Source: Paragonimus westermani (Eukaryota > Platyhelminthes > Trematoda > Plagiorchiida > Troglotrematidae). From it: a stretch of 64,000 nt of DNA. Under the pieces are notes generated by a model. That model saw only the letters and a list, made by a program, of their open reading frames with translations. It did no database searches and was not told the DNA's origin. Below are positions 1-64,000 of the stretch, piece after piece. Numbering within the stretch: the first letter of the stretch is position 1; each line of letters opens with the position of its first letter. The stretch spans positions 46,067 through 110,066 of the forward strand of contig QNGE01000961.1 of NCBI GenBank assembly GCA_008508345.1, read 5' to 3'. Made by a program: the position numbers and the translations under genes.

Positions 1-211
1 CCACGCTAATCCGCGTTTCCTGCGTTTTGCCGAGGCGGTCGCGATTAGTCGTCTCAAGCCAGTGTTGTGTGTACAAAAACAATTATATGTAAGCCTCAGA
101 CTCCCATGGACTTAATCATTCTGTCCTCTTGTTTCTCCACCCCATTTGCTATTTTATTCTTCACCCCCCCATCCAATTAGTGTCATATATATGTTCCTGG
201 TTATTGTTATT

Positions 212-250
212 TGGTACTGAAGAGGCAATACGAAATGCTAGCATCTACCA
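212..250 (+). ncRNA. Hammerhead-ribozyme-like motif, family 2 (decayed stem II)
   Basis: The strand order fits a type I hammerhead. Stem I is TGGTA (212-216) pairing with TACCA (246-250), five perfect pairs. The core is CTGAAGA (217-223, fits CUGANGA) and GAAA (232-235). Stem III is the small hairpin ATG-CTAG-CAT (235-244), and the predicted cleavage site is after C245 in ATC. Stem II (224-231, GGCAATAC) can form only its closing G-C pair, so activity is doubtful. The block from GAAA onwards, including a following GTCTTCTT, recurs at 37063-37098, so this is part of a dispersed repeat and not a chance match. Confidence 0.5.
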
Positions 251-590
251 GTGTCCGTCTTCTTACTGCTATGTTCAAATACTAACTTGATACACTGTGT
301 GAGCCAAGTGGCCAATGACGTAAGGTATGAAATCATCATCAGGAAGACAAAAGCAGGTTCTCAGCGATATCGTCAAAGTCAACTGCATTCACACAGCCTC
401 CATGTGTTGAAATTCAGGAATGTGACGGGTTATTTTGCAGTCACTGTGTACATGTTGTGTAAGAGGTAGTTGCAATGAGATTCCTGTTTTTTCTCTGGAC
501 GTTTTCTGATTTCTCAGTGTTCTGGTTTGGGACAGAAACAAATCAAAAGTCCTGTTGACCTATACCTATATCTTCGGCGTGCTCCCTCAC

Positions 591-686
591 CGTTCATATC
601 CAAAGTATTTTGTTTCAAATATCATCGGGAAAACCTCCAGTAGTTGAAACCCAATTACTACGTTAGTGACTGATGGGAGCGGCAAA
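591..686 (-). CDS. Possible internal exon, unknown product
   Basis: On the minus strand a frame is open from a TTCAG acceptor just above 686 to a GAACG|GTGAGG donor just below 591, giving about 31 residues including the string VTNVVIGFQLLEVFPMIF. The upstream stop in this frame (TGA near 695) lies outside the proposed exon, which fits an acceptor there. The polypyrimidine tract is weak. I recognise no family, and a frame of this length could easily be chance. Confidence 0.18.
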
Positions 687-689
687 CTG

Positions 690-3595
690 AACGTTCTTCA
701 GAACTTTTGAAAGAATGGTCGCTTTGAATACTTTAAGTAGAGAGCATCAGAATAGTGAAGCAATATATATATATAAATAGCCTCATCAAATTCAACTAAA
801 CATGTTTGTTAAGCCACGCTAACATCGCCGTTTAAAACCGATAAATAGCATCTGGTCAGTCAGTTCGGCTGAGACTGTCAAAAGACAGTGGATCGCTGGT
901 TGCAGCCGGTATGTGCCAGCCACTTACATGGTTTCTCAGTATCAAACTGCAAACCATAGTCACTTGACAAGATAGGGTAATATATGCTCTTGGTTCACAG
1001 ATTTCTCAGGGCGTCCTAATGTCTGCGATGGATGTTTCAATAGTGTACTTCCTGTCATATATAACACGAGTCAATAATGTCCAGGGCAATGCATAACCCA
1101 TTCGCTGGACTTTGTTCCCAGAATTCGCATGATGTTAGCAAAGGTTTTCAGTGTGGAGGTTTAAACCTAAGTCTGGCGCAATAGGTTATACAAGCCTAGT
1201 CCAGTTCACTTCTGACCATCACGAGGGAATACATCCACAGAATTCATTTTTTTAACGCCCGCCTACAAGCAGTATGAATTCCACGAGATGAGATTTCAAA
1301 ACTGAAGAGATACCACAATTAAATCTCTAATGTTAGAGTTCGTGGACGATTAGTCTTGGTACAGGAAAACCCCGAATAACTTCCGGATGCGGTCCATTTT
1401 GGTGATCCATTGTGATGAGATACACAAAGACGTCTTATTATTTTATTAGTCGAAAAATAAACAACAAATAAACAAGCATATGAAATGAATCACCCACTAT
1501 TTCACATTAAAAGAATCCGGTAAAAAATAAACGTGTTAACCGACATTTTTTTATACGCTCAATTCTAGAACCGAACGGTCGTTGAGGAGGGTTCAGTCAA
1601 TAGTATCAAAAAGTGGTAACTGAATTTCAACACCTTACGACCATTACTAATGGTCTGGCTGGAAAGACTATCTCAACGCGAAGTCCGCGATAAAATGAGA
1701 GTGATGGTCAAACTGAAGATCTCAAACTCTTTCAATACCAGTTCGTGAGGTGTGGGCAATGAAAACTGAGTGGTTTTTCACAGCAATCGACAGCAAATAT
1801 CCTCTGGACCTGTGAGAATTCAGTATTTGGCCTGTGGATAGTGATCAATGACCTTGGCGAAAGACACTACTTGTCCAGTTAGGTCAAATCGACGACCCCA
1901 CGACACAAGCTTCACCATAAGTCGAAAAAACAGAAATCGTCAAAATTAATGGGCAACTTTCTCTACTAAAAACCATTAGTCGATCTATTTAGTCAAGTGA
2001 ACAAGTAGCAAATTATGCAATCCAACAGTATTTGGCCAAGTTTGTTCTGGCATCGGAGAGACGAAAAACGCTAGAACTGAGAATAGGTAACCGATGAACT
2101 GTACTTCCTGGAACTGTTATAAATCTCACTTGAAAAGCACCTTCTGGACATAATTGTTCCAAATGAGACATTTGTGTAAATGACCCCCTGATACTGCTGT
2201 CATCAACAGACTGAGGTCTGTTTGAAACTGATCAAGAACTGCTGACAGAATTGATGGGCAATAACGCGACATTATTGACTTTGTAAGCTACTGAAGGATA
2301 AGTGATGTGGGGTTCATCTTTCACGGTACAAATTGTAACAACCTAGTTCATACACAGTACACTACATTTTACTCTTTTGACGTTTGCTGCAGCTGAGGAT
2401 TACGGAAAAAATCTTTTTAGAAGCTTTCAAGGATGCGGAAGGATGAATAACGGGCCTTCAGCATAGCCAACGTTTGGTAGCAGACCAGTTTAACTGATAC
2501 CTGATCATAGTTGAGTTGTTTGTCTGATAATAAAACTTTGCATCCCGGTTAGTCAACGAAAGTTCAATGAACATGATTCACTGACAACTTATAGCTTAAA
2601 GAATTCGGTAGAACTCCGGGAACATATATCCTCAGAAGCTTTTTGAGATGCCTGAAAGTTACTGACTCCATTCTACCATCTAACGTTTTCTATGCAAACT
2701 GTTTAATTTCCATCTACATCCAAACTTTATTTTGTTTTTTCTTTTGCTGTACGTCATTAGTTTCATAATTCTAACCACTTTCACGTAGAAGTAGAACCCA
2801 TTTCGTATGGATGGGTTGAGGCGGTACAGAGTGATATCTGGACATCCCGGAACCCCAGTTAGGTGCAATATTGCTCGTCTGCCGTGATTTGCAGGAAACC
2901 CTAGAATTTAGTCTTGGGAGCACGGCTGAGGCGGTACGTATCATATTGCCTTGCATCTAATGAAAGACAGATGTGGTCTTTTTAAAATGATTGAATTTTC
3001 GAGTGTTTCCACAGCACATAATACTCATTTGTTGGTTCACTCTCGGAAATTGAGTAATCCTTAAAAGTATAATATAATGATCTCTCTAAAGGAATGTTAA
3101 AATGGAAATGCCAGAGAAGTACTTTCTTCTGAAGGTGAATACTGTATACGAAATTCTGTGGGTAACATACTTTGGAATTTCCAAATATTCAACCATAATT
3201 CCAATACATTACTGCTTGGACGAGTTGAATGAGCAGTTGCCTCTGGAATAGTTTCGCACGTGCTACACGGAAGATAAACTAGCGTCTTTCTTCGAGCAGA
3301 TCAATTAACGTTTTGGACAGTAGAGTAAAGGTGATGTTCGAGTAACAAGCCATCACGCCACACAACGTTTATATACACCAACTTAAGGTCTATCAAAATG
3401 GACCAACATAAAATCGTGTCTGTTCGGCGACTTGTATTCAAAACAGAACTAAACTGAGCACTGTAGGTTCATCATAGCAGGCTACCTACTCATTTGTATG
3501 TAAAACAAGTTATGGTAAACTTTCACAGTTAATTGATATTCTTTTCCAGCTGACAGCATCTCTCCATATCCATCTGCCAGGCCTTCCTGTTGCAG
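690..3595. other. Intronic or intergenic sequence
   Basis: No recognisable gene. It holds a SINE tail fragment at 1654-1720 and a short plus-strand frame at 3102-3251 (49 codons from an ATG) with no recognised family. A pyrimidine-rich acceptor-like tract lies at 3540-3595. Nothing else structured was seen. Confidence 0.5.
1654..1720 (+). mobile_element. Ribozyme-SINE fragment (tail only)
   Basis: The stretch TCTGGCTGGAAAGACTATCT, followed by GATAAAATGAGAGTGATGGTCAA, matches the tail of the complete copies at 20164-20231 with scattered substitutions. The tRNA-like head and the ribozyme are absent, so this is an old truncated copy or the 3' end of a 5'-truncated insertion. Confidence 0.6.
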
Positions 3596-3761
3596 TTAGG
3601 GCAGCTTAAGAATACAAACCTCAATTTAATTTACAGACATGGAGAAAAATTTGAAATTGTGACAAGCTTTACAATGATGAGTACGATTTCGATTCGAACC
3701 ATCGGACCATCTCCTAGGATGCACTCCTAGCCATGACTTGATGGACTGCAGGTCGCTGGTG

Positions 3762-3815
3762 TGGCCTAGCTGAACGGTTCAACGATGTAGTCTGCTCAAG
3801 GTCTGGTTCGAACAC
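3762..3815 (+). repeat. tRNA-like Pol III promoter (possible second SINE head)
   Basis: TGGCCTAGCTG (3762-3772) fits the box A consensus TRGCNNAGYNG exactly, and GGTTCGAACAC (3805-3815) fits box B closely. The spacing is like that of internal Pol III promoters. The stretch does not fold as a complete tRNA that I can see, and it is unrelated to the ribozyme SINE outside the boxes. A tRNA-derived SINE head or a tRNA relic are both possible; chance cannot be excluded. Confidence 0.3.
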
Positions 3816-4371
3816 ACCATCGTGCCCTATAGAATAACACGTAATAGAATGAGCCAAAACTGAATTAATATTATATCACTGCTGTTCGCAGCCGGATGAA
3901 CATCTATGAGACGAAGAACGTGACACGAAACTGTTTAGTTATCCGTGCATCCACGTTTCTGAGTGTTTTTTTTGAATATGCCTCCAAGCAATTATTGCTA
4001 ACCGACTTACTATTCGCATATACATTACAGCGGACCAGTATCAGGATTTTTTTCTCCGCTCCCATTCACAGTGTAATTATTAAATTTCTCCAGTTATGTC
4101 TTTAAAAACTCGATCGGTTAAACGTGTCCTACTCTGGGTTATAGTTTGACGTCAGCTGTTAGTTGTTGCTTTGCATTAAGAAAATGGGTATCATAGACAA
4201 CGTGATTTCTCACTGTCAACACCAAAAGATTACAACAAAGTAAGATGACCCTTGGATTGTTTGTCTTTGTAACTTTGATCAGCCTTTAATTTGAAATCTT
4301 GCAACATGGCAGCCTAGTTTGATCGACGCAAAATACTCCATCATTCCGTAATCTTCACCTATATACTCTAG

Positions 4372-4572
4372 TCGTTCAGCGCATTCAGTAATCGTTTTGC
4401 CAACGATTTTTTGTCCTCGCTGCATCACAAAAGCGATGGAATATTGCATCTTGCCTCAAATCTCATTCATCGTCCGCGTCTTTTTCAAAATCACTGTACT
4501 GTGAAACGTTCCGATATCGGTAATTGGTTCTTGCAGCAATGCGTTGATAGTGTAAACAGTTTTCTCCTAAAA
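4372..4572 (+). CDS. Possible exon, unknown product
   Basis: A pyrimidine-containing acceptor (CTATATACTCTAG) sits right after an in-frame stop, then 67 codons are open. The product includes FANDFLSSLHHKSDGILHLA and DIGNWFLQQCVDSVN, with a mix of residues that reads like protein. The end is uncertain: GATATCG|GTAATT inside the frame, or CTAAAA|GTGTAA at 4573. Two short candidate exons follow on the same strand behind good acceptors (4689-4738 and 4790-4841), separated by a roughly 50-bp intron of a size common in flatworms. A further open frame precedes it at 3896-4105. No family was recognised. Confidence 0.25.
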
Positions 4573-5263
4573 GTGTAACAACCGAAGTTCTGGTGTTCAA
4601 ATCAGTGAGAAAGCAAACCTCTAATATTCCCCCTCCTTTCAAGCCCCACTTTTACTTTGATTGGTTGATTCTCTAATGCACGTAACCTTCCAGCTTACTG
4701 CAATGCATCGAACAGAAGATCTGTTTCTCTTGAACGGTACGTCCTTTATGTTCTTTTCGAATACTCAACTTGATGCCTTCTTTTCCAGTGCATTGTATGC
4801 TGGTAATGAATACCATAGGTGAATTGCACACTACACCGGTGAGTGAAACTCATCACTGATGAATCAGAGCAAAGATTGGATGTCGAGTCAAGCTTTTGGA
4901 CAGAAGTGGTCAGGGGCAATTAGAATTAATCTGTAGATGCTGCACCGACAGCAATTGTCACAATTCTACTTAAATGCAGGTGCATCACCAGGCATACGGC
5001 TCCCGTGGTCCTTGTCGAATAACGTTAGTTCGAGTATTCACCGTGATTCACGATACTCTCAATACGATATTTTTCTGATGCTCAATTAAACTTGAGCTAT
5101 CAACTGGGCGTTTAACATCAGCAGTCGCCACACAGACAGGTCAAACGAAGTCAGTTTTGCAACCCGCATGCAACTGACTCTCTGAATATTCTGCCAGGAT
5201 TGGTAGCTTGATCAGACGAGGCGGCGAGTTATCACTTGTGATAGTCCTAGTAGGCTGTCTTAC

Positions 5264-5331
5264 CTGAGGCTGCTATTTTGAATAGAAAACTTAAGAGAGA
5301 CTAAACAATGTTCCCAACTGGGGTCCTCCGA
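5264..5331 (-). CDS. Possible internal exon, unknown product
   Basis: A strong minus-strand acceptor (CTGGCTAATCTTCTAG) directly follows an in-frame stop, and the exon ends at a strong CCTCAG|GTAAGAC donor. The 68 bases encode SEDPSWEHCLVSLKF and a few more residues, phase 0 in and phase 2 out. The splice signals are better than most in the window, but the piece is short and unrecognised. It cannot be joined directly in frame to the candidate at 5701-5780, so either an exon between them is missed or one of the two is false. Confidence 0.22.
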
Positions 5332-5700
5332 CTAGAAGATTAGCCAGTGGAAGGACAATCATACTACGTCGTTGGGATTCTAAAATGCCTTTGAAATTTC
5401 GTGGTTTTTAGTGTCCAACACATTATCCATCATGCAACCTTAGAACACAGTTTTACTCAACGGCCCACAGTGAGAGTGTACGTGCGATCCCGTGGCTTTT
5501 CTTTTTTCATCAAAATTCTTCAGCTTTTCACTGAAACTAAGAGAGAGACAAAATCCAAAAGTGAATGGTTCTTCAACATGGTTTTGTCTAGTGAATTACT
5601 GATTAGGCACAAGAGCGGACTTTTTCAACGTAACCTGTCATCAGACAATCAGAAGACCGGCTGCGAACAGAAACTGGTTTGCGCTTTAGCCGCGACTTAC

Positions 5701-5780
5701 CTGATGGAATGACTGAGCACCCATGAAGACTTGAGTTCGATTACAAGGCGGTTAACGAAACTAGTGTGAACTGCGACAGC
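5701..5780 (-). CDS. Possible internal exon, unknown product
   Basis: It is bounded on the minus strand by CCCATTGTTCAG before 5780 and a perfect CCATCAG|GTAAGTC donor after 5701. Only one frame is open, encoding AVAVHTSFVNRLVIELKSSW and a few residues more; a stop precedes the acceptor in that frame. It enters in phase 0, which matches the phase 0 exit of the candidate exon at 8071-8169 upstream on the same strand. No family was recognised. Confidence 0.25.
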
Positions 5781-6119
5781 CTGAACAATGGGAGGTTACT
5801 GCGGAGAAATGACTGACTCGGTGGTTCACCTACCACGGCTTTCGATAACACCGGTGTTAGTTGCACAGCAAATTATACGCAAAGCAATATCACAATATGA
5901 CTTTTACGGCAAGGAAATGCTGTTAATACGGGGTGGTCGTGATCTCCATACTATATACGTATATACAACGGTTTCCGTGTGAACAAATAGTAATCCACGT
6001 GTTATTCTCACTCTCATGTCTGATCTCATACGAACAGTGTTGGATAGTTAATCTACGACTTTATATTTATAAATGAAAATTTACACGCAATCGATAATAG
6101 CTTCAGCAGTCACGTAGAG

Positions 6120-6300
6120 CTGCTGACCAGCCGCTCTCGAAAGGAGGCTCGGGAAAAGTACTTTGCCCTCATTGAGACTTTCCAGTAGTGTATCTTTGCT
6201 AGGATTGGGATTCACTCTCACTGCCCGCTGCACTTGCAAGTAATGGCTAAGTGGCCCAATCGCATTGAGAGGAGACAGTAACTGTCATGACAGCACAGTC
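6120..6300 (-). mobile_element. Decayed ribozyme-SINE, minus copy of an inverted pair
   Basis: Read on the minus strand, this follows the complete SINE in order: linker (around GAGAGGAGACAGTAACTGTC), eroded tRNA-like head, eroded hammerhead region (CAGTAGTGTATCTTTGC on the plus strand against CAGTAGTGCATATCCTTGC in the good copy) and the start of the tail. Box A and the ribozyme core are no longer intact. A plus-oriented copy starts within about 30 bases, so the two face each other as in the younger foldback at 14125-14648. Confidence 0.5.
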
Positions 6301-6312
6301 GAACTTTTACTG

Positions 6313-6440
6313 CCGACCATGAAAAGGATGCGCATTACTAAAGAGACGTAACGAGAGAGAAACTCGAGTCTAATGCTTCTGCATGAAATAAGCAGGTTAT
6401 AGTATCTATGACGATTTGATATTTACCGTCAATTGTGAAT
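6313..6440 (+). mobile_element. Decayed ribozyme-SINE, plus copy of an inverted pair
   Basis: The stretch around AAACTCGAGTCTAATGCTTC (6360-6379) matches the ribozyme 3' half and the start of the tail of the complete copies. The tail then becomes hard to follow. The eroded ribozyme (6332-6376) is described separately. Confidence 0.5.
6332..6376 (+). ncRNA. Degenerate hammerhead with covarying stem I
   Basis: Stem I is GCATTA (6332-6337) with TAATGC (6371-6376), six perfect pairs, although the young copies have GCACTA with TAGTGC. One C-G pair has become T-A on both sides. GAAA (6359-6362) and the short stem III with GTC (to 6370) are kept. The core reads CTAAAGA in place of CTGACGA, losing an essential G, and stem II (6345-6358) is broken, so it should be inactive now. 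Confidence 0.5.
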
Positions 6441-8070
6441 CAGTTCCTGTCCATATAACTCAAAACTCTTTCAATATTAACCAGTAACGTAGACTTTTCG
6501 AAGCCCCGTCTTCTTCTGTCTTCACACTTCTCCCTGCAGCGTTTCGGCATGTTTTGAGGTTAATATCGACAGGTTGGATAATAGACTGCATACTGTAACC
6601 TCTCCTCGCCTACCGCACCGTATCTTTTTGTATTCACCGCTGATTAGGCAGCGGTACACCGCTGGTAAAAATGACCGTTTATAAGTTTTACAACAATTTC
6701 AGATTCAGGGCTACTTCCCATCTTAGGCTTCTCGTGACCACAAGCGGACGATGTGACAGCACGTGACCCGCATGTCAGTCCGACACTGAAATAGTACGAC
6801 TAGCTGAACCAACTGGGCAACTATCTTGTAGATGGTACGTTTTCAACTGGTTTTGGTCCAGTTAGCTAAGTAAAGCTAAGCTGGTATACTGCGGCTTACC
6901 GATCGTTGTACCCACCTAAAATGGTACTACGGCAACAACCGAATTCAGGTGTTTCTGCAGAAACGACGACAGGTCGTAGCAAAGGACGTTCTCGTAGTTG
7001 GTACAAAGGCCGACAGAACTAGCCTCATGAATAAGACAGTTTGGACAAAACACTCCTCTGACACAGTTCCGATAATGTGAAGGCCTAACCTAGTAGCCTG
7101 GTTAGCAAACATTGTACTGGCGTATGCTCGATCTCCCCAGCACCAGGGTCAGGTAGCCTGGGCCTATTACATTGGTCGTCGAACCAGTTTTGGGGAAGAC
7201 CGAGGGCAAGTGGTTCTTCATACTCACTTCAGCGACTGACAGCTTATGCGCTGATTATCGATGTGCATTACTGGATGTAAACGGACAAAACAAAGTCGTG
7301 ACAGCTCAAGTAAGGAGCGGAGTATCGAAATTACTTCCACCGGACGATTAACAACAGAATGCCTTAAGTATAAATTTTAAAAATTTGCAAACTAGAGGAA
7401 CAATGATTGAACTTTACAGGGTTTCTCGCAGTAATCAGGCATTTTGTACCGTTTACAGATCATGCTTCCCTTAATCGAAATGGGCCGTCACGTTGAAATC
7501 CATGAAGCAAACAGTCCCAATCAGAGGTGGTGTTTTCCAGTTTTCAAGGTATCGCTAGCCTAATTCTAATTACTGGGTGTGCGATTTCTAAACTTGAAGT
7601 GAAGCACCGATGAAAGCGATCTTGAGAACGAACTGGTCGCATCAATCAAATAAATTGCACATGTTTAACCGCATTATCCTCTTATCCTCTCTGGGCATCT
7701 GAGAAAAATGAGCTGAAAGTTTGGTGCAGAAAACAACGGGATATTCTGAAATCTCCGGAAACGGCTTAGTTTAACTTTGCCATCAAGGACACTGCATAAA
7801 ATTGAGCTTGCTTGCTTCCGACTGAATCGAACAATTCGGCTACCTAATGACCTACGTAATCTTCTTTTTTACTCATAAAAACGGAAATGTCAAGGTTCAT
7901 TTCAGCATAAAAAACTGTATTTCAGTAAAAACATATACGGACGAATACACAAACTGTTAAATCTTTGGGAAGTTAACCATTTGCTGAGGGAATAGGCTTG
8001 GTGGTTAAGTTCCAGTAACGGATCTATCCGCCTTTAACTCGAGAAGGGGATCACTATTTGGTCTTCTCAC
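6441..8070. other. No gene seen
   Basis: AT-rich sequence without recognisable coding, RNA or repeat features. A 15-base string TATGCGCTGATTATC near 7247 recurs near 10866 and may mark an old dispersed repeat. Confidence 0.45.
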
Positions 8071-8169
8071 CTGTAGAAGGGTAAGCTTACTTTCGATGTT
8101 GTCCTGAGACATGTGATAATGACAGATCGGTGACTGAATGAGGAACCTTACTTCGGGTAATTTTACAAA
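8071..8169 (-). CDS. Possible internal exon, unknown product
   Basis: The frame begins at an AG acceptor directly after an in-frame stop and ends at a strong CCTTCTACAG|GTGAGAAG donor. It is exactly 33 codons, phase 0 in and out, and includes FVKLPEVRFLIQSPICHYHM and KLTLLQ. The acceptor tract is poor in pyrimidines, the main weakness. Phase and strand fit the candidate exon at 5701-5780 as the next one. Unrecognised family. Confidence 0.28.
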
Positions 8170-11100
8170 CTAAACTTCTTCCCAGGATACCGTAAACAAA
8201 GAGGTGACCTAATATTCGTATTCATGGTTCTGAAGATCTCATACAAGCCTTAAGGATCGCTGCTCACTCTTACGATTATCAGCTGAATTAGAGGTCACTC
8301 CTTAAAATTGAACAGTCAATACGGCCAATCTGAGTTCAGGCATGACTTCTCGGTACGGTCTACAGGGTTTTAAACTTCCTTTTGGGACATGTTGTGAGTG
8401 CCAAGACAGTGACTGTGTTTAAAATTCGCTCAAATCCTTACTTCAGTTCTTGTTCTAAATGTCAAACTGTTGTTGGACACACTGCCACTTGCGTATGTTT
8501 GTCCGCCAAATAGCCCATACCTTTCCATCTCATATATTCACCTAAACGTGGAATTGTGTGTAGAGCAGGAGTATGTATTTGATTTTCCATCCCTCTGGTA
8601 CCATCATCAAAAGCTGAGAAGTGCGAATTTCTCTACTGCGAGCAGAGGTTGATTGTCTAAAGAAGAACAGAACCATAGAAACCTGTCGCTTTATACTTCC
8701 TTTCGCTATCATCCGAACTCACCCAATCCACTGAAAGTGTTCAGACGTGATTCACGAGCGGTTGACACAGGCGGCTGAAACGGGACACCGACCAGGATGT
8801 AAAGCCGAAACAAGAAAACTAGGAAAATGGGTGAACAGAGGGTGATTTAGTCTATATGTAATAAAATAAGTTCATAATTAATGGTGGCTTTTGAACTGAG
8901 ACATTTCGGCTAGCCTCTTTTGAGATGAGTAATTAAGTCGGTTCTTATACTTGTTAGCCCTCGGCAGTGGAACGTATCCTTGTGGTAAACACGGTTTAAC
9001 ACGGTCAACCGTGTTGACCAATGCAACATTCGCCGCCAGTTTGAAAAGAACATATAATTATATTCTAAATCTTGTCCTCAGTAGTTTCTGAGTAGTACTG
9101 TGATTTGTCGGTCATCTTCAAAAGACATGATAAATGTCTCGCAAACACCGTTTGAGAAGCACACGTTCAAGACCTCATTCAGATGAAGTTACTGGTGTTA
9201 GTAAACGTGCCAGATGACAGTGTGATTACGGTTGATATAAATTTAACACTGCTTGCAAACAAATATAGCTGTGACGTCAAAAATGATATTCCGTTTGTGT
9301 TCAGCTTGTAGTCGGCGTTCAAATTTCACACGACCTAAAGAAATGTGTTGTGGCGAGTTTGAACAAAAACCGAGCTAAAGTTTGGTGATTCCTCCCGATA
9401 GCCACTGGACGAAAAACCTAGGTGACTACTGCAATAAGCTGTTGTAAAGATGTGCACTATTGGTGAGTACTAATAAAATTGAGACGTGATTCTAATGTTT
9501 CCTTTCGAAGTGAACTAGCCGTAGGGCTAATGTGAACACAATGACCGCTATCAAGTGTGAGTGGCTCCTAATATTATACATAGTGTCATCAAAACGGAAA
9601 AGTCTACCACCAGCGGTATGTTTATAAGCATATTCCTAGTTACAATTACCTGTAAAGATATGAGAACTGACCTGCCGAGTTTTGTTAGCAAAAATCTGTG
9701 ATGCTAGGCGCATTAAGCTTCGCGCTTCTACTCTACAGAATACAATTGGGATGAGTGGATCCCGCTTTTCATACTTTGTAAACCGTAGGTTGTCAGTCCA
9801 CGTGTGCACAAACGAAAATAAAGATATCATAGGCTCCTCAAAGTTTGCGTGGTTTATATTTGAAGCGTGACTCCAAATAATCGTCACTGGTGCTTAGGCA
9901 ACCACCACGGCAATAAGAAGATTAGTATGGGCACCTACAATGCAGTTGGATAGATCCCGCGATAATCAAATGGTTTCTACTCGCTAGCCAACACTAAAGT
10001 TGTCGAGGTCCCGCAGGTGTTGATTCCTCAAGTACGTTGAATTTTCGGCTAGGCAACCAAAAACCCCTCCTGTTTTGGGACTCAAACTAGTTTCAACCGT
10101 TAAAATCCATTGATGTCAGCTCTATATCTGCAATGTAACAGTGACAGAGATGAAGATATTAGACTACGATTAACTTCCTACAACGAGACTCAAATAAGTT
10201 TTTTCAGTTAATTTGGTGTGGTTATAAGATCCTCCAGTTTCCTTATTCATTAGACGCTTCACTTCATGAAAAAAAGGGTGAGTAATATGATAGCCTTTCA
10301 CAGTGTTTCAGTTTCTGACTGTTTTGCAACAGTAGACTGATGCAACAACTGATGGCCTCAAACAATAGTTTCCACTCCAAGAACCCACCAACGGCCGTAA
10401 CACACTCATAGCTGCTGTCACACAACCCCGTTTTGCGATTAATTACATCGTCAGAAAGACTTCAATAACACCCCTTCAAAATATACGCCAAGGTGTGCAT
10501 TTAATTCATTCGTTCGCATCAGCAGTGCAACCACAATAACAGTTTTCGTATGAAATGTGAAACAAACAGGTCTTACATTATTATCGCTAGTCGCGCGAAC
10601 ACAGACTGCAAACTAATATTGATAGCCGGTCGTTTTTGAACGTGCAAAGTGAGGTACTGACAACCGTTAACTAACGTATCTGCAATGCTGAACAGTTTCC
10701 GAGATTTCGGCATTTAGCGGGGCAGTAAACAAAATGCAACATTCATTTAGTGAAGTATAGCTAAAAACAGCTTTGCGACTGAAATCGTTATGCTCTTCTC
10801 TGCGTTGAATGCCCTCATGAGATCGGCTTACAAATTAATGACAGTCAGTTATGCTTATGATCCTATGCGCTGATTATCAAAGTTCTATCTGTTCCAACAA
10901 TGTGCGTTTTTTCTTGCGCAAAAAGCATCAGTCTAGTAACTAACCCAAAGCGCAACAGTTCGAGTGAATTGAAGAAAATGACAACCCAGTGGATCGCGAA
11001 TGTGAAGTGTGTTTTATAACCATCCCACCTAACCTATACTGTTGGCCAGTACACCGTTTGTTTTATGTTAATTTCGCTTCAAGGATACATTACGTTATTA

Positions 11101-13857
11101 ACAAATAGGTATGGTTGAAGTACTCCTTGTGTGCTTCAGTGTTGTAAATTAGTATGACCTGTATTTGATTAATTTTGAAAAGGTTTCACAAGTTGCCAAA
11201 CGGATTTAGGTAACACTGATCACTCACTTTAACAGATTCAAAGTGGGCGAGTGGTCAAAGAAGTGGAGCATAGACGCTTACCGTTGGAGAACGATCACTG
11301 CGGTTACTTCTTACTTCAGGTTGTCCTATTAATAAATAAGGAACAGCATGTGAATATACGTAATCTGTTCCATTTTCTGATGAGTATGTTACGACGACAC
11401 ACGAAAACAAATAATTTTCGGTGACGAGTCTTCGCAAAAGCTCCATTAGGACAGTGAAATAAAATACAGCAAACACCAATTAATCAGCATCATGAAATTA
11501 TGGTTACTGTAACCAAATGAAAAAATGTGCGTACATGCTGAGTTACAGGATATGTATTAAAAGTGAATTACTATCAGCTGGGAATCATTACTATGGACTT
11601 TTATGCAGACAACCCGATCTCTTGTTGACATGAATCGGTAGTGTACACTGCGTTAAACCTTGACAGTTCAACTTTACAAGCACATATTTTAGTATGATCG
11701 TGGTTATAACAGGACCATTACTAATTGTATTACCGACATCATTCTGTTAATCCATAAAGATTTATTCTCCATCTGAATACAGTTTTCTCTGACTGCTTCA
11801 TTCTGACTGTAGATCGCTTTGCTTTTCGAACGTGCAAAATGCATCGAAATGCTTCGACGTTGCCATTACTATAACGACATTTTGGTGCACAAATTTTTTT
11901 CAGCTTCTACGCCAAAAGCAGTAGTGCTCCGTCCTTCAGTATTGCGTTGACATATGTGGTATCTTTGGCCACAAATGATTTTCACAAACCGAGTGTGTTG
12001 AAACGTGGCTAATTCGGAAACGAAATCAAACGCGGATATTGAGACACAAGGAAATTTGCAGTTTTACTGAGTTTCTATGAGTTATTTCACAGACAAGAAG
12101 CATTAGTAAAATGGTGAATTACAGTTGGTGACAGTTCCCTCGCTTTCCTATTGGTCAGCTCGACTCGTTCGTTTTAGTACGTAACGCACTTAAACAACAT
12201 GTTTACTTTGATATTTGTTATAAAAAATTCCGATGCTATGCCAGGACATCATTCGCGCTGACATGCTAGTTTGTTCGAACTGTTTTCAACAATTGGCCAT
12301 AGCGTTCTGCGAATCATCGGCTGACTTCGTACCGATGCGTTTGCCTAATCCAATCCATTCGCATCATGCGCCTGGTCTACCTACTGGTTTCTGTCAAACA
12401 TAAATCTACAATTGAGAGATAACGATTTTACGTTGGCTAACAGAATCATCAGTCATGCTGTTTACAGTTCCAGTGATTTCACAAAACACGCCCCAAAAAA
12501 ATCCCAGGGAGGTTGATATAGTTGTAATTGAGGGCATACATACGGGCTTGTGTATTGTACCGTTGCATAAACTCAACGAAATTGAAGGTAATCCAGTGTT
12601 GAAAGATTAATTGCCTCTTGATGCGAGATGATTTCATAGCGCTGTTTAAAATACCCAACACTTTCAACAATTGCCTCTGGTGTTCCTCTTAAGCTTAGGA
12701 ACCGTAAATCCAGGATTAGCATACCGGGTGATCATGTTGGCAAGCAAACAACCATCAACTGGGACCCTCTCTGACAAATCGTTTCGACGATTCAAAGAAG
12801 CAGCCTAACTATAGAATTCATTATAAACGCCAGCGGAATTCGTATATTTGTATACACTGCAAAATTTATTCCGGATTCTGTCAGTTACTCCTTCCTCAGT
12901 CATCAAGGTAAACAGCGTTAGGCTTCTGTCTCCAGATAAGTTTCCGATTTTTTTCAAATGTGTTGCTTATTCTGGCTTACCGCTTAGCACAACGACGTTC
13001 TTTTCCTGGCAGTCCATGGCTGACAGCAGCTTTCATTAGCACCCACATGTTTACGCACTCTCGACATTCCGACAGCGCACTCGACTGAGAAGAACAGTTC
13101 GCCGTGTACCATTTACACCGGTCGGAATCTTATGAGAAACAAGCGAAAATCTTAATAAAAAGTGACACAGCCTTGGAGACATTCTAGCACACCGTGCGAT
13201 CATTGTCAGGTTGGGAAAAAATTTTCATGCACTCACTCGAGCGAGAGAAAATAATTCCTTCACTAAACGATGAATTTTATGGCTCTCATAGGGTTCAATG
13301 CAATAACATCTCTCCACTGGACTTGGTGGCATATTACAAAGTTCTGCCCAAAACAGAAACAGTATAACTGAAAAGGCATAATTTCATTGCACACCCTTTT
13401 AACCTTTCGGCCGTTTGCGCTACCTGGTGGGATGAGAAGCAATCCAGTACCCATTATATGTCCTGAACTGCTAGGACTGTTAAATTCGATTCACAGGATT
13501 TCTCGGGAATTCGTTAAACTTAGACGGCATCATACCGTGGAGAGCCGACAGAACATAGCTACGTTCGAATAACACTATATCACTGTTTATCAGAAGCATA
13601 AATATACGCGCACTTGACATTATTGCGATTGATGCCACTTAAGAAACTGAAATAATACTTTCGACTGCATATCATACATATATTCAAGTGCATACGTGTC
13701 ATTCTATTACACAACGATGTATGCGTACGCTCTCATTCTACTTCGTGTTAATTTTCACCACAAACTAGCTCGATTCAGCCAATAACTAAAGAACAATTGA
13801 CTGTCGTAGCCCGATCAACAATCACAAATGTTCGTGTCTTTTGTCTTCCATTAGACT
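8170..13857. other. No gene seen in 5.7 kb
   Basis: Only short open frames of the length expected by chance, on both strands, none with a recognised motif or convincing splice context. No SINE copy, tandem repeat or structural RNA was found. Presumably intron or intergenic sequence. Confidence 0.45.
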
Positions 13858-14022
13858 TTTTCAGTAGCGTATTTCCGAAAAGAAGCACTAGGCTCGGGTT
13901 GTATTTTGATTTCGGCTCCCAGAATTGTATGTCTATACAAAGACCGGGACTGGAACTACAGCGACGCATCTATGAGGCAACCGTGTTGACCAGTGTGTTA
14001 ATCACCCCAATGTGACGTATGA
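13858..14022 (-). mobile_element. Decayed ribozyme-SINE copy
   Basis: On the minus strand it shows the tRNA-like head (box A region eroded; GGTTGCCTCATAGATG and CAGTCCCGGTC matching the head of the good copies), then a ribozyme region where only the 3' end is still recognisable (GAAGCACTAGGCTCGGGTT on the plus strand). Deletions and substitutions destroy the core. It lies about 100 bp from the foldback insertion at 14125 and has the same main orientation. Confidence 0.5.
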
Positions 14023-14124
14023 CAGATTTATCATAAACAAACTGTTAAATTTTTCGAAGAAAGATACAGTTGTGAGTTTAGACACTACGATTAGGTCATG
14101 TCTAAAAAGAGACTAAAAGCGAAG

Positions 14125-14648
14125 TTTTCAAGTTGACCATCACTCACATTTGATTGCAGCCTTCGCATTCAGATAGACTTTCCAGCCAGCATCCTCCGGA
14201 TACAAAAACTAGACTCGAGTTTCGCTCTCATTAGAGCTCGTCAGTAGTGCATATCCTTGCCACGGCCGGGATTTGAACTCCGGCCATTCCAATCATGAGG
14301 CAACCGTGTTCACCATTGCGCCATTCACCTCACATTAGGCACGACCAAATTATCAAACCTGAACGCTCAACCACTCTCGCTTGTGAACAATGATCAGATT
14401 GCCCGATCGTCTCGAGAGGAGACACAGTAAGTGTCCTGTTAACTCCAATCGATAACCCCGCGATTAGGACTTCCAAGACAGGTCGAAATCTCCGATCTCA
14501 TCAAACCTGGAAGGCGATATTTTAGGTTACTGGTGAGTAGTCGGGGATTAGGGCTGGTTGGAAAGTCTATCTGAATGCGAAGGATGCGATCAATGTGAGT
14601 GATGTTCAACTTGAAAATAAACCAAATCCCTGACTACTAATCAGTAAT
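14125..14648 (-). mobile_element. Foldback ribozyme-SINE insertion with 12-bp target duplication
   Basis: The insertion is bounded by the perfect direct repeat CTAAAAGCGAAG (14113-14124 and 14649-14660). From 14125 to 14549 it is a minus-strand unit in the order linker, head, hammerhead, tail, ending at the left junction with the same GTCAACTTGAAAA end as the 20-kb copy. From about 14550 to 14648 there is a plus-oriented tail plus the start of the next linker. The two parts meet at AGTAGTCGGGGATT (14536-14549), whose complement also ends the right part with small changes. This is the layout of a 5' inversion by twin priming, and it needs a template that ran past one unit end. Confidence 0.85.
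14207..14250 (-). ncRNA. Hammerhead ribozyme in SINE, shortened stem I
   Basis: Read on the minus strand: GCACTA, CTGACGA, stem II GCTCT-AATG-AGAGC, GAAA, CTCGAGTC, then TAGTT. All catalytic positions match the perfect copies at 20105 and 20536. The 3' side of stem I keeps only the TAGT part, because sequence after it (TTTTGTATCCGGAGG) replaced the usual CTTCTTTTCG, so stem I is four pairs. Activity is plausible but weaker. Confidence 0.75.
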
Positions 14649-14660
14649 CTAAAAGCGAAG

Positions 14661-16997
14661 CGACTAACATAGGCCGGACTGCTATGTGCAGGTGTGCATC
14701 ACTGATGATCACCACCAGAAATAAGACTTTAACCAAGGTCTTTTTCTGAAAAGAGACCGGTTTGAACACCTTGAATAGTATGGAAATTGCGACCATCTCC
14801 AGTTGACCTTCAAATTATATATAACGTTTATGCGCGCAAAATTGTGTAATGAACGAGACGACTTTTGTTACTCACCAGTGGACTACAATAATGTATTTAT
14901 AAAACTCTTTATCAGCCGCGAATACCTGCTATAATACATCAATTATTGTAAGGTAATTCGTTATTGAAGTCATTTTCGAATAAACCACGTTATTCAGAAA
15001 TGTCGAACGTATTTTTTGCATGATAGTTTGGCTTATCAGGTTTCCGTACGTCTCGGTTGTCTACGCTCGTGGGATATAAATAAAAGGTCAGACATAAAAA
15101 AGCTGGGAATATCTTCACTTAAATTAATTTTATTTCCCTTTAATGCTCCGAGTAAATTTGATTAGAACTGGGTTCAAGTTCGTTCACAGCATCCATGTAG
15201 AAAACACTAACAGGAAATGGAACATTTTAAGCATCGCCCCCCCAAAAGTTCTTAATGTGCAAAATTATGGGCAATAACTCTTTCCTCCCACTGCATTAAT
15301 AATGAAATGGATCCATAATTCCATCAGTATGATCATACATCGGGCACAACAGTAAGCGTTTCTAGAATTCTTAAACTGAATGAGAAATGAAAGCAAGGGA
15401 ATGCGGTCAGTAGCTGGTGTACGCGTGCTTCACATATGTTCCGCTACTTACCTTTCACATGCAGTGTTTTCTGTCGCAATGACGCGGAGTAAACTGCTTA
15501 AGTGTAAAACAAATTTAACGATAAGCAGTGGCGAATTACAGCTTAAACTTTTTAAGAAACACTATCAGGAAATCTGATCCCTTGTATCATCTGGCCAACT
15601 GATGAAATTGAGGTTTCTTGGATCGTTCTAACGCGGCCGAATTCGAAATTGGTCACACTTGTGTCTCTTTCGAATAAGCGCTGTATCACCCATCCAAAAA
15701 AGTCGTATCGGCACAGTATTTCATCGCCAATTCCAAAGCTGCTCATATGTGACTCAGTCAGGTGAGGCACATGTACAATACATCCTGATGGAAGCCCCTT
15801 AAGTTCCATGAAGTTATGTTAAAGGTGCGGAAATGTTGTTAGGTTCAATCAGGTCATAACCAAAAGCAAACGTTTTCTCCGCTGGCTGTTTACAAAACGC
15901 CCCGGGTACTCCTGTCAGTAATTGTTTAAAGCCGACCACTTCCATGGGTACGTTTAAAACTATTATACTGCTGCAAACCTGTTTGTCACAAGCGTATGGC
16001 CACATTGCCAATAGTCAACCCTTTAAATCAATTCCGGATTCTTTCTACGCAAAATATGTCAAAGATCGAGCAAACCTAACTGAGGTCACTCATTGTCGTT
16101 GATGAACAATGCCAAGGGTTTATTAGAACGTGCTTATTCTTGGAGTTTTCTGAATCTGTAGAGTGAATCAAAGTAGGACTTGACAATTTTATGTACGCAC
16201 GGTGAGTTAGCCATGAAAGCTCGGTCAGGCGTCGAGAGAAACCCTGGTGAACGATCGGTTTCATTTTCTCTTTAGTTTCCTTTTTGATCTGTGAACTTTG
16301 GTAGAAGCCATTTGCGTAAACCAAAGTGTTTATAAAAACTACAACAGCCCAGCAAACAGGAATTTCCGTTTCTTTTACTGATTCGAATCAAATGGAAGCC
16401 CAAGGTTTTCTAAACTGGACCTCACCCAGTTTAGCCAAGCTGCCTCATTGCAGATCATTGGACTGAATACATCATTATGTGGAACAGGCAGCCTAGGAAA
16501 AGTGAGATGAATCACCTGCCAATGATCATGACAAACTGTTCATGGAACAACTAAACACTGTGGTTATAATTTGGGAAATATGTGTGAATTGCTTTCTGGT
16601 AGTCATTACGGTAAGCCACTTGGGTGACTAGAAAGTATCACTGGGCGTGGAAAAACTAGGATGCAGGCCATACAATTTGCTCCCAAAAACTAGGTTATTG
16701 ATTGTTAAGCAGAGTGGTATTTGCTGGCCTAAGAGCAATAAATTAAAACTAACATTAACATATGACAGCTACAAGTTTTCTTCGACACCGATGCCTATAG
16801 AAAGTCATGCAGCAGTACACAGGAAAGTCTGGAATCACCGGGCATTATATTCAGCTGACGCGACTCGTGATGGCAAAAGTCAACCAGGCATGAAATATGC
16901 AAAACAACCGTCATCCAAAATAGCAGATAAAAAGAAATTTCTGCGCAACATTCTCCTTTTCCCAGAGGCAACATTACAAAATTACCTTTTGTTATAG
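14661..16997. other. No certain gene
   Basis: Three consecutive minus-strand open frames (15552-15809, 15814-16011 and 16076-16324) have protein-like composition and some acceptor-like or donor-like signals, for example CTTCCATCAG before 15790. They cannot be joined without a stop or frame change that I can justify. I leave them as unresolved and see no repeats here. Confidence 0.35.
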
Positions 16998-17116
16998 GCT
17001 TGATTGTAAATGCCATTCTGATAGGGATTCACCAACGGCACTTAAAAATTTCTCCTCTGGACCTTACGAATGCATGTGATGTAGGGGAGTTGTGTAAGAC
17101 CTTCAGAACGGACCAC
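16998..17116 (+). CDS. Possible internal exon, unknown product
   Basis: It is bounded by the acceptor TTACCTTTTGTTATAG and a GACCAC|GTAAGTTA donor. The frame encodes LIVNAILIGIHQRHLKISPL and on to GELCKTFRTDH, phase 1 in and phase 0 out. The downstream frame stays open past the donor, so the splice site is not proven by a stop. Unrecognised. Confidence 0.2.
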
Positions 17117-19884
17117 GTAAGTTATCAGACGGATTGGAAAATTTTACTGATGTTAGTAAAGTTGTTGAAGAATGAGGTGCAGATTATGTCGTCAGACAAA
17201 TCTCCTTGGATGTCGAATGGTTTGCTTTTGCTTGGGTTTCAAGCAGTATGAGCATTGCGCAGGTGTCTACTGCCTTTTGAGGTCCTTATAATCATCCAAA
17301 ATGCTAGTTAGAAACGCCATCCGAGATGGCAACGTGCCGTCATCAACGACGTATCTGCATTCATACGATTCTTAATTCTCCCACCTAGTCTTGTTTTGTT
17401 GTCACTCAGCCTTTCCACTAACTTTTTGTCCTTCTAGAATGCTTCATTTCACCGTTGAGGTGAGTCGTGGTCCGAGCCACAGCACATTCTGGTCAGGTTC
17501 AGAGCTGTTATGACGATGATAGTGAGCATGATTATACTCGACGAAGAAAGATACAGAGTTTACATGAAGTGATCGGTGTACACAGACATATCATACAGAG
17601 AAAAGGCAGCAACCTTTGCAATTGAAAACAGTCATATTATGTGAGAGAGGTCTACGAAGGCTTGTAAACATTTTGGATTGTCTAGTTGGCTTTAGTCAAC
17701 GGTTAATGTGTCATGTGGAGACCTGTCATGCTGTTTGATCTGTTGTGAGTTCAGTCCTGAATTTGTTCATAAATACTCGTGTATTAATGCTCTAGTTTTT
17801 CCAAACGCAAACAGATATTGCCTACTGATACTGAGTTGGGTCAAAGTGAGCTGAATAACGGTGACATACACCGTGAAAGTGATAGCCATCAACACTGTCA
17901 AACACAGTACGCCTCATTAAAAATTGCCTTGATCTTCATGCGGAATTACGCATATGAATAAAAGACACAAGCTCCGGAGCAGCTGTCATTTGCTTCCTAC
18001 ACTCTGGCTCTGTTAATTGTTCCTTTTTCACAGAGAATTCACTCAAACGTTAGTCATATATTCGTCACGAAAACTTAATAACCCTTACCTTCTTGCTTAC
18101 TGGCCTATGGATTTTTTCACTTACGGATCTTTCACTTAAAGAGCCATAAACGTAACACCTGTACCAGAAAAAAGTTGATGAAATTTACCATTCAACTGTT
18201 GATTATCACTTGTTTACCGCTTATGATTTATAGTTGTAACATCAGCAATACACACTTGTGGAGAAAACGAGTGCCTCCATAAGTGGCAATATTATTTAAT
18301 TGTGCTCATCTATGAAGAATGACTGACATCGATGAGACTTAAGTCTTCATTGATGCAAGGGAAAGGTGGTGAATAATAACAAGTGAAAAAAGCAAGTCGG
18401 TAAATTTTACATCGAACAAATGAAATCAAGGCGAAATCCATTCACGTTCGTTATGAGAACTCCGGGTGAACAAATTCCAACAATTTTCTCTCGCTAATCA
18501 GCAACTTCAAAAAACTTTCATCGGGCAACCAAAACGCAGGAATGTTGTTAAAACCCTAGTTGGAACTTGTGGCAAAAACCATCGGCCGATTCCCTCATCT
18601 TTAACGTTTTTGACAATTTTTCTGAAGCAATTTGGCGGATTGTTGTCTTAAACTAACGACAAAAAATTGAGCGCGCATCTCGTTCAGATACACGAATCTT
18701 TCTTATTTCAACCTTCGTTGCTAAGAAATTAGGAAAACCTAACTCACAAAGATGAGCTGTAGAAAGCGATAACAGAAAGCTTTTGGTATCCATGTTGAGA
18801 ACGAGCTCATCTCTATAGTCTCTCCAAACCCACCCTAATGGCAATAGAGTAAACTTTGTTTTATCTGTTCGGTATAATGACTTGACTGCAGACCGACGAA
18901 ATCCTTTTGTAATAAGTTCGTATTTACAATTTGGGAAAGTATTAGGTCCATCGGATGTCTGGTCCAACTCTTATGTCGAGGATCATCAGTCACTGGTGTG
19001 CGTTGTTTCATCTGGTCTGAAAGTTCCGTAAATTTCCCTGAGGAATGGATTAGAGTTTGCCGAATGATATGCAAGAATTATCCCCTAAAGTCACATATAC
19101 CGTTGGGAATGCGGACGTCCAACCCTTCGAAATCTGTTGCCCTAAATATATATAGGTTTGAGAGGAAAACTACTTTTACTAACGTGCACTTCAAGGTACA
19201 TCCCAGTAAGAGCCAGGAACAAGGCGAGGTGTGAGGTAAATTGTTGCAAAATCGTCAACAAACAGTAAACAACGAGCACAACCAGCTGGTGTTCGTTTGT
19301 TGACCTCTAAACCTCAATTTATTGAGAATGTAGAGTTTTGCACGTGCTACTTAACAAGCAACCAGAGATTGCTGTGAGCTCTGGAGGTGATGCCAACCAA
19401 GAAATTGTCTCCTCAGTGTGTAGAGTAGGTCTTTAACATTACAAACCGCCTGTTTTGTCGAAGGCTTTTACCCTGGTAACCTCTACGTGTTGTACATGAA
19501 CTTGGACCGGCGTAGACAATTTTGTCCTCCTGTTTTGTACTGTGTTCTTTTTCCGTTTCCATTGCAGTACTTACGTGAACAGTTAGAACGAATTGAACTC
19601 GGGGAATGCATGATGCAGCACAACATTTTTGATTTATGCCTTGATATTCGATGAGACAAAGCGATTATGTATTGTCGGAAAAATCCCATAAGGTCAGAAG
19701 CAACGAGGTGACGAACAATTGTTTTCGATAATTCTTTCCCAAGTGAATACAATTACATAGGTTTTCATCAAGGCGTCATGAGACAAACCGTATAAACATG
19801 GAGTGACTGTTAACGAATGACAATAGCTACTACCAAAACTTCACACAATAATTGGTTGGGCCCAGATCAGACGTTGACTGGGTG
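17117..19884. other. No gene seen
   Basis: Contains overlapping short open frames at 18653-19234 on both strands without recognised motifs. Nothing else was identified. Confidence 0.4.
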
Positions 19885-20004
19885 TTATGTCACAAGGTTA
19901 GGGTCAAACGTTTGTGTGTGGTTAGACTGGGTATGATCGATCTGTGGCCACAGAAGTTGCAAGGACTGAACAAACTTCTTTTGAGAGCACAGGTCAGGGT
20001 TGTG

Positions 20005-20016
20005 TAATCTGACTGC
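20005..20016 (+). repeat. Target-site duplication, left copy
   Basis: TAATCTGACTGC here is repeated exactly at 20662-20673 on the other side of the SINE dimer. In the Penelope-like reading frame only one copy is needed, which confirms that the second copy came with the insertion. Confidence 0.9.
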
Positions 20017-20031
20017 CTGATGTGAGGTGAA

Positions 20032-20087
20032 TGGCGCAGTGGTGAACACGGTTGCCTCATGATTGGAATGGCCGGAGTTCAAATCCC
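20032..20087 (+). promoter_or_regulatory. Internal Pol III promoter, unit 1 (boxes A and B)
   Basis: TGGCGCAGTGG (20032-20042) fits box A TRGCNNAGYNG at every position, and AGTTCAAATCC (20076-20086) differs from the box B consensus GGTTCGANTCC at only two positions. The GCCGG and CCGGC around box B can pair as a T-arm stem. The same pair of boxes recurs 431 bp on (20463-20518). Confidence 0.8.
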
Positions 20088-20104
20088 GGCCGTGGCAAGG
20101 ATAT

Positions 20105-20149
20105 GCACTACTGACGAGCTCTAATGAGAGCGAAACTCGAGTCTAGTGC
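20105..20149 (+). ncRNA. Type I hammerhead ribozyme, SINE unit 1
   Basis: All parts are intact: stem I GCACTA (20105-20110) with TAGTGC (20144-20149), six perfect pairs; core CTGACGA (20111-20117); stem II GCTCT (20118-20122) with AGAGC (20127-20131) around loop AATG; GAAA (20132-20135); stem III formed within ACTCGAGT; cleavage predicted after C20143 in GTC. The very short stem III is typical of metazoan type I hammerheads, which often work best as dimers, and a second copy lies 431 bp downstream. Confidence 0.92.
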
Positions 20150-20535
20150 TTCTTTTCGAAAGAGGCTGGCTGGAAAGTCTATCTGAATGCGAACGCTGCG
20201 ATCAAATGTGAGTGATGGTCAACTTGAAAATAAACCAAATCCCCGACTACTCATCAGTAATCTAAAATATCGCCTTGCAGGTTTAATGAGTTCTGTGATC
20301 TCGACCTGTCTCGGAAGTCCTAATCGCGGGGTTATCGATTGGAGTTAACAGGCAGTAACTGTGTCTCCTCTCGAGACGATCGGGCAACCTGATCATTGCT
20401 CACAAGCGAGAGTGGTTGAGCGTTCAGATTTGATGATTCGGTCGTGCCTAATGTGAGGTCAATGGCGCAGTGGTTAACACGGTTGCCTCATGATTGGAAT
20501 GTCCGGAGTTCAAATCCCGGCCGTGGCAAGGATAT

Positions 20536-20580
20536 GCACTACTGACGAGCTCTAATGAGAGCGAAACTCGAGTCTAGTGC
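20536..20580 (+). ncRNA. Type I hammerhead ribozyme, SINE unit 2
   Basis: Identical to the unit 1 ribozyme at all 45 positions: stem I 20536-20541 with 20575-20580, CTGACGA 20542-20548, stem II 20549-20562, GAAA 20563-20566, cleavage predicted after C20574. Cutting at both sites would release a 431-nt monomer (20144-20574) with 5'-OH and cyclic phosphate ends that could be ligated to a circle. Confidence 0.92.
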
Positions 20581-20661
20581 TTCTTTTCGAAAGAGGCTGG
20601 CTGGAAAGTCTATCTGAATGCGAACGCTGCGATCAAATGTGAGTGATGGTCAACTTGAAAA

Positions 20662-20673
20662 TAATCTGACTGC
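20662..20673 (+). repeat. Target-site duplication, right copy
   Basis: TAATCTGACTGC, identical to 20005-20016. The element ends in TTGAAAA and the duplication starts with TAAT, so the exact border is uncertain by one or two bases. Confidence 0.9.
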
Positions 20674-21795
20674 AATCGATTCGGCGGTCGCCAGAATGCG
20701 CCGACAGACTGTTTTTGGTTGAGCGTGGGCCACTCTCTAGATAACCCGGAATGCTTTGTTAACGCCCATGCGACGGTTGGTCTCACCTAGATGTGCAACA
20801 ATGACGCTGGTAATTGAGTTATGGCCACCGGTTCCGATCCAAGCTGGATGACGTTTTTTGACTCTTTTTGACGAGCGCCCAGTCGTACGACCAACATGTG
20901 CTGCAGTGCAACAGCAACATGAAATTGAATACACGAGCATTGGTTGATCTTGGACTGATAGCTTGTCATACGGGCTCAATTTTAACATCGGCGTTGTTGT
21001 GAACCAGCTTATCAAGGTTGCGGCTGGGAAGGTGCGTCAAAGTGACTGGTACAAACACCGGTTGAACCGATCTACTACAGCATCCCCTTCAAACGGGAGT
21101 TTTATAAACACGGTCTTCTTTTCGGCTGTGAACATCGCCTCATGTGAAATTTCGGCCTTCATACTTGGATGGATGAATTGCTCCGGATAACCGTTTTCCC
21201 TCAATAGATTTTCAATCGTTTTCAGTTCCTACTCCACTGCGTCATCTGAACAAATCTTTCTTGCTCTAGTTGCCAGGCCCTGAGCTAGATTTCGTTTCTG
21301 TTTGAGGGGCACGAAACTGTTGAATTTTGTGTATTGATCTGCCCATGTAGGTTTACGATATACCGACTGACTCAGTGTACCGCATCTACGTCTGGCCAAT
21401 TTGACATCTAAGAAATGGAACTCGTTGTTAGATTCCTCTTCTGAGGTAAAGTGCAGTGAAGCTTGTGCTGCATTAAAAACCCGAAGGACAGTTGCGTATC
21501 GGCAGTACCTGTGGAGACGCTGAATGGTTGACTGAAGTTGAGGTTCCAATTTACCCATGAATACGTCTGCCAACAGTGGACTCAATGCTATTCCATCCGA
21601 TTGTCGATACAGCTCGCCATTGAAACATGAACTGAATATTGAGGGTACACCGCAAAAGCGATTCTTTTAGGCATGATTTTTGCAGTCCAAGCATGCTTTT
21701 CGGTTGTTCTATCTGATCACACAAAAAGTTAACTGTCTCCACCAGTGGAAAGTTTGTGAATAGCGAAGTGACATCAAGGGAACCTATGTAGCGGC

Positions 21796-24700
21796 TTCCT
21801 CGTCAACTCGTTAATTCCGACTATGTATTCTCAAAGGAATTTAGGAAGTAGACTTTTTATTGTCAGGTAAACCGTAGTGATTTTCGTATTGTTGAAATTA
21901 CTTGACAGATTATAGCTCTTTGTCTCCGTGAAGTTGGAATATTGCATTCCGTAATTCCGATTCTTTTGTTGGGCTTTAAAGCACATGAGACAAGCAACGA
22001 CGGTATGAAGCCACTTTTTCACAAAACTTTCGAAAAGTTTTCGAATTCAGCGCTCCACCTATGGCCAACATAAATTCCCTACGTCAGTTCTGTGGACGAA
22101 ATGGAGTTCCGGCGACATTCGTTCCGCCATTGAACTTTCCCTGTTAGTGAAAAATTAACAGAACTTAAACCTAGGATTAATCCCCTTGACTCCTGAAAAA
22201 CTTTACGATTTCTCACAGCCGATAAGGCTGAATCAGTGGAGGTAAAAACTGATTGTTAATACTCATTAACAGAGTATTCCAAACAGCTAGAGAACTTTTT
22301 CGCTTACTGTAGCCCACTGTGGACCACAAAACTAAAGACCCATCAATGCGACCTTGCTATCTCCACATAGAACCATAGGTATCAACCATCGATTCCTTAA
22401 CGTTTAGGAAGATTAGTTAGTTTGCAGCAAACCACGAGATTCCTTCCAGTTCAAGGTAGTTTACTCCGAAGTTCGTCTAGAAGAAGTTCAACTGGCAGCA
22501 AGATTAGTAAGCAATGGCAGTTTATGTAATTTTAAACTTCTATGCAGGTTATTGTAGTCACTTCAGCGGCAGCGAATTTCGCACTTTCGTCACTGGTCTC
22601 GTGATGTATCTAACGCTTAGTGACCCTTAGTTGGGGTCCCGAGAGGCTGGCGTGAAACTTTCCAAAATTCGAACGGCATGATTCAGGGGTACCAGGTGTT
22701 ATTCATCTGCTACCTATATACCTGTTTCTTTTATGATGGGCTTTCTCCGAACATATATGAATGCTGTGTTTAAATAGCGTTTTACCCTGAATTTTTTCCA
22801 GTTATATGTCGTCGAAACTCGTAGGCCCTGCACACCATGCGCACAAGTTAGCTCCATCCTCGTTAAATTTCAGCCTATAATCTACTTAAAGGGGAGTGTC
22901 CTAGAGTAAACGAGCTGAAGTATGACGAAGGCCAACAATGGGGCAGTAGGAAACAAACGAACAGTAACTTTACGTTACCACCAAAGTCGCTCTTCACACA
23001 GAGACTCACCAGTTAGTCAAAAGCGAACGTAAGCCAAACGAAGTATTAATTGAAACATACGGCTGGCACATCACATACACAAAAAGATTTGTTTGTGGGA
23101 TGAGGTTACCATATACCTCCTCCCCACTCAACTAAGGTGAGTTGGAATGACATTCAGAACTGCTATTGCACAACCGCGTAAATAAACAACACTGGAAGTT
23201 GCTTTTATTCTTAATCCAGTTTGAGTGACCCATAAAACTGTTAGAAACCCTAATTATATTCGTGACATGAGAGTTGGAAAACACTTGCCTGTGTAAGGGG
23301 CCCAGACTGTTTCATACTAAAGAAGCAATTATGAACTATTTCCTGAGTGGTTGTCCATAATGTGCTCAACGCCAGACCCAACTCCAGTGGTCAGTTCATC
23401 AAGTACGCATAAAATGACTCATGACTAACAAGCAGACAGGTCGATGGCAGCCGCACTTTGCGATCAAAGTACCAAGTGCAAGACAGACGCTTAACCGTTT
23501 TTTATCATCATCTGTCTGTCTGAGTATATTCCACCTAAAACTGGGCCACAACTAGCTTCCTGTTGCTGAAAGTATTCTTGCTTCTTCAACCCGCGCCAAG
23601 CGTAGGAGTACAAGTAGGCGATACTTGCACAAAATTCCCATCAAATTTGAATGCCATCAAAGTGTATTTGAGAAACAATGACGGGGTTCACGACCGGTTA
23701 TCTTTGTAAGACGTCTGCATTTTCTACTAGTAGTTATTTTAAGTGGACAACCTTCAGATGGATAATTTAAGCCGTATTGCAATAGTGAACGTGTTATTTA
23801 CGGACTTGCAGCTCGTTTGTCAGAACATTCACCACGCCCAAGATATGACCTCCAATCACGACCTAATCGACGATTGCGCCGTTCATCTCAAACTGGGTCC
23901 GACATAAATGTCATGTGTAAATGCTCTGGAATTTCCAATTTTGAGCAACTTAGAGACTACTGAATTGTTATTACTGGTGACTAAGTTACAGTTGCTGATT
24001 CAGTGATTATAACTTCTCTGTGAATTGGAATAGCTAAAACACTGAAAGTCTCCAGCAGTATTCTGATAATTTCAAGCTGATTATTACTAATTTGGCAAGG
24101 GATGTTAGTCGACATTAGGTATGCACCGCTCATCAGTGGTTGCAGCTTTCGTGTTTCCACAGAATTTTTAGTAAAATTTTTTTAAGGAGAGGCACTGTTC
24201 TTGAGTTTTGATTGTTCTGGAGCTTGTCAGTTATTCATGTCCTCGTTGCAAACGGAATTTGCGGTCCAGACGATCACGAAAAGACACTTATGACGGCCAC
24301 TGTGCCATTGCATTCACAACGGACTCAGCCAAGTTTTCATACACAAACGCTCTAAAAAATTCACTCTTGGGTAATATTTGGACCACCCGATCCCTTTTAG
24401 AAGAAATTGTAGCTGTTTTGATGATGTGGTTGTCTTCTAACCAAACTAATGTTGTGTATGTTTACTGATTAAACTTTCAATCGAAATCTGTTTTCGTCTT
24501 ATATGTTAAATTAGGTTTCAATTCAAATTCTAATCTGCCGTGTTGTACGTCGAATACATACCCCCATCACGTCACACACCGGTCCTAAATATGCATCATT
24601 TTTCAGTAGGGTACAGTGTGTACTACTGCCGTCTCCTATCACTCGGGTAACCAATATTTCCCGTTTGTGATTAGAAAGCACATTAAAGCGGGTAAAAACT

Positions 24701-25020
24701 CAGAATCTAGCCACCACCTAGTCCCACTTAAGCCGAATCACGAATTTTATGCTCACCATGACCAAGGTCATTGAAAACCAGTGACTAGAACGCTCTATCA
24801 AAAGTGATGTTCCCAGTATGGGTTACGGGGCAGACTTTACATTCAGAACGTGACATTAAAAGTGATGGCCACGTGGCTGCTTAATTATGCATAGATAGTA
24901 ACTTCAGACAGGACTATAACGTCAGTACCATCATATATATATATCTGTAATCGAACTTTATATATTTTTTAGAAAATGATAAGCATTCACAGAGCGTAAC
25001 TGGGAAATAGTGTAGGCTAC
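21796..25020. other. No gene seen
   Basis: Beyond the truncated Penelope-like copy there is no recognised coding, RNA or repeat signal. An open frame at 24208-24468 has no recognised motif. A short (TA)n run lies near 24935. Confidence 0.45.
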
Positions 25021-27065
25021 CCTGATGTGGCTTTAAGTCGTTTTGTTCACAAAATCTCAGACTTGTAGGCGAGAGGCATGGTTCAGTTGTTCGTGCTCTC
25101 CAAAATAATTGCAGATTATAACTTATTAGTCGGCTAGTAAATGTCACCAAAGCATTCTGTGGCGTAAGCAAAAGAAGAAACTTGTACCTGAAGAAGAAAA
25201 TGCATGCAAGTTGTAAATACAGAATGTTTTGCACGCTGATACAATAGACTGATACAACAAAAAGGTAAACACACAAACAAGCAACAAAATGCAAGCCGGT
25301 ACAAAGGTAGACATGTGCGTATGTGGAAGTTCTTGGCTGGGGTGTAGTAACTAAAAGTGTCTTAACGCCTGTTCATTATCATCGAAAAAATTATCAACAG
25401 CTCGATAGAGTTAGCAGTGACTTGGGATATGCTTTTCAGAATGAACAGACCGTAGTTGAGGTGTGCCACCTGAGTCGTAGTCTACCCACTTGAAATTCAA
25501 GAGAATGATCCATTAACACTCCGTTCCTCCTTATTATCAGAAAACTTCCTATTGAGTGATAAGGTACGCTGAGATTGTGGGTTAGGAAGAACTCCCTACT
25601 CAGACTCCAGCAGTCCATCCAGACTTAGTTGACCGTTGCCAGGCTTTTCTCTCAGCATTCCGTCTTTGTGTGCGTTCAGTCTGTTCATGTCTGTTTCACA
25701 TGCAGACGTCAATCCGACATGTGTTCCAATGCGAGGATGTGCAATGGACCCACACGCAACGCAGGTCACCTCAGGATTAAATCATGTGCTTATTCTTGGC
25801 AAGAGACTCAATACACAGGCGTTTTGCCTATCGCTATAAGACATGTAGAAAGGTAAGTCATCCGCTGAAACCCTAACTATCATGACAAAGTTGTATGTAT
25901 TGTTATCTTCGCATGCCCAAAAGGTTCATTCTTCAAAATTCGAGAGAGATAATTTGATCAGATCACTACGGGATATAATTATTTAACTTACTTGTTGGTG
26001 GGATCGTTGAAACAAGACGGCATCCTCATAGCTACTTGGAGTGAATGCTGAACCTAAGGGTATTATACAATTTGTTTCGCTGTACAGAATGTTTTGCACA
26101 CCTGGCAATTAACTTTAACGTAGCTGTGCATTTAGTCTCCAAAGCAAATTTTTCACAGCTCCAGACAGAAGGAGAGGTCGTTGAGGAAAAATAGGCTTGG
26201 CTCACTTTTTAAAGCAGGCAAACGTCTATATAATCTTGATTGTTTTGTCCCTCTTGCCAATTTTCGAAATGGGACCTATCACAATTAAGTTCACGCTTCA
26301 TTTACTCTTTAAATAGCTTGATTTTCTGTTCACCACAAGCTGGCCATTTACTGTTCCACTCACATGTTAGGCAAACTGTTGACAAAACTAAACTGTGCTC
26401 ACCGATGGGTACACGAGCGACACTGCACCCTGCGTAAAGCGCCACATTCATGTGGGAAACCAGTACAGTTCACTAGTACGCGGAGGATGATTAACAATCA
26501 TCAACGATGTGTCAAGGAGTCAATTCACTGGAGAAAGAAGGGAAGGAAGGTCTATTGACCGCCGGATAAGGACACTTCATCCGGTGATCATACCGAGCCT
26601 GTCACCCCAAAACATATTTGCTTCTTTTATGCCGGTTTTGATCGCCTGTTTCCGTAAGCGAATGCGAAGGTCAGTTAAACAGTGAACTTGCTTTGTTTAC
26701 GTAGACGTGTTCATAGTGAGCGGATTTTCAGTTTATACCGCTCTACACATGTGCCGCTTGTAACAGATGTTGGATTAACGTTTTGTCCCGAAACACGCAT
26801 CAGAAGAAATAGAAGTTGCGATTGTTTGCTGCACAAAGCTTTCCATTTTTTTTTATCTCAAAAAGTGATACCACGGCCTCCCTAGGAAAACAAAATGTTA
26901 AAGTTACTGTTCCAGCGTTTTATCAAACAATTATGATGCCAACCACAATTTGGCATATATTTCTCGCCGTCAAATTGAATTGTCCATTTTTTAAAGGCTT
27001 TGTAATAAACTCATGGTGGTGCACCAGACATTTGTGACTAAATGAACAACTTGGATGTTTTTGAT
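25021..27065. other. No certain gene
   Basis: A minus-strand piece at 25021-25156 has a good acceptor (CTTCTTTTGCTTACGCCACAG) and a CATCAGG|GTAGCC donor, but its 45 residues are unrecognised and sit in a hydrophobic low-complexity frame. Other frames at 25629-25856 and 26240-27037 look like chance. Confidence 0.35.
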
Positions 27066-27249
27066 CAACAAACTGAGAATAACACTGCGTTACGAGCAAT
27101 TTGTATTACTATAAGTTTCAACTACCTCGGGTGGCCTTCCTCAGAAGTGTTGTACTCGATTACAACACTCCTGAGGAAGGCCACCCGTGGTAGTTGAAAC
27201 TTATAGTAATACAGCTTGCCCGTAGCGTTGTGTTATTCTCAATCTGTTT
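27066..27249. repeat. Long inverted repeat (foldback) with hammerhead-like cores
   Basis: Two arms of about 85 bp (27066-27154 and 27161-27249) are near-perfect reverse complements around a 6-base centre (CTCGAT), differing by a few substitutions and small indels. Each arm carries CTGAGGA, a stem II candidate GGCCACC and a GAAAC: plus strand 27171-27200, minus strand 27115-27144. Such CTGANGA-stem-GAAAC cores are known from the terminal repeats of Penelope-like elements, but I could not complete stems I and III in the usual way, so ribozyme identity is uncertain. A third, single arm lies at 43152-43232. Confidence 0.8.
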
Positions 27250-27576
27250 ATTAATAACATGTTAAACACGATGCTCAAACTGTTCAACTGCATTCGTACT
27301 AAATTTTGTGCGGATATCTTACAACTTGAATGTCTTTTTTCAGGAAGCACAGTTGACGGTCACTTTTGATGTCTGCCATTTGCAACGTGAAAAGAAGTTA
27401 GATGATCTTTGAAACCGCGATATCATTAGTACTCATCAACCTAAAACGCCGAACTGACAACATACCAACTTTTAGTGGGCCGTCAAGTTGCCCTATTGTT
27501 GACAAGTAGAGTGCAATAGATTGACATTTTTAATTACCGCTCCCAAATTTTTATCCACAGACAGTATGATCCTAGT
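27250..27576. other. No gene seen
   Basis: Short AT-rich stretch between the foldback and the family 2 remnant, without recognisable features. Confidence 0.4.
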
Positions 27577-27640
27577 ATCCGACTGAGATAAACTTGAGTG
27601 TTAGCCTCCTCTGATACACGCCTTCTTACTGCTTTATTAA
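27577..27640 (+). repeat. Remnant of the family 2 hammerhead repeat
   Basis: GACTGAGATAAACTTGAG, then TTAGCCTC and CTTCTTACTGC, follows the order of the copies at 217-278 and 37047-37098 (CTGA, AATAAAC, GCATC, GTCTTCTT-CTG), with the ribozyme core destroyed. It shows the repeat is dispersed. Confidence 0.45.
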
Positions 27641-27783
27641 AGTGGATAAATCCGAACCTTTGTTTGAAACTGATGTGTGCATCTGCTCATTCACTGCATT
27701 GCTGAAAGATACCGTACCGCAACCTAACAGGAACCAATCAACCTCTATCGCTAAACTGCTTTGTATGTACACAGTGTTTTGCA

Positions 27784-27788
<5 letters not shown>

Positions 27789-27827
<39 letters not shown>

Positions 27828-27836
27828 CGTCAGTTT
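27789..27836. repeat. (TA)24 microsatellite
   Basis: An uninterrupted run of TA dinucleotides of 48 bases. The open frame running into it on the plus strand (ending in alternating Tyr-Ile) is an artefact of the repeat. Confidence 0.95.
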
Positions 27837-30817
27837 CACGTTTTAATCTTTAATGGTCACAACTTGAACGCGTGCGGATTTCCGCATAACATGTGGTTTA
27901 TTTTAAAGGAAAAGTACACAAAATTGTTGGTGACTGCCTAGCAGTCAAATACACAGTCGCCGAATTGTCCCTTAGTTCACAGTGGCAAGTAGGATTTTTT
28001 CTCTGAAGTATGAAATGAAAACACGCTGTAAAACTATATTTATAAAATCGTTGTTTCCTGCACCAACGCGTTCACCACTTAGGAGACCAAACGCCACTCC
28101 GAGGGTGACATGTTCCAGAATGAAGTCAGTCAGCGCTCCAAAACGGCTCAGAGTAGGCAATGGGTCGGTATCGGCATCTGTCTAATTGGGCAGTCTGAAA
28201 CGGTCTTACATTTGGAACAGTAACGGACTGTGATGGTTAACAGCAATTCAGACTATGAAGCAAACCATGATTTGAAACATCGTGACAATCGTGCCTCCCT
28301 GCTCCAATTTTATTTCCGATGGTGGTCGTAAACTTGTATCTAACACAACGAACCCATCCTCACAAACTACTAACTTGTCGGATTTGACAAAAGATGTACA
28401 TATGTGCATTCAGAACGTTTTCAGGTCTATGCGCACGGGTTGTACGTAAATCTGTCGTCATGCCGTTGGCCGCTTGAATGTGATGGGTGCAAGATACGCA
28501 GTGTGCAACTCGGCTTAATTAAAGAGCCTGATGGAAGGATTCGAGCTACCGCTTTTAGCTTGATAGAAGGCCAAGTGGTCCCCCAGGCGGCTTCTTGTAA
28601 ATTCGGAATTTTAACCAGTACATCAGATGCGTCGGGGAAGACGCGCTCTGTTTTCCTGTAATTTACCTGTAGATCCAACACCCCTGCTGATCTTTCAGTC
28701 AGTACTTTTCACCGTGAACGTAATTCTCGAGCTCCATTTGTGCCAGCGTTCATCAATTTTGTTCGTTGTTACTACAGCTAGTATCAAAAATCTGAATTAC
28801 TTTACTTTGAGGCGAACGAGTAGACCAATGCACCCTGGATCTCATACTGACCGCCACCTGTGTTGCAACTAGACGTTCAGCCACAGTTGCTCTTGCTCAG
28901 CAGTTTCGGGAAAATTTGAAAGCCCGGTTTATTTAGTTAGTCCTAATGGTTGTTATCAACTGGATTTGACAAGGTAGCTTCCGTGTCTGTCATCGAGGTG
29001 ATCGAGAAAGCTGTGTATTACCCCGTGTTTTTTCCTTACTCTCATCGAATCAGTCTGCAAATGCGAGACATCCTCTCGCTCACGAAATGACACACAGAAA
29101 TGTTGAATCATCCTAAGAAATGTTAAGCCGGCACGTCAATCATCACGATGGACGGTCAAGGGAGAGAGTACGAAAGGCATCCCTTTATTGAATAAGCGTG
29201 TGAGCGGATCTATCCTAAACGAAACATCGTAATTCAAAACAAGCGAACGGTCACTGTGAGCATACGGAAAGGTTTTTCCAGTGCATACGGCAGTCATGTC
29301 TGTACTCAACCCTTGATGACAGTTTTGTGCGAAATCAGCAACTACTTATCCGTTATAAAGCGCGCGTCTCAGTCCACATTGCTCTCTAAATATGCACCCC
29401 ACAATGGTTTTTCACTATTTTGCTTGCAATGAATATCCAGCATTACTTTTTCTCTCGATATACCTCTTCAAATGTCTGAAAACTTTTGAGATTTGTTGAT
29501 GCTTCTCCATGTGAAATACATCAAAAGTACATCAACTATGTGTTTTCATGGCTGAGAAGGGCTAATACAAGCGGTTGTAGACAGCACAGTGAAAAGTTAT
29601 TCTAACACTTTGCATTAGACAAAAAAACAGTACAACCGGTTTGCCGATTGTATCAAACATCCAACGCCCACAGTAGTGCGATGGATAAAAGATTGGCTTG
29701 ACAAAAATATTTAAATAAATAACAGCTGAAAGCAACTGGAATTGAAAGATGCGATTAGCATTAACAGTGGCTTCACATTTCGTTATGCCTGCAGACTGAA
29801 CCATTCGTCTTATTGTGGCGGTCAACAGAACATTACAACAAATCAACCTCAGAGGAAAGCATCCAAAGCCACCCAGAGGAACGCATGCTTTACTTTCAAG
29901 GCCTAAGAAGCAATCACTTATTTAAATACAGGTAGGGGAACGTAGGCACAGGTGAAAACAGCAAAGCTGTGAAACTTGGTCAAAATGAAACTGGGCTGAA
30001 TACTTTGTATGCAAGGAATCGCTGACCGACCTAATCGATGAACCGTCCAGGCTGTTGTTGAGTGTTGCAGACACAACACATGAATTGCAAAAACGGATGT
30101 GCTCGCAGAACTAGGAAATGAAGTTCAGTTATGAGGTGGTACACTCAAATGATGCAAAGCTTACACATTGACACCGAGGCATTTGCTGGAAGTGCGAACT
30201 TTTATACCAAGCGAAGTGAGGAAGAGAGCAACAATATTTACTTCTCATTTAGTTACGCCATACATCCGGTTGCGTGTGAAGTTAAATCATTTCATATAAA
30301 TATGGACAACCGTAAATTATTAATAAGTAATAGAGATTGCATCTGCATCTGTTTAGAGAGGGGTAACGTACTTCTGTATGAAGACGAGTAGACTTGCCAA
30401 GGTGAACAAGTCTGTTTGTTAACCACCTGTGGATGACCACGAAAACGGGGGGAAGGTATTATGAGCAGATTTTCGATGTTATTTAGGGGAGTTCATGAAA
30501 CATATTGTTAGCCTAAATTATTTCCGTTTGACCTGCGATGTTCACTGACCAATTAGTTTGAGGTGACAGACATCCAGATAACCGTAAACGCAACGTTTAG
30601 TTCATTTCCTCTGTTGTCTTCACGCGATCAGCCCACATGAAATTGACAAAAATGGAAGTAATTAAAACCGGTGGGTAAAAATGAAGTTGACAGAATAGCT
30701 GTTTACCGAAACGGTTGCTTTTCAGTTTACCGATTCTGAGCCACTAGATGTCTTTGGTTATTAATGTGCCACGACTATTGTTTGATCGACATTTGTGTGA
30801 ATACGCTTCACAGTTGA
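27837..30817. other. No certain gene
   Basis: A slightly GC-richer patch at 28404-28681 is open on both strands (85 and 84 codons), which is more likely an unrecognised repeat or chance than two genes. An 86-codon plus-strand frame at 30131-30391 has protein-like composition but no family or clear splice sites. Confidence 0.35.
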
Positions 30818-30998
30818 CTAAGAACGATCTAAGCTCAGAGAATTCCACTTGTACAAAATTCTAATCGATTTAAGTTGCGTTGGTTTACTGTGTGATTTCC
30901 CTGATGGACCAAGCTTTTTACGGGAGCGCCTCCTTAGAACACATTTATTTTCATCTAGTTGATTGGCGTAACATGCACAGTAGGACACCTCCTGATCT
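30818..30998 (-). CDS. Possible 3' exon following 31968-32229
   Basis: The acceptor GTTGGATTCTCAAG leads into a frame with DQEVSYCACYANQLDENK and a very basic stretch (RRRSRKKLGPSGKSHSK), ending at TAG. It enters with one base needed to finish a codon, exactly the phase left by the donor of the candidate exon 31968-32229, giving TKR-DQEV across the join. I see no AATAAA close downstream. Unrecognised. Confidence 0.22.
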
Positions 30999-31531
30999 CT
31001 TGAGAATCCAACATTATACGAACGTAATCTCAAATTAGAGTTACCATCAAATAAGTCACTATGACACGTGGCTTCTTATTACCAGACCGTGTAGACATAG
31101 TAACAATGTACGCGTATTTAACGTAAGCAATAAAACATCCTTGAGACGATTTTTTCACGTGTTCTTGTGTATTCTCTGCGTGCATCAAAAAAACAAACTG
31201 AAGCACAGTGACTCGAGGAAATTGAACATCTAGTCATCTTCAGCTGAAATGTTTCGCTTGTTTCGGTATTTTTTGGCGGTTTTACTGTTAAAACGAGCGC
31301 ACAAGATGATGTTAACCGCATTCTCTGACTTTTGCTCTACGTTCAAAGTATGAAGATGCAGGTTTGTTAACCAATAAATAACGAATGTCATGTGAACTAG
31401 TGGATACTGCCTACTTCTTGTACTGTGGGAAAGTTTGTTCGCTTTGCGGTCGTACAGGTAATCATTGTCTGCAGATGGGGCTCGACGATATAACTACCAA
31501 CACCGCATCAAAATTTGGGTGAGTACCTCAA

Positions 31532-31574
31532 GACTAGCTGGTGGATTGCTTTAGGTCACCAAAACCAGCTAGTC
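31532..31574. other. Perfect 11-bp inverted repeat
   Basis: GACTAGCTGGT (31532-31542) and ACCAGCTAGTC (31564-31574) can form an 11-bp stem with a 21-base loop. No ribozyme core, promoter or terminator context is visible. Confidence 0.5.
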
Positions 31575-31967
31575 ATTGGTGGATTAACTTCCAGTTAGAA
31601 TTTTTCATCTAGTTGGTTCCAATTCACCACCCAAGCATGATGATTAAATTTAACCTACAATAATGGCAAAATAATACTGCTGTATAAAAAATAAAATGCT
31701 ACCAGGAAAAAGTACAATTTGTTGTGATCTGTTATGAAGTGATCAAACGTGATCTCATAGTCAACAACCCTGAACCGGCAAGCTACGCATGGCTAAAAGT
31801 TTTCGAGTAGAACTTGTAAAACACAGAATATAAAATCTCTTGATTGTGTCAAAATACATTAGAAATCCGGAGGTCTAGAAGATAATTTTGAAACAATAAA
31901 GTGGTGGTAAATATTCGTCACCTGCGAAACATTTGTGATGCGCCTTTCCATTCATAAAAGATCCTAC

Positions 31968-32229
31968 CTTTTAGTTGATACAATCTGGGAAAAGGATACG
32001 ACCTCTGACTTATTCAAACAGGCTTTAGTTGCACCTTCTTCTTGGAGATAAGCCGTATGAGCATTTGCCTGATGGTGAAGTATCTCTTTCTGTTGATCAA
32101 CTATGAATAGGTCCTTGCCCGAGCCATACTTAATCACTTCAATTCCAAGCTGTGGTGTAGTCTGCGAAGCAGTTTGGATTGTTGGCCAATAACGGCAAGA
32201 TAGACACTGTGCCAATTGTTGGTAGGATC
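31968..32229 (-). CDS. Possible internal exon, unknown product
   Basis: Both splice signals are good: acceptor ACAACAAATTTTTCAG and donor CTAAAAG|GTAGGA. The single long open frame (about 87 codons) includes QLAQCLSCRYWPTIQTA, GSGKDLFIVDQQKEILHHQA and EVVSFSQIVSTK, a soluble, mixed composition without repeats. It exits in phase 2 and fits 30818-30998 as the next exon. A longer minus-strand frame just upstream (32295-32714, 139 codons, with Cys and Asn-glycosylation-like sites) is on the same strand but its possible donor is out of phase. Unrecognised family. Confidence 0.3.
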
Positions 32230-34984
32230 CTGAAAAATTTGTTGTACACACAATTATCCAATTTACGATTACACTCTACATGTAAATTGAAGGTTTAACT
32301 TTGGAAACTGAGAGGCACAATCAATAATGTTAGATAATTTTCCCATTCAATGAATATATTGGCATAAAGGAAATAACTAGTGGCCGTCTTCAGTACCCTT
32401 TTCAATAGTAAACAGCAAACATCAGTTTTGTTGCTGTTCGAGTTTGTTAATGGTACATATCCTCTCAACAACCAAGAATCGTACTCCGGTTGTGTTGACA
32501 ACTGCGCCATAGACCCCGCATTATACACGACTGAATTATTATATACAGACACTTCATTACATTCACAATTCTCCCGCTGACCCATACAAGTGACCCCGTG
32601 CTTAAGAATTCCCTTCAAGTTGAAATGATAGACAGTTGTTGGCTTGCTAGGTAATATTCCTAGTTTATCTTCCAAGTTCATGGGTGCAAAAAATATGCAC
32701 CCATTGATGATCATTCGCGAACCTATTTAGGCCCTACGGATAGGAATACAACGATTCAGCCCCGTGAATCGTCTGATCACTCTAAGCTGTCAGTGTCACA
32801 TGATACATGCAAAGTAGACATCTTAGCTGACTGAACTAGTCAAGTTATATGACCTTACGGATAAATCCTCTGACCCGGATGAAATTCTTCCTCTTGCATT
32901 TCCAGCTTGCTAACCCTACCCACCTGTTTTCCACTGAATCACGCGTACAAGATACCCTCTCTTCGAGCTGGAACCTAACTAACTTAACCTTTATATACTA
33001 AAGTCATCGCCGCAATCTTTCTACCACCTACAAACTAGTCGCAATTTCCGATATTGTATGGAGTAGTTGTGTTCTTCCCAGCTATTAGGCCGACGGAAAC
33101 TTCAAATTTGATGTTCATTTACTGCCTGTGTTCATCAAACCCCTCAATGGTCGTCGACCAATGAACGCGATCATGGCGTAGGTATCTAGATTTCACTAGG
33201 CGTTCGTTTGGATAAGCAAAATCACGTTGCTTATTAACTTGCAAACATTTGGCTTCCTTCTCAAATCGTCAGTTGCTGTTGTCATGTTCGGGTTAATTCT
33301 TGTTTCTTTTTGTCCAATCGGAGCAACGATGGAGTTCCTCGAGATCAAAATTCTCCGGCAACTTCTCCTTCTCGTCCGTGTGATCAATTGGAACTCGTCA
33401 ATCGATCTTTCTTTGTTGTTTTTTGTCGATGTTGTCAAGTTCTGGTGAAGTGTCCAAACTTCCTGTGGCCAATGCTATTCTGTGAAGCAATCTGCAAACA
33501 CTGTTTGTCTGGTCTGAAACCGAATTTCATGAAGTCGATGTCGAATAATATAAGATAATGCACATCAATCAGGTCTCTAACACAGTAGACCCCCTTAATG
33601 ATGATGCCCTTCAATTTATACTAACTGGCAAACTTGGAAACGTTAATTTTTGTATTCCTTCTAAATCCGAGAACTACATATATTGTCAAGAAACTTGGTG
33701 TGGCATTAGCACTCTTTAGGGCCATTCAGGTAGTTTCTTCGCCTACTTTTCTAATGTTTTATTCCTCGAAAATGCCCTATGGAGAGGTATATACTATTTC
33801 ACAAATGTTGCTTCGGGAGGTTATGTTGACACACTGGATCATGAGAGCAGTCAACCGAAATGACGACCTAGCTTTTACTAGCTGTGCAAGTTTGGTACTC
33901 TCCAGGTGACAATGTTGTTCTTGTGGGTCGTGTTGTGTTTGTATTACTCATTTGGATTGTTTTTTCCCTCATAGATCGGATAGTGTTTTGGATTTAATGC
34001 TTGTCCTCCTCTACCCCGTGATTTGGTGTACTAAAATAAGAGACACAAAAGCTTTGCTTCCGTCATCGGCGCACTGGACCTACCGAACCACTGAAACGTT
34101 AAACCTGGGCGATTTTACATATGAGCAACACATCAACTCACACACTATCTGAATATTATGCGCTTAAAAACAACACAACTGGTATACTACGAGGCATTCC
34201 AAGCATTAAAGGTAAACGTTTGTTGTACCATTCTCATGCTGTCGTTTGGGAATTATTGTGCTTTGGTCAGGCGCGCGATGGATTTCCATCATGCAACAAA
34301 TGATACTGCAATGATTGCCGTGTAAAGTGGTTAGAACACAGATAGGACTTTTTGTTCATTTTTTTTGCCATCTGAACAGATGAGTTTATTCACCCATTTT
34401 TTCAAAAGAACGCCTTAAAAGCATGTGGTAGACTCATCTTCTTGAGCTGCATTCTTTCAGTATATTTGCAATTTGTAGTGTAACTCATAACAACGTCACC
34501 AAAGCTACTGAAGCTACTGCTAATGTTGATAATCACGATTAAATGACGGAAACTGAGGAGATTACAAGGAAGAGACTGATACTCTGGTGTAGCTCTTTGT
34601 ACGTCAGCCAAACGAGAACCTGGTACAACAGAACGGTAGGTCACCTGCCTTTAGATGAATTGCGCATCCAATACTTCAAGTATCTTGCGGTCGAATATCG
34701 TCAGATTGTGACATACCTTTGAATAAACAAGAGTAGTCTTCAGGGCAACTTGAGCCTTAGACCATCTATCCGAAGGAACCTCGTACGCAAAATAAGGGGA
34801 ACAGAGATCTTGAGTCACCTGCTTCATGGGATCCTTAAACCTGGCAATCCAAATCATAGCCACCGAAGAAAACCACACTAAGACTTTACTGTGATGCCAT
34901 TCTCGCTGTATCCTTCCAATGGCTATACAACTCAGTGCTAGCTGACTTAGCAGTAGCCGGTCACTAACCCTGAACCCTGGTTGA
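32230..34984. other. No certain gene
   Basis: Holds the 139-codon minus-strand frame at 32295-32714 and several overlapping frames at 33196-33909. None shows a recognised domain. The region 34100-34984 runs up to the Penelope-like element and may include its 5' end, which I could not define. Confidence 0.35.
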
Positions 34985-36958
34985 GTGCATACTGAAGCAG
35001 GGCATGCCCACTGTTTGCCACACTTGTCAAGTAAGCAGTTCACGCAAGCACAGTTGGAAGTACTTTCTTTGGGCTTGAAATACAAACTTCCGCCGAAGAA
35101 AGTCAACCGGTTAACGACTCAAATTCAGTTTGAAAACCCATACGACCAGCTAAAAGAGCTGTCTCCCACTTCACCAGAAACTGCAGGTTGGTTTCGTGCT
35201 AAGTTGGTCAATGTCTCACACAATTTTATACTGTCACCCATTTGCCAGCGTTGTTATCTACTATCAGAACATTATGAGGCCATCAAACAACTGAGACAAA
35301 TACAGGACGTTGTGTTTCTGAAACCAGACAAAGGCGCCGGCATCGTAATATTGAATAAAGATGATTATGTGATGAAAATGCGTACCATCCTGGCTGATGA
35401 CAGGAAGTTCACAGCTGATCGCACGTCAGATAATAACATTTTAGTAGAAAAGCAAATATCGAGGAAGCTGAAAATTCTTTTACAGCGTGGATATATAAGT
35501 GAGCGGGAGTATAAACGGTTGAAACCGATTGGGACTCGTACATCACGTATGACAGGAACCCCCAAATTGCACAAGGGCGGTGTCCCTTTGAGACTTATTC
35601 TTGCCATGGATGATCCACCTTACCAAAAACTTGCTCGATAGCTAGTTCAGCTCCTAGACCCCATCCGCAAAACCCTCAGCTCCCGTTCTTTGAAGGATTC
35701 TTTTGAATTGTGTGATATCTTGGAGAATATCTGGGTGAGTTCCGCACAAAAGATGTACTCCGTTGATGTTGAATCACTATTCACAAACGTTCCGTTACAT
35801 GAAACAGTTGATTATCTATGTAATTTTATTTTGTCTTATAACATTTCTTCATTCATTTCTGTCGACTACCTCAAATAATTGATTCTTATTTGTACGTAAA
35901 ACATTCGATTTGAGTTTGACGGATGTGCTTATAAGCAAGATAACGGTGTGGCAATGGGTAGCCCGTTTGGTCCAACACTGGCTGATATTTTACTTGGAAT
36001 GGTCGAAGATGGACTGTCGGATTGTATTGCTCGTTCTTTGCTTTATAGACGGTATGTCGACGATATCATATTTACCTTTTTTCATCATTTTATGACCCTT
36101 TAATATCAGTTTAACTCTGCCCATCGAAATCTCTGTCACCTATGAACAAGAGCTTGGTAACTCACTACCATTCCTAGAGTCCTTATTTCTAGGCACTCAG
36201 ACGGTACACTCAGTAGGTCTGTTTATCGAAAAGCCACATGCCGGTGGCTTACAAACGTAGTTTGGTACGAACTGTTGTTCACCGAGCAAGGAAACTGTGC
36301 ACGGCCGACAACCTACAGTCTGAGGAGGAGCTCTTAAAGAATGTTCTGTTCACGAATGGATACCCGGCTAAATTTATTGAAATTTATTGCAAGGAACGAG
36401 TGACTGCCTCTCAACCACAGTTAGTGCCGAGAAAGCAGGTTTTTATCAACCTTCCTTTACACAGGAGACCACAATATTACCGATGTAAGTCGAAAGTTGA
36501 AATCTGTCACTGATCGCGCATATCCCGCGGCGGATTTGCGCTTGTTACACTCCACCCGTAGGATGAGCCTCCAATGTCCCGATCGTTCTTCTTCGGAAAA
36601 CTCTGTCTCTCACGTTATCTACCAGATCACCTGCAGCTGCGGTGATTAATACATCGGCAGAACGGACCAAAATATACGACAGAGGAAGGGGAAGCACATT
36701 CCCAAGTGGCTAGTGCAAACAATGTTTCAAGGCGGGTCAGTATACCAAAACTCGAACAGAAATCCGGCGTCTTCGCTCGCCAAACACCTAATCGCAACAG
36801 GTCATGTGGTTGAGCCCGACACCTCGTTCACGGTACTGTTGCGCAATCGCGACCCAAGATTGTTAGCGTTCTCCGAGGCAGTGTTGATCAAGCGTCACGC
36901 ACCGGCACCTTGTTGGCAAAGGGTGCTGACGCAATCAATTTCGTTGCCGTGGCAGTGA
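34985..36958 (+). pseudogene. Penelope-like element, nearly full length, inactivated
   Basis: The parts follow the family order: an N-terminal region (LSSKQFTQAQLEVLSLGLKY), KPDKGAGIVILNKDDY (from about 35321), TPKLHKG (about 35558), SVDVESLFTNVPLHETVDYL (from 35759, first RT catalytic Asp), NGVAMGSPFGPTLADILLG (about 35942), YRRYVDDIIF (YVDD at 36053-36064, intact), a thumb/linker region (RARKLCTADNLQSEEELLKN), then a GIY-YIG module with HVIYQITCSCG and YIGRTDQNIRQRKGKH (about 36611-36695), and a C-terminus ending SEAVLIKRHAPAPC and SISLPWQ. Lesions: TAG at 35639-35641, TAA at 35876-35878, several frame changes between 35880 and 36240, and TAA at 36647-36649 between the two halves of GIY-YIG. 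It is much more complete than the copy at 19885-21795 and belongs to a different subfamily. Catalytic residues remain, but it cannot make the full protein. Confidence 0.92.
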
Positions 36959-37041
36959 AACCTGATTGCAACTAAGTGAAGTTCGTTCATTTCATTGTTT
37001 TGACGCTACACGCTTAACCTACATAACCAAATGTTTTATGT

Positions 37042-37081
37042 AACTGACTGATGAGAATAAACGAAATGCTTGCATCTCGCA
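37042..37081 (+). ncRNA. Hammerhead-like motif, family 2, 3' of the Penelope-like element
   Basis: CTGATGA (37048-37054) and GAAA (37063-37066) are perfect core elements. Stem III is ATG-CTTG-CAT with ATC cleavage triplet (to 37076). Stem I is weak, three pairs (TGA 37045-37047 with TCG 37077-37079), and stem II (GAATAAAC, 37055-37062) can form only one pair. It starts 90 bp after the stop of the Penelope-like frame, where hammerheads are known to occur in this retroelement class. The following block matches 232-278. Confidence 0.45.
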
Positions 37082-37099
37082 ATGTATGTCTTCTTGCTG

Positions 37100-39126
37100 T
37101 CCTGATGAACTGGATAAAGGGAACTGTGTTTCAAACATTATATGGGCTAGTCTACCCTCCTTTGACAGCTTCTCAATCTGGTGCATCGTCTGTGAAAAGT
37201 TTTGGTGACCAATGTAAGAAAGTGGTTGAGGTACACTTTTTTTCAAGAAAATTCACCGAGCAATAAAACAGATACAACTGAATCATTTGGGATATCTTTG
37301 TGCAGTAAAGTGCGTAGAACCGTCTACGGAAGGCAAAATACAACTGACCCCTGATTAAGGGCAAGCAGTATAATCGTTATTCTACGGGTCCATACAGTTT
37401 GCAGTGCATTAAAAGTGAGCAGAATGAAGCTGAACAATCTTCAGCAAAAGAGGTGATGTCTTGAGAACACAAAGTTTACCAGAAGCAAACCGCCGGTCTT
37501 ATTGTTGTCGCCACTCATAAGGTACACTTGGAAGGATAATTTTGCTTACGTATTCTAACATACAGCCCAACGGATTCATAGGTCTGCAGATTAGATGGGA
37601 TTAACCTATACCTAAACCTCTGTTGGAAGACTTGGAGGGGAAAGTTGTCTGCAGCTTGTTTCATTTTTAGACGGTCAGTAACAGAAAATCTGCTATTTAG
37701 AAAACCACGGGATGATAATCGAAATAGAAACGTAAAAGCTATCTAACAACTACCGCATTGTAGCGTAGAGCGGACAGTTGGTTGCTAACGTGTAATGAGA
37801 GGTCGACAGTATCGTCAGTTTGCAGAATTTGTCCCAAGAATCAAGCTATTTGGAGACTCATTTTTGTGTTTCGAACATGTGAATGAAGTCTGCGTCAAAA
37901 TTCAACTATCAGTGACATAATTGCAACAGCCTTTGATAGGTAGTTTTAGATAAGGTACACCCGGATGCTAAATTAGTCTTCTGTGCAGGTCCAAAGACTC
38001 AGCTGATATTTTGGCTTCAAAAAGTTACTCGAGTCACAAGTATTTGTCGTAAGAGATGTTGATGTATGATGAATGATTCTGCATACTGAACTCAAGATAA
38101 GCCTGATATGGCGGTAGTCTAATGCACAGGTGAACGCTGAGATTTGTGGTTAACAACCTAATTGCTACTGAGTTCAGCTGTTTATCTCAGACTCAATAGA
38201 GTGCTAGTCACAAATTCCATACCGATCAATCTGGTATCAGGTAGAAAATCAACAATGTGTCCATCACATTCTTCATCCGGACCTTCCATGCGTCGTCCAT
38301 GACAAACGTGGACAGAAAGTTGGAGATGACATCCGTTGGAAAACAGTACTAAAGGTAGTGAACAGAAAAAGTCGTCCATGAACTCTGAACTCGCTGGCAC
38401 AGTCAATATAAAGGGATCACAACAGATTGCTACACTTCCTTAAGGTTTTTCAAAAAGGCAGTTCCAGAGCATTATACGAGCAACTGAAGCAAAAGTTATC
38501 TGTAAAGACACTGAAGTTCCAAGACCCACCACAGAGTGGAAATATACTCAGTAAACCTTCGACCGAATCGGAATCCCACCTGTTCTCCATTCATTCGACC
38601 TTCGCTGGGTTTATTGAGCTGATTCATTATAAGAGCAATGAGTAACTGGGATGCGGCAGAGAATGCACTAGCGCATCAGTCGTTGTCACCTTGAATTTGA
38701 ACTCTCTTTCTAAAAATGAAGGGTACTGCTGATAAAAGCATGTCACAAGGCAACTTTTCAGGTTTCCAACTCGTGTTTGTTGTCAGCTTGTTAGGTGGCT
38801 CCATCATTAAACTCCGTTTCCTATCTAGTGGCACTATATTACTCAACTGTCAAATTCAGAAGTTTAAGACAATTTGTGCAAAGAAAATTCTGTAGCATCT
38901 TTGACGGGGCATGTGAATACCGGTTGTGTTACTAATAAGTAGTGTGGCGGATTTATTAGTAATACAATTTATATGTTCGGCAGCAACGTTGCTGGATCCC
39001 AACGTGAACTATTTGAAAAATCTTGCCACAGCAGTCGATCCCCTGAATCATTTGTTGGATTCCATATGAGGCAGTGGGGTGAGTGGGTGACAAGTTCCAA
39101 ATGTGAAATTTCCGAGCTCTTGGTGT
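37100..39126. other. No gene seen
   Basis: Contains short frames of chance length (37019-37266, 38182-38645), no recognised domain and no repeat beyond the family 2 block at its left edge. Confidence 0.4.
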
Positions 39127-39206
39127 TGCTTCGTAGATCAGCTGGCAGAGCGCTCGCCGCGTTGAGGCATACTGTGCCTGTCTCTCGTTCGAATCCAGCC
39201 GAAGCC
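39127..39206 (+). tRNA. tRNA-like sequence (pseudogene or SINE head)
   Basis: An acceptor-like stem forms six of seven pairs (TGCTTCG at 39127-39133 with CGAAGCC at 39200-39206). TAGATCAGCTGGCAGAGC resembles a D-arm with box A, and TCGTTCGAATCC a T-arm with box B, with two mismatches in the T stem. AGGCA-TACTG-TGCCT forms a five-pair hairpin where a class II (Leu or Ser) variable arm would lie. The anticodon stem does not form well, so no isotype can be given and a working tRNA is unlikely. Confidence 0.4.
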
Positions 39207-41529
39207 CTGACTTTTTACAGTTGAGTCTCATTTGAAGCCGTTTGTGTAATATAGAGAAAGGTGAAAAGCAACTGAGGAATTTTAACGTTCTTCGTTAATT
39301 TCATTACCTTGTAAAGGACAGACTGTGGGAGATAGTTAAGGAACACACACCTTGCGGGCAGTACCTACATCAGAATTGTAGCTATTTTGTCTGTACAAAG
39401 TAAAGTGGCCTTGTTGGTAACAGCGATTGTGGCACACTGCCACCTTGGACAGCACTTTTGCTCAGCAATTTGAACGGTTAACTACTCAACCTACTCAATG
39501 AAAGACGGAAAAGGATGAATATCAGTTGCAAACCAGAGTCAGGAGGAAGAATCCAAGGGATAATCAGTAGAATGTGTTAGTTCACGACGTGCTTTCGCCG
39601 TAACGCATGAAACAAAAGCATGTTCCAGTCGTTACACCTCAGTGGATAAAAAATAAACCAATCAGATGCCACGTTTCGTATTGGGTATTCAAAGTACCCT
39701 TCCAACTGCTATGTTTCGCAAAAGCTGTTGCTATCTCGAAGGATAGTTCGTAGGTGCGTCGTTGTCGCGTTCGTGAACTTCGCAGTTTTCACCATCATTA
39801 CCATTCCCCATACTTGTTCGTTTTAATGCATACAGGTCTGGTCTGTGCACCCATAGTGATCCAACAAATTTCGGCTATAAAATAAGTTGAGCAATATCCG
39901 TCTTTTTGTTTGAATAGATACAGTCTAGCTCGAGTTTTCAAACTCTACTGGTTAAGGTCAGATGTTTTCTATGGTAACGCCAATGTAAACGTTTTTTATT
40001 GCTCTTTCTTAATTAAAGACTACGGTCTTCACCAGATTTTTGGTTAATCAGGAAGGTCTTTTCAGATCAGCTGTTTTATTCGCACGTCTAAAGGAACATT
40101 ACTATGACAGATATGCTTGAAAAATTTGGTCGTGACCCCCCTCCACAAGGATTGTATTACTAATAGTGACACATGAGATATAGTTGACGTACTCCAGCGT
40201 ACGCTTATCAAGCCCGGCAAAACACTAACGTCCTGTTGAGATTAACATTCCGTTCTGTGGAACTACGAAAGAACAGTAAGAATACGAGTTAGACTTGCTT
40301 CAAGATGATGTCTACGAAAATGAGATGGATTAGGGTCAAACGTGTAGGTCTTTTGAACGTCGTGGACAATTTCATGACTGAATGCGAAAAGAATACTTCC
40401 ATGGCTTTTATTCAGCAGCCGTTGCTCACAGTTTGGCTCAGATTATATCCACTTAAATATATCTGGAGCTCAACACCACTCGATCAACCTGAATAATTTT
40501 ACCATATGATTAATAACTGGATTTAATCTTGGACTCACAATTTTGTCAACACATATCTCCTTCCGGATAAATCACTGCAATTTTTTCTGCGCTTAAACTA
40601 GATCCCAGTGACAAAATGGATTCGAATCCATTTCAGCAGATACACAAGCAAATATGAACCCAGACAATGCTTCATCTCACTATCGTATTTCTCTTCTTCC
40701 GTGAAGAAAGTGTGACATTGGTCTTCTTCTTCTTTAAATCGTCTTCCTGCAGGTTACCAGAAAAACTGGGTGTTTTTGACCGAAGGTAATAATACAAATT
40801 CCGCCCGCTACTTACAAATAAGTAAGGTTCCCATGTGAATTGAGCAATAATGAGTAACCGACTCGTATAATTCTGAAACAACCTGAACACTGAAGGTTAG
40901 TAAGTGAAGCCAGCTCAGGAACGGATACGTATGAAAACTATGGAGGTTTAAGGAGATATAAGTGCTCGAAAACCCGATGATTCTTCGGAAAGACCGTGTC
41001 TTTAATTTTGAACAAGCGCTTTCGGTAGGATCAGAAGCCTTCTGAATCCATCAAATAACATCTAAAACCGTTGCACAGGAAAAAGCATAATCAATTGTTT
41101 GGGAAGAAGTGCATGTATGAATGAAATTATGCTGCGCCTGAACACAGACATTTATTGAATATTGCCTGGGTCACCAGTCAGATTGTGCATTTTGGGGGTT
41201 GTGAAGATTCGGACATAGGTTTTCTTCTGTATTGACGCTTAGCCATTTTCGGATGAACTAACCAGTAGGATCCAGCAATCTGTTTGAACATCACGAGGAT
41301 GATATAATGACCATACAATAAAATAATCTTCCAAATCATCCGGATGAATTTCGGTCGGTTGGTGGATGAGAGCTCAGTAAGGTTACCAAGCTCATTCCAC
41401 TCCTATGTGAGCAATCGGATTTCACACATTGTCAATAAGCAAATGCAAACAGCCGAAGCAATCTAGAGAACGGAAGGTGATGTGTGATCGTATGATGTAC
41501 GCGTTTATTAGTGCTGTTTTGATATTTAC
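39207..41529. other. No gene seen
   Basis: No coding, RNA or repeat signal that I can support. Confidence 0.4.
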
Positions 41530-41724
41530 CCTGTCGATTCTTAACCAACACATTTTGGAAGTAAGAAATGTTCGAACCGCTTTTCTGTTGGGTACGTTAC
41601 CAACCACCTTTGCAATCAATTCACAACTACCACAGGCGTTTACTTCAGTAAATAAGGGTGATGAGGAAGTTCTCCGTTGAAATCTCTGCTGATTTACATT
41701 TATTTGAGTCCAAGCAGACGTAAA
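41530..41724 (-). CDS. Possible internal exon, unknown product
   Basis: It is bounded on the minus strand by a pyrimidine-rich acceptor (GGCCTTCTGTTTCCAAG) and a CGACAG|GTAAATATC donor. The 65 codons, phase 0 at both ends, include TSAWTQINVNQQRFQRRTSS and CGSCELIAKVVGNV. It lies in one of the longest non-transposon open frames of the window (150 codons, 41422-41874). The opposite strand is also open here (41429-41680, with a hydrophobic segment MMYAFISAVLIFTLSIL), so the coding strand is not certain. Confidence 0.25.
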
Positions 41725-44700
41725 CTTGGAAACAGAAGGCCCAAAACGTGCATTTAAACAAAGTTGACGTAATATTTGCTTAACACCTAGTAGTTGCGAT
41801 CCAATTTTGCTCACTTTTTTAAGCAGTGCCGAAGCAATAACAGGCTTCATACTACAGTACGTTTTATAAAACATTGCATAATGAGTTGCGGAAAACTTCA
41901 GCGTTCATTCGAGTAACAAACTGAGTTAGAAATTGGTCTGTATTATACGGCCATTTGGTGTGCATCTATCTGGCCTACACATCCAGATGTAGAAGCTAAC
42001 GTCGTTTTCTTCAAACAAATTCTGAAAATACAGTAGTGTTTGCAATCAACTTTACTCATATGAATGGAGAGAAAACACGGCAACGCATGAAAATCTTATA
42101 GTATCACAACCTCATCCACCGGTTAATAAATGTGTTACGATGTACAAATGCTGCGCTACGATGAGTTCATATGAAATAAGCTGTCGATGTGAAATACGCA
42201 TAGTGAGAAGTTTTTCAACCACCTAATACCGGAGCAATTTCAGCGTCTTTCACTAACCCTTCTGCACCAGACTTATCTGATCACACCTCTGTAGGGTGAA
42301 TATCACAACTTACTTCGTTATTCTAGCTAACATCTTCTTAGTTATCCACTTTTATTATTTTCAGTTAAAACGTTATCAGTAAGTGCCCATTCGATTACTT
42401 GTTTTCATCTAGGAAGGTAATATCCATTACGATTCTCTATGCGGTCCTCTATACTGTGAGGTAAATAAGGTATTACACCTCGCCTGCTGAAAGTATTCTG
42501 CTCATGATGCTTTTCACAGCTATAGCAATTGATACTGGTTAAAATCTTAGCGGATAGAGACAATTTTATTAGGTATTTCTCGTTGATCACAGAAAATAAA
42601 GAGACCCCTGTACAAAACTGTCAACCTTGAGATGGCCTACGAAAACTGGCGGCTGTCCAAGGTTTGCTATATTCGAAGGATTGGGATACTGACCATGCGA
42701 AAAAGTTTGGTTTAAATATATCGCTTTTTGTACGAAAAAATGCGAGAGTATTTGTATGATTTCTGGTGTGTTGGGGAGTTACTTTCATTGTGCGCTATCT
42801 CTGCTGTTTATGTACATTCCTGGAACGAACACTTCACCTGATCATTATAAGTGGAGCACCGAAAGGTAATGATCAGCATAAACATATAAATAGGTGTCTT
42901 TCTTCAAATGGGTCAACTCCTCTTGTGAACTCACTCCAATTACTCTGGGCTGAATGACTTAAATTGAGTACGTTCGGTGCAATGATTACCGTGGTATATC
43001 ATAAAACACGAAACCCACGTCTATAAATTTTGCAATTGAAAATTTAGTTCTATAATTCAAAGTGAGTACACCAAATAAACTGAGGGGAACCAAATTCGGT
43101 GTAGTACAAAAATCAACCGAATAATATAGTGACAGATAAAGAGGCTCTCTGAAAAAAACAGATTGGGAATAACACAACGTTTCGAGCAAGTTGTATTACT
43201 CTACGTTTCAACCACCTCGGGTGGCTCTCTGGAAGTTTACCAATCACCGTTCTCCAGACGACAAGTCACCTCACCGGTTTAAAAGGCGCCAAGTTGTCTT
43301 AAATAGGAAACGCGAACAACACACACAGTGCTCAGACTATAAACGGTTGATTAATCTTCTGACTATTGTATTTGGCAAAAAATACAAACAACCTTCAACT
43401 AGTGTTAACCTCAAACAAAACTATGTGCTACTCTCAGCCTTTTTAAAATGCCTTGCATCTCTTGTTTCTTCAAGGTTCACAACACATCACAGTCGTGAAT
43501 AACGTCGATACTTAACGGAATATGAAAGATCAGCTCACTAGCTGCATTTCTAGAGAAGTTTCTTCCAGATTCGTTGATTTACTAGAAGTAAATCGAGATA
43601 ATTATTCTCACTTAACCAAGATTCTGCATATTCCGGGATTATTAGTCTCATCCTGCAAATGCTTCAGTACACTACGGTGTGAACACACTAGCAGTGTTAA
43701 AGACATTCTGAATGACTAATCTTTCGATGTTTCTCGTGTGTTCATGGAAGTTGTTCAATCAGAGTTGTACTGTCCCCTGGGAACACATCTCATCTTTCAG
43801 TCATAGATATCTCGAGATACTGGAATGTAAAGCAGTCCTCTCAAACCATTCACGGAATCTTCATGACATTTCGAACCGTTTTATTTAGATACACATTGAG
43901 TACCATGCGTCACTGACAGTTTCTCCAGAACCGTACAACTGTTTCCAGTTGATACTTTGGTTACTCAAGTAGAAGGTTGGTGCGGAATCAAACCTAGATA
44001 CTTAATGACAAACCAGGCACGTTTTGGGTTAACACTGACAATATGCACGGCCTTGATAAACCTAGAGTTAGGCTGCATTCATTCTTTCATCACAAACAGA
44101 CATCCAAACGCGCCAACCTCCAGTGATGTAACCAGTAAGAAGGTATATTTCCGTCCTTCCGACCAGAACCAGACTAACATATGTAATGCAAGCTAAAGGG
44201 GACTTAGACAGTTACACCTTCATGAAGAATATCCGAAGACGTCACTCATAAAAATGTAACACTCAAATATGACACTTTAAACCGAAGCGTGAAGCGACCG
44301 TAAGTTTTCGATAAGATCGTACCGGGCTGGTTTACTTGTAGGTTTCCAACAACAAGATTGTATAATACACGAAACATCACTGGTAAATATTCGTATATTC
44401 ACCCCATTCGTTCAGGGTTTTGTATCTCCCCTTGAGGCCACAACCTGAAACCAGTAACAAAAAATAGATGTAGAGATAGAGGCAGGGAAATATAAAACTG
44501 AGGAAATAAAACTGCTTTCCCGTTAAACTCGTGACGCTAGATATTTCTGAGTGCGTATGGCAATGTAGAAGGATAACAGATAAGACTACTGAACTGGCGT
44601 GTGAATTTAGTGATCTGACTAATACTCAATCATATGTAAGTCGCAGTTGGTCATATGCACCGTTCATACGTAATTGTTAAATGCATCGTTCAGTTTCTTA

Positions 44701-45133
44701 AAGAACATTATTCACCAGCTTGTTCGCGTATCCAACTAGCCTACGTTGGTAAAGATTTCATGGCGAACGGAAGACCACGTCAAAGGTAAACACGCAGCTA
44801 TTCTGAGTTCATTCAGATCGCCATGTTGATACCGATCGTTTAGTTTTTCTTATATGTTCTTGCCTTCTTAACCTACCTATTGCTTTTGCTCGAGGTAAAC
44901 TCATTATGATAGATTTACGCAAGAGTGTGCGTTCACTATGTATAAAACCTTACATCTATTGGCTTATCAAATTTGCTTCATTTGATTTCTCGGAAAATCA
45001 ACACTTGAAGGTCCAGCGGGAAGTTGACGAGATAATATATGTCCGAGCGGGCCAAATACAGACATAACAATTGGCAAATCGCTGACAAGATAATAAGTTG
45101 GCTCTTATGGTTTACGCTCAAATGAGGCTCAAT
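41725..45133. other. No certain gene
   Basis: Apart from the repeat arm at 43152-43232, only open frames of chance length (for example 43191-43502 and 43957-44196). Nothing recognised. Confidence 0.4.
43152..43232 (-). repeat. Single arm of the 27-kb foldback repeat
   Basis: Matches one arm of 27066-27249, including GAATAACAC, TTGTATTACT and CCACCTCGGGTGGC. On the minus strand GTAATACAAC and GTTGTGTTAT around TTGCTCGAAAC form a 10 to 12-bp stem, and CCACC-CGA-GGTGG is a perfect hairpin before GAAAC. The CTGAGGA element is changed to CCAGAGA here. Confidence 0.7.
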
Positions 45134-45576
45134 TTATTCAGGAATAGTGTACTGAGAGAGGAGCATGTTCAAGAAAGCATGACGTTTAGGCATGACAATT
45201 CCATACGCAGGAGTTGTTTGTTCTTTTGTATCTACACCAACAGTCGCATCTCGACAGATCGGAGGTAAGGCAAGACAATTAGCAGAAGATATGTTTCGTT
45301 TTGGGATGATGAACAGCGCCGACCTGATGCAATCAGAAATCACTTGAGACCTTTTGTTGACACTATACCGCGCCTGACAGTCAAAAAATGAATCTCCAGG
45401 ACTTCGCACACATCCTAGGCGGTTTTCACTTGAAGTTTTCAAATTCGTGACATAGTGCCTCTTTGTAACTGCATTTGTTAATGTGCAGTTGATCAATTTA
45501 GGGACTACACTGCGTTCAAGTGTCAAAATGACTTTCAGCGCCTTTAGTTGAGTATTCTCCAACCTCGTAACGGTAT
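45134..45576 (-). CDS. Possible 3' exon, phase-matched with 45787-46016
   Basis: This is the longest non-transposon open frame in the window (152 codons from its first ATG). A usable acceptor GGGGCTTTTAG precedes 45576; entering there needs one base, which is what the candidate exon 45787-46016 leaves, giving FIMI-D-TVTRLENTQLKALK. The product includes RSVVPKLINCTLTNAVTKRH and SANCLALPPICRDATVGVDT and ends at TAA, with AATAAA overlapping the stop. No domain recognised. Confidence 0.27.
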
Positions 45577-45786
45577 CTAAAAGCCCCTCCATACACCCCT
45601 ATTTTAAAAATCGCCTGACGTTCTTGTGGTACCTTTTCTGATATATCAGGCGCAGTATCTTACGCAAGGAATAAAATTCGCCAAACGTTGTTGTGCACTA
45701 TCCGACTAGTGTCAATATACAAACCAACCATTGGGGTAGACTGTGTCAGACAGATGTTCGTGATGATGAGTTGACTTAATCACTAC

Positions 45787-46016
45787 CTATCATTATAAAC
45801 GTCTGCATATCCACGCCGAACAACAGCCATCCTGAAAAATTTCTGTGTTGATCACACATGACTTCTTTCTTGTAAAGTGGTTTTAACAAGTTTCCCAGTA
45901 TAATTGTTATTCCGTCATTCTCATTTTGCTGTGTTTGTAACTTTGACCATCCGAAAAGCACCTTGGTAATCTCATCAGTTTTATATTGTACGCTTTTAAG
46001 TGATTTTTCACACAGA
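45787..46016 (-). CDS. Possible internal exon, unknown product
   Basis: On the minus strand the frame opens behind a long pyrimidine tract (CCCCGTTTTTTTTC) and a GAATTTTGAAAG acceptor, and ends at ATGATAG|GTAGTG. The product includes SLKSVQYKTDEITKVLFGW and NFSGWLLFGVDMQTF. The intron to 45576 would be 210 bp. Unrecognised. Confidence 0.25.
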
Positions 46017-46815
46017 CTTTCAAAATTCGACAAACGTTTGCGATGCAGTGACATATTTATGAAAAAAAACGGGGAAATGCAAGACAGTGGTAAAATTCTC
46101 ATACGTAGGCTTCAAGTGGGTAACTTTCCAGGTGATCTGACGCTGTCATTCAGCTCCACAACTTTTGTTGTCTAGGTGGGCTCAGTCCAAACGACATTCT
46201 TTGCATGAACGCAACAGGCTACACTGAACAGATGTGAGGCGAACGGGCGAACGAGTGTTTTTGCGCGTTTACTTCGAGATGGTGAGGTTTTACTTAAACG
46301 TGTGTAAGCTGTCAGTCTAAACCTCAGCAGTGAGCCTCTATCTATCCACATACTCTTAGGAGGAAGTCAAAATGACCGACAAACAAGACGGCTTCAAAAA
46401 ATCAGTCGAAGTAAATAGCCCGTAACGCTTAGGAAAAGATCAATCACGAGTAGGCAACAGCGCCATCTTGTCCAGCTGACTGATGGAATACTGCCGAAAC
46501 ATTTTTAATGATCTGATATGTGCAAGGTACCTCGGAAAAAAACTACTATACGTATAATCATCACTCTATTTGATTTACAAAGATGTGATCCCACTCGTCT
46601 TATCCAGGCTCGGTACCTACTTTAGCCTTAATTTGACCCGATCGATGTTCGACCTGGGCGATTTGATCCACAGACGCACATGAAGCAGGAGATCAAACAA
46701 TCCATCACCAGTTGATTTGGGGGTAGTCTGCCTTCCGTTTGATAATTTTAATCGACATCCCGATTAATTTTATTGTCCATCCACCTAATTTTGCAGGTTT
46801 CTAAGTAAATTGTGT
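46017..46815. other. No gene seen
   Basis: Stretch between two candidate minus-strand genes, without features of its own. Confidence 0.4.
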
Positions 46816-46821
46816 TTTATT
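46816..46821 (-). terminator. Candidate polyadenylation signal AATAAA
   Basis: TTTATT on the plus strand is AATAAA on the minus strand, about 165 bases past the TGA stop of the candidate terminal exon 46983-47357. The hexamer is common in AT-rich DNA, so it supports that model only weakly. Confidence 0.35.
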
Positions 46822-46982
46822 TCATTTGGTTCACTGTGCATTTCTAAAACTGCCAGACAACAGATGCATTAAGTTCATTATTGCGAAAAAGGCAAATCAT
46901 CTTTAAAATATGGTTGTCGACTCGTTCAGTTGCCCTCACAATGGATGCATAGTTGGATCCAATCGTTCGCATTACTTGCAAT

Positions 46983-47357
46983 TCATCTGACAAAGTTTCG
47001 TCGATATGTGAATTTCACTACTAGTGTATGATCTTCGGCAACAAGAGAAATTTGGCTAACGTAGAGTTCATATGGATGGATCATGCGTGATTTCTCCGCT
47101 ACTTGTTCACCTGGATACAGCACGAACACGACAGTATCAGTCGGGCCGATTAGACCGCTTGCAGCCACCTCATCGATTTGCATGTTAACTGATTCTCTTG
47201 AGATAATGAAGATTTCAGTGGAGAACAACAAATCCGCTTTCAACTTAATGCAGTGCGTTCTGACTTTCATATGATGATATCTACACGAACGATTTTCGAG
47301 GATCTGTCTGGCTACAACATAGTTACCTGACTGTGCAAACTTAATGACATGAAGGCA
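46983..47357 (-). CDS. Probable terminal exon of an unrecognised gene
   Basis: The frame has an in-frame stop (TAG) that is itself the AG of the proposed acceptor (CAAGCAGAACATTAG), then 124 codons to TGA. Early residues (HVIKFAQSGNYVVARQILEN) resemble a helical TPR-like repeat; later residues (PTDTVVFVLYPGEQ, PYELYVSQISLVAEDHTLVV) look like beta strands. A donor-like CTGTATCCAG|GTGAAC at 47109 could shorten it. AATAAA follows at 46821-46816. I cannot name the protein; a trafficking-complex type architecture is only a guess. Confidence 0.35.
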   Translation of the reverse strand, partial: CLHVIKFAQSGNYVVARQILENRSCRYHHMKVRTHCIKLKADLLFSTEIFIISRESVNMQIDEVAASGLIGPTDTVVFVLYPGEQVAEKSRMIHPYELYVSQISLVAEDHTLVVKFTYRRNFVR

Positions 47358-47815
47358 CTAATGTTCTGCTTGGTAAGATAAAGTTCCCACGGACTATGAG
47401 TAAATTCTAATTGAGGTTCAACGTTTGGCTAGTATTTGAGGTTTACCATCAACTTATATGGTTATTTGCTAGGTAACTGTTCAAAGATTTGATCAGTACT
47501 TACAGAATTTAAAACACTTTTTCTGTTAAGGATTTGAATAAGGAAGACAATAAGCTGATATATCCAAGTTTTTGGACAAATTTTGTTGTATCTTTATAAG
47601 TGCACACAACGGATCATATATGTGTCAAAATGAGAAGGCAAACTAGATACCACATATTCCAAATGAATTAAACTTGGAGAGAATTCCTATTCGAGAGATC
47701 ATTGGCTGGGGTTAACAAGAGAGTTACTCTGCCTCTTCTCTAGGTGACTGGACAAATAGGGCTCCACTCATGAACGAATGTGGGCGAGCGTTCACGTATG
47801 ATAATTTGATCGTGG
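47358..47815. other. No gene seen
   Basis: AT-rich sequence between the candidate exon and a SINE relic; nothing recognised. Confidence 0.4.
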
Positions 47816-47982
47816 CTTACATTAGATCAGTGACGCAGTGGTCAACACGGTTGCGCCTCAAAAGAATGGTCAGAGTTATATTCTACTGACAAACCCTAAA
47901 AGGGGGATACTCAAGTCCACTACATTTATGAGAAGTCTATGGAAATGCGAAAGCTGTGGTCTATTGTGAGTGATGTTGGTTA
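47816..47982 (+). mobile_element. Decayed ribozyme-SINE copy
   Basis: Box A region TGACGCAGTGGTCAACACGG, GGTTGCGCCTCA, a ribozyme relic with CTGACAA (from 47886) and a possible small stem II CCC-TAAAA-GGG, then a tail with GAAGTCTATGGAAATGCGAAAG and GTGAGTGATG. Box B and stem I are lost. It ends about 30 bp before a Penelope-like fragment. Confidence 0.6.
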
Positions 47983-48011
47983 TATAAACGGCTGTTTGTG
48001 AGCACACAAAA

Positions 48012-48105
48012 CGGGTCTAAACCGTCGGATTCACATGTTAAAGCTGTTAGTATTCGAAGGTTCAAACCCACGTTGTGTGTTCAGAAACAGTTGTTGTTAG
48101 AGTGG
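48012..48105 (+). pseudogene. Penelope-like element fragment (C-terminal end)
   Basis: The frame with SDSHVKAVSIRRFKPTLCVQ and KQLLLEW matches the conserved C-terminal end after GIY-YIG; the copy at 19885 has AVRLHNPDLCSQKKFVQ and that at 34985 has SEAVLIKRHAPAPC at this place. No catalytic region is visible upstream, so only the 3' end is left. Confidence 0.5.
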
Positions 48106-48696
48106 AGACAAATATTGCAAACCTACATACTTGGCTATCTCTGGCGTCCCTGTGGCTTTCTCATGTTAATATACAAATGATTTAACATGTAAACTCGTAA
48201 CGATACATCGAAACTTTCTGACACATAAATCTTTTGATGTTGGTCTATTTACTTCATTCAAAGTTGCATGGTCTTCCCAAATTGAACACTAGTTGATGCT
48301 CCTGACTTTCCTGTTGTACGCAAAAAAGACTGAATGGTCGTCACCCAAGGTGATTGACTGACAGGAAATTGTTAATTAATTGTTAGGTGCGTGAGTTAAC
48401 GACAAAGAATGAAAATCTTTCTGGTTTTAAAATGGTAGTGACGCCAAAAGTTTTGTTCTTTTTCGACATCTCCACCAGCATTGGTCCATTGTTGAAAACA
48501 TTTTTCTCCATAGTTATCGCTGACCTACCGCAACGGATGCTTTAATCTTTAATGGACGTTGAGCATTGTATCAAGGAATACCTCCTGGTAGACAGTTTGT
48601 GTTACCAAATGGTTGCCTGTGAAGTCGTTTTGTGTCGTATGGACGAAATTGTGCAAGCTATACTTTTATATAACTTTTCAACTAGTGTCAACTTAC
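48106..48696. other. No gene seen
   Basis: No feature recognised between the Penelope-like fragment and the next exon candidate. Confidence 0.4.
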
Positions 48697-48959
48697 TCAG
48701 TTTTTCTCCCTGAACAACTTGCTCTATTGTTAAGATTCTCAGAAAGACTACTTTTGCGAATTCATCAGCCGTTTTTGAACAGCGGGATACGCAGGTCGCT
48801 ACAGTTGGCAGTGCACCCCTGATAATTTCGATCGATTGAACCAGATAATCACCACACACTCTCCAATAATAACGCTTGTATCGGTGACTGGACGTCTCTG
48901 GAGAACATCTACAATTCCGTAGCTTACATCTGTCTGTGTACTTGTCAGCACAGCTCCGG
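48697..48959 (-). CDS. Possible internal exon, unknown product
   Basis: The minus strand has an acceptor CTTCTCTCAAAACAG and a perfect-intron donor (CTGA|GTAAGT). The frame, part of a 140-codon open stretch, includes KYTDRCKLRNCRCSPETSS and YYWRVCGDYLVQSIEIIRGA. It lies upstream of, and on the same strand as, 46983-47357, but it exits in phase 1 and does not join that exon in frame at its best acceptor. Unrecognised. Confidence 0.22.
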
Positions 48960-50462
48960 CTGTTTTGAGAGAAGGTTAACTTTGCCTCTGGTCGATAATG
49001 CAAGTTGTGGATGTCAAACGACATGCTTATTCAATAAACACGAACTCGGTAAACAACCACTATTTTATCGTGAGCTGCATTTTGTCCAAAGACACAGGGT
49101 AGTCTCAACAGTGTGACTTACATAGAATAGTCGCCGGTTCATCCAAACTTCCATTTGTTGGATAACCTTTCTACGTTGAAAAATAAGTCCGAAATAAGAC
49201 AGTCAGCAAAGTGACAGGAATAATTTGACCACAAAAGCAACAGCCGTAAGAATTTCAATATTATTGTTGAACTAATAATTTTGCACTCAACTTGGTGCCG
49301 AAAATAAAGGTATTTGAAACACTGCTGATCACGACAGGCTTGACGTGTTGGCTTGTTGTAGTTTACTTAGTCCACTTGCTGTCAGGAAAACCAATAATTT
49401 CTACTACTATCTGGTGCACCCTGTTTGTTGGAGATGTATGGTTGACTTCATATCTAATTTGCGTTGCAAGCAACAATAAGCGTCTATCTCATATGTTTAC
49501 ACTTGGGGGCGGGTACTCAAACCACTGCTCAGTCCTGATGTGTACCGATTAATTAGACAGATATTTGGGCCAAGGTTTTTATTTTCATAGTTCATATGGA
49601 TAGTTCTCTGTGGATTCCAAAATACCCAAGACAATATACCCCTGTTTTAACCAAGCCTATGAAGGTGAGTGGATGTTCTGTAATGGCCTCAGTAATAAAA
49701 ATTATTTGAAGAAAACGCACTCATCAAAATAATAGTTTACACTGCGTAAACAGTTTCATGATTTTGACTGTACATATTTTAATTTTAGGTTTGCTGCAAA
49801 GACATTGTTCAGGATGTTTTATAACGGAATTTAAACGATGGAGCATCAACAAATAAGTGTACTATAGACAGGAGTTGGTCTGTATTATACTGACGATTCA
49901 GCAGGCACTTTGAAACAACTAGATAATTTTCCCGACAGTTCAATGAATATAACCAGGAATTTCTAAAGCCAGTGTACCAATAGCAAACTCTGCGAAAACA
50001 GAAGGTAGTTGATTAGTTGTGTGGGCTTTCAGAAAAAAGTACACTGGGTCGAACGTTTGACTGAACTTCAGTAGCATGCGGTGACCCAGACAGGAAAGGG
50101 AAATTTCTGGATGTACAACGAAGTAAGCAGTTTATGTGATTACCGATTCAATAGGTGTGAGAGCTGAATACGGATGTTTACTAATGAGATACCGGGGTGA
50201 AAAACGTATTCAGGCGGTCAGGTGTAAAGTTAGACGTGACTCAAATGTGGAAAATCTGGGCTTCGGCTAGATCTGAATCAGTGACAGAAACCGCGTGCCC
50301 AGACGTTGCGAGACCTTTATCGGCTGAGCCGTGAAGCCAGATAAGTGGTGTTCACGTCAGTGAGTGATTTTTAGACCTCCAAACTATTTGCAGCAAGTTG
50401 TGCGGTAGTAAAGATAGAACATTACTGTCAAAGCTGCCAAGCCAGTCGGCATCACCAGATTA
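48960..50462. other. No certain gene
   Basis: A plus-strand frame at 49292-49552 has two strongly hydrophobic segments (LITTGLTCWLVVVYLVHLL and TLFVGDVWLTSYLICVA), but no family or convincing splice sites. Nothing else was seen. Confidence 0.35.
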
Positions 50463-50466
50463 CTAG
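50463..50466 (+). repeat. 4-bp target duplication CTAG, left copy
   Basis: CTAG here and at 50997-51000 flank the candidate LTR exactly. Four bases alone are weak evidence; the fit comes from the TG and CA ends next to them. Confidence 0.5.
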
Positions 50467-50996
50467 TGTGGTGGATTGCCAGGTCGGGGGTGCGAGTTTT
50501 CGAACGCTCAGCCGAATACCTCAACGTGGGGGGGAGGTACGTTCGAAAACCTGCCGCGATCGGATCAAGGCCAACGTGCGCGACCGGATGAGTCATTGCT
50601 CGACTAGATCGGACCAACAGGCGAGGCAGGGCAGGCGAAATACGACAGACGGCCAGATCGGAGGCGTGGTTTTTCCAACATTCAGAGGAACATCTCGACA
50701 CAATGTTGGAATACGGTCAAGGCCAACACTGGGTGGATGGCGGACAGCACGAGCAGCCGGACGAGCCATCGCGCAACGAAATCGGACAAACAGACGAGGA
50801 ATGGCAAGCGAAAAACCCTCCGATAGAAGGCACCGGTCACGCACGTAAACCGGTTAGAAGTGCACACGACGTGTGAACGGAAACCGGGGGGTGCTGCGGG
50901 TTGGAATTGCGACTTATAAACGAGAGAGCGCGCGTTGCATGTGACTAGCGGTTTGGACAATAAAGATTGTGCTTTATTGGACGCCTTCTCGCTACA
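50467..50996 (+). mobile_element. Candidate solo LTR (Ty3-like)
   Basis: A 530-bp GC-rich island in AT-rich DNA that starts TGTGGTGG and ends CGCTACA, the TG...CA form of LTR ends, between CTAG repeats. Near its 3' end it has TATAAA (50915-50920) and AATAAA (50959-50964), the spacing expected for U3 and R. The U3 part contains an imperfect internal duplication: TCAAGGCCAAC at 50565 and 50717, and ATCGGACCAACAGGCGAGG at 50608 with a close copy at 50781. Open frames on both strands here are by-products of high GC. No gag or pol sequence adjoins it, so the internal part was probably lost by recombination between LTRs. Confidence 0.65.
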
Positions 50997-51000
50997 CTAG

Positions 51001-52704
51001 TATGCAGGGACTGGAACGTCCTTCATATACATGTGTGTCTTTAAGAACAAAAAATAGATTTGTGCGGTTTAAAAGTGCAGTCATTCGATCTAACGGATTA
51101 TTTTCCACCGTTAATTGCGCACCGTTTAAAGCAGTGGAATAGATAATGTTTTTAGATCCTGAGTACATGAGGGTCTTTGTTGTTATAGGCTGAACGATTA
51201 AACGTATCTTAGTTTCAGAAATAGCACACTGAAGGCATGTTTAACTACAGGAATTTACAAGCACATTCAGGCAACCAGTAATAAGTGAATGCCAACAAGT
51301 GATAAATAGTAAATGTTCAAAAGACGTCCCACCTAAAAATGGCCTTTCTAATATCTTACGTTTTAAAGGTCTGACCATCGACCTTAATCAAAGTCACAGA
51401 GTACTTCACAAAATTATATTAAAGCCAAGGTTTCGGGCGCGATTTTACAAAAGAAATGAACATTTTCTGTAGGCGCCTAAAATTGCAAAAGATACACTCT
51501 GGGAAGCTTAAGCTATTCATTATTGGTTAAGCAAATAATTCGGTATATTGGACGAAAACTGTATTGTGACATTACAATGCAACCATTTCAGTGCAGTGTG
51601 GAGTAAGCCAGCTTAAGAGGAGGTACAGTCCCCAATATTGACTATGACTGTTTACGGACGGCCTGCACGTCATATGCAAACGGTAGCAAGAGTGTCCCCT
51701 GACATTTATCCCAAGATTATTAGACGACGTCCATCAACAGCGATTTCACTGCATGGGTACATCAATTTTCGACTACCTTTCTAACTGTTAAATCTAGAAA
51801 GCTTTGTATGGCATCAGACCTGCTTAGTGAGCTGACCAAGTCAACAGAAAAATGTTTGGTTGCACATGCCGTGTCTTCGCCACTTTAGTAACGCGCCACA
51901 TACAGTTGCAATGCTAAAATGTTCAACGTTCATCAAGCTATGGAGTCGAGAAGAACAAAAGACGTAGACTTGTAAACCCGTGAGAACAAGAACACATTTA
52001 ACCTTTCAAAGAGATAAATCTATCCTCACTAGTGAAGATCACGGTGACCCAGTTATCAAAAAACCGACTCTCATTGGGTTCCGGCTGTGAAATTCTTGGC
52101 CTTCCTCATAATCGCGTCAGTGGTTAGCTAAAATGGATACTTCTGTCTAACAGTTAGACTTCAAAGTTGATCTGTCCAAAATACGCCTTTCTTTCCAGAT
52201 CAAGCCTCCGGTTTTATTATAATTAAGTAGTCAGGTGTCGGGCCTCCATAAATATTGAGCTAGCACTAAGAAATTACCATGGGGACTCTGTGAAAGGCTG
52301 CCTTCCAGTGTTATCTACGTGCTTGCGCACTCTTCTACACAGTTTTTTTTGAGTTCTTACTCCACATTTTTTCATTTGTCAACTTCTTTTTTAAAGTGTA
52401 CCAGACGAGAATGAAGAACGCTGGCACACTATTGAGTTCGACTACCCAGCCCGTTTAGTGTTAACTCCACAGCTCAAATGCATCTCACCAAACGCCGAAA
52501 CACTGCCCTACTAAAACACACTCACAGTGCCGAATCCACAATACGAAGCACACCTACGATGATTAGAATAACGCTGTTAAGACGGTGATGGACAAACAGT
52601 TTTGTGAAAGTAAGCCTGCGTAAACCCAATGCTCTCGAGAAGACCGGGCAGTACGTAGTCCGCTCACGCGAGTTTGTGGTTGGGCTTTCAATTATGACTG
52701 ATCG
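51001..52704. other. No gene seen
   Basis: No coding or repeat features that I can support. Confidence 0.4.
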
Positions 52705-52925
52705 ATCACGCCTATTGGGATGCCAATGGCTTTCTAGTTAACACGCTAGTTCCAAAAACATGAGAGCCGGAGTGCAAATTTCAGCTAGGACAAAGATATG
52801 CAATATTGATGGACACTAAAAAGAGCGGAACTCGTGTCCGGTGCTTCCTCATGAATTGCGTCAGCCGAAATGCTGATCTGAATGCAACGACTGTGATCAA
52901 ACCTGAATGATGTTCGATCCGAAAT
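52705..52925 (+). mobile_element. Decayed ribozyme-SINE copy
   Basis: Follows the complete unit from the end of the linker through the tail: CCAATGGC and GTTAACACG in the head, GCCGGAGTGCAAATTTC in place of box B, AAAGATATGCAATATTGATGG in place of stem I and core, GGAACTCGTGTC for GAAACTCGAGTC, then a tail ending near GTGATCAAACCTGAATGATG. The core is not functional. Confidence 0.65.
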
Positions 52926-53470
52926 TATTAAATTCCCGGAAATTCAATGAAGACAGTTCAAACCTGTCGATAAAAAGACCAAAGTATATGACGAAGAAAA
53001 GTGTTCTGTTTTGGTTCAAAAAAATTAATGTGAACATGCAAAAGTTTCTCTTTTACATAATTACAAAACAGGGTATTTAAATGGGCAAAACCAATTTAAC
53101 ATTCGCGTAATTTTTGATACGGTTAGTTCTTGGGCAAATTTAGAAACAATTTTAAGCGAGAGTGTTATCAAAGTATGCTTGGACAGCTATAACAAGTCTA
53201 TCACACCTCCTCGCTCAGTGCGGCTGGACCATACTCAGACAGTTTTCGTCCCCATTTTCTAGCACGTTGACTTGAAGTGCCTCGCGTCGATGATTGGTTG
53301 AACGTTTGACCAATCCTTAGTTTTAATTCGTTTGCCACTTTGCTAATTTTGAATGTTCGCCCAAAACGCCATTCCACACTGGATTTTATGGTGAGGCAAG
53401 AGTATCACCACGTTCACACACAGGCTACGTTATTTGGTGAATCAGTCAGTTAGACTGCATAAGCTACAAA

Positions 53471-53581
53471 ATGCCATTTCGCCGCCGGGCATACAATTTT
53501 ATGTTGGATGATGGTCTAGACACAAGGATACCGGTCTATAGTGATGAAGTGTTTAAACAAGGAATACACTTTTGTGCAAAA
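53471..53581 (+). CDS. NOS1AP-like: First coding exon of a NOS1AP (CAPON) homologue
   Basis: NOS1AP is a PTB-domain adaptor that links neuronal nitric oxide synthase and other partners to signalling and to the Scribble polarity complex in the cytoplasm. The ATG at 53471 opens 37 codons ending at AAAA|GTAAGT (donor 53582). The residues LDDGLDTRIPVYSDEVF and KQGIHFCAK match the family N-terminus, where a DDG, a RIPL/V, a D-x-F and a GI-x-F-x-AK stand at the same spacing directly before the YxGS of the PTB domain. The exon border after AK, in phase 0, fits the start of that domain. The next exon (beginning with the PTB strand) was not found in the remaining 10 kb, so the first intron is probably long. 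The best supported host exon in the window. Confidence 0.85.
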
Positions 53582-55794
53582 GTAAGTCTTACGCCCAATG
53601 CTGTCTTTACGAGCGTGTGTATCGGCAAAAATTTATTGCAAAAAAAGAACAGTAGAGCGCTAGTGAAGAATAACCATGAAAGACATTAGTTTTGTGATGA
53701 GTTTTTTGAAATGGTACAAGTTATTTTCGTTTCAGCGATTTGTGCATGCAGTAGATCACCTAATTATCATTAGCGGTGTTATTGTTATTAAACTTACAAG
53801 ATCGTGCAATAAGTGAACTGTGTCCGGTTGAGAGGTTTAATTCTGTTGTCAGCTAAATTGAACCACGGTTTGAAACAGACGAAATCTGCCTCGGAACACA
53901 TACTAGGCGTTTGTCTTATTTTGAATTTTTCGGAGAAGTATTTGTGGGAGTATCAGTGATCTGTACAAATAAACTAGAAGGTATAATACACGATTTTATA
54001 CTTTTCATTAGAAGCATTCAAGCGAAAATGTCAAGTTCAAGTCATATACAAAGATGGTGTCTGTGGTGGACGACCGACAGTGTTTGCAATGTTCTACTAG
54101 CAGCGCAGTGATTTATTTACTCAAATAATTGTGTTCAGCCAAATCAGATCAAAACCGACTCTTGTTTATTCGTTCAGACTGAAGCATCTGCAAGTAGCTT
54201 CACGATTTTTTTGTGTTTATTCAATTTCGCACAACAATTCCGTTTCGGGAAAATTGTGATGGTAACTCATCTGTGATCATCGCACTGCATCACGAGAAGT
54301 ATCTGCCAACATCTTTCAAAAATCATTCAACCTGAGCGAAAGTGCCCGATGATAACGCTTTATAACGCACATAATTGGTCGACTAACCTTTGTGTTTTAA
54401 GAAACACATGGGTAGGGGGAACGACACTGCCCTTGAATGTTTCCCTTCTTTTCTTCACGAACTAAACTTAACTAACTAGCTCACTTTGGCTTGCCAACTA
54501 GAAAGCATCCATCACAGGCGCATAAGCTGACGTTAATAATCGCGTGCTTCACTCCAGCAGTCACTATCGAAGCAGCGGACAGTCGCTTCTACCAAATCAG
54601 CATTCAGCACACCAGGAATTCCTACCCAAGACTCCCGAGCTGGTGTCATCCTCACAACTCAAACACCATCTGGCTTGAGTTTACGCCCATAATTCTTCGA
54701 ATATTGTGACGGTATCCGAAATAGTTAGCTATGCTAAGACAGACTGCTTAGAAAAGTACTTTACTCACTCCTATTCGTCACCTGTGGGTACTCGATATTT
54801 TTCCCACTAAGAACAACCAACTAACCGACTTCACCCGGTGGAAGACAAGACACGATAGGTGAAAAAAATAAAACAGATAATTTATTACGACCCAAGGTAA
54901 CATTGACTCTACGGTCCGGTGATTATTCTCTGGGACTAACCATCTGACACTTAAACGTGATATGTTGGAATCAGCAACGTGCATCGTAACGACGTAATTC
55001 ATCCAGGACGAACTAGCAGTTGATTTTTGCTTCAGCAATCAACTGCATGAAATGTTAGCCAACAAGACAATCGCTGGTCGTTTGCCACAGCGGACACCGA
55101 GACGTCCGTAAGCCAAACTCCGAGTGAGGTGGGCAAAAAGCTCAAAAGATTGTTAAGTCTGCCATCATATGCCTGTGGTTTTTCATTTGTTGCAAATAAG
55201 ACCTCTCATAGTGAATTTTTATTCCTAATAAAACTGTTGGTTTCCTTTCTAGCTGTACGAATAAAGTAGTTGTCCCGGACTCAGTCAATAATTAAATTAA
55301 TTGATTAACACACTTATGGCAATCATTTTTAATACTTCTTAAAAATGGACACTATTTCTGTTGCTGAGGCAACATTTCCCACCTCCGTCAAAACCGAGAT
55401 CTTTTGTTATGGTTTACGTGTCATGAAGATAAAAGAAATATGTGGGGACAAATCCGTATGAAACGTATTATTCTGGGATACGGGGTTGTGGTAACCAAAT
55501 ACTGTGTGTTATCACGTAACCAGGTTACGTTCAAAGTAAATGGTTCACATACGATACTGTGTTTCATTGATACCTGATTTCTGTTAGCCAACATGAAAAC
55601 TAGTAAAAAAAAATATTCGGAAAATTGTTCGTTGATGTGAAACAGTTTTACCGAGTGGAATACTTCATGTATTTGCCATGTTCAACGTAACCGAAATAGG
55701 CCGCATCGCAGTTCATCCAAAGTTTGTTTCACACAACGTTATTCATGTTGTAGACATGCGAACTGAAGATGAGTTGCTTTTGATTACAACTCGC
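53582..55794. other. Probably first intron of the NOS1AP-like gene
   Basis: It starts with GTAAGT after the exon. No further PTB-like exon was recognised. Plus-strand frames at 53911-54111 and 54491-54709 have no family resemblance. Confidence 0.5.
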
Positions 55795-55950
55795 ACACTC
55801 TTTTATAAACTTCTCAACCAGCTTCTTTCGAAAAGAGGCTTGCTACTCATGCGTATCCTTGTCATAACCGAGATATGAACTCCGACCAAGTTCTCATGGA
55901 GTAACAGTAGTGACCACCATGTCAATAACGTCAGATCAGGCGTGCTAGAA
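55795..55950 (-). mobile_element. Decayed ribozyme-SINE copy without ribozyme
   Basis: On the minus strand: head (GACATGGTGGTCACTACTG, then GAACTTGGTCGGAGTTCATATCTC for box B), GACAAGGATACGCATGAGTAG, then directly the tail start AAGCCTCTTTTCGAAAG. Most of the hammerhead between stem I strands is deleted, which agrees with loss of a hairpin-rich segment. Confidence 0.6.
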
Positions 55951-56400
55951 CTGTTCAATTCAAAAGCTCAGCCACCTTGGCCAATCACCGATAGTCAACT
56001 ATTTTACGCATGTAACCGGGGTGGGAACAGACGAGGGGTGACAATTTCATAGCTAGACATGGTGCAGCTTGTGACATTTTTCGGGAAACTCCTGAAATGT
56101 ATAGATCAGTAGTAAATAAAGTTCCACCAGAAATGTGCCCCAGGAAGCCAAGGGCGAGAGATCCCTGAATGTTTCAACCTGTCCATTTGTTACGCTTGGA
56201 AGTAAACCCTCAGTAAAACACTGATCGCCCAGTAACTTTTAACTAAACACCCTAAACTACATAAACACCAACATCATAATGGGTGGAATCAGAAATCTGA
56301 CGGAAAATTTACCTTAACCATGTGCATAACGTGTGACGGTTTGGTTTTACGTGATGTGAGATTAACGACACACCAAGTGACTTCTTAACCTGCAGACAAT

Positions 56401-56580
56401 GTTGACCATCAGAGAAATGCCGGTGGTGAACATATGCATGACTGATGAACGAAAACGAAATGACTTTAGTCTTGTGACTCTTGTTCACAATAGGCCGGCA
56501 GAAAATTCAATCTAAATATAAAAGCTGCAACTGAATGTAAGTTATTTCACAATCATTTCAACCAATCTCTGTAATTAGGT
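56401..56580 (+). mobile_element. Decayed ribozyme-SINE copy with readable ribozyme core
   Basis: Follows the unit from the end of the head to the tail: CATATGCATGACTGATGA, CACAATAGGCCGGCAGAAAA for the GGCTGGCTGGAAAG region, then ATCTAAATATAAAAGCTGCA and GAATGTAAGT. It is strongly diverged. The ribozyme is listed separately. Confidence 0.55.
56436..56477 (+). ncRNA. Diverged hammerhead with intact core motifs
   Basis: CTGATGA (56442-56448) and GAAA (56457-56460) are both perfect, and GTC precedes the predicted cut at 56471. Stem I CATGA with TTGTG (five pairs, two of them G-U) can still form. Stem II (ACGAAAAC) has lost its pairing, so activity is unlikely. Confidence 0.4.
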
Positions 56581-59500
56581 CCAGTGCCTCGTCGTAACAG
56601 CCAAATTACGACTGGCTAGTTGCTCATTCGACAGAAAGGTTTAACTTGAATTCTTTTTCTCACACAAGTGAGGATCGTGTGACTTCAATCAATAAGATTT
56701 GGTGACAGTGGAATTGAAGGTTTAGCGTCAAATCCAAATATTTGTAGTATTTGCATGAGCAAATGAGAGTGCGGAAACCGAAAATCGGTAGTTGCAATCC
56801 TAGAGGTAATAAACGCCGACATTGTCCAATGTACCAAATTTTCGAATAAACAGCAATTTCCTGATTTCCCGGATGAATTCGGTTAGTGTTTCATGATCAG
56901 TGAGAACATAGTGTGGAGAATGAATTAACCCTATAAGTCTGTTTGAAAAATTCTCAACGTGACTTTTTCTAGTACAAACATAAGACTACCATTTTATTAC
57001 GTTTGGATGTACAATGTTACCAAATCACTTTCAAATGAGTAGTACGCAGATGCGCATCGACCCATCAGTAATCTTTTTCTCCTTAATTTTATGGTGGCAG
57101 TTGGTGAACTTCAAGATTTTTAGTAGCATATAAGAGATAATGTACAGAATTTATTGTGTACGTGAAGTGGGCTGAGGTCCGTTTTACGAGTGTTTGTGTG
57201 TAAGGGGCCTGGAAAATTACCATTTTCCCACTGAATGTATTCACAAAACATTCTTTCTCTTCGCTTGTTTAATTCAACGTCATCGTCCCATGACCCTTCG
57301 TTTACCAGTGCTAGACATCCACCGAAATATCACATCTGATCTAGACCCGATTTGATCTTACGCTGATGAGTTTTCCATCAGATTTCCGGTTCCTTTTTTC
57401 CACTCTTTTTTTACCCGTTGGTTTGTGTTGACTGTTCTGTTTCATTTCTTATCTGCCGAACATTACTGAGAATACACCGTTTCCATTAGGCTTACTGTCG
57501 AAGCAAGTAATGGTATATTGGATCTTTCAGTTATTCACCGTAGTTTACAGCACGATTTTGGTATCAAAACGGATATGTGATGCTGTGTATCGCAATCCTG
57601 CAGACTTCGAGGTTGAAGATTTGGTTGATGTCCTTCCGTGTACTGTGCACAAACACTAGCAATCGTGCTAAACAACAGACGTTACATAAAGGTTTGTGTG
57701 AGAACGTCCGGGCTCACCACTAGCGTCTTCTAATGTACCGTGGGTAGTTCACGTCTTCTTCGGTAGGCTATACATTTCCGTGTAGCAGCCTGGTTCGACT
57801 GTGACTTTCATAGAATGTGCGATATCGCTAGACTGTTTGTACTCGTTCTTTATTATGAGTTGTTGAATACAGACCATATTTTGATTTGTACCCATGTAAA
57901 CATTTGACTGTAAGAAACCAAAGGGAGGCTGGTGACTAAACAGTGTTTTATTTACAACAAATGTTACAAAATCGTAGATTACAATGTGGACCAGTGTGGG
58001 CAGTGGAACTACTATGTTATTTTGTGTAATCAGATCTGAAGTACTGTGAAGAAGGAAGTCTGATTTCTTTCTGGAACTGGAAGTAGAAAACCCTACATGG
58101 AGAAGTTCAAAACAAGCGTCAATTAACCAGGTGCCGGATCAAAGAAAGGCGTCCTGAAAAAAAGTATCAATCGTTGTCAAAAAATTATAGTCATCACGTT
58201 GGGATGCACGTGACTGCTAATCATGAAATGTGTGAGAAGCATTTGTTGACTGCGATCAAACTGTCATCTCGAGAGAACGTGACATCGTTAAGAAAAGAAC
58301 TATATATATTTGTACTAAAGTTTCCAAACATAGGAAGAGACCATCTTCAGTCTAGTCAAGATGTTGTAGATTCTGATAAGTCTGATGCAAACTGTTTTGA
58401 TGATTCCTTTGACGAGATCAAGGTGGATCGCAACGGCATGAGAAACTCTGCATTCCTGCAAAACCTTGTCAGTCTACTCAAAAGATTCTCACTTGCTGCT
58501 CGCTTCTGACCGCTACTGTTGTCGGAACGCTAGTAGTATTGCATTAACAATGACTATATTTACAGACGCGTCCACAGGAAGGGAAAGTGCTCCCGGTCAT
58601 TCAGTGTAACACTTTCCATCCACTGGTAGAGTTGATTCCGGCAAGTCTTACTGGCAGCAAACCACTGATTGCCACGTTCTTCTAAATTTGGGCTTTCCAC
58701 GTTGGTTTGGAACCGATGTTCTGTTCGCCAGCGTATAAAATGGGTCAGAAACACCACCAATGAGGCTAAATTCTTAAGCGGTAGGGTATGTCAGTTGCTA
58801 AATCCTTTCGAAAGGGAAGTCGCATGTACAATCTCAAAGATGCACTTGTTGAGGGTGGGTGAGTTAATTTCGGGACGTTTTTTGTCCAACAGCTGGTTTG
58901 AGGTTTTGGGTGGTTCTTGCATTTTGTGATCTCTACGGTCTGGTTAAGTTTGAAATAACAAATGAAAATAGCTGTGCTAACCGTGACAATAGGAAAAGTT
59001 TGTGGAACTCTCACTCGATGCATCAAAGCCTGAACTCCAAATTTCTAGCTTCACATAGCAATATGGATGCTGAGTTGGTCATATCAACCAGTCTGTGTGC
59101 ACAAATTTTTACTTGTTGCCTTAGTTTGATTACTTTAACGTTGGAACGGATTCACTTGGATGTTACACAATTCGGTGACTATTGGGTTTTCGGTAGACCA
59201 TCGGTTACTTAGTTACATAACAGCGCGTTCAACATTGCTCTGCGAATAAATGAAATCAAATTCAAACTTACACAGATTTGTGCCCAACATGTTCTAGATG
59301 GAAGGGTACTTACTAGCCTGTACTGACAACTCAACGTGTACGGCGCTTCACTGCTAGTCGCAAAGGCTTAAGGATTAAATAACTTTATTTTAGATTATGT
59401 AATCCAACAACTTCTTCCACAATCGCAATTCCAGGGCAGTTGCCCCCTAAGAATGACGATACGGAATACTTTAAAACATTTGGAATGTCCGTGCCAGGGA

Positions 59501-62500
59501 TACTCAGTGTCCTAATACAATAAGGTTTCACATGGTCATAGGCAAAGGTGATCTAAACGGTTCGTTTTTTAGCCTTGAACAGCGATGCACACATATTCTC
59601 TTGGAAATATATGGAGTTAATCCACAATATCGGGTTTCATCATAATTGCACTCCAACCGTAGATTTAATTTTTGTGGTGGCACAAATCATTTTCGCATCA
59701 CGGTATCAAAGAAGGCTTCATTGGGTAGGCCGAAACTGTGTGCTTTACAACCCTCCTGCTCAAAGGCTGTATAGACAAACCCAGGAAATATTTTAGACGA
59801 GTAATAATATTCGTATGCAAATATTTCAGCCCAATCATGAGTTGAATTAGGTTAGTCTTGGCTTACTTGAAAACCAGTGCCATACGAATTGTCGAACAAT
59901 GGGCCGTCTGCTGAATGCTGGTAAATACAACGTTTGTCCAAATGTAGGTTGTCTAGAAATAACTTGGGGTCATTCGGAAATTGACTGTAGAGCTGTCTCA
60001 TCCAAATAATGTGTTGTGATTAATTATTAATTGTGGCATTTCATCACGAAGCCTAAAATACGTTATCATGCACTTCTCAATGAAAAGTTTTGTTCGCTGA
60101 ACGTAATCTTGTGAGATCTTACAAATCCCGAGTAGACTAGTTGTGGAATGTTAACTGCAGTATTAATGTTGCCAAATATACGATAATGTCTAATCGCATC
60201 AGTAGAAGAGTTTTTGACGAAATTTAATTAACAGAAAAATTTATCCTAAAGTGTACAAACAGTAAATATCACTCACTCGTGTCAGAGTGAAATAATTCAA
60301 ACATATATATTGTAAATAACAAGTAGACAGGTTTATAGTAGAAATCCGAACAGTGAAACGTTGACAACAGAAGGGATTTGTTCTCCTAAATACAGCAAGA
60401 AATCATCATACTTACATTGAGTATCAACTTGAAAAATGACCTTATATTTAACTGACTGACACAAGTTCACTGTCAGCAATCCTGAGTACATTCGTCACAC
60501 TTTTTGTTTGATAGTAGTCATTAGCCACGTTGCTGAAACTACTGGTACGTCATAAGAAACCAGTTCAATAATACCCGTCCAAATTACCAGATCGAATGAT
60601 ACACAGCAAAATGTTCACTCGTGGTATTCATCGCAAACAAAAGCTGAAAGTTTTCATAAAATGTTTCAGGTTTTTTGCATTGCCTTTCAAGTGAATAGAA
60701 AAGAGAAGAAATAATACACATCTTTCAAAAGAATAGCTTGTTCGAACAAGCGGATGCCTTATGCAGCCCGTCACCATTACCGCACGACTATCACTGTATA
60801 TCCATTTAGGAAAACAACAGGGTCTACACAATTATTCAAACATGGATCACAAATTATCTGATTCTTACCTCATGTAGACAAGATCACTTGTCCGTCTGAG
60901 TGACTAGATTGTGTGCAATTCAAATGAAGTCACGAAATTTGTAAGTACTGAATACCGTCTTCGTAAGAGCACAGAGTGAAGCTGCGTTATCTGAATACGA
61001 TCACTGCAGTGGGCGCCTAAACAAGTTTGCCAAAATTTACGAAGTGTCTGCCAAATACTCTTTATAAAATTGAAACTAGCTTGTTAGTATCTGCACGATA
61101 TTTGTTGTCAGCCAAATGTGCGTCATTGGCACTGGTGAACAATTTTCCGCAACTGAGTCTAGTGCAGAATAAATGATCTTCTACGATTTTTTCTGAAAAA
61201 CATTTAGCCTTAGAAACAACACAGTCTGTTGTTCAGCAGCAGCATGAAAGGAATAGACAAGTAGTAAATGACTGTGAACTGGCAGCAGGTAATTCACGTT
61301 CCACCTCAACAAATTCGTAAGCTTATTACCCGAAACGTACTTCTGGCTGATCGGTGGAATCGGCGGTTAATTTCATTTGTCACAATGTACTTTTAAGTAG
61401 AACTCTTAAAAGTACCGCTTTCTTTCCACTCGCAGGCTTTGACTCTACTCAAATCTTGGCAATTTTATTGAAACTAATAAATTCATGTTGATCATTATTT
61501 TCTTTCAGTAGATTTTACTTCTTCATCAGCCCTTGTTCTACGGCATCCTTTCAAAAGTTCATTCATGCACTGATTACTTGGCTATGAACCGTTTCCAGTT
61601 CTTGTTTAATGTTTACATTATTGTCATAGTTGTTATACCGACTTCACTGTCGGACACAAATGCATTAATAGAATACTATCCCGATTGGTTTGTCGCTATC
61701 CACTTATTCTAGTTTTGACTTAAGGACGTCAAGGAATACGCTTTGTCAAGAAAATGGCAACCAAAGGCACGCAGCTACCCAATGTTCTTCAAGTTTTACT
61801 CTGAACAGAGTTTTCATTTCATTTTTGTGTCGCGAAGCACACTGCTATTGACAGCTCTCTGTGAACCTGAATTTCTCTTAGGTACTTTAATATACTTGGA
61901 CTGATTTCACCTCATGAAACCCAGCTATTTACCCAACAACAGTATTACGCACGAATCACTTTGCCAGTAAAATTCAATTAACACATGCCAATTCTTTTGG
62001 CAATCTCTTACCCATGTCTGTGTAGCAAATGACCAAAGTTATGGATTTTTCGAAAGCCTGTTTACATCCACTTACGAGGACCATTTGTGGTCAGAGGAGC
62101 GGTCTAACAGCTTCAGTTTGTTTGAAGACCCTGTTAGCAAAAAGTATGACTTAGGGCGGGCGTAGCCATTTCGTCGAGTTGGCTGACACCCACGACATCC
62201 AAGCATACTGATGAGGGTAGCTAAGGAAACAGTTGTTTAGACATCTTTGTTTGTTTGCGGGTGTGCACGATTGTGTGATCCACTACTGTCTCCCATGTTT
62301 CTTTCTATGATTTTCCTTCTGAAAACTTGGGCAACTAGACTTTCGCTACACGAAATTGACAGGCACATAATGTTGTGGGAATTATTCTTCTGTTGTTCTT
62401 TCATCGAAAGCTTATTACAAACATTCCATTATAATTAAAAATTTCAAAAGCAGCTGAGTATACACCATCGCTTTTAATTGTCCACAATAATGAACAGTTT

Positions 62501-64000
62501 TCACAATTGGCGAGAGATATTTCTTGACAAATGAATGGCCAATGTCTGTTTAACTATTTTCAACAATTCATTTCTAGCATTAGTGTTTAATATTCACTGT
62601 CCATCACATTGGGTGAACCCGTATCTTCATCTTGATAGGTAAGTACATTGAACGAACTCAGTTGTTACATGTTAAGACTCATTATTAAACTTGCCTTATG
62701 TCCGCAGTACTGGCAGACTCACAATATTAAGAATTTGGCCTTCGTTGACAAACTTTAATGAGTAACAGCGATTTGTTCCGCATTATTACTAAGTAGTGAC
62801 TGTAAGCAGTAATTTCATTCCTACCAATAGGAACAAGTGAATAACTAAAAGTGTCTTTTTGTTCACACTAAGCTATGGGGACAAAATTGTCTAGAATTGA
62901 GCAGAATTGTAAACAGTGAATAAATTACTGCTGAGTGTTTATTGAAAATCACGTAAACAACCGTTTTCGGGCGGTAACTAGTAGTAACAGATAGCAGCAA
63001 CTCACAACTTACAAATTGTTACGAACTACAGCCAGTGAAACCGTAAGATGTGGACTGCTAAATCGCTCACTTGTTTCTCTTATAAACATCACTAAGACGG
63101 GGTACAAAGAACCGAATACGAGAGGAACAATTGCAGTTGAGACATCATTACATCCATCTGTGTCATAATTTTAAGGGCATCGCATTTCGAAAAAGGGCCT
63201 ATCTCATGCGGGGTAAGTGCAGCGAACGACATCGTCCATTTTTTGCTGTCAGTACGTTACCAGGTTCTGAGTGGTAATTGTGTGAGGCCCTACTACGATG
63301 CCTGCGTGGTTCACTGTGCGGTTTAGTCCATTATTATTGGCGGAAAAAAACTTGACGGTTCGGAATAAAACAATTGTTACAGGATTGAGGAAACCCACAG
63401 TATGTGGCATACACAGCTTTCACTTCGGCGTCGTGAATTCGCGACGGCAGTCAACTTCACAAAGCTTACGTGACAGAGTGTGGAAACCCGACAACATAGG
63501 TTCGTAGCGATGGAGAAACCTACGGTCAATTTGGTGACTGTGAATATGACATCGATTTAATGACAACTGGATATGGGACAGTCGCTTACTATTTTGGACT
63601 GTTTGATTCGCGCTGTAGGTGTTTTACGATTATCCCTTATACCCACATCAAGAATCACTTCTCGTTCCGAGCCATGCTGATGAAAATTACACATGTTTCT
63701 CTTGCAGATCAGACGTATAAACCATCGATTATAGTGATATGCACATATGTATTATCAGTTAGCCACAATGTAAAATGAACGCTGTTTCCTTTGCGGACAC
63801 AATTGGTCTGCTTAAAAAAATACAAATGGGTCAACATTCTGCAAATACGAAATTTCCAGGGAAAGTTAGTCACACAAAATTGCAGATTGTTAGGAGGAAG
63901 TGGTCATCTTTTCTGAATAGCTCTCTGACATAGTTCTCTGTCCTGGCAAACTCGGTTTGGGTTGAGTAAAAGATTCAATATTCTCGCCACCGGATCTAAG
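56581..64000. other. No certain gene in 7.4 kb
   Basis: Probably still intron of the NOS1AP-like gene or intergenic. The most protein-like frame is 58174-58509 on the plus strand (111 codons, acidic stretch with DVVDSDKSDANCFDDSFDEI, possible AAG|GTGGAT donor inside), but no family is recognised and it does not look like a PTB domain. Overlapping frames at 58560-59212 and 63298-63778 are treated as chance. Confidence 0.4.

Follow-up and report, generated by a model that had tools for sequence, protein, structure and literature searches.

A probable hammerhead retrozyme of Paragonimus westermani joining a Pol III-type head with Penelope-type insertion anatomy

Sm-alpha of Schistosoma is described as related to tRNA-Gln-TTG, and about 38,500 hammerhead candidates are reported in S. 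mansoni (PMC2770079). Which enzyme spreads the retrozymes of animals is an open question; Penelope elements have been named as strong candidate movers, since they occur together with retrozymes, share ribozymes with them and are likewise of tandem form (PMC7229834, PMC7761336). Reverse transcription by the purified Penelope protein of Anolis is reported to begin at two neighbouring internal sites that correspond to the 30–40 bp genomic tail, and the protein cleaves and extends both strands (PMC11167929). Rotifer Penelopes carry an inverted pLTR, a 31-bp tail and duplications of 8–10 bp, and their head-to-head arms are explained there by self-priming on an antisense template and not by extension of both strands (PMC3846280).

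Here we describe an element of the trematode P. westermani that we file as a hammerhead retrozyme joining a Pol III-type head with the insertion anatomy of Penelopes. The 3′ ends of its copies are fixed at two sites, where inverted arms end as well; the copies also have target duplications and are longer than one lap of the unit, and Penelopes of the same genome show parallel features. The ends of these retrozyme insertions thus mirror what is reported for the purified Penelope protein, a start at two sites and extension of both strands. All positions refer to the window, which is the whole stretch of 64,000 nucleotides that was analysed (contig QNGE01000961.1). The COX1 protein of the assembly, translated with the flatworm mitochondrial code, agrees with that of P. 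westermani at 100% identity over 511 aa, and the next best match reaches 82%.

The insertion at 20017–20661, its head and its ribozyme

The element occupies positions 20017–20661 as a 645-bp insert, that is, 1.5 laps of a unit of 431 bp with a G+C content of 47.8%; the period of 431 agrees with the unit proposed in the initial annotation. The layout is R-U-R. The first repeat R (214 bp, 20017–20230, plus strand) contains head, hammerhead and tail, the unique middle U (217 bp, 20231–20447, plus strand) was delimited from the sequence and the period of 431, and the second repeat R (214 bp, 20448–20661, plus strand) was delimited by repeat comparison. The two repeats are 98% identical, and every one of their four differences lies inside the first 58 bp. 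We number the unit from φ 1 to φ 431 such that φ 431 is window base 20661; U then corresponds to φ 1–217, and the predicted ribozyme cut falls at φ 344/345.

An exact 12-bp repeat with two occurrences in the window, TAATCTGACTGC, borders the insert on the left (20005–20016) and on the right (20662–20673, both plus strand) and is read as the target-site duplication; the TAA of the right copy may be the element's as well. No ORF of at least 130 aa overlaps the insert, which is in line with the earlier statement that the unit has no open frame. When the flanks were joined and compared by tblastn with a Penelope element lying at about 35–37 kb (element 2), the protein alignment continued across the junction, so that the insert sits in a decayed Penelope ORF. 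This host, element 1, comprises an RT to GIY-YIG part at 20674–21624 (minus strand) and, in the same alignment, a C-terminal continuation past the insertion at 19948–20016 (minus strand). The matches to the element in the window are not due to chance: with the element as query and an E limit of 5, nhmmer gave no match when the window was reversed, nor in five shuffled windows.

A pattern scan with the consensus of the A and B boxes placed an A box at 20032–20042 and a B box at 20077–20085 (head 20032–20085, plus strand), about 35 nt apart; the pair recurs 431 bp downstream. Six such pairs are present in the window, both strands counted, versus 0–2 per shuffle in ten shuffles. The Pol III-type head of the initial annotation is thus found as boxes; its wording of a tRNA-derived SINE finds no support as it stands, since no tRNA was called in the head by ARAGORN at default settings or by Rfam (E up to 10) and the ends of the copies follow a Penelope layout and not a LINE-driven one. 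Relaxed ARAGORN settings returned an implausible Ser tRNA with mismatches and nothing else. Judging from the boxes, the element would be transcribed by Pol III. A lone TTTT at 20153–20156, about 10 nt past the ribozyme cut, is a possible Pol III terminator, so that a full lap would require read-through by Pol III.

Two type I hammerheads were recognised, at 20105–20149 (predicted cut 20143/20144) and at 20536–20580 (predicted cut 20574/20575), both on the plus strand. Each copy scored 34.7 bits with Rfam model RF00163 (E 6.2e-05), which barely exceeds the gathering score of 34; model RF02275 (HH9) gave 35.3 bits on the insert, under its own gathering score of 52. This covariance-model comparison had been proposed in the initial annotation, and the parts listed there (GCACTA/TAGTGC, CTGACGA, GCTCT/AGAGC, GAAA and GTC) are all in the sequence. 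The description of the ribozyme as perfect in both units stands as far as the presence of the parts is concerned; the two units are probably not independent evidence, since the interiors of arrays look homogenised (see below). The identical pair was also considered as a sign of recent selection, and this was dropped because such interiors look overwritten.

Stem II is of canonical length, and helix III consists either of ACTC/GAGT without a loop or of 2 bp with a 4-nt loop. According to a review, the weak helix III of many type I ribozymes blocks self-cleavage of the monomer and not of the dimer (PMC7761336). Folding z values were −1.6 for the 45-nt ribozyme, −0.9 for a 281-nt stretch and −1.6 for the 431-nt circle, none of which is notable. 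From the motif, RNA of the element is predicted to cleave itself. The hairpin directly after stem I, at 20150–20167 in this copy and at 14188–14205 (minus strand) in a copy near 14 kb, differs between the two at several positions and can be paired by eye in both; by the same reading, the differences are such as compensatory change might leave.

Ends of the copies and the Penelopes of the same genome

We searched the genome (823 Mb, 9701 contigs) for further copies, as the initial annotation had suggested, and obtained 2205 candidates with the window copy and 5253 with the 14-kb copy as query; 40 were scored in each case. The first sample consists of 40 arrays, the window copy and 39 others that were fetched. 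Scored arrays hold nearly the whole 645-bp query, which biases the 5′ phases in this sample, and the KS result is therefore left out of account. The second sample contains 20 loci that were hand-picked, on contigs absent from the first sample, among the 40 scored candidates of the search with the 14-kb subfamily (5253 candidates). The bins for the two end sites were defined once the first sample had been seen and stood fixed when the second was taken.

In the first sample, 36 of 40 arrays end on their 3′ side at one of two putative start sites of reverse transcription about 30 nt apart. Site A (φ 430–7; internal copy at 20229–20237, plus strand) accounts for 17 arrays and site B (φ 28–39; 20258–20269, plus strand) for 19, and the remaining four end at φ 112, 117, 263 and 265. 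The distances from the predicted cut are 86–94 nt for A and 115–126 nt for B. The 3′ end of the insert at 20017–20661 itself is site A, at 20661–20664. In the second sample, 19 of 20 arrays end at the sites (7 at A, 12 at B), the last one at φ 10.

Beyond the main arrays, 37 further matches were found in 254.5 kb made up of flanks and window. They are not all separate insertions: some adjoin main arrays (for example L023 and L031), and the inverted arm of the 14-kb copy is also among them. In a zone chosen after the data had been seen, φ 412–40, 27 of the 37 end (14% expected) and two begin; 5′ ends at A or B were not seen among these older copies. If the flanks were typical, the family would number roughly 10^5 copies per genome, a rough figure because the flanks of young copies are a non-random sample.

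On the first pass, 14 of the 40 arrays showed an inverted 5′ arm in head-to-head orientation, with outer ends at A in three, at B in nine and elsewhere in two (φ 341 and 399). A closer look at the other 26 arrays revealed a fifteenth arm, in L023, which ends at A; the first pass had therefore missed at least this one. Target duplications of at least 8 bp flank 12 of the 40 arrays versus 19 of 776 mismatched flank pairs, and several of these 12 overlap the element.

The full layout is seen in one place in the 14-kb copy (14125–14656, minus strand; nhmmer and end reading). Its 3′ end is at site A (14125), its head-to-head arm starts at about 14552 on the plus strand and ends at site B, and the 12-bp duplication CTAAAAGCGAAG, obtained by flank comparison, stands at 14113–14124 and 14649–14660, the CTAAAA of the right copy being common with site B. 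An old copy at 6065–6497 has two arms head to head at 6286/6287, with outer ends near site A on the left and near site B on the right, and no target duplication was found for it. Other old copies detected by nhmmer are a tandem one at 23809–24404 (minus strand) and those at 47681–47976 (plus strand, E 7.3e-28) and 52630–52923 (plus strand, E 1.5e-30). The stretches 8820–9565 and 28723–29023 hold more old copies with oppositely oriented arms; the latter pair meets head to head at 28895/28898, and its outer ends lie away from A and B.

Many arrays have their 5′ ends at φ 145–183, around a CTCTCG...CGAGAG hairpin (unit φ 137–183). This may reflect a stop of reverse transcription or an effect of the choice of arrays.

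Two other origins have to be weighed against these ends. An ordinary tRNA-derived SINE, mobilised by a LINE in target-primed reverse transcription and inverted by twin priming, would account for the A and B boxes, the missing ORF, the dispersal, the 5′ truncation and the target duplications. A LINE-type start lies at the 3′ end or tail of the RNA, and instead of such an end, a poly(A) or a short repeat, the copies show two internal end sites. Twin priming should leave the outer end of an arm arbitrary, and we rejected it for the inversions because in 12 of 14 arms the outer end falls on one of the 3′ end sites. As the Penelopes of the same genome also share the layout, we consider this origin very improbable. 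The head-to-tail arrays of up to about seven laps could suggest a satellite-like repeat grown by unequal crossing-over, with a fossil ribozyme. This we find scarcely credible, as the insertions are scattered and have target duplications, one or more of them lies inside a Penelope ORF, inserts of 1.5 laps occur, and 3′ ends are fixed where 5′ ends vary. Crossing-over may have changed lap numbers afterwards.

The Penelopes themselves were examined for the same features. Element 2 of the window (34985–37135, plus strand) is decayed; its 3′ repeat holds what reads by eye as a minimal hammerhead, with the core near 37048, and its 3′ end at about 37135 is the Penelope site B when read past a 2-nt deletion. 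With the Penelope ORF of the window as query, the genome yielded 7370 first-look candidates, of which 150 were scored; by our own count 42 of these 150 have stop-free frames of 690–850 aa. A protein search with the Penelope ORF returned one weak match, and Pfam one match below cut-off for five ORFs.

Among the 5′ regions of eight Penelope copies, a minimal hammerhead was seen by eye at the ORF start in L048, L049, L051, L052 and L055, and none by eye in L050, L053 and L054. The conserved CTGATGA, which in L049 reads CTGAAGA, contains the ATG, and from the ATG position it is 26 nt downstream to the cut, as in the Anolis element (PMC11167929). Rfam gave only a weak match to an element copy and a chance miRNA match in these regions and no score for the hammerheads, which are thus a motif reading by eye.

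The comparison covered 17 Penelope ends, of which 12 are 3′ ends of fetched copies, one belongs to the window element and four to inverted arms. The program placed 14 of the 17 at two sites, eight at +31–37 and six at +57–68 nt after the cut; with L070 and the window element, both read by eye past a 2-nt deletion, the count is 16 of 17, and the sole end off both sites is that of L066 (+22). Inverted 5′ sequence is present in four of five upstream stretches (L059 is without it), and no head-to-head junction was seen in the fetched stretches. The outer flanks of the four armed Penelopes share 7, 13, 12 and 13 bp versus at most 6 bp in 12 mismatched pairs. The region from A to B of the element had no clear sequence match, by eye and blastn, to the corresponding regions of the Penelopes, and the distance from the cut to its two sites exceeds that in the Penelopes examined by about 57 nt; both points count against naming one Penelope family as the exact partner. 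One stop-free Penelope copy on contig C4438, represented by both L048 (149–424) and L063 (about 317–340), appears to have inserted into a copy of the element near its site A: one side is element sequence, and the other is element-like as read by eye.

Proposed mechanism, templates and array interiors

Overall, we think it very probable that the element is a non-autonomous hammerhead retrozyme with a putative promoter of Pol III type and that Penelope-like elements copy it in trans. The Penelope-type features of the copies, namely two end sites about 30 nt apart, terminal direct repeats, the head-to-head arm and target duplications, argue strongly for a Penelope protein as the copying enzyme. 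The match of the ends, together with a layout that the Penelopes of this genome share, makes this partnership directly testable, and the two distances from cut to start site become an assay.

According to this model, RNA of the element would exceed one 431-nt lap, and a Penelope protein would nick both strands of the target. Reverse transcription would start internally, past the ribozyme cut by about 87 nt (A) or 118 nt (B) in the downstream direction, and run upstream for 1.5 to about 7 laps, as in the arrays seen. Where both target strands act as primers and are extended, the cDNAs would meet head to head to give the inverted 5′ arm, and short target duplications would close the insert. Less easily fitted by the model are the four arrays and two arms that end away from A and B, the finding of duplications of at least 8 bp in no more than 12 of 40 arrays, and the older copies, whose 5′ ends are not at A or B. 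The hammerhead would most likely cut concatemeric transcripts into 431-nt monomers, and ligation of these would give circles, which could be endless templates; such circles, like the self-cleavage that would precede them, are proposed from the sequence.

The initial annotation had asked how uncut template survives, and the question is a real one: among the ends of the 40 arrays, only one lies within 5 nt of the cut (the inverted arm of L028). Linear monomers left by cutting are therefore not the templates, and uncut or re-ligated RNA takes their place.

Arrays are 1.51–7.2 laps long; the longest, L025, has about 7.2 laps and an inverted arm of 269 nt. A full unit with no difference from the window unit is present in 35 of the 40 arrays, while about 424 of 16,218 bases (2.6%) differ in edge pieces of at least 60 bp. 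In L036, the 5′ edge carries 20 variants, 17 of which are seen again at the 3′ edge, and the middle is reference-like. From this pattern and from the reference-like units beside divergent edges, the interiors look overwritten by an assembly or polishing consensus; gene conversion is an alternative. The second hammerhead of the window and the lap numbers elsewhere should accordingly not be trusted base by base. It should be noted that errors of whole laps make lap counts uncertain and do not alter the phases of the ends.

Array lengths bear on the form of the template. In windows picked after the data had been seen, arrays without a detected arm had whole lap numbers (−5 to +50 nt) in 11 of 26 cases versus 3.4 expected (p about 2e-4); without L023 this is 11 of 25 versus 3.2, and 7 of 25 versus 1.8 for −5 to +25 nt. 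Such an excess speaks for a circular template, around which the enzyme would run until it reached the point where it had begun. We hold tentatively that 431-nt circles from self-cleaved Pol III transcripts may be the true templates, with a fixed start of reverse transcription and a stop at that same start giving whole-lap arrays. If so, Penelopes may build their own tandem pLTR structure in a similar way.

Copying by Penelope of a long, linear and uncleaved concatemer transcript, with no circles, is to us likewise a reading that can be held tentatively. The weakness of helix III would suit it, as would L013, L016 and L031, where the variants differ between the two edges, so that a single circular template is not favoured. 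The whole-lap excess counts against a concatemer. So does the agreement of edge variants in L036 and of variants shared by the two arms of L025, as from one circle, with the reservation that a homogeneous concatemer would give this agreement too.

Comparison with known systems

The assignment of the element to the Sm-alpha and retrozyme kind in the initial annotation is borne out insofar as it is a hammerhead-bearing, ORF-less retroelement of high copy number. Among the literature listings searched, mostly of papers outside subscription journals, none showed a description of retrozymes with Penelope ends, and none showed hammerhead repeats for Paragonimus.

By description, Sm-alpha and Sj-alpha of Schistosoma resemble the element in their trematode host, type I hammerhead and high copy number (PMC2770079). 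Their head is tRNA-related (PMC2770079); that of the element carries A and B boxes, and neither ARAGORN at default settings nor Rfam called a tRNA there. The unit of the element, 431 bp, compares with 335 bp for the Sm-alpha-like W-element (PMC8490949). The available text of PMC2770079 and PMC8490949 makes no mention of Penelope-type ends for Sm-alpha. Our data suggest that the Sm-alpha-type 'SINEs' of flukes are worth re-examining for such ends.

With the metazoan non-LTR retrozymes of Cervera and de la Pena 2020 (PMC7229834), the element has in common the type I hammerhead and tandem repeats, a G+C content below 50%, the lack of LTR features and target duplications of more than 4 bp. The element combines a type I hammerhead, a tandem repeat within 150–450 bp, no coding region and a 12-bp duplication. 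The RNAs of retrozymes have 170–400 nt (PMC7229834), and the unit described here is slightly longer. Retrozymes seem to lack promoters (PMC7761336); the element carries A and B boxes, a putative promoter.

As in Poseidon of Anolis and Pen of Adineta, we find direct terminal repeats, an inverted 5′ arm, an optional tail of about 30 bp and target duplications (PMC11167929, PMC3846280), and, as in the Anolis Penelope, the hammerhead lies upstream of the start sites of reverse transcription (PMC11167929). Unlike Penelopes, the element has no RT/GIY-YIG ORF, its stem II is of canonical length, and its start sites are displaced from the cut by the additional 57 nt or so relative to the Penelopes of the same genome.
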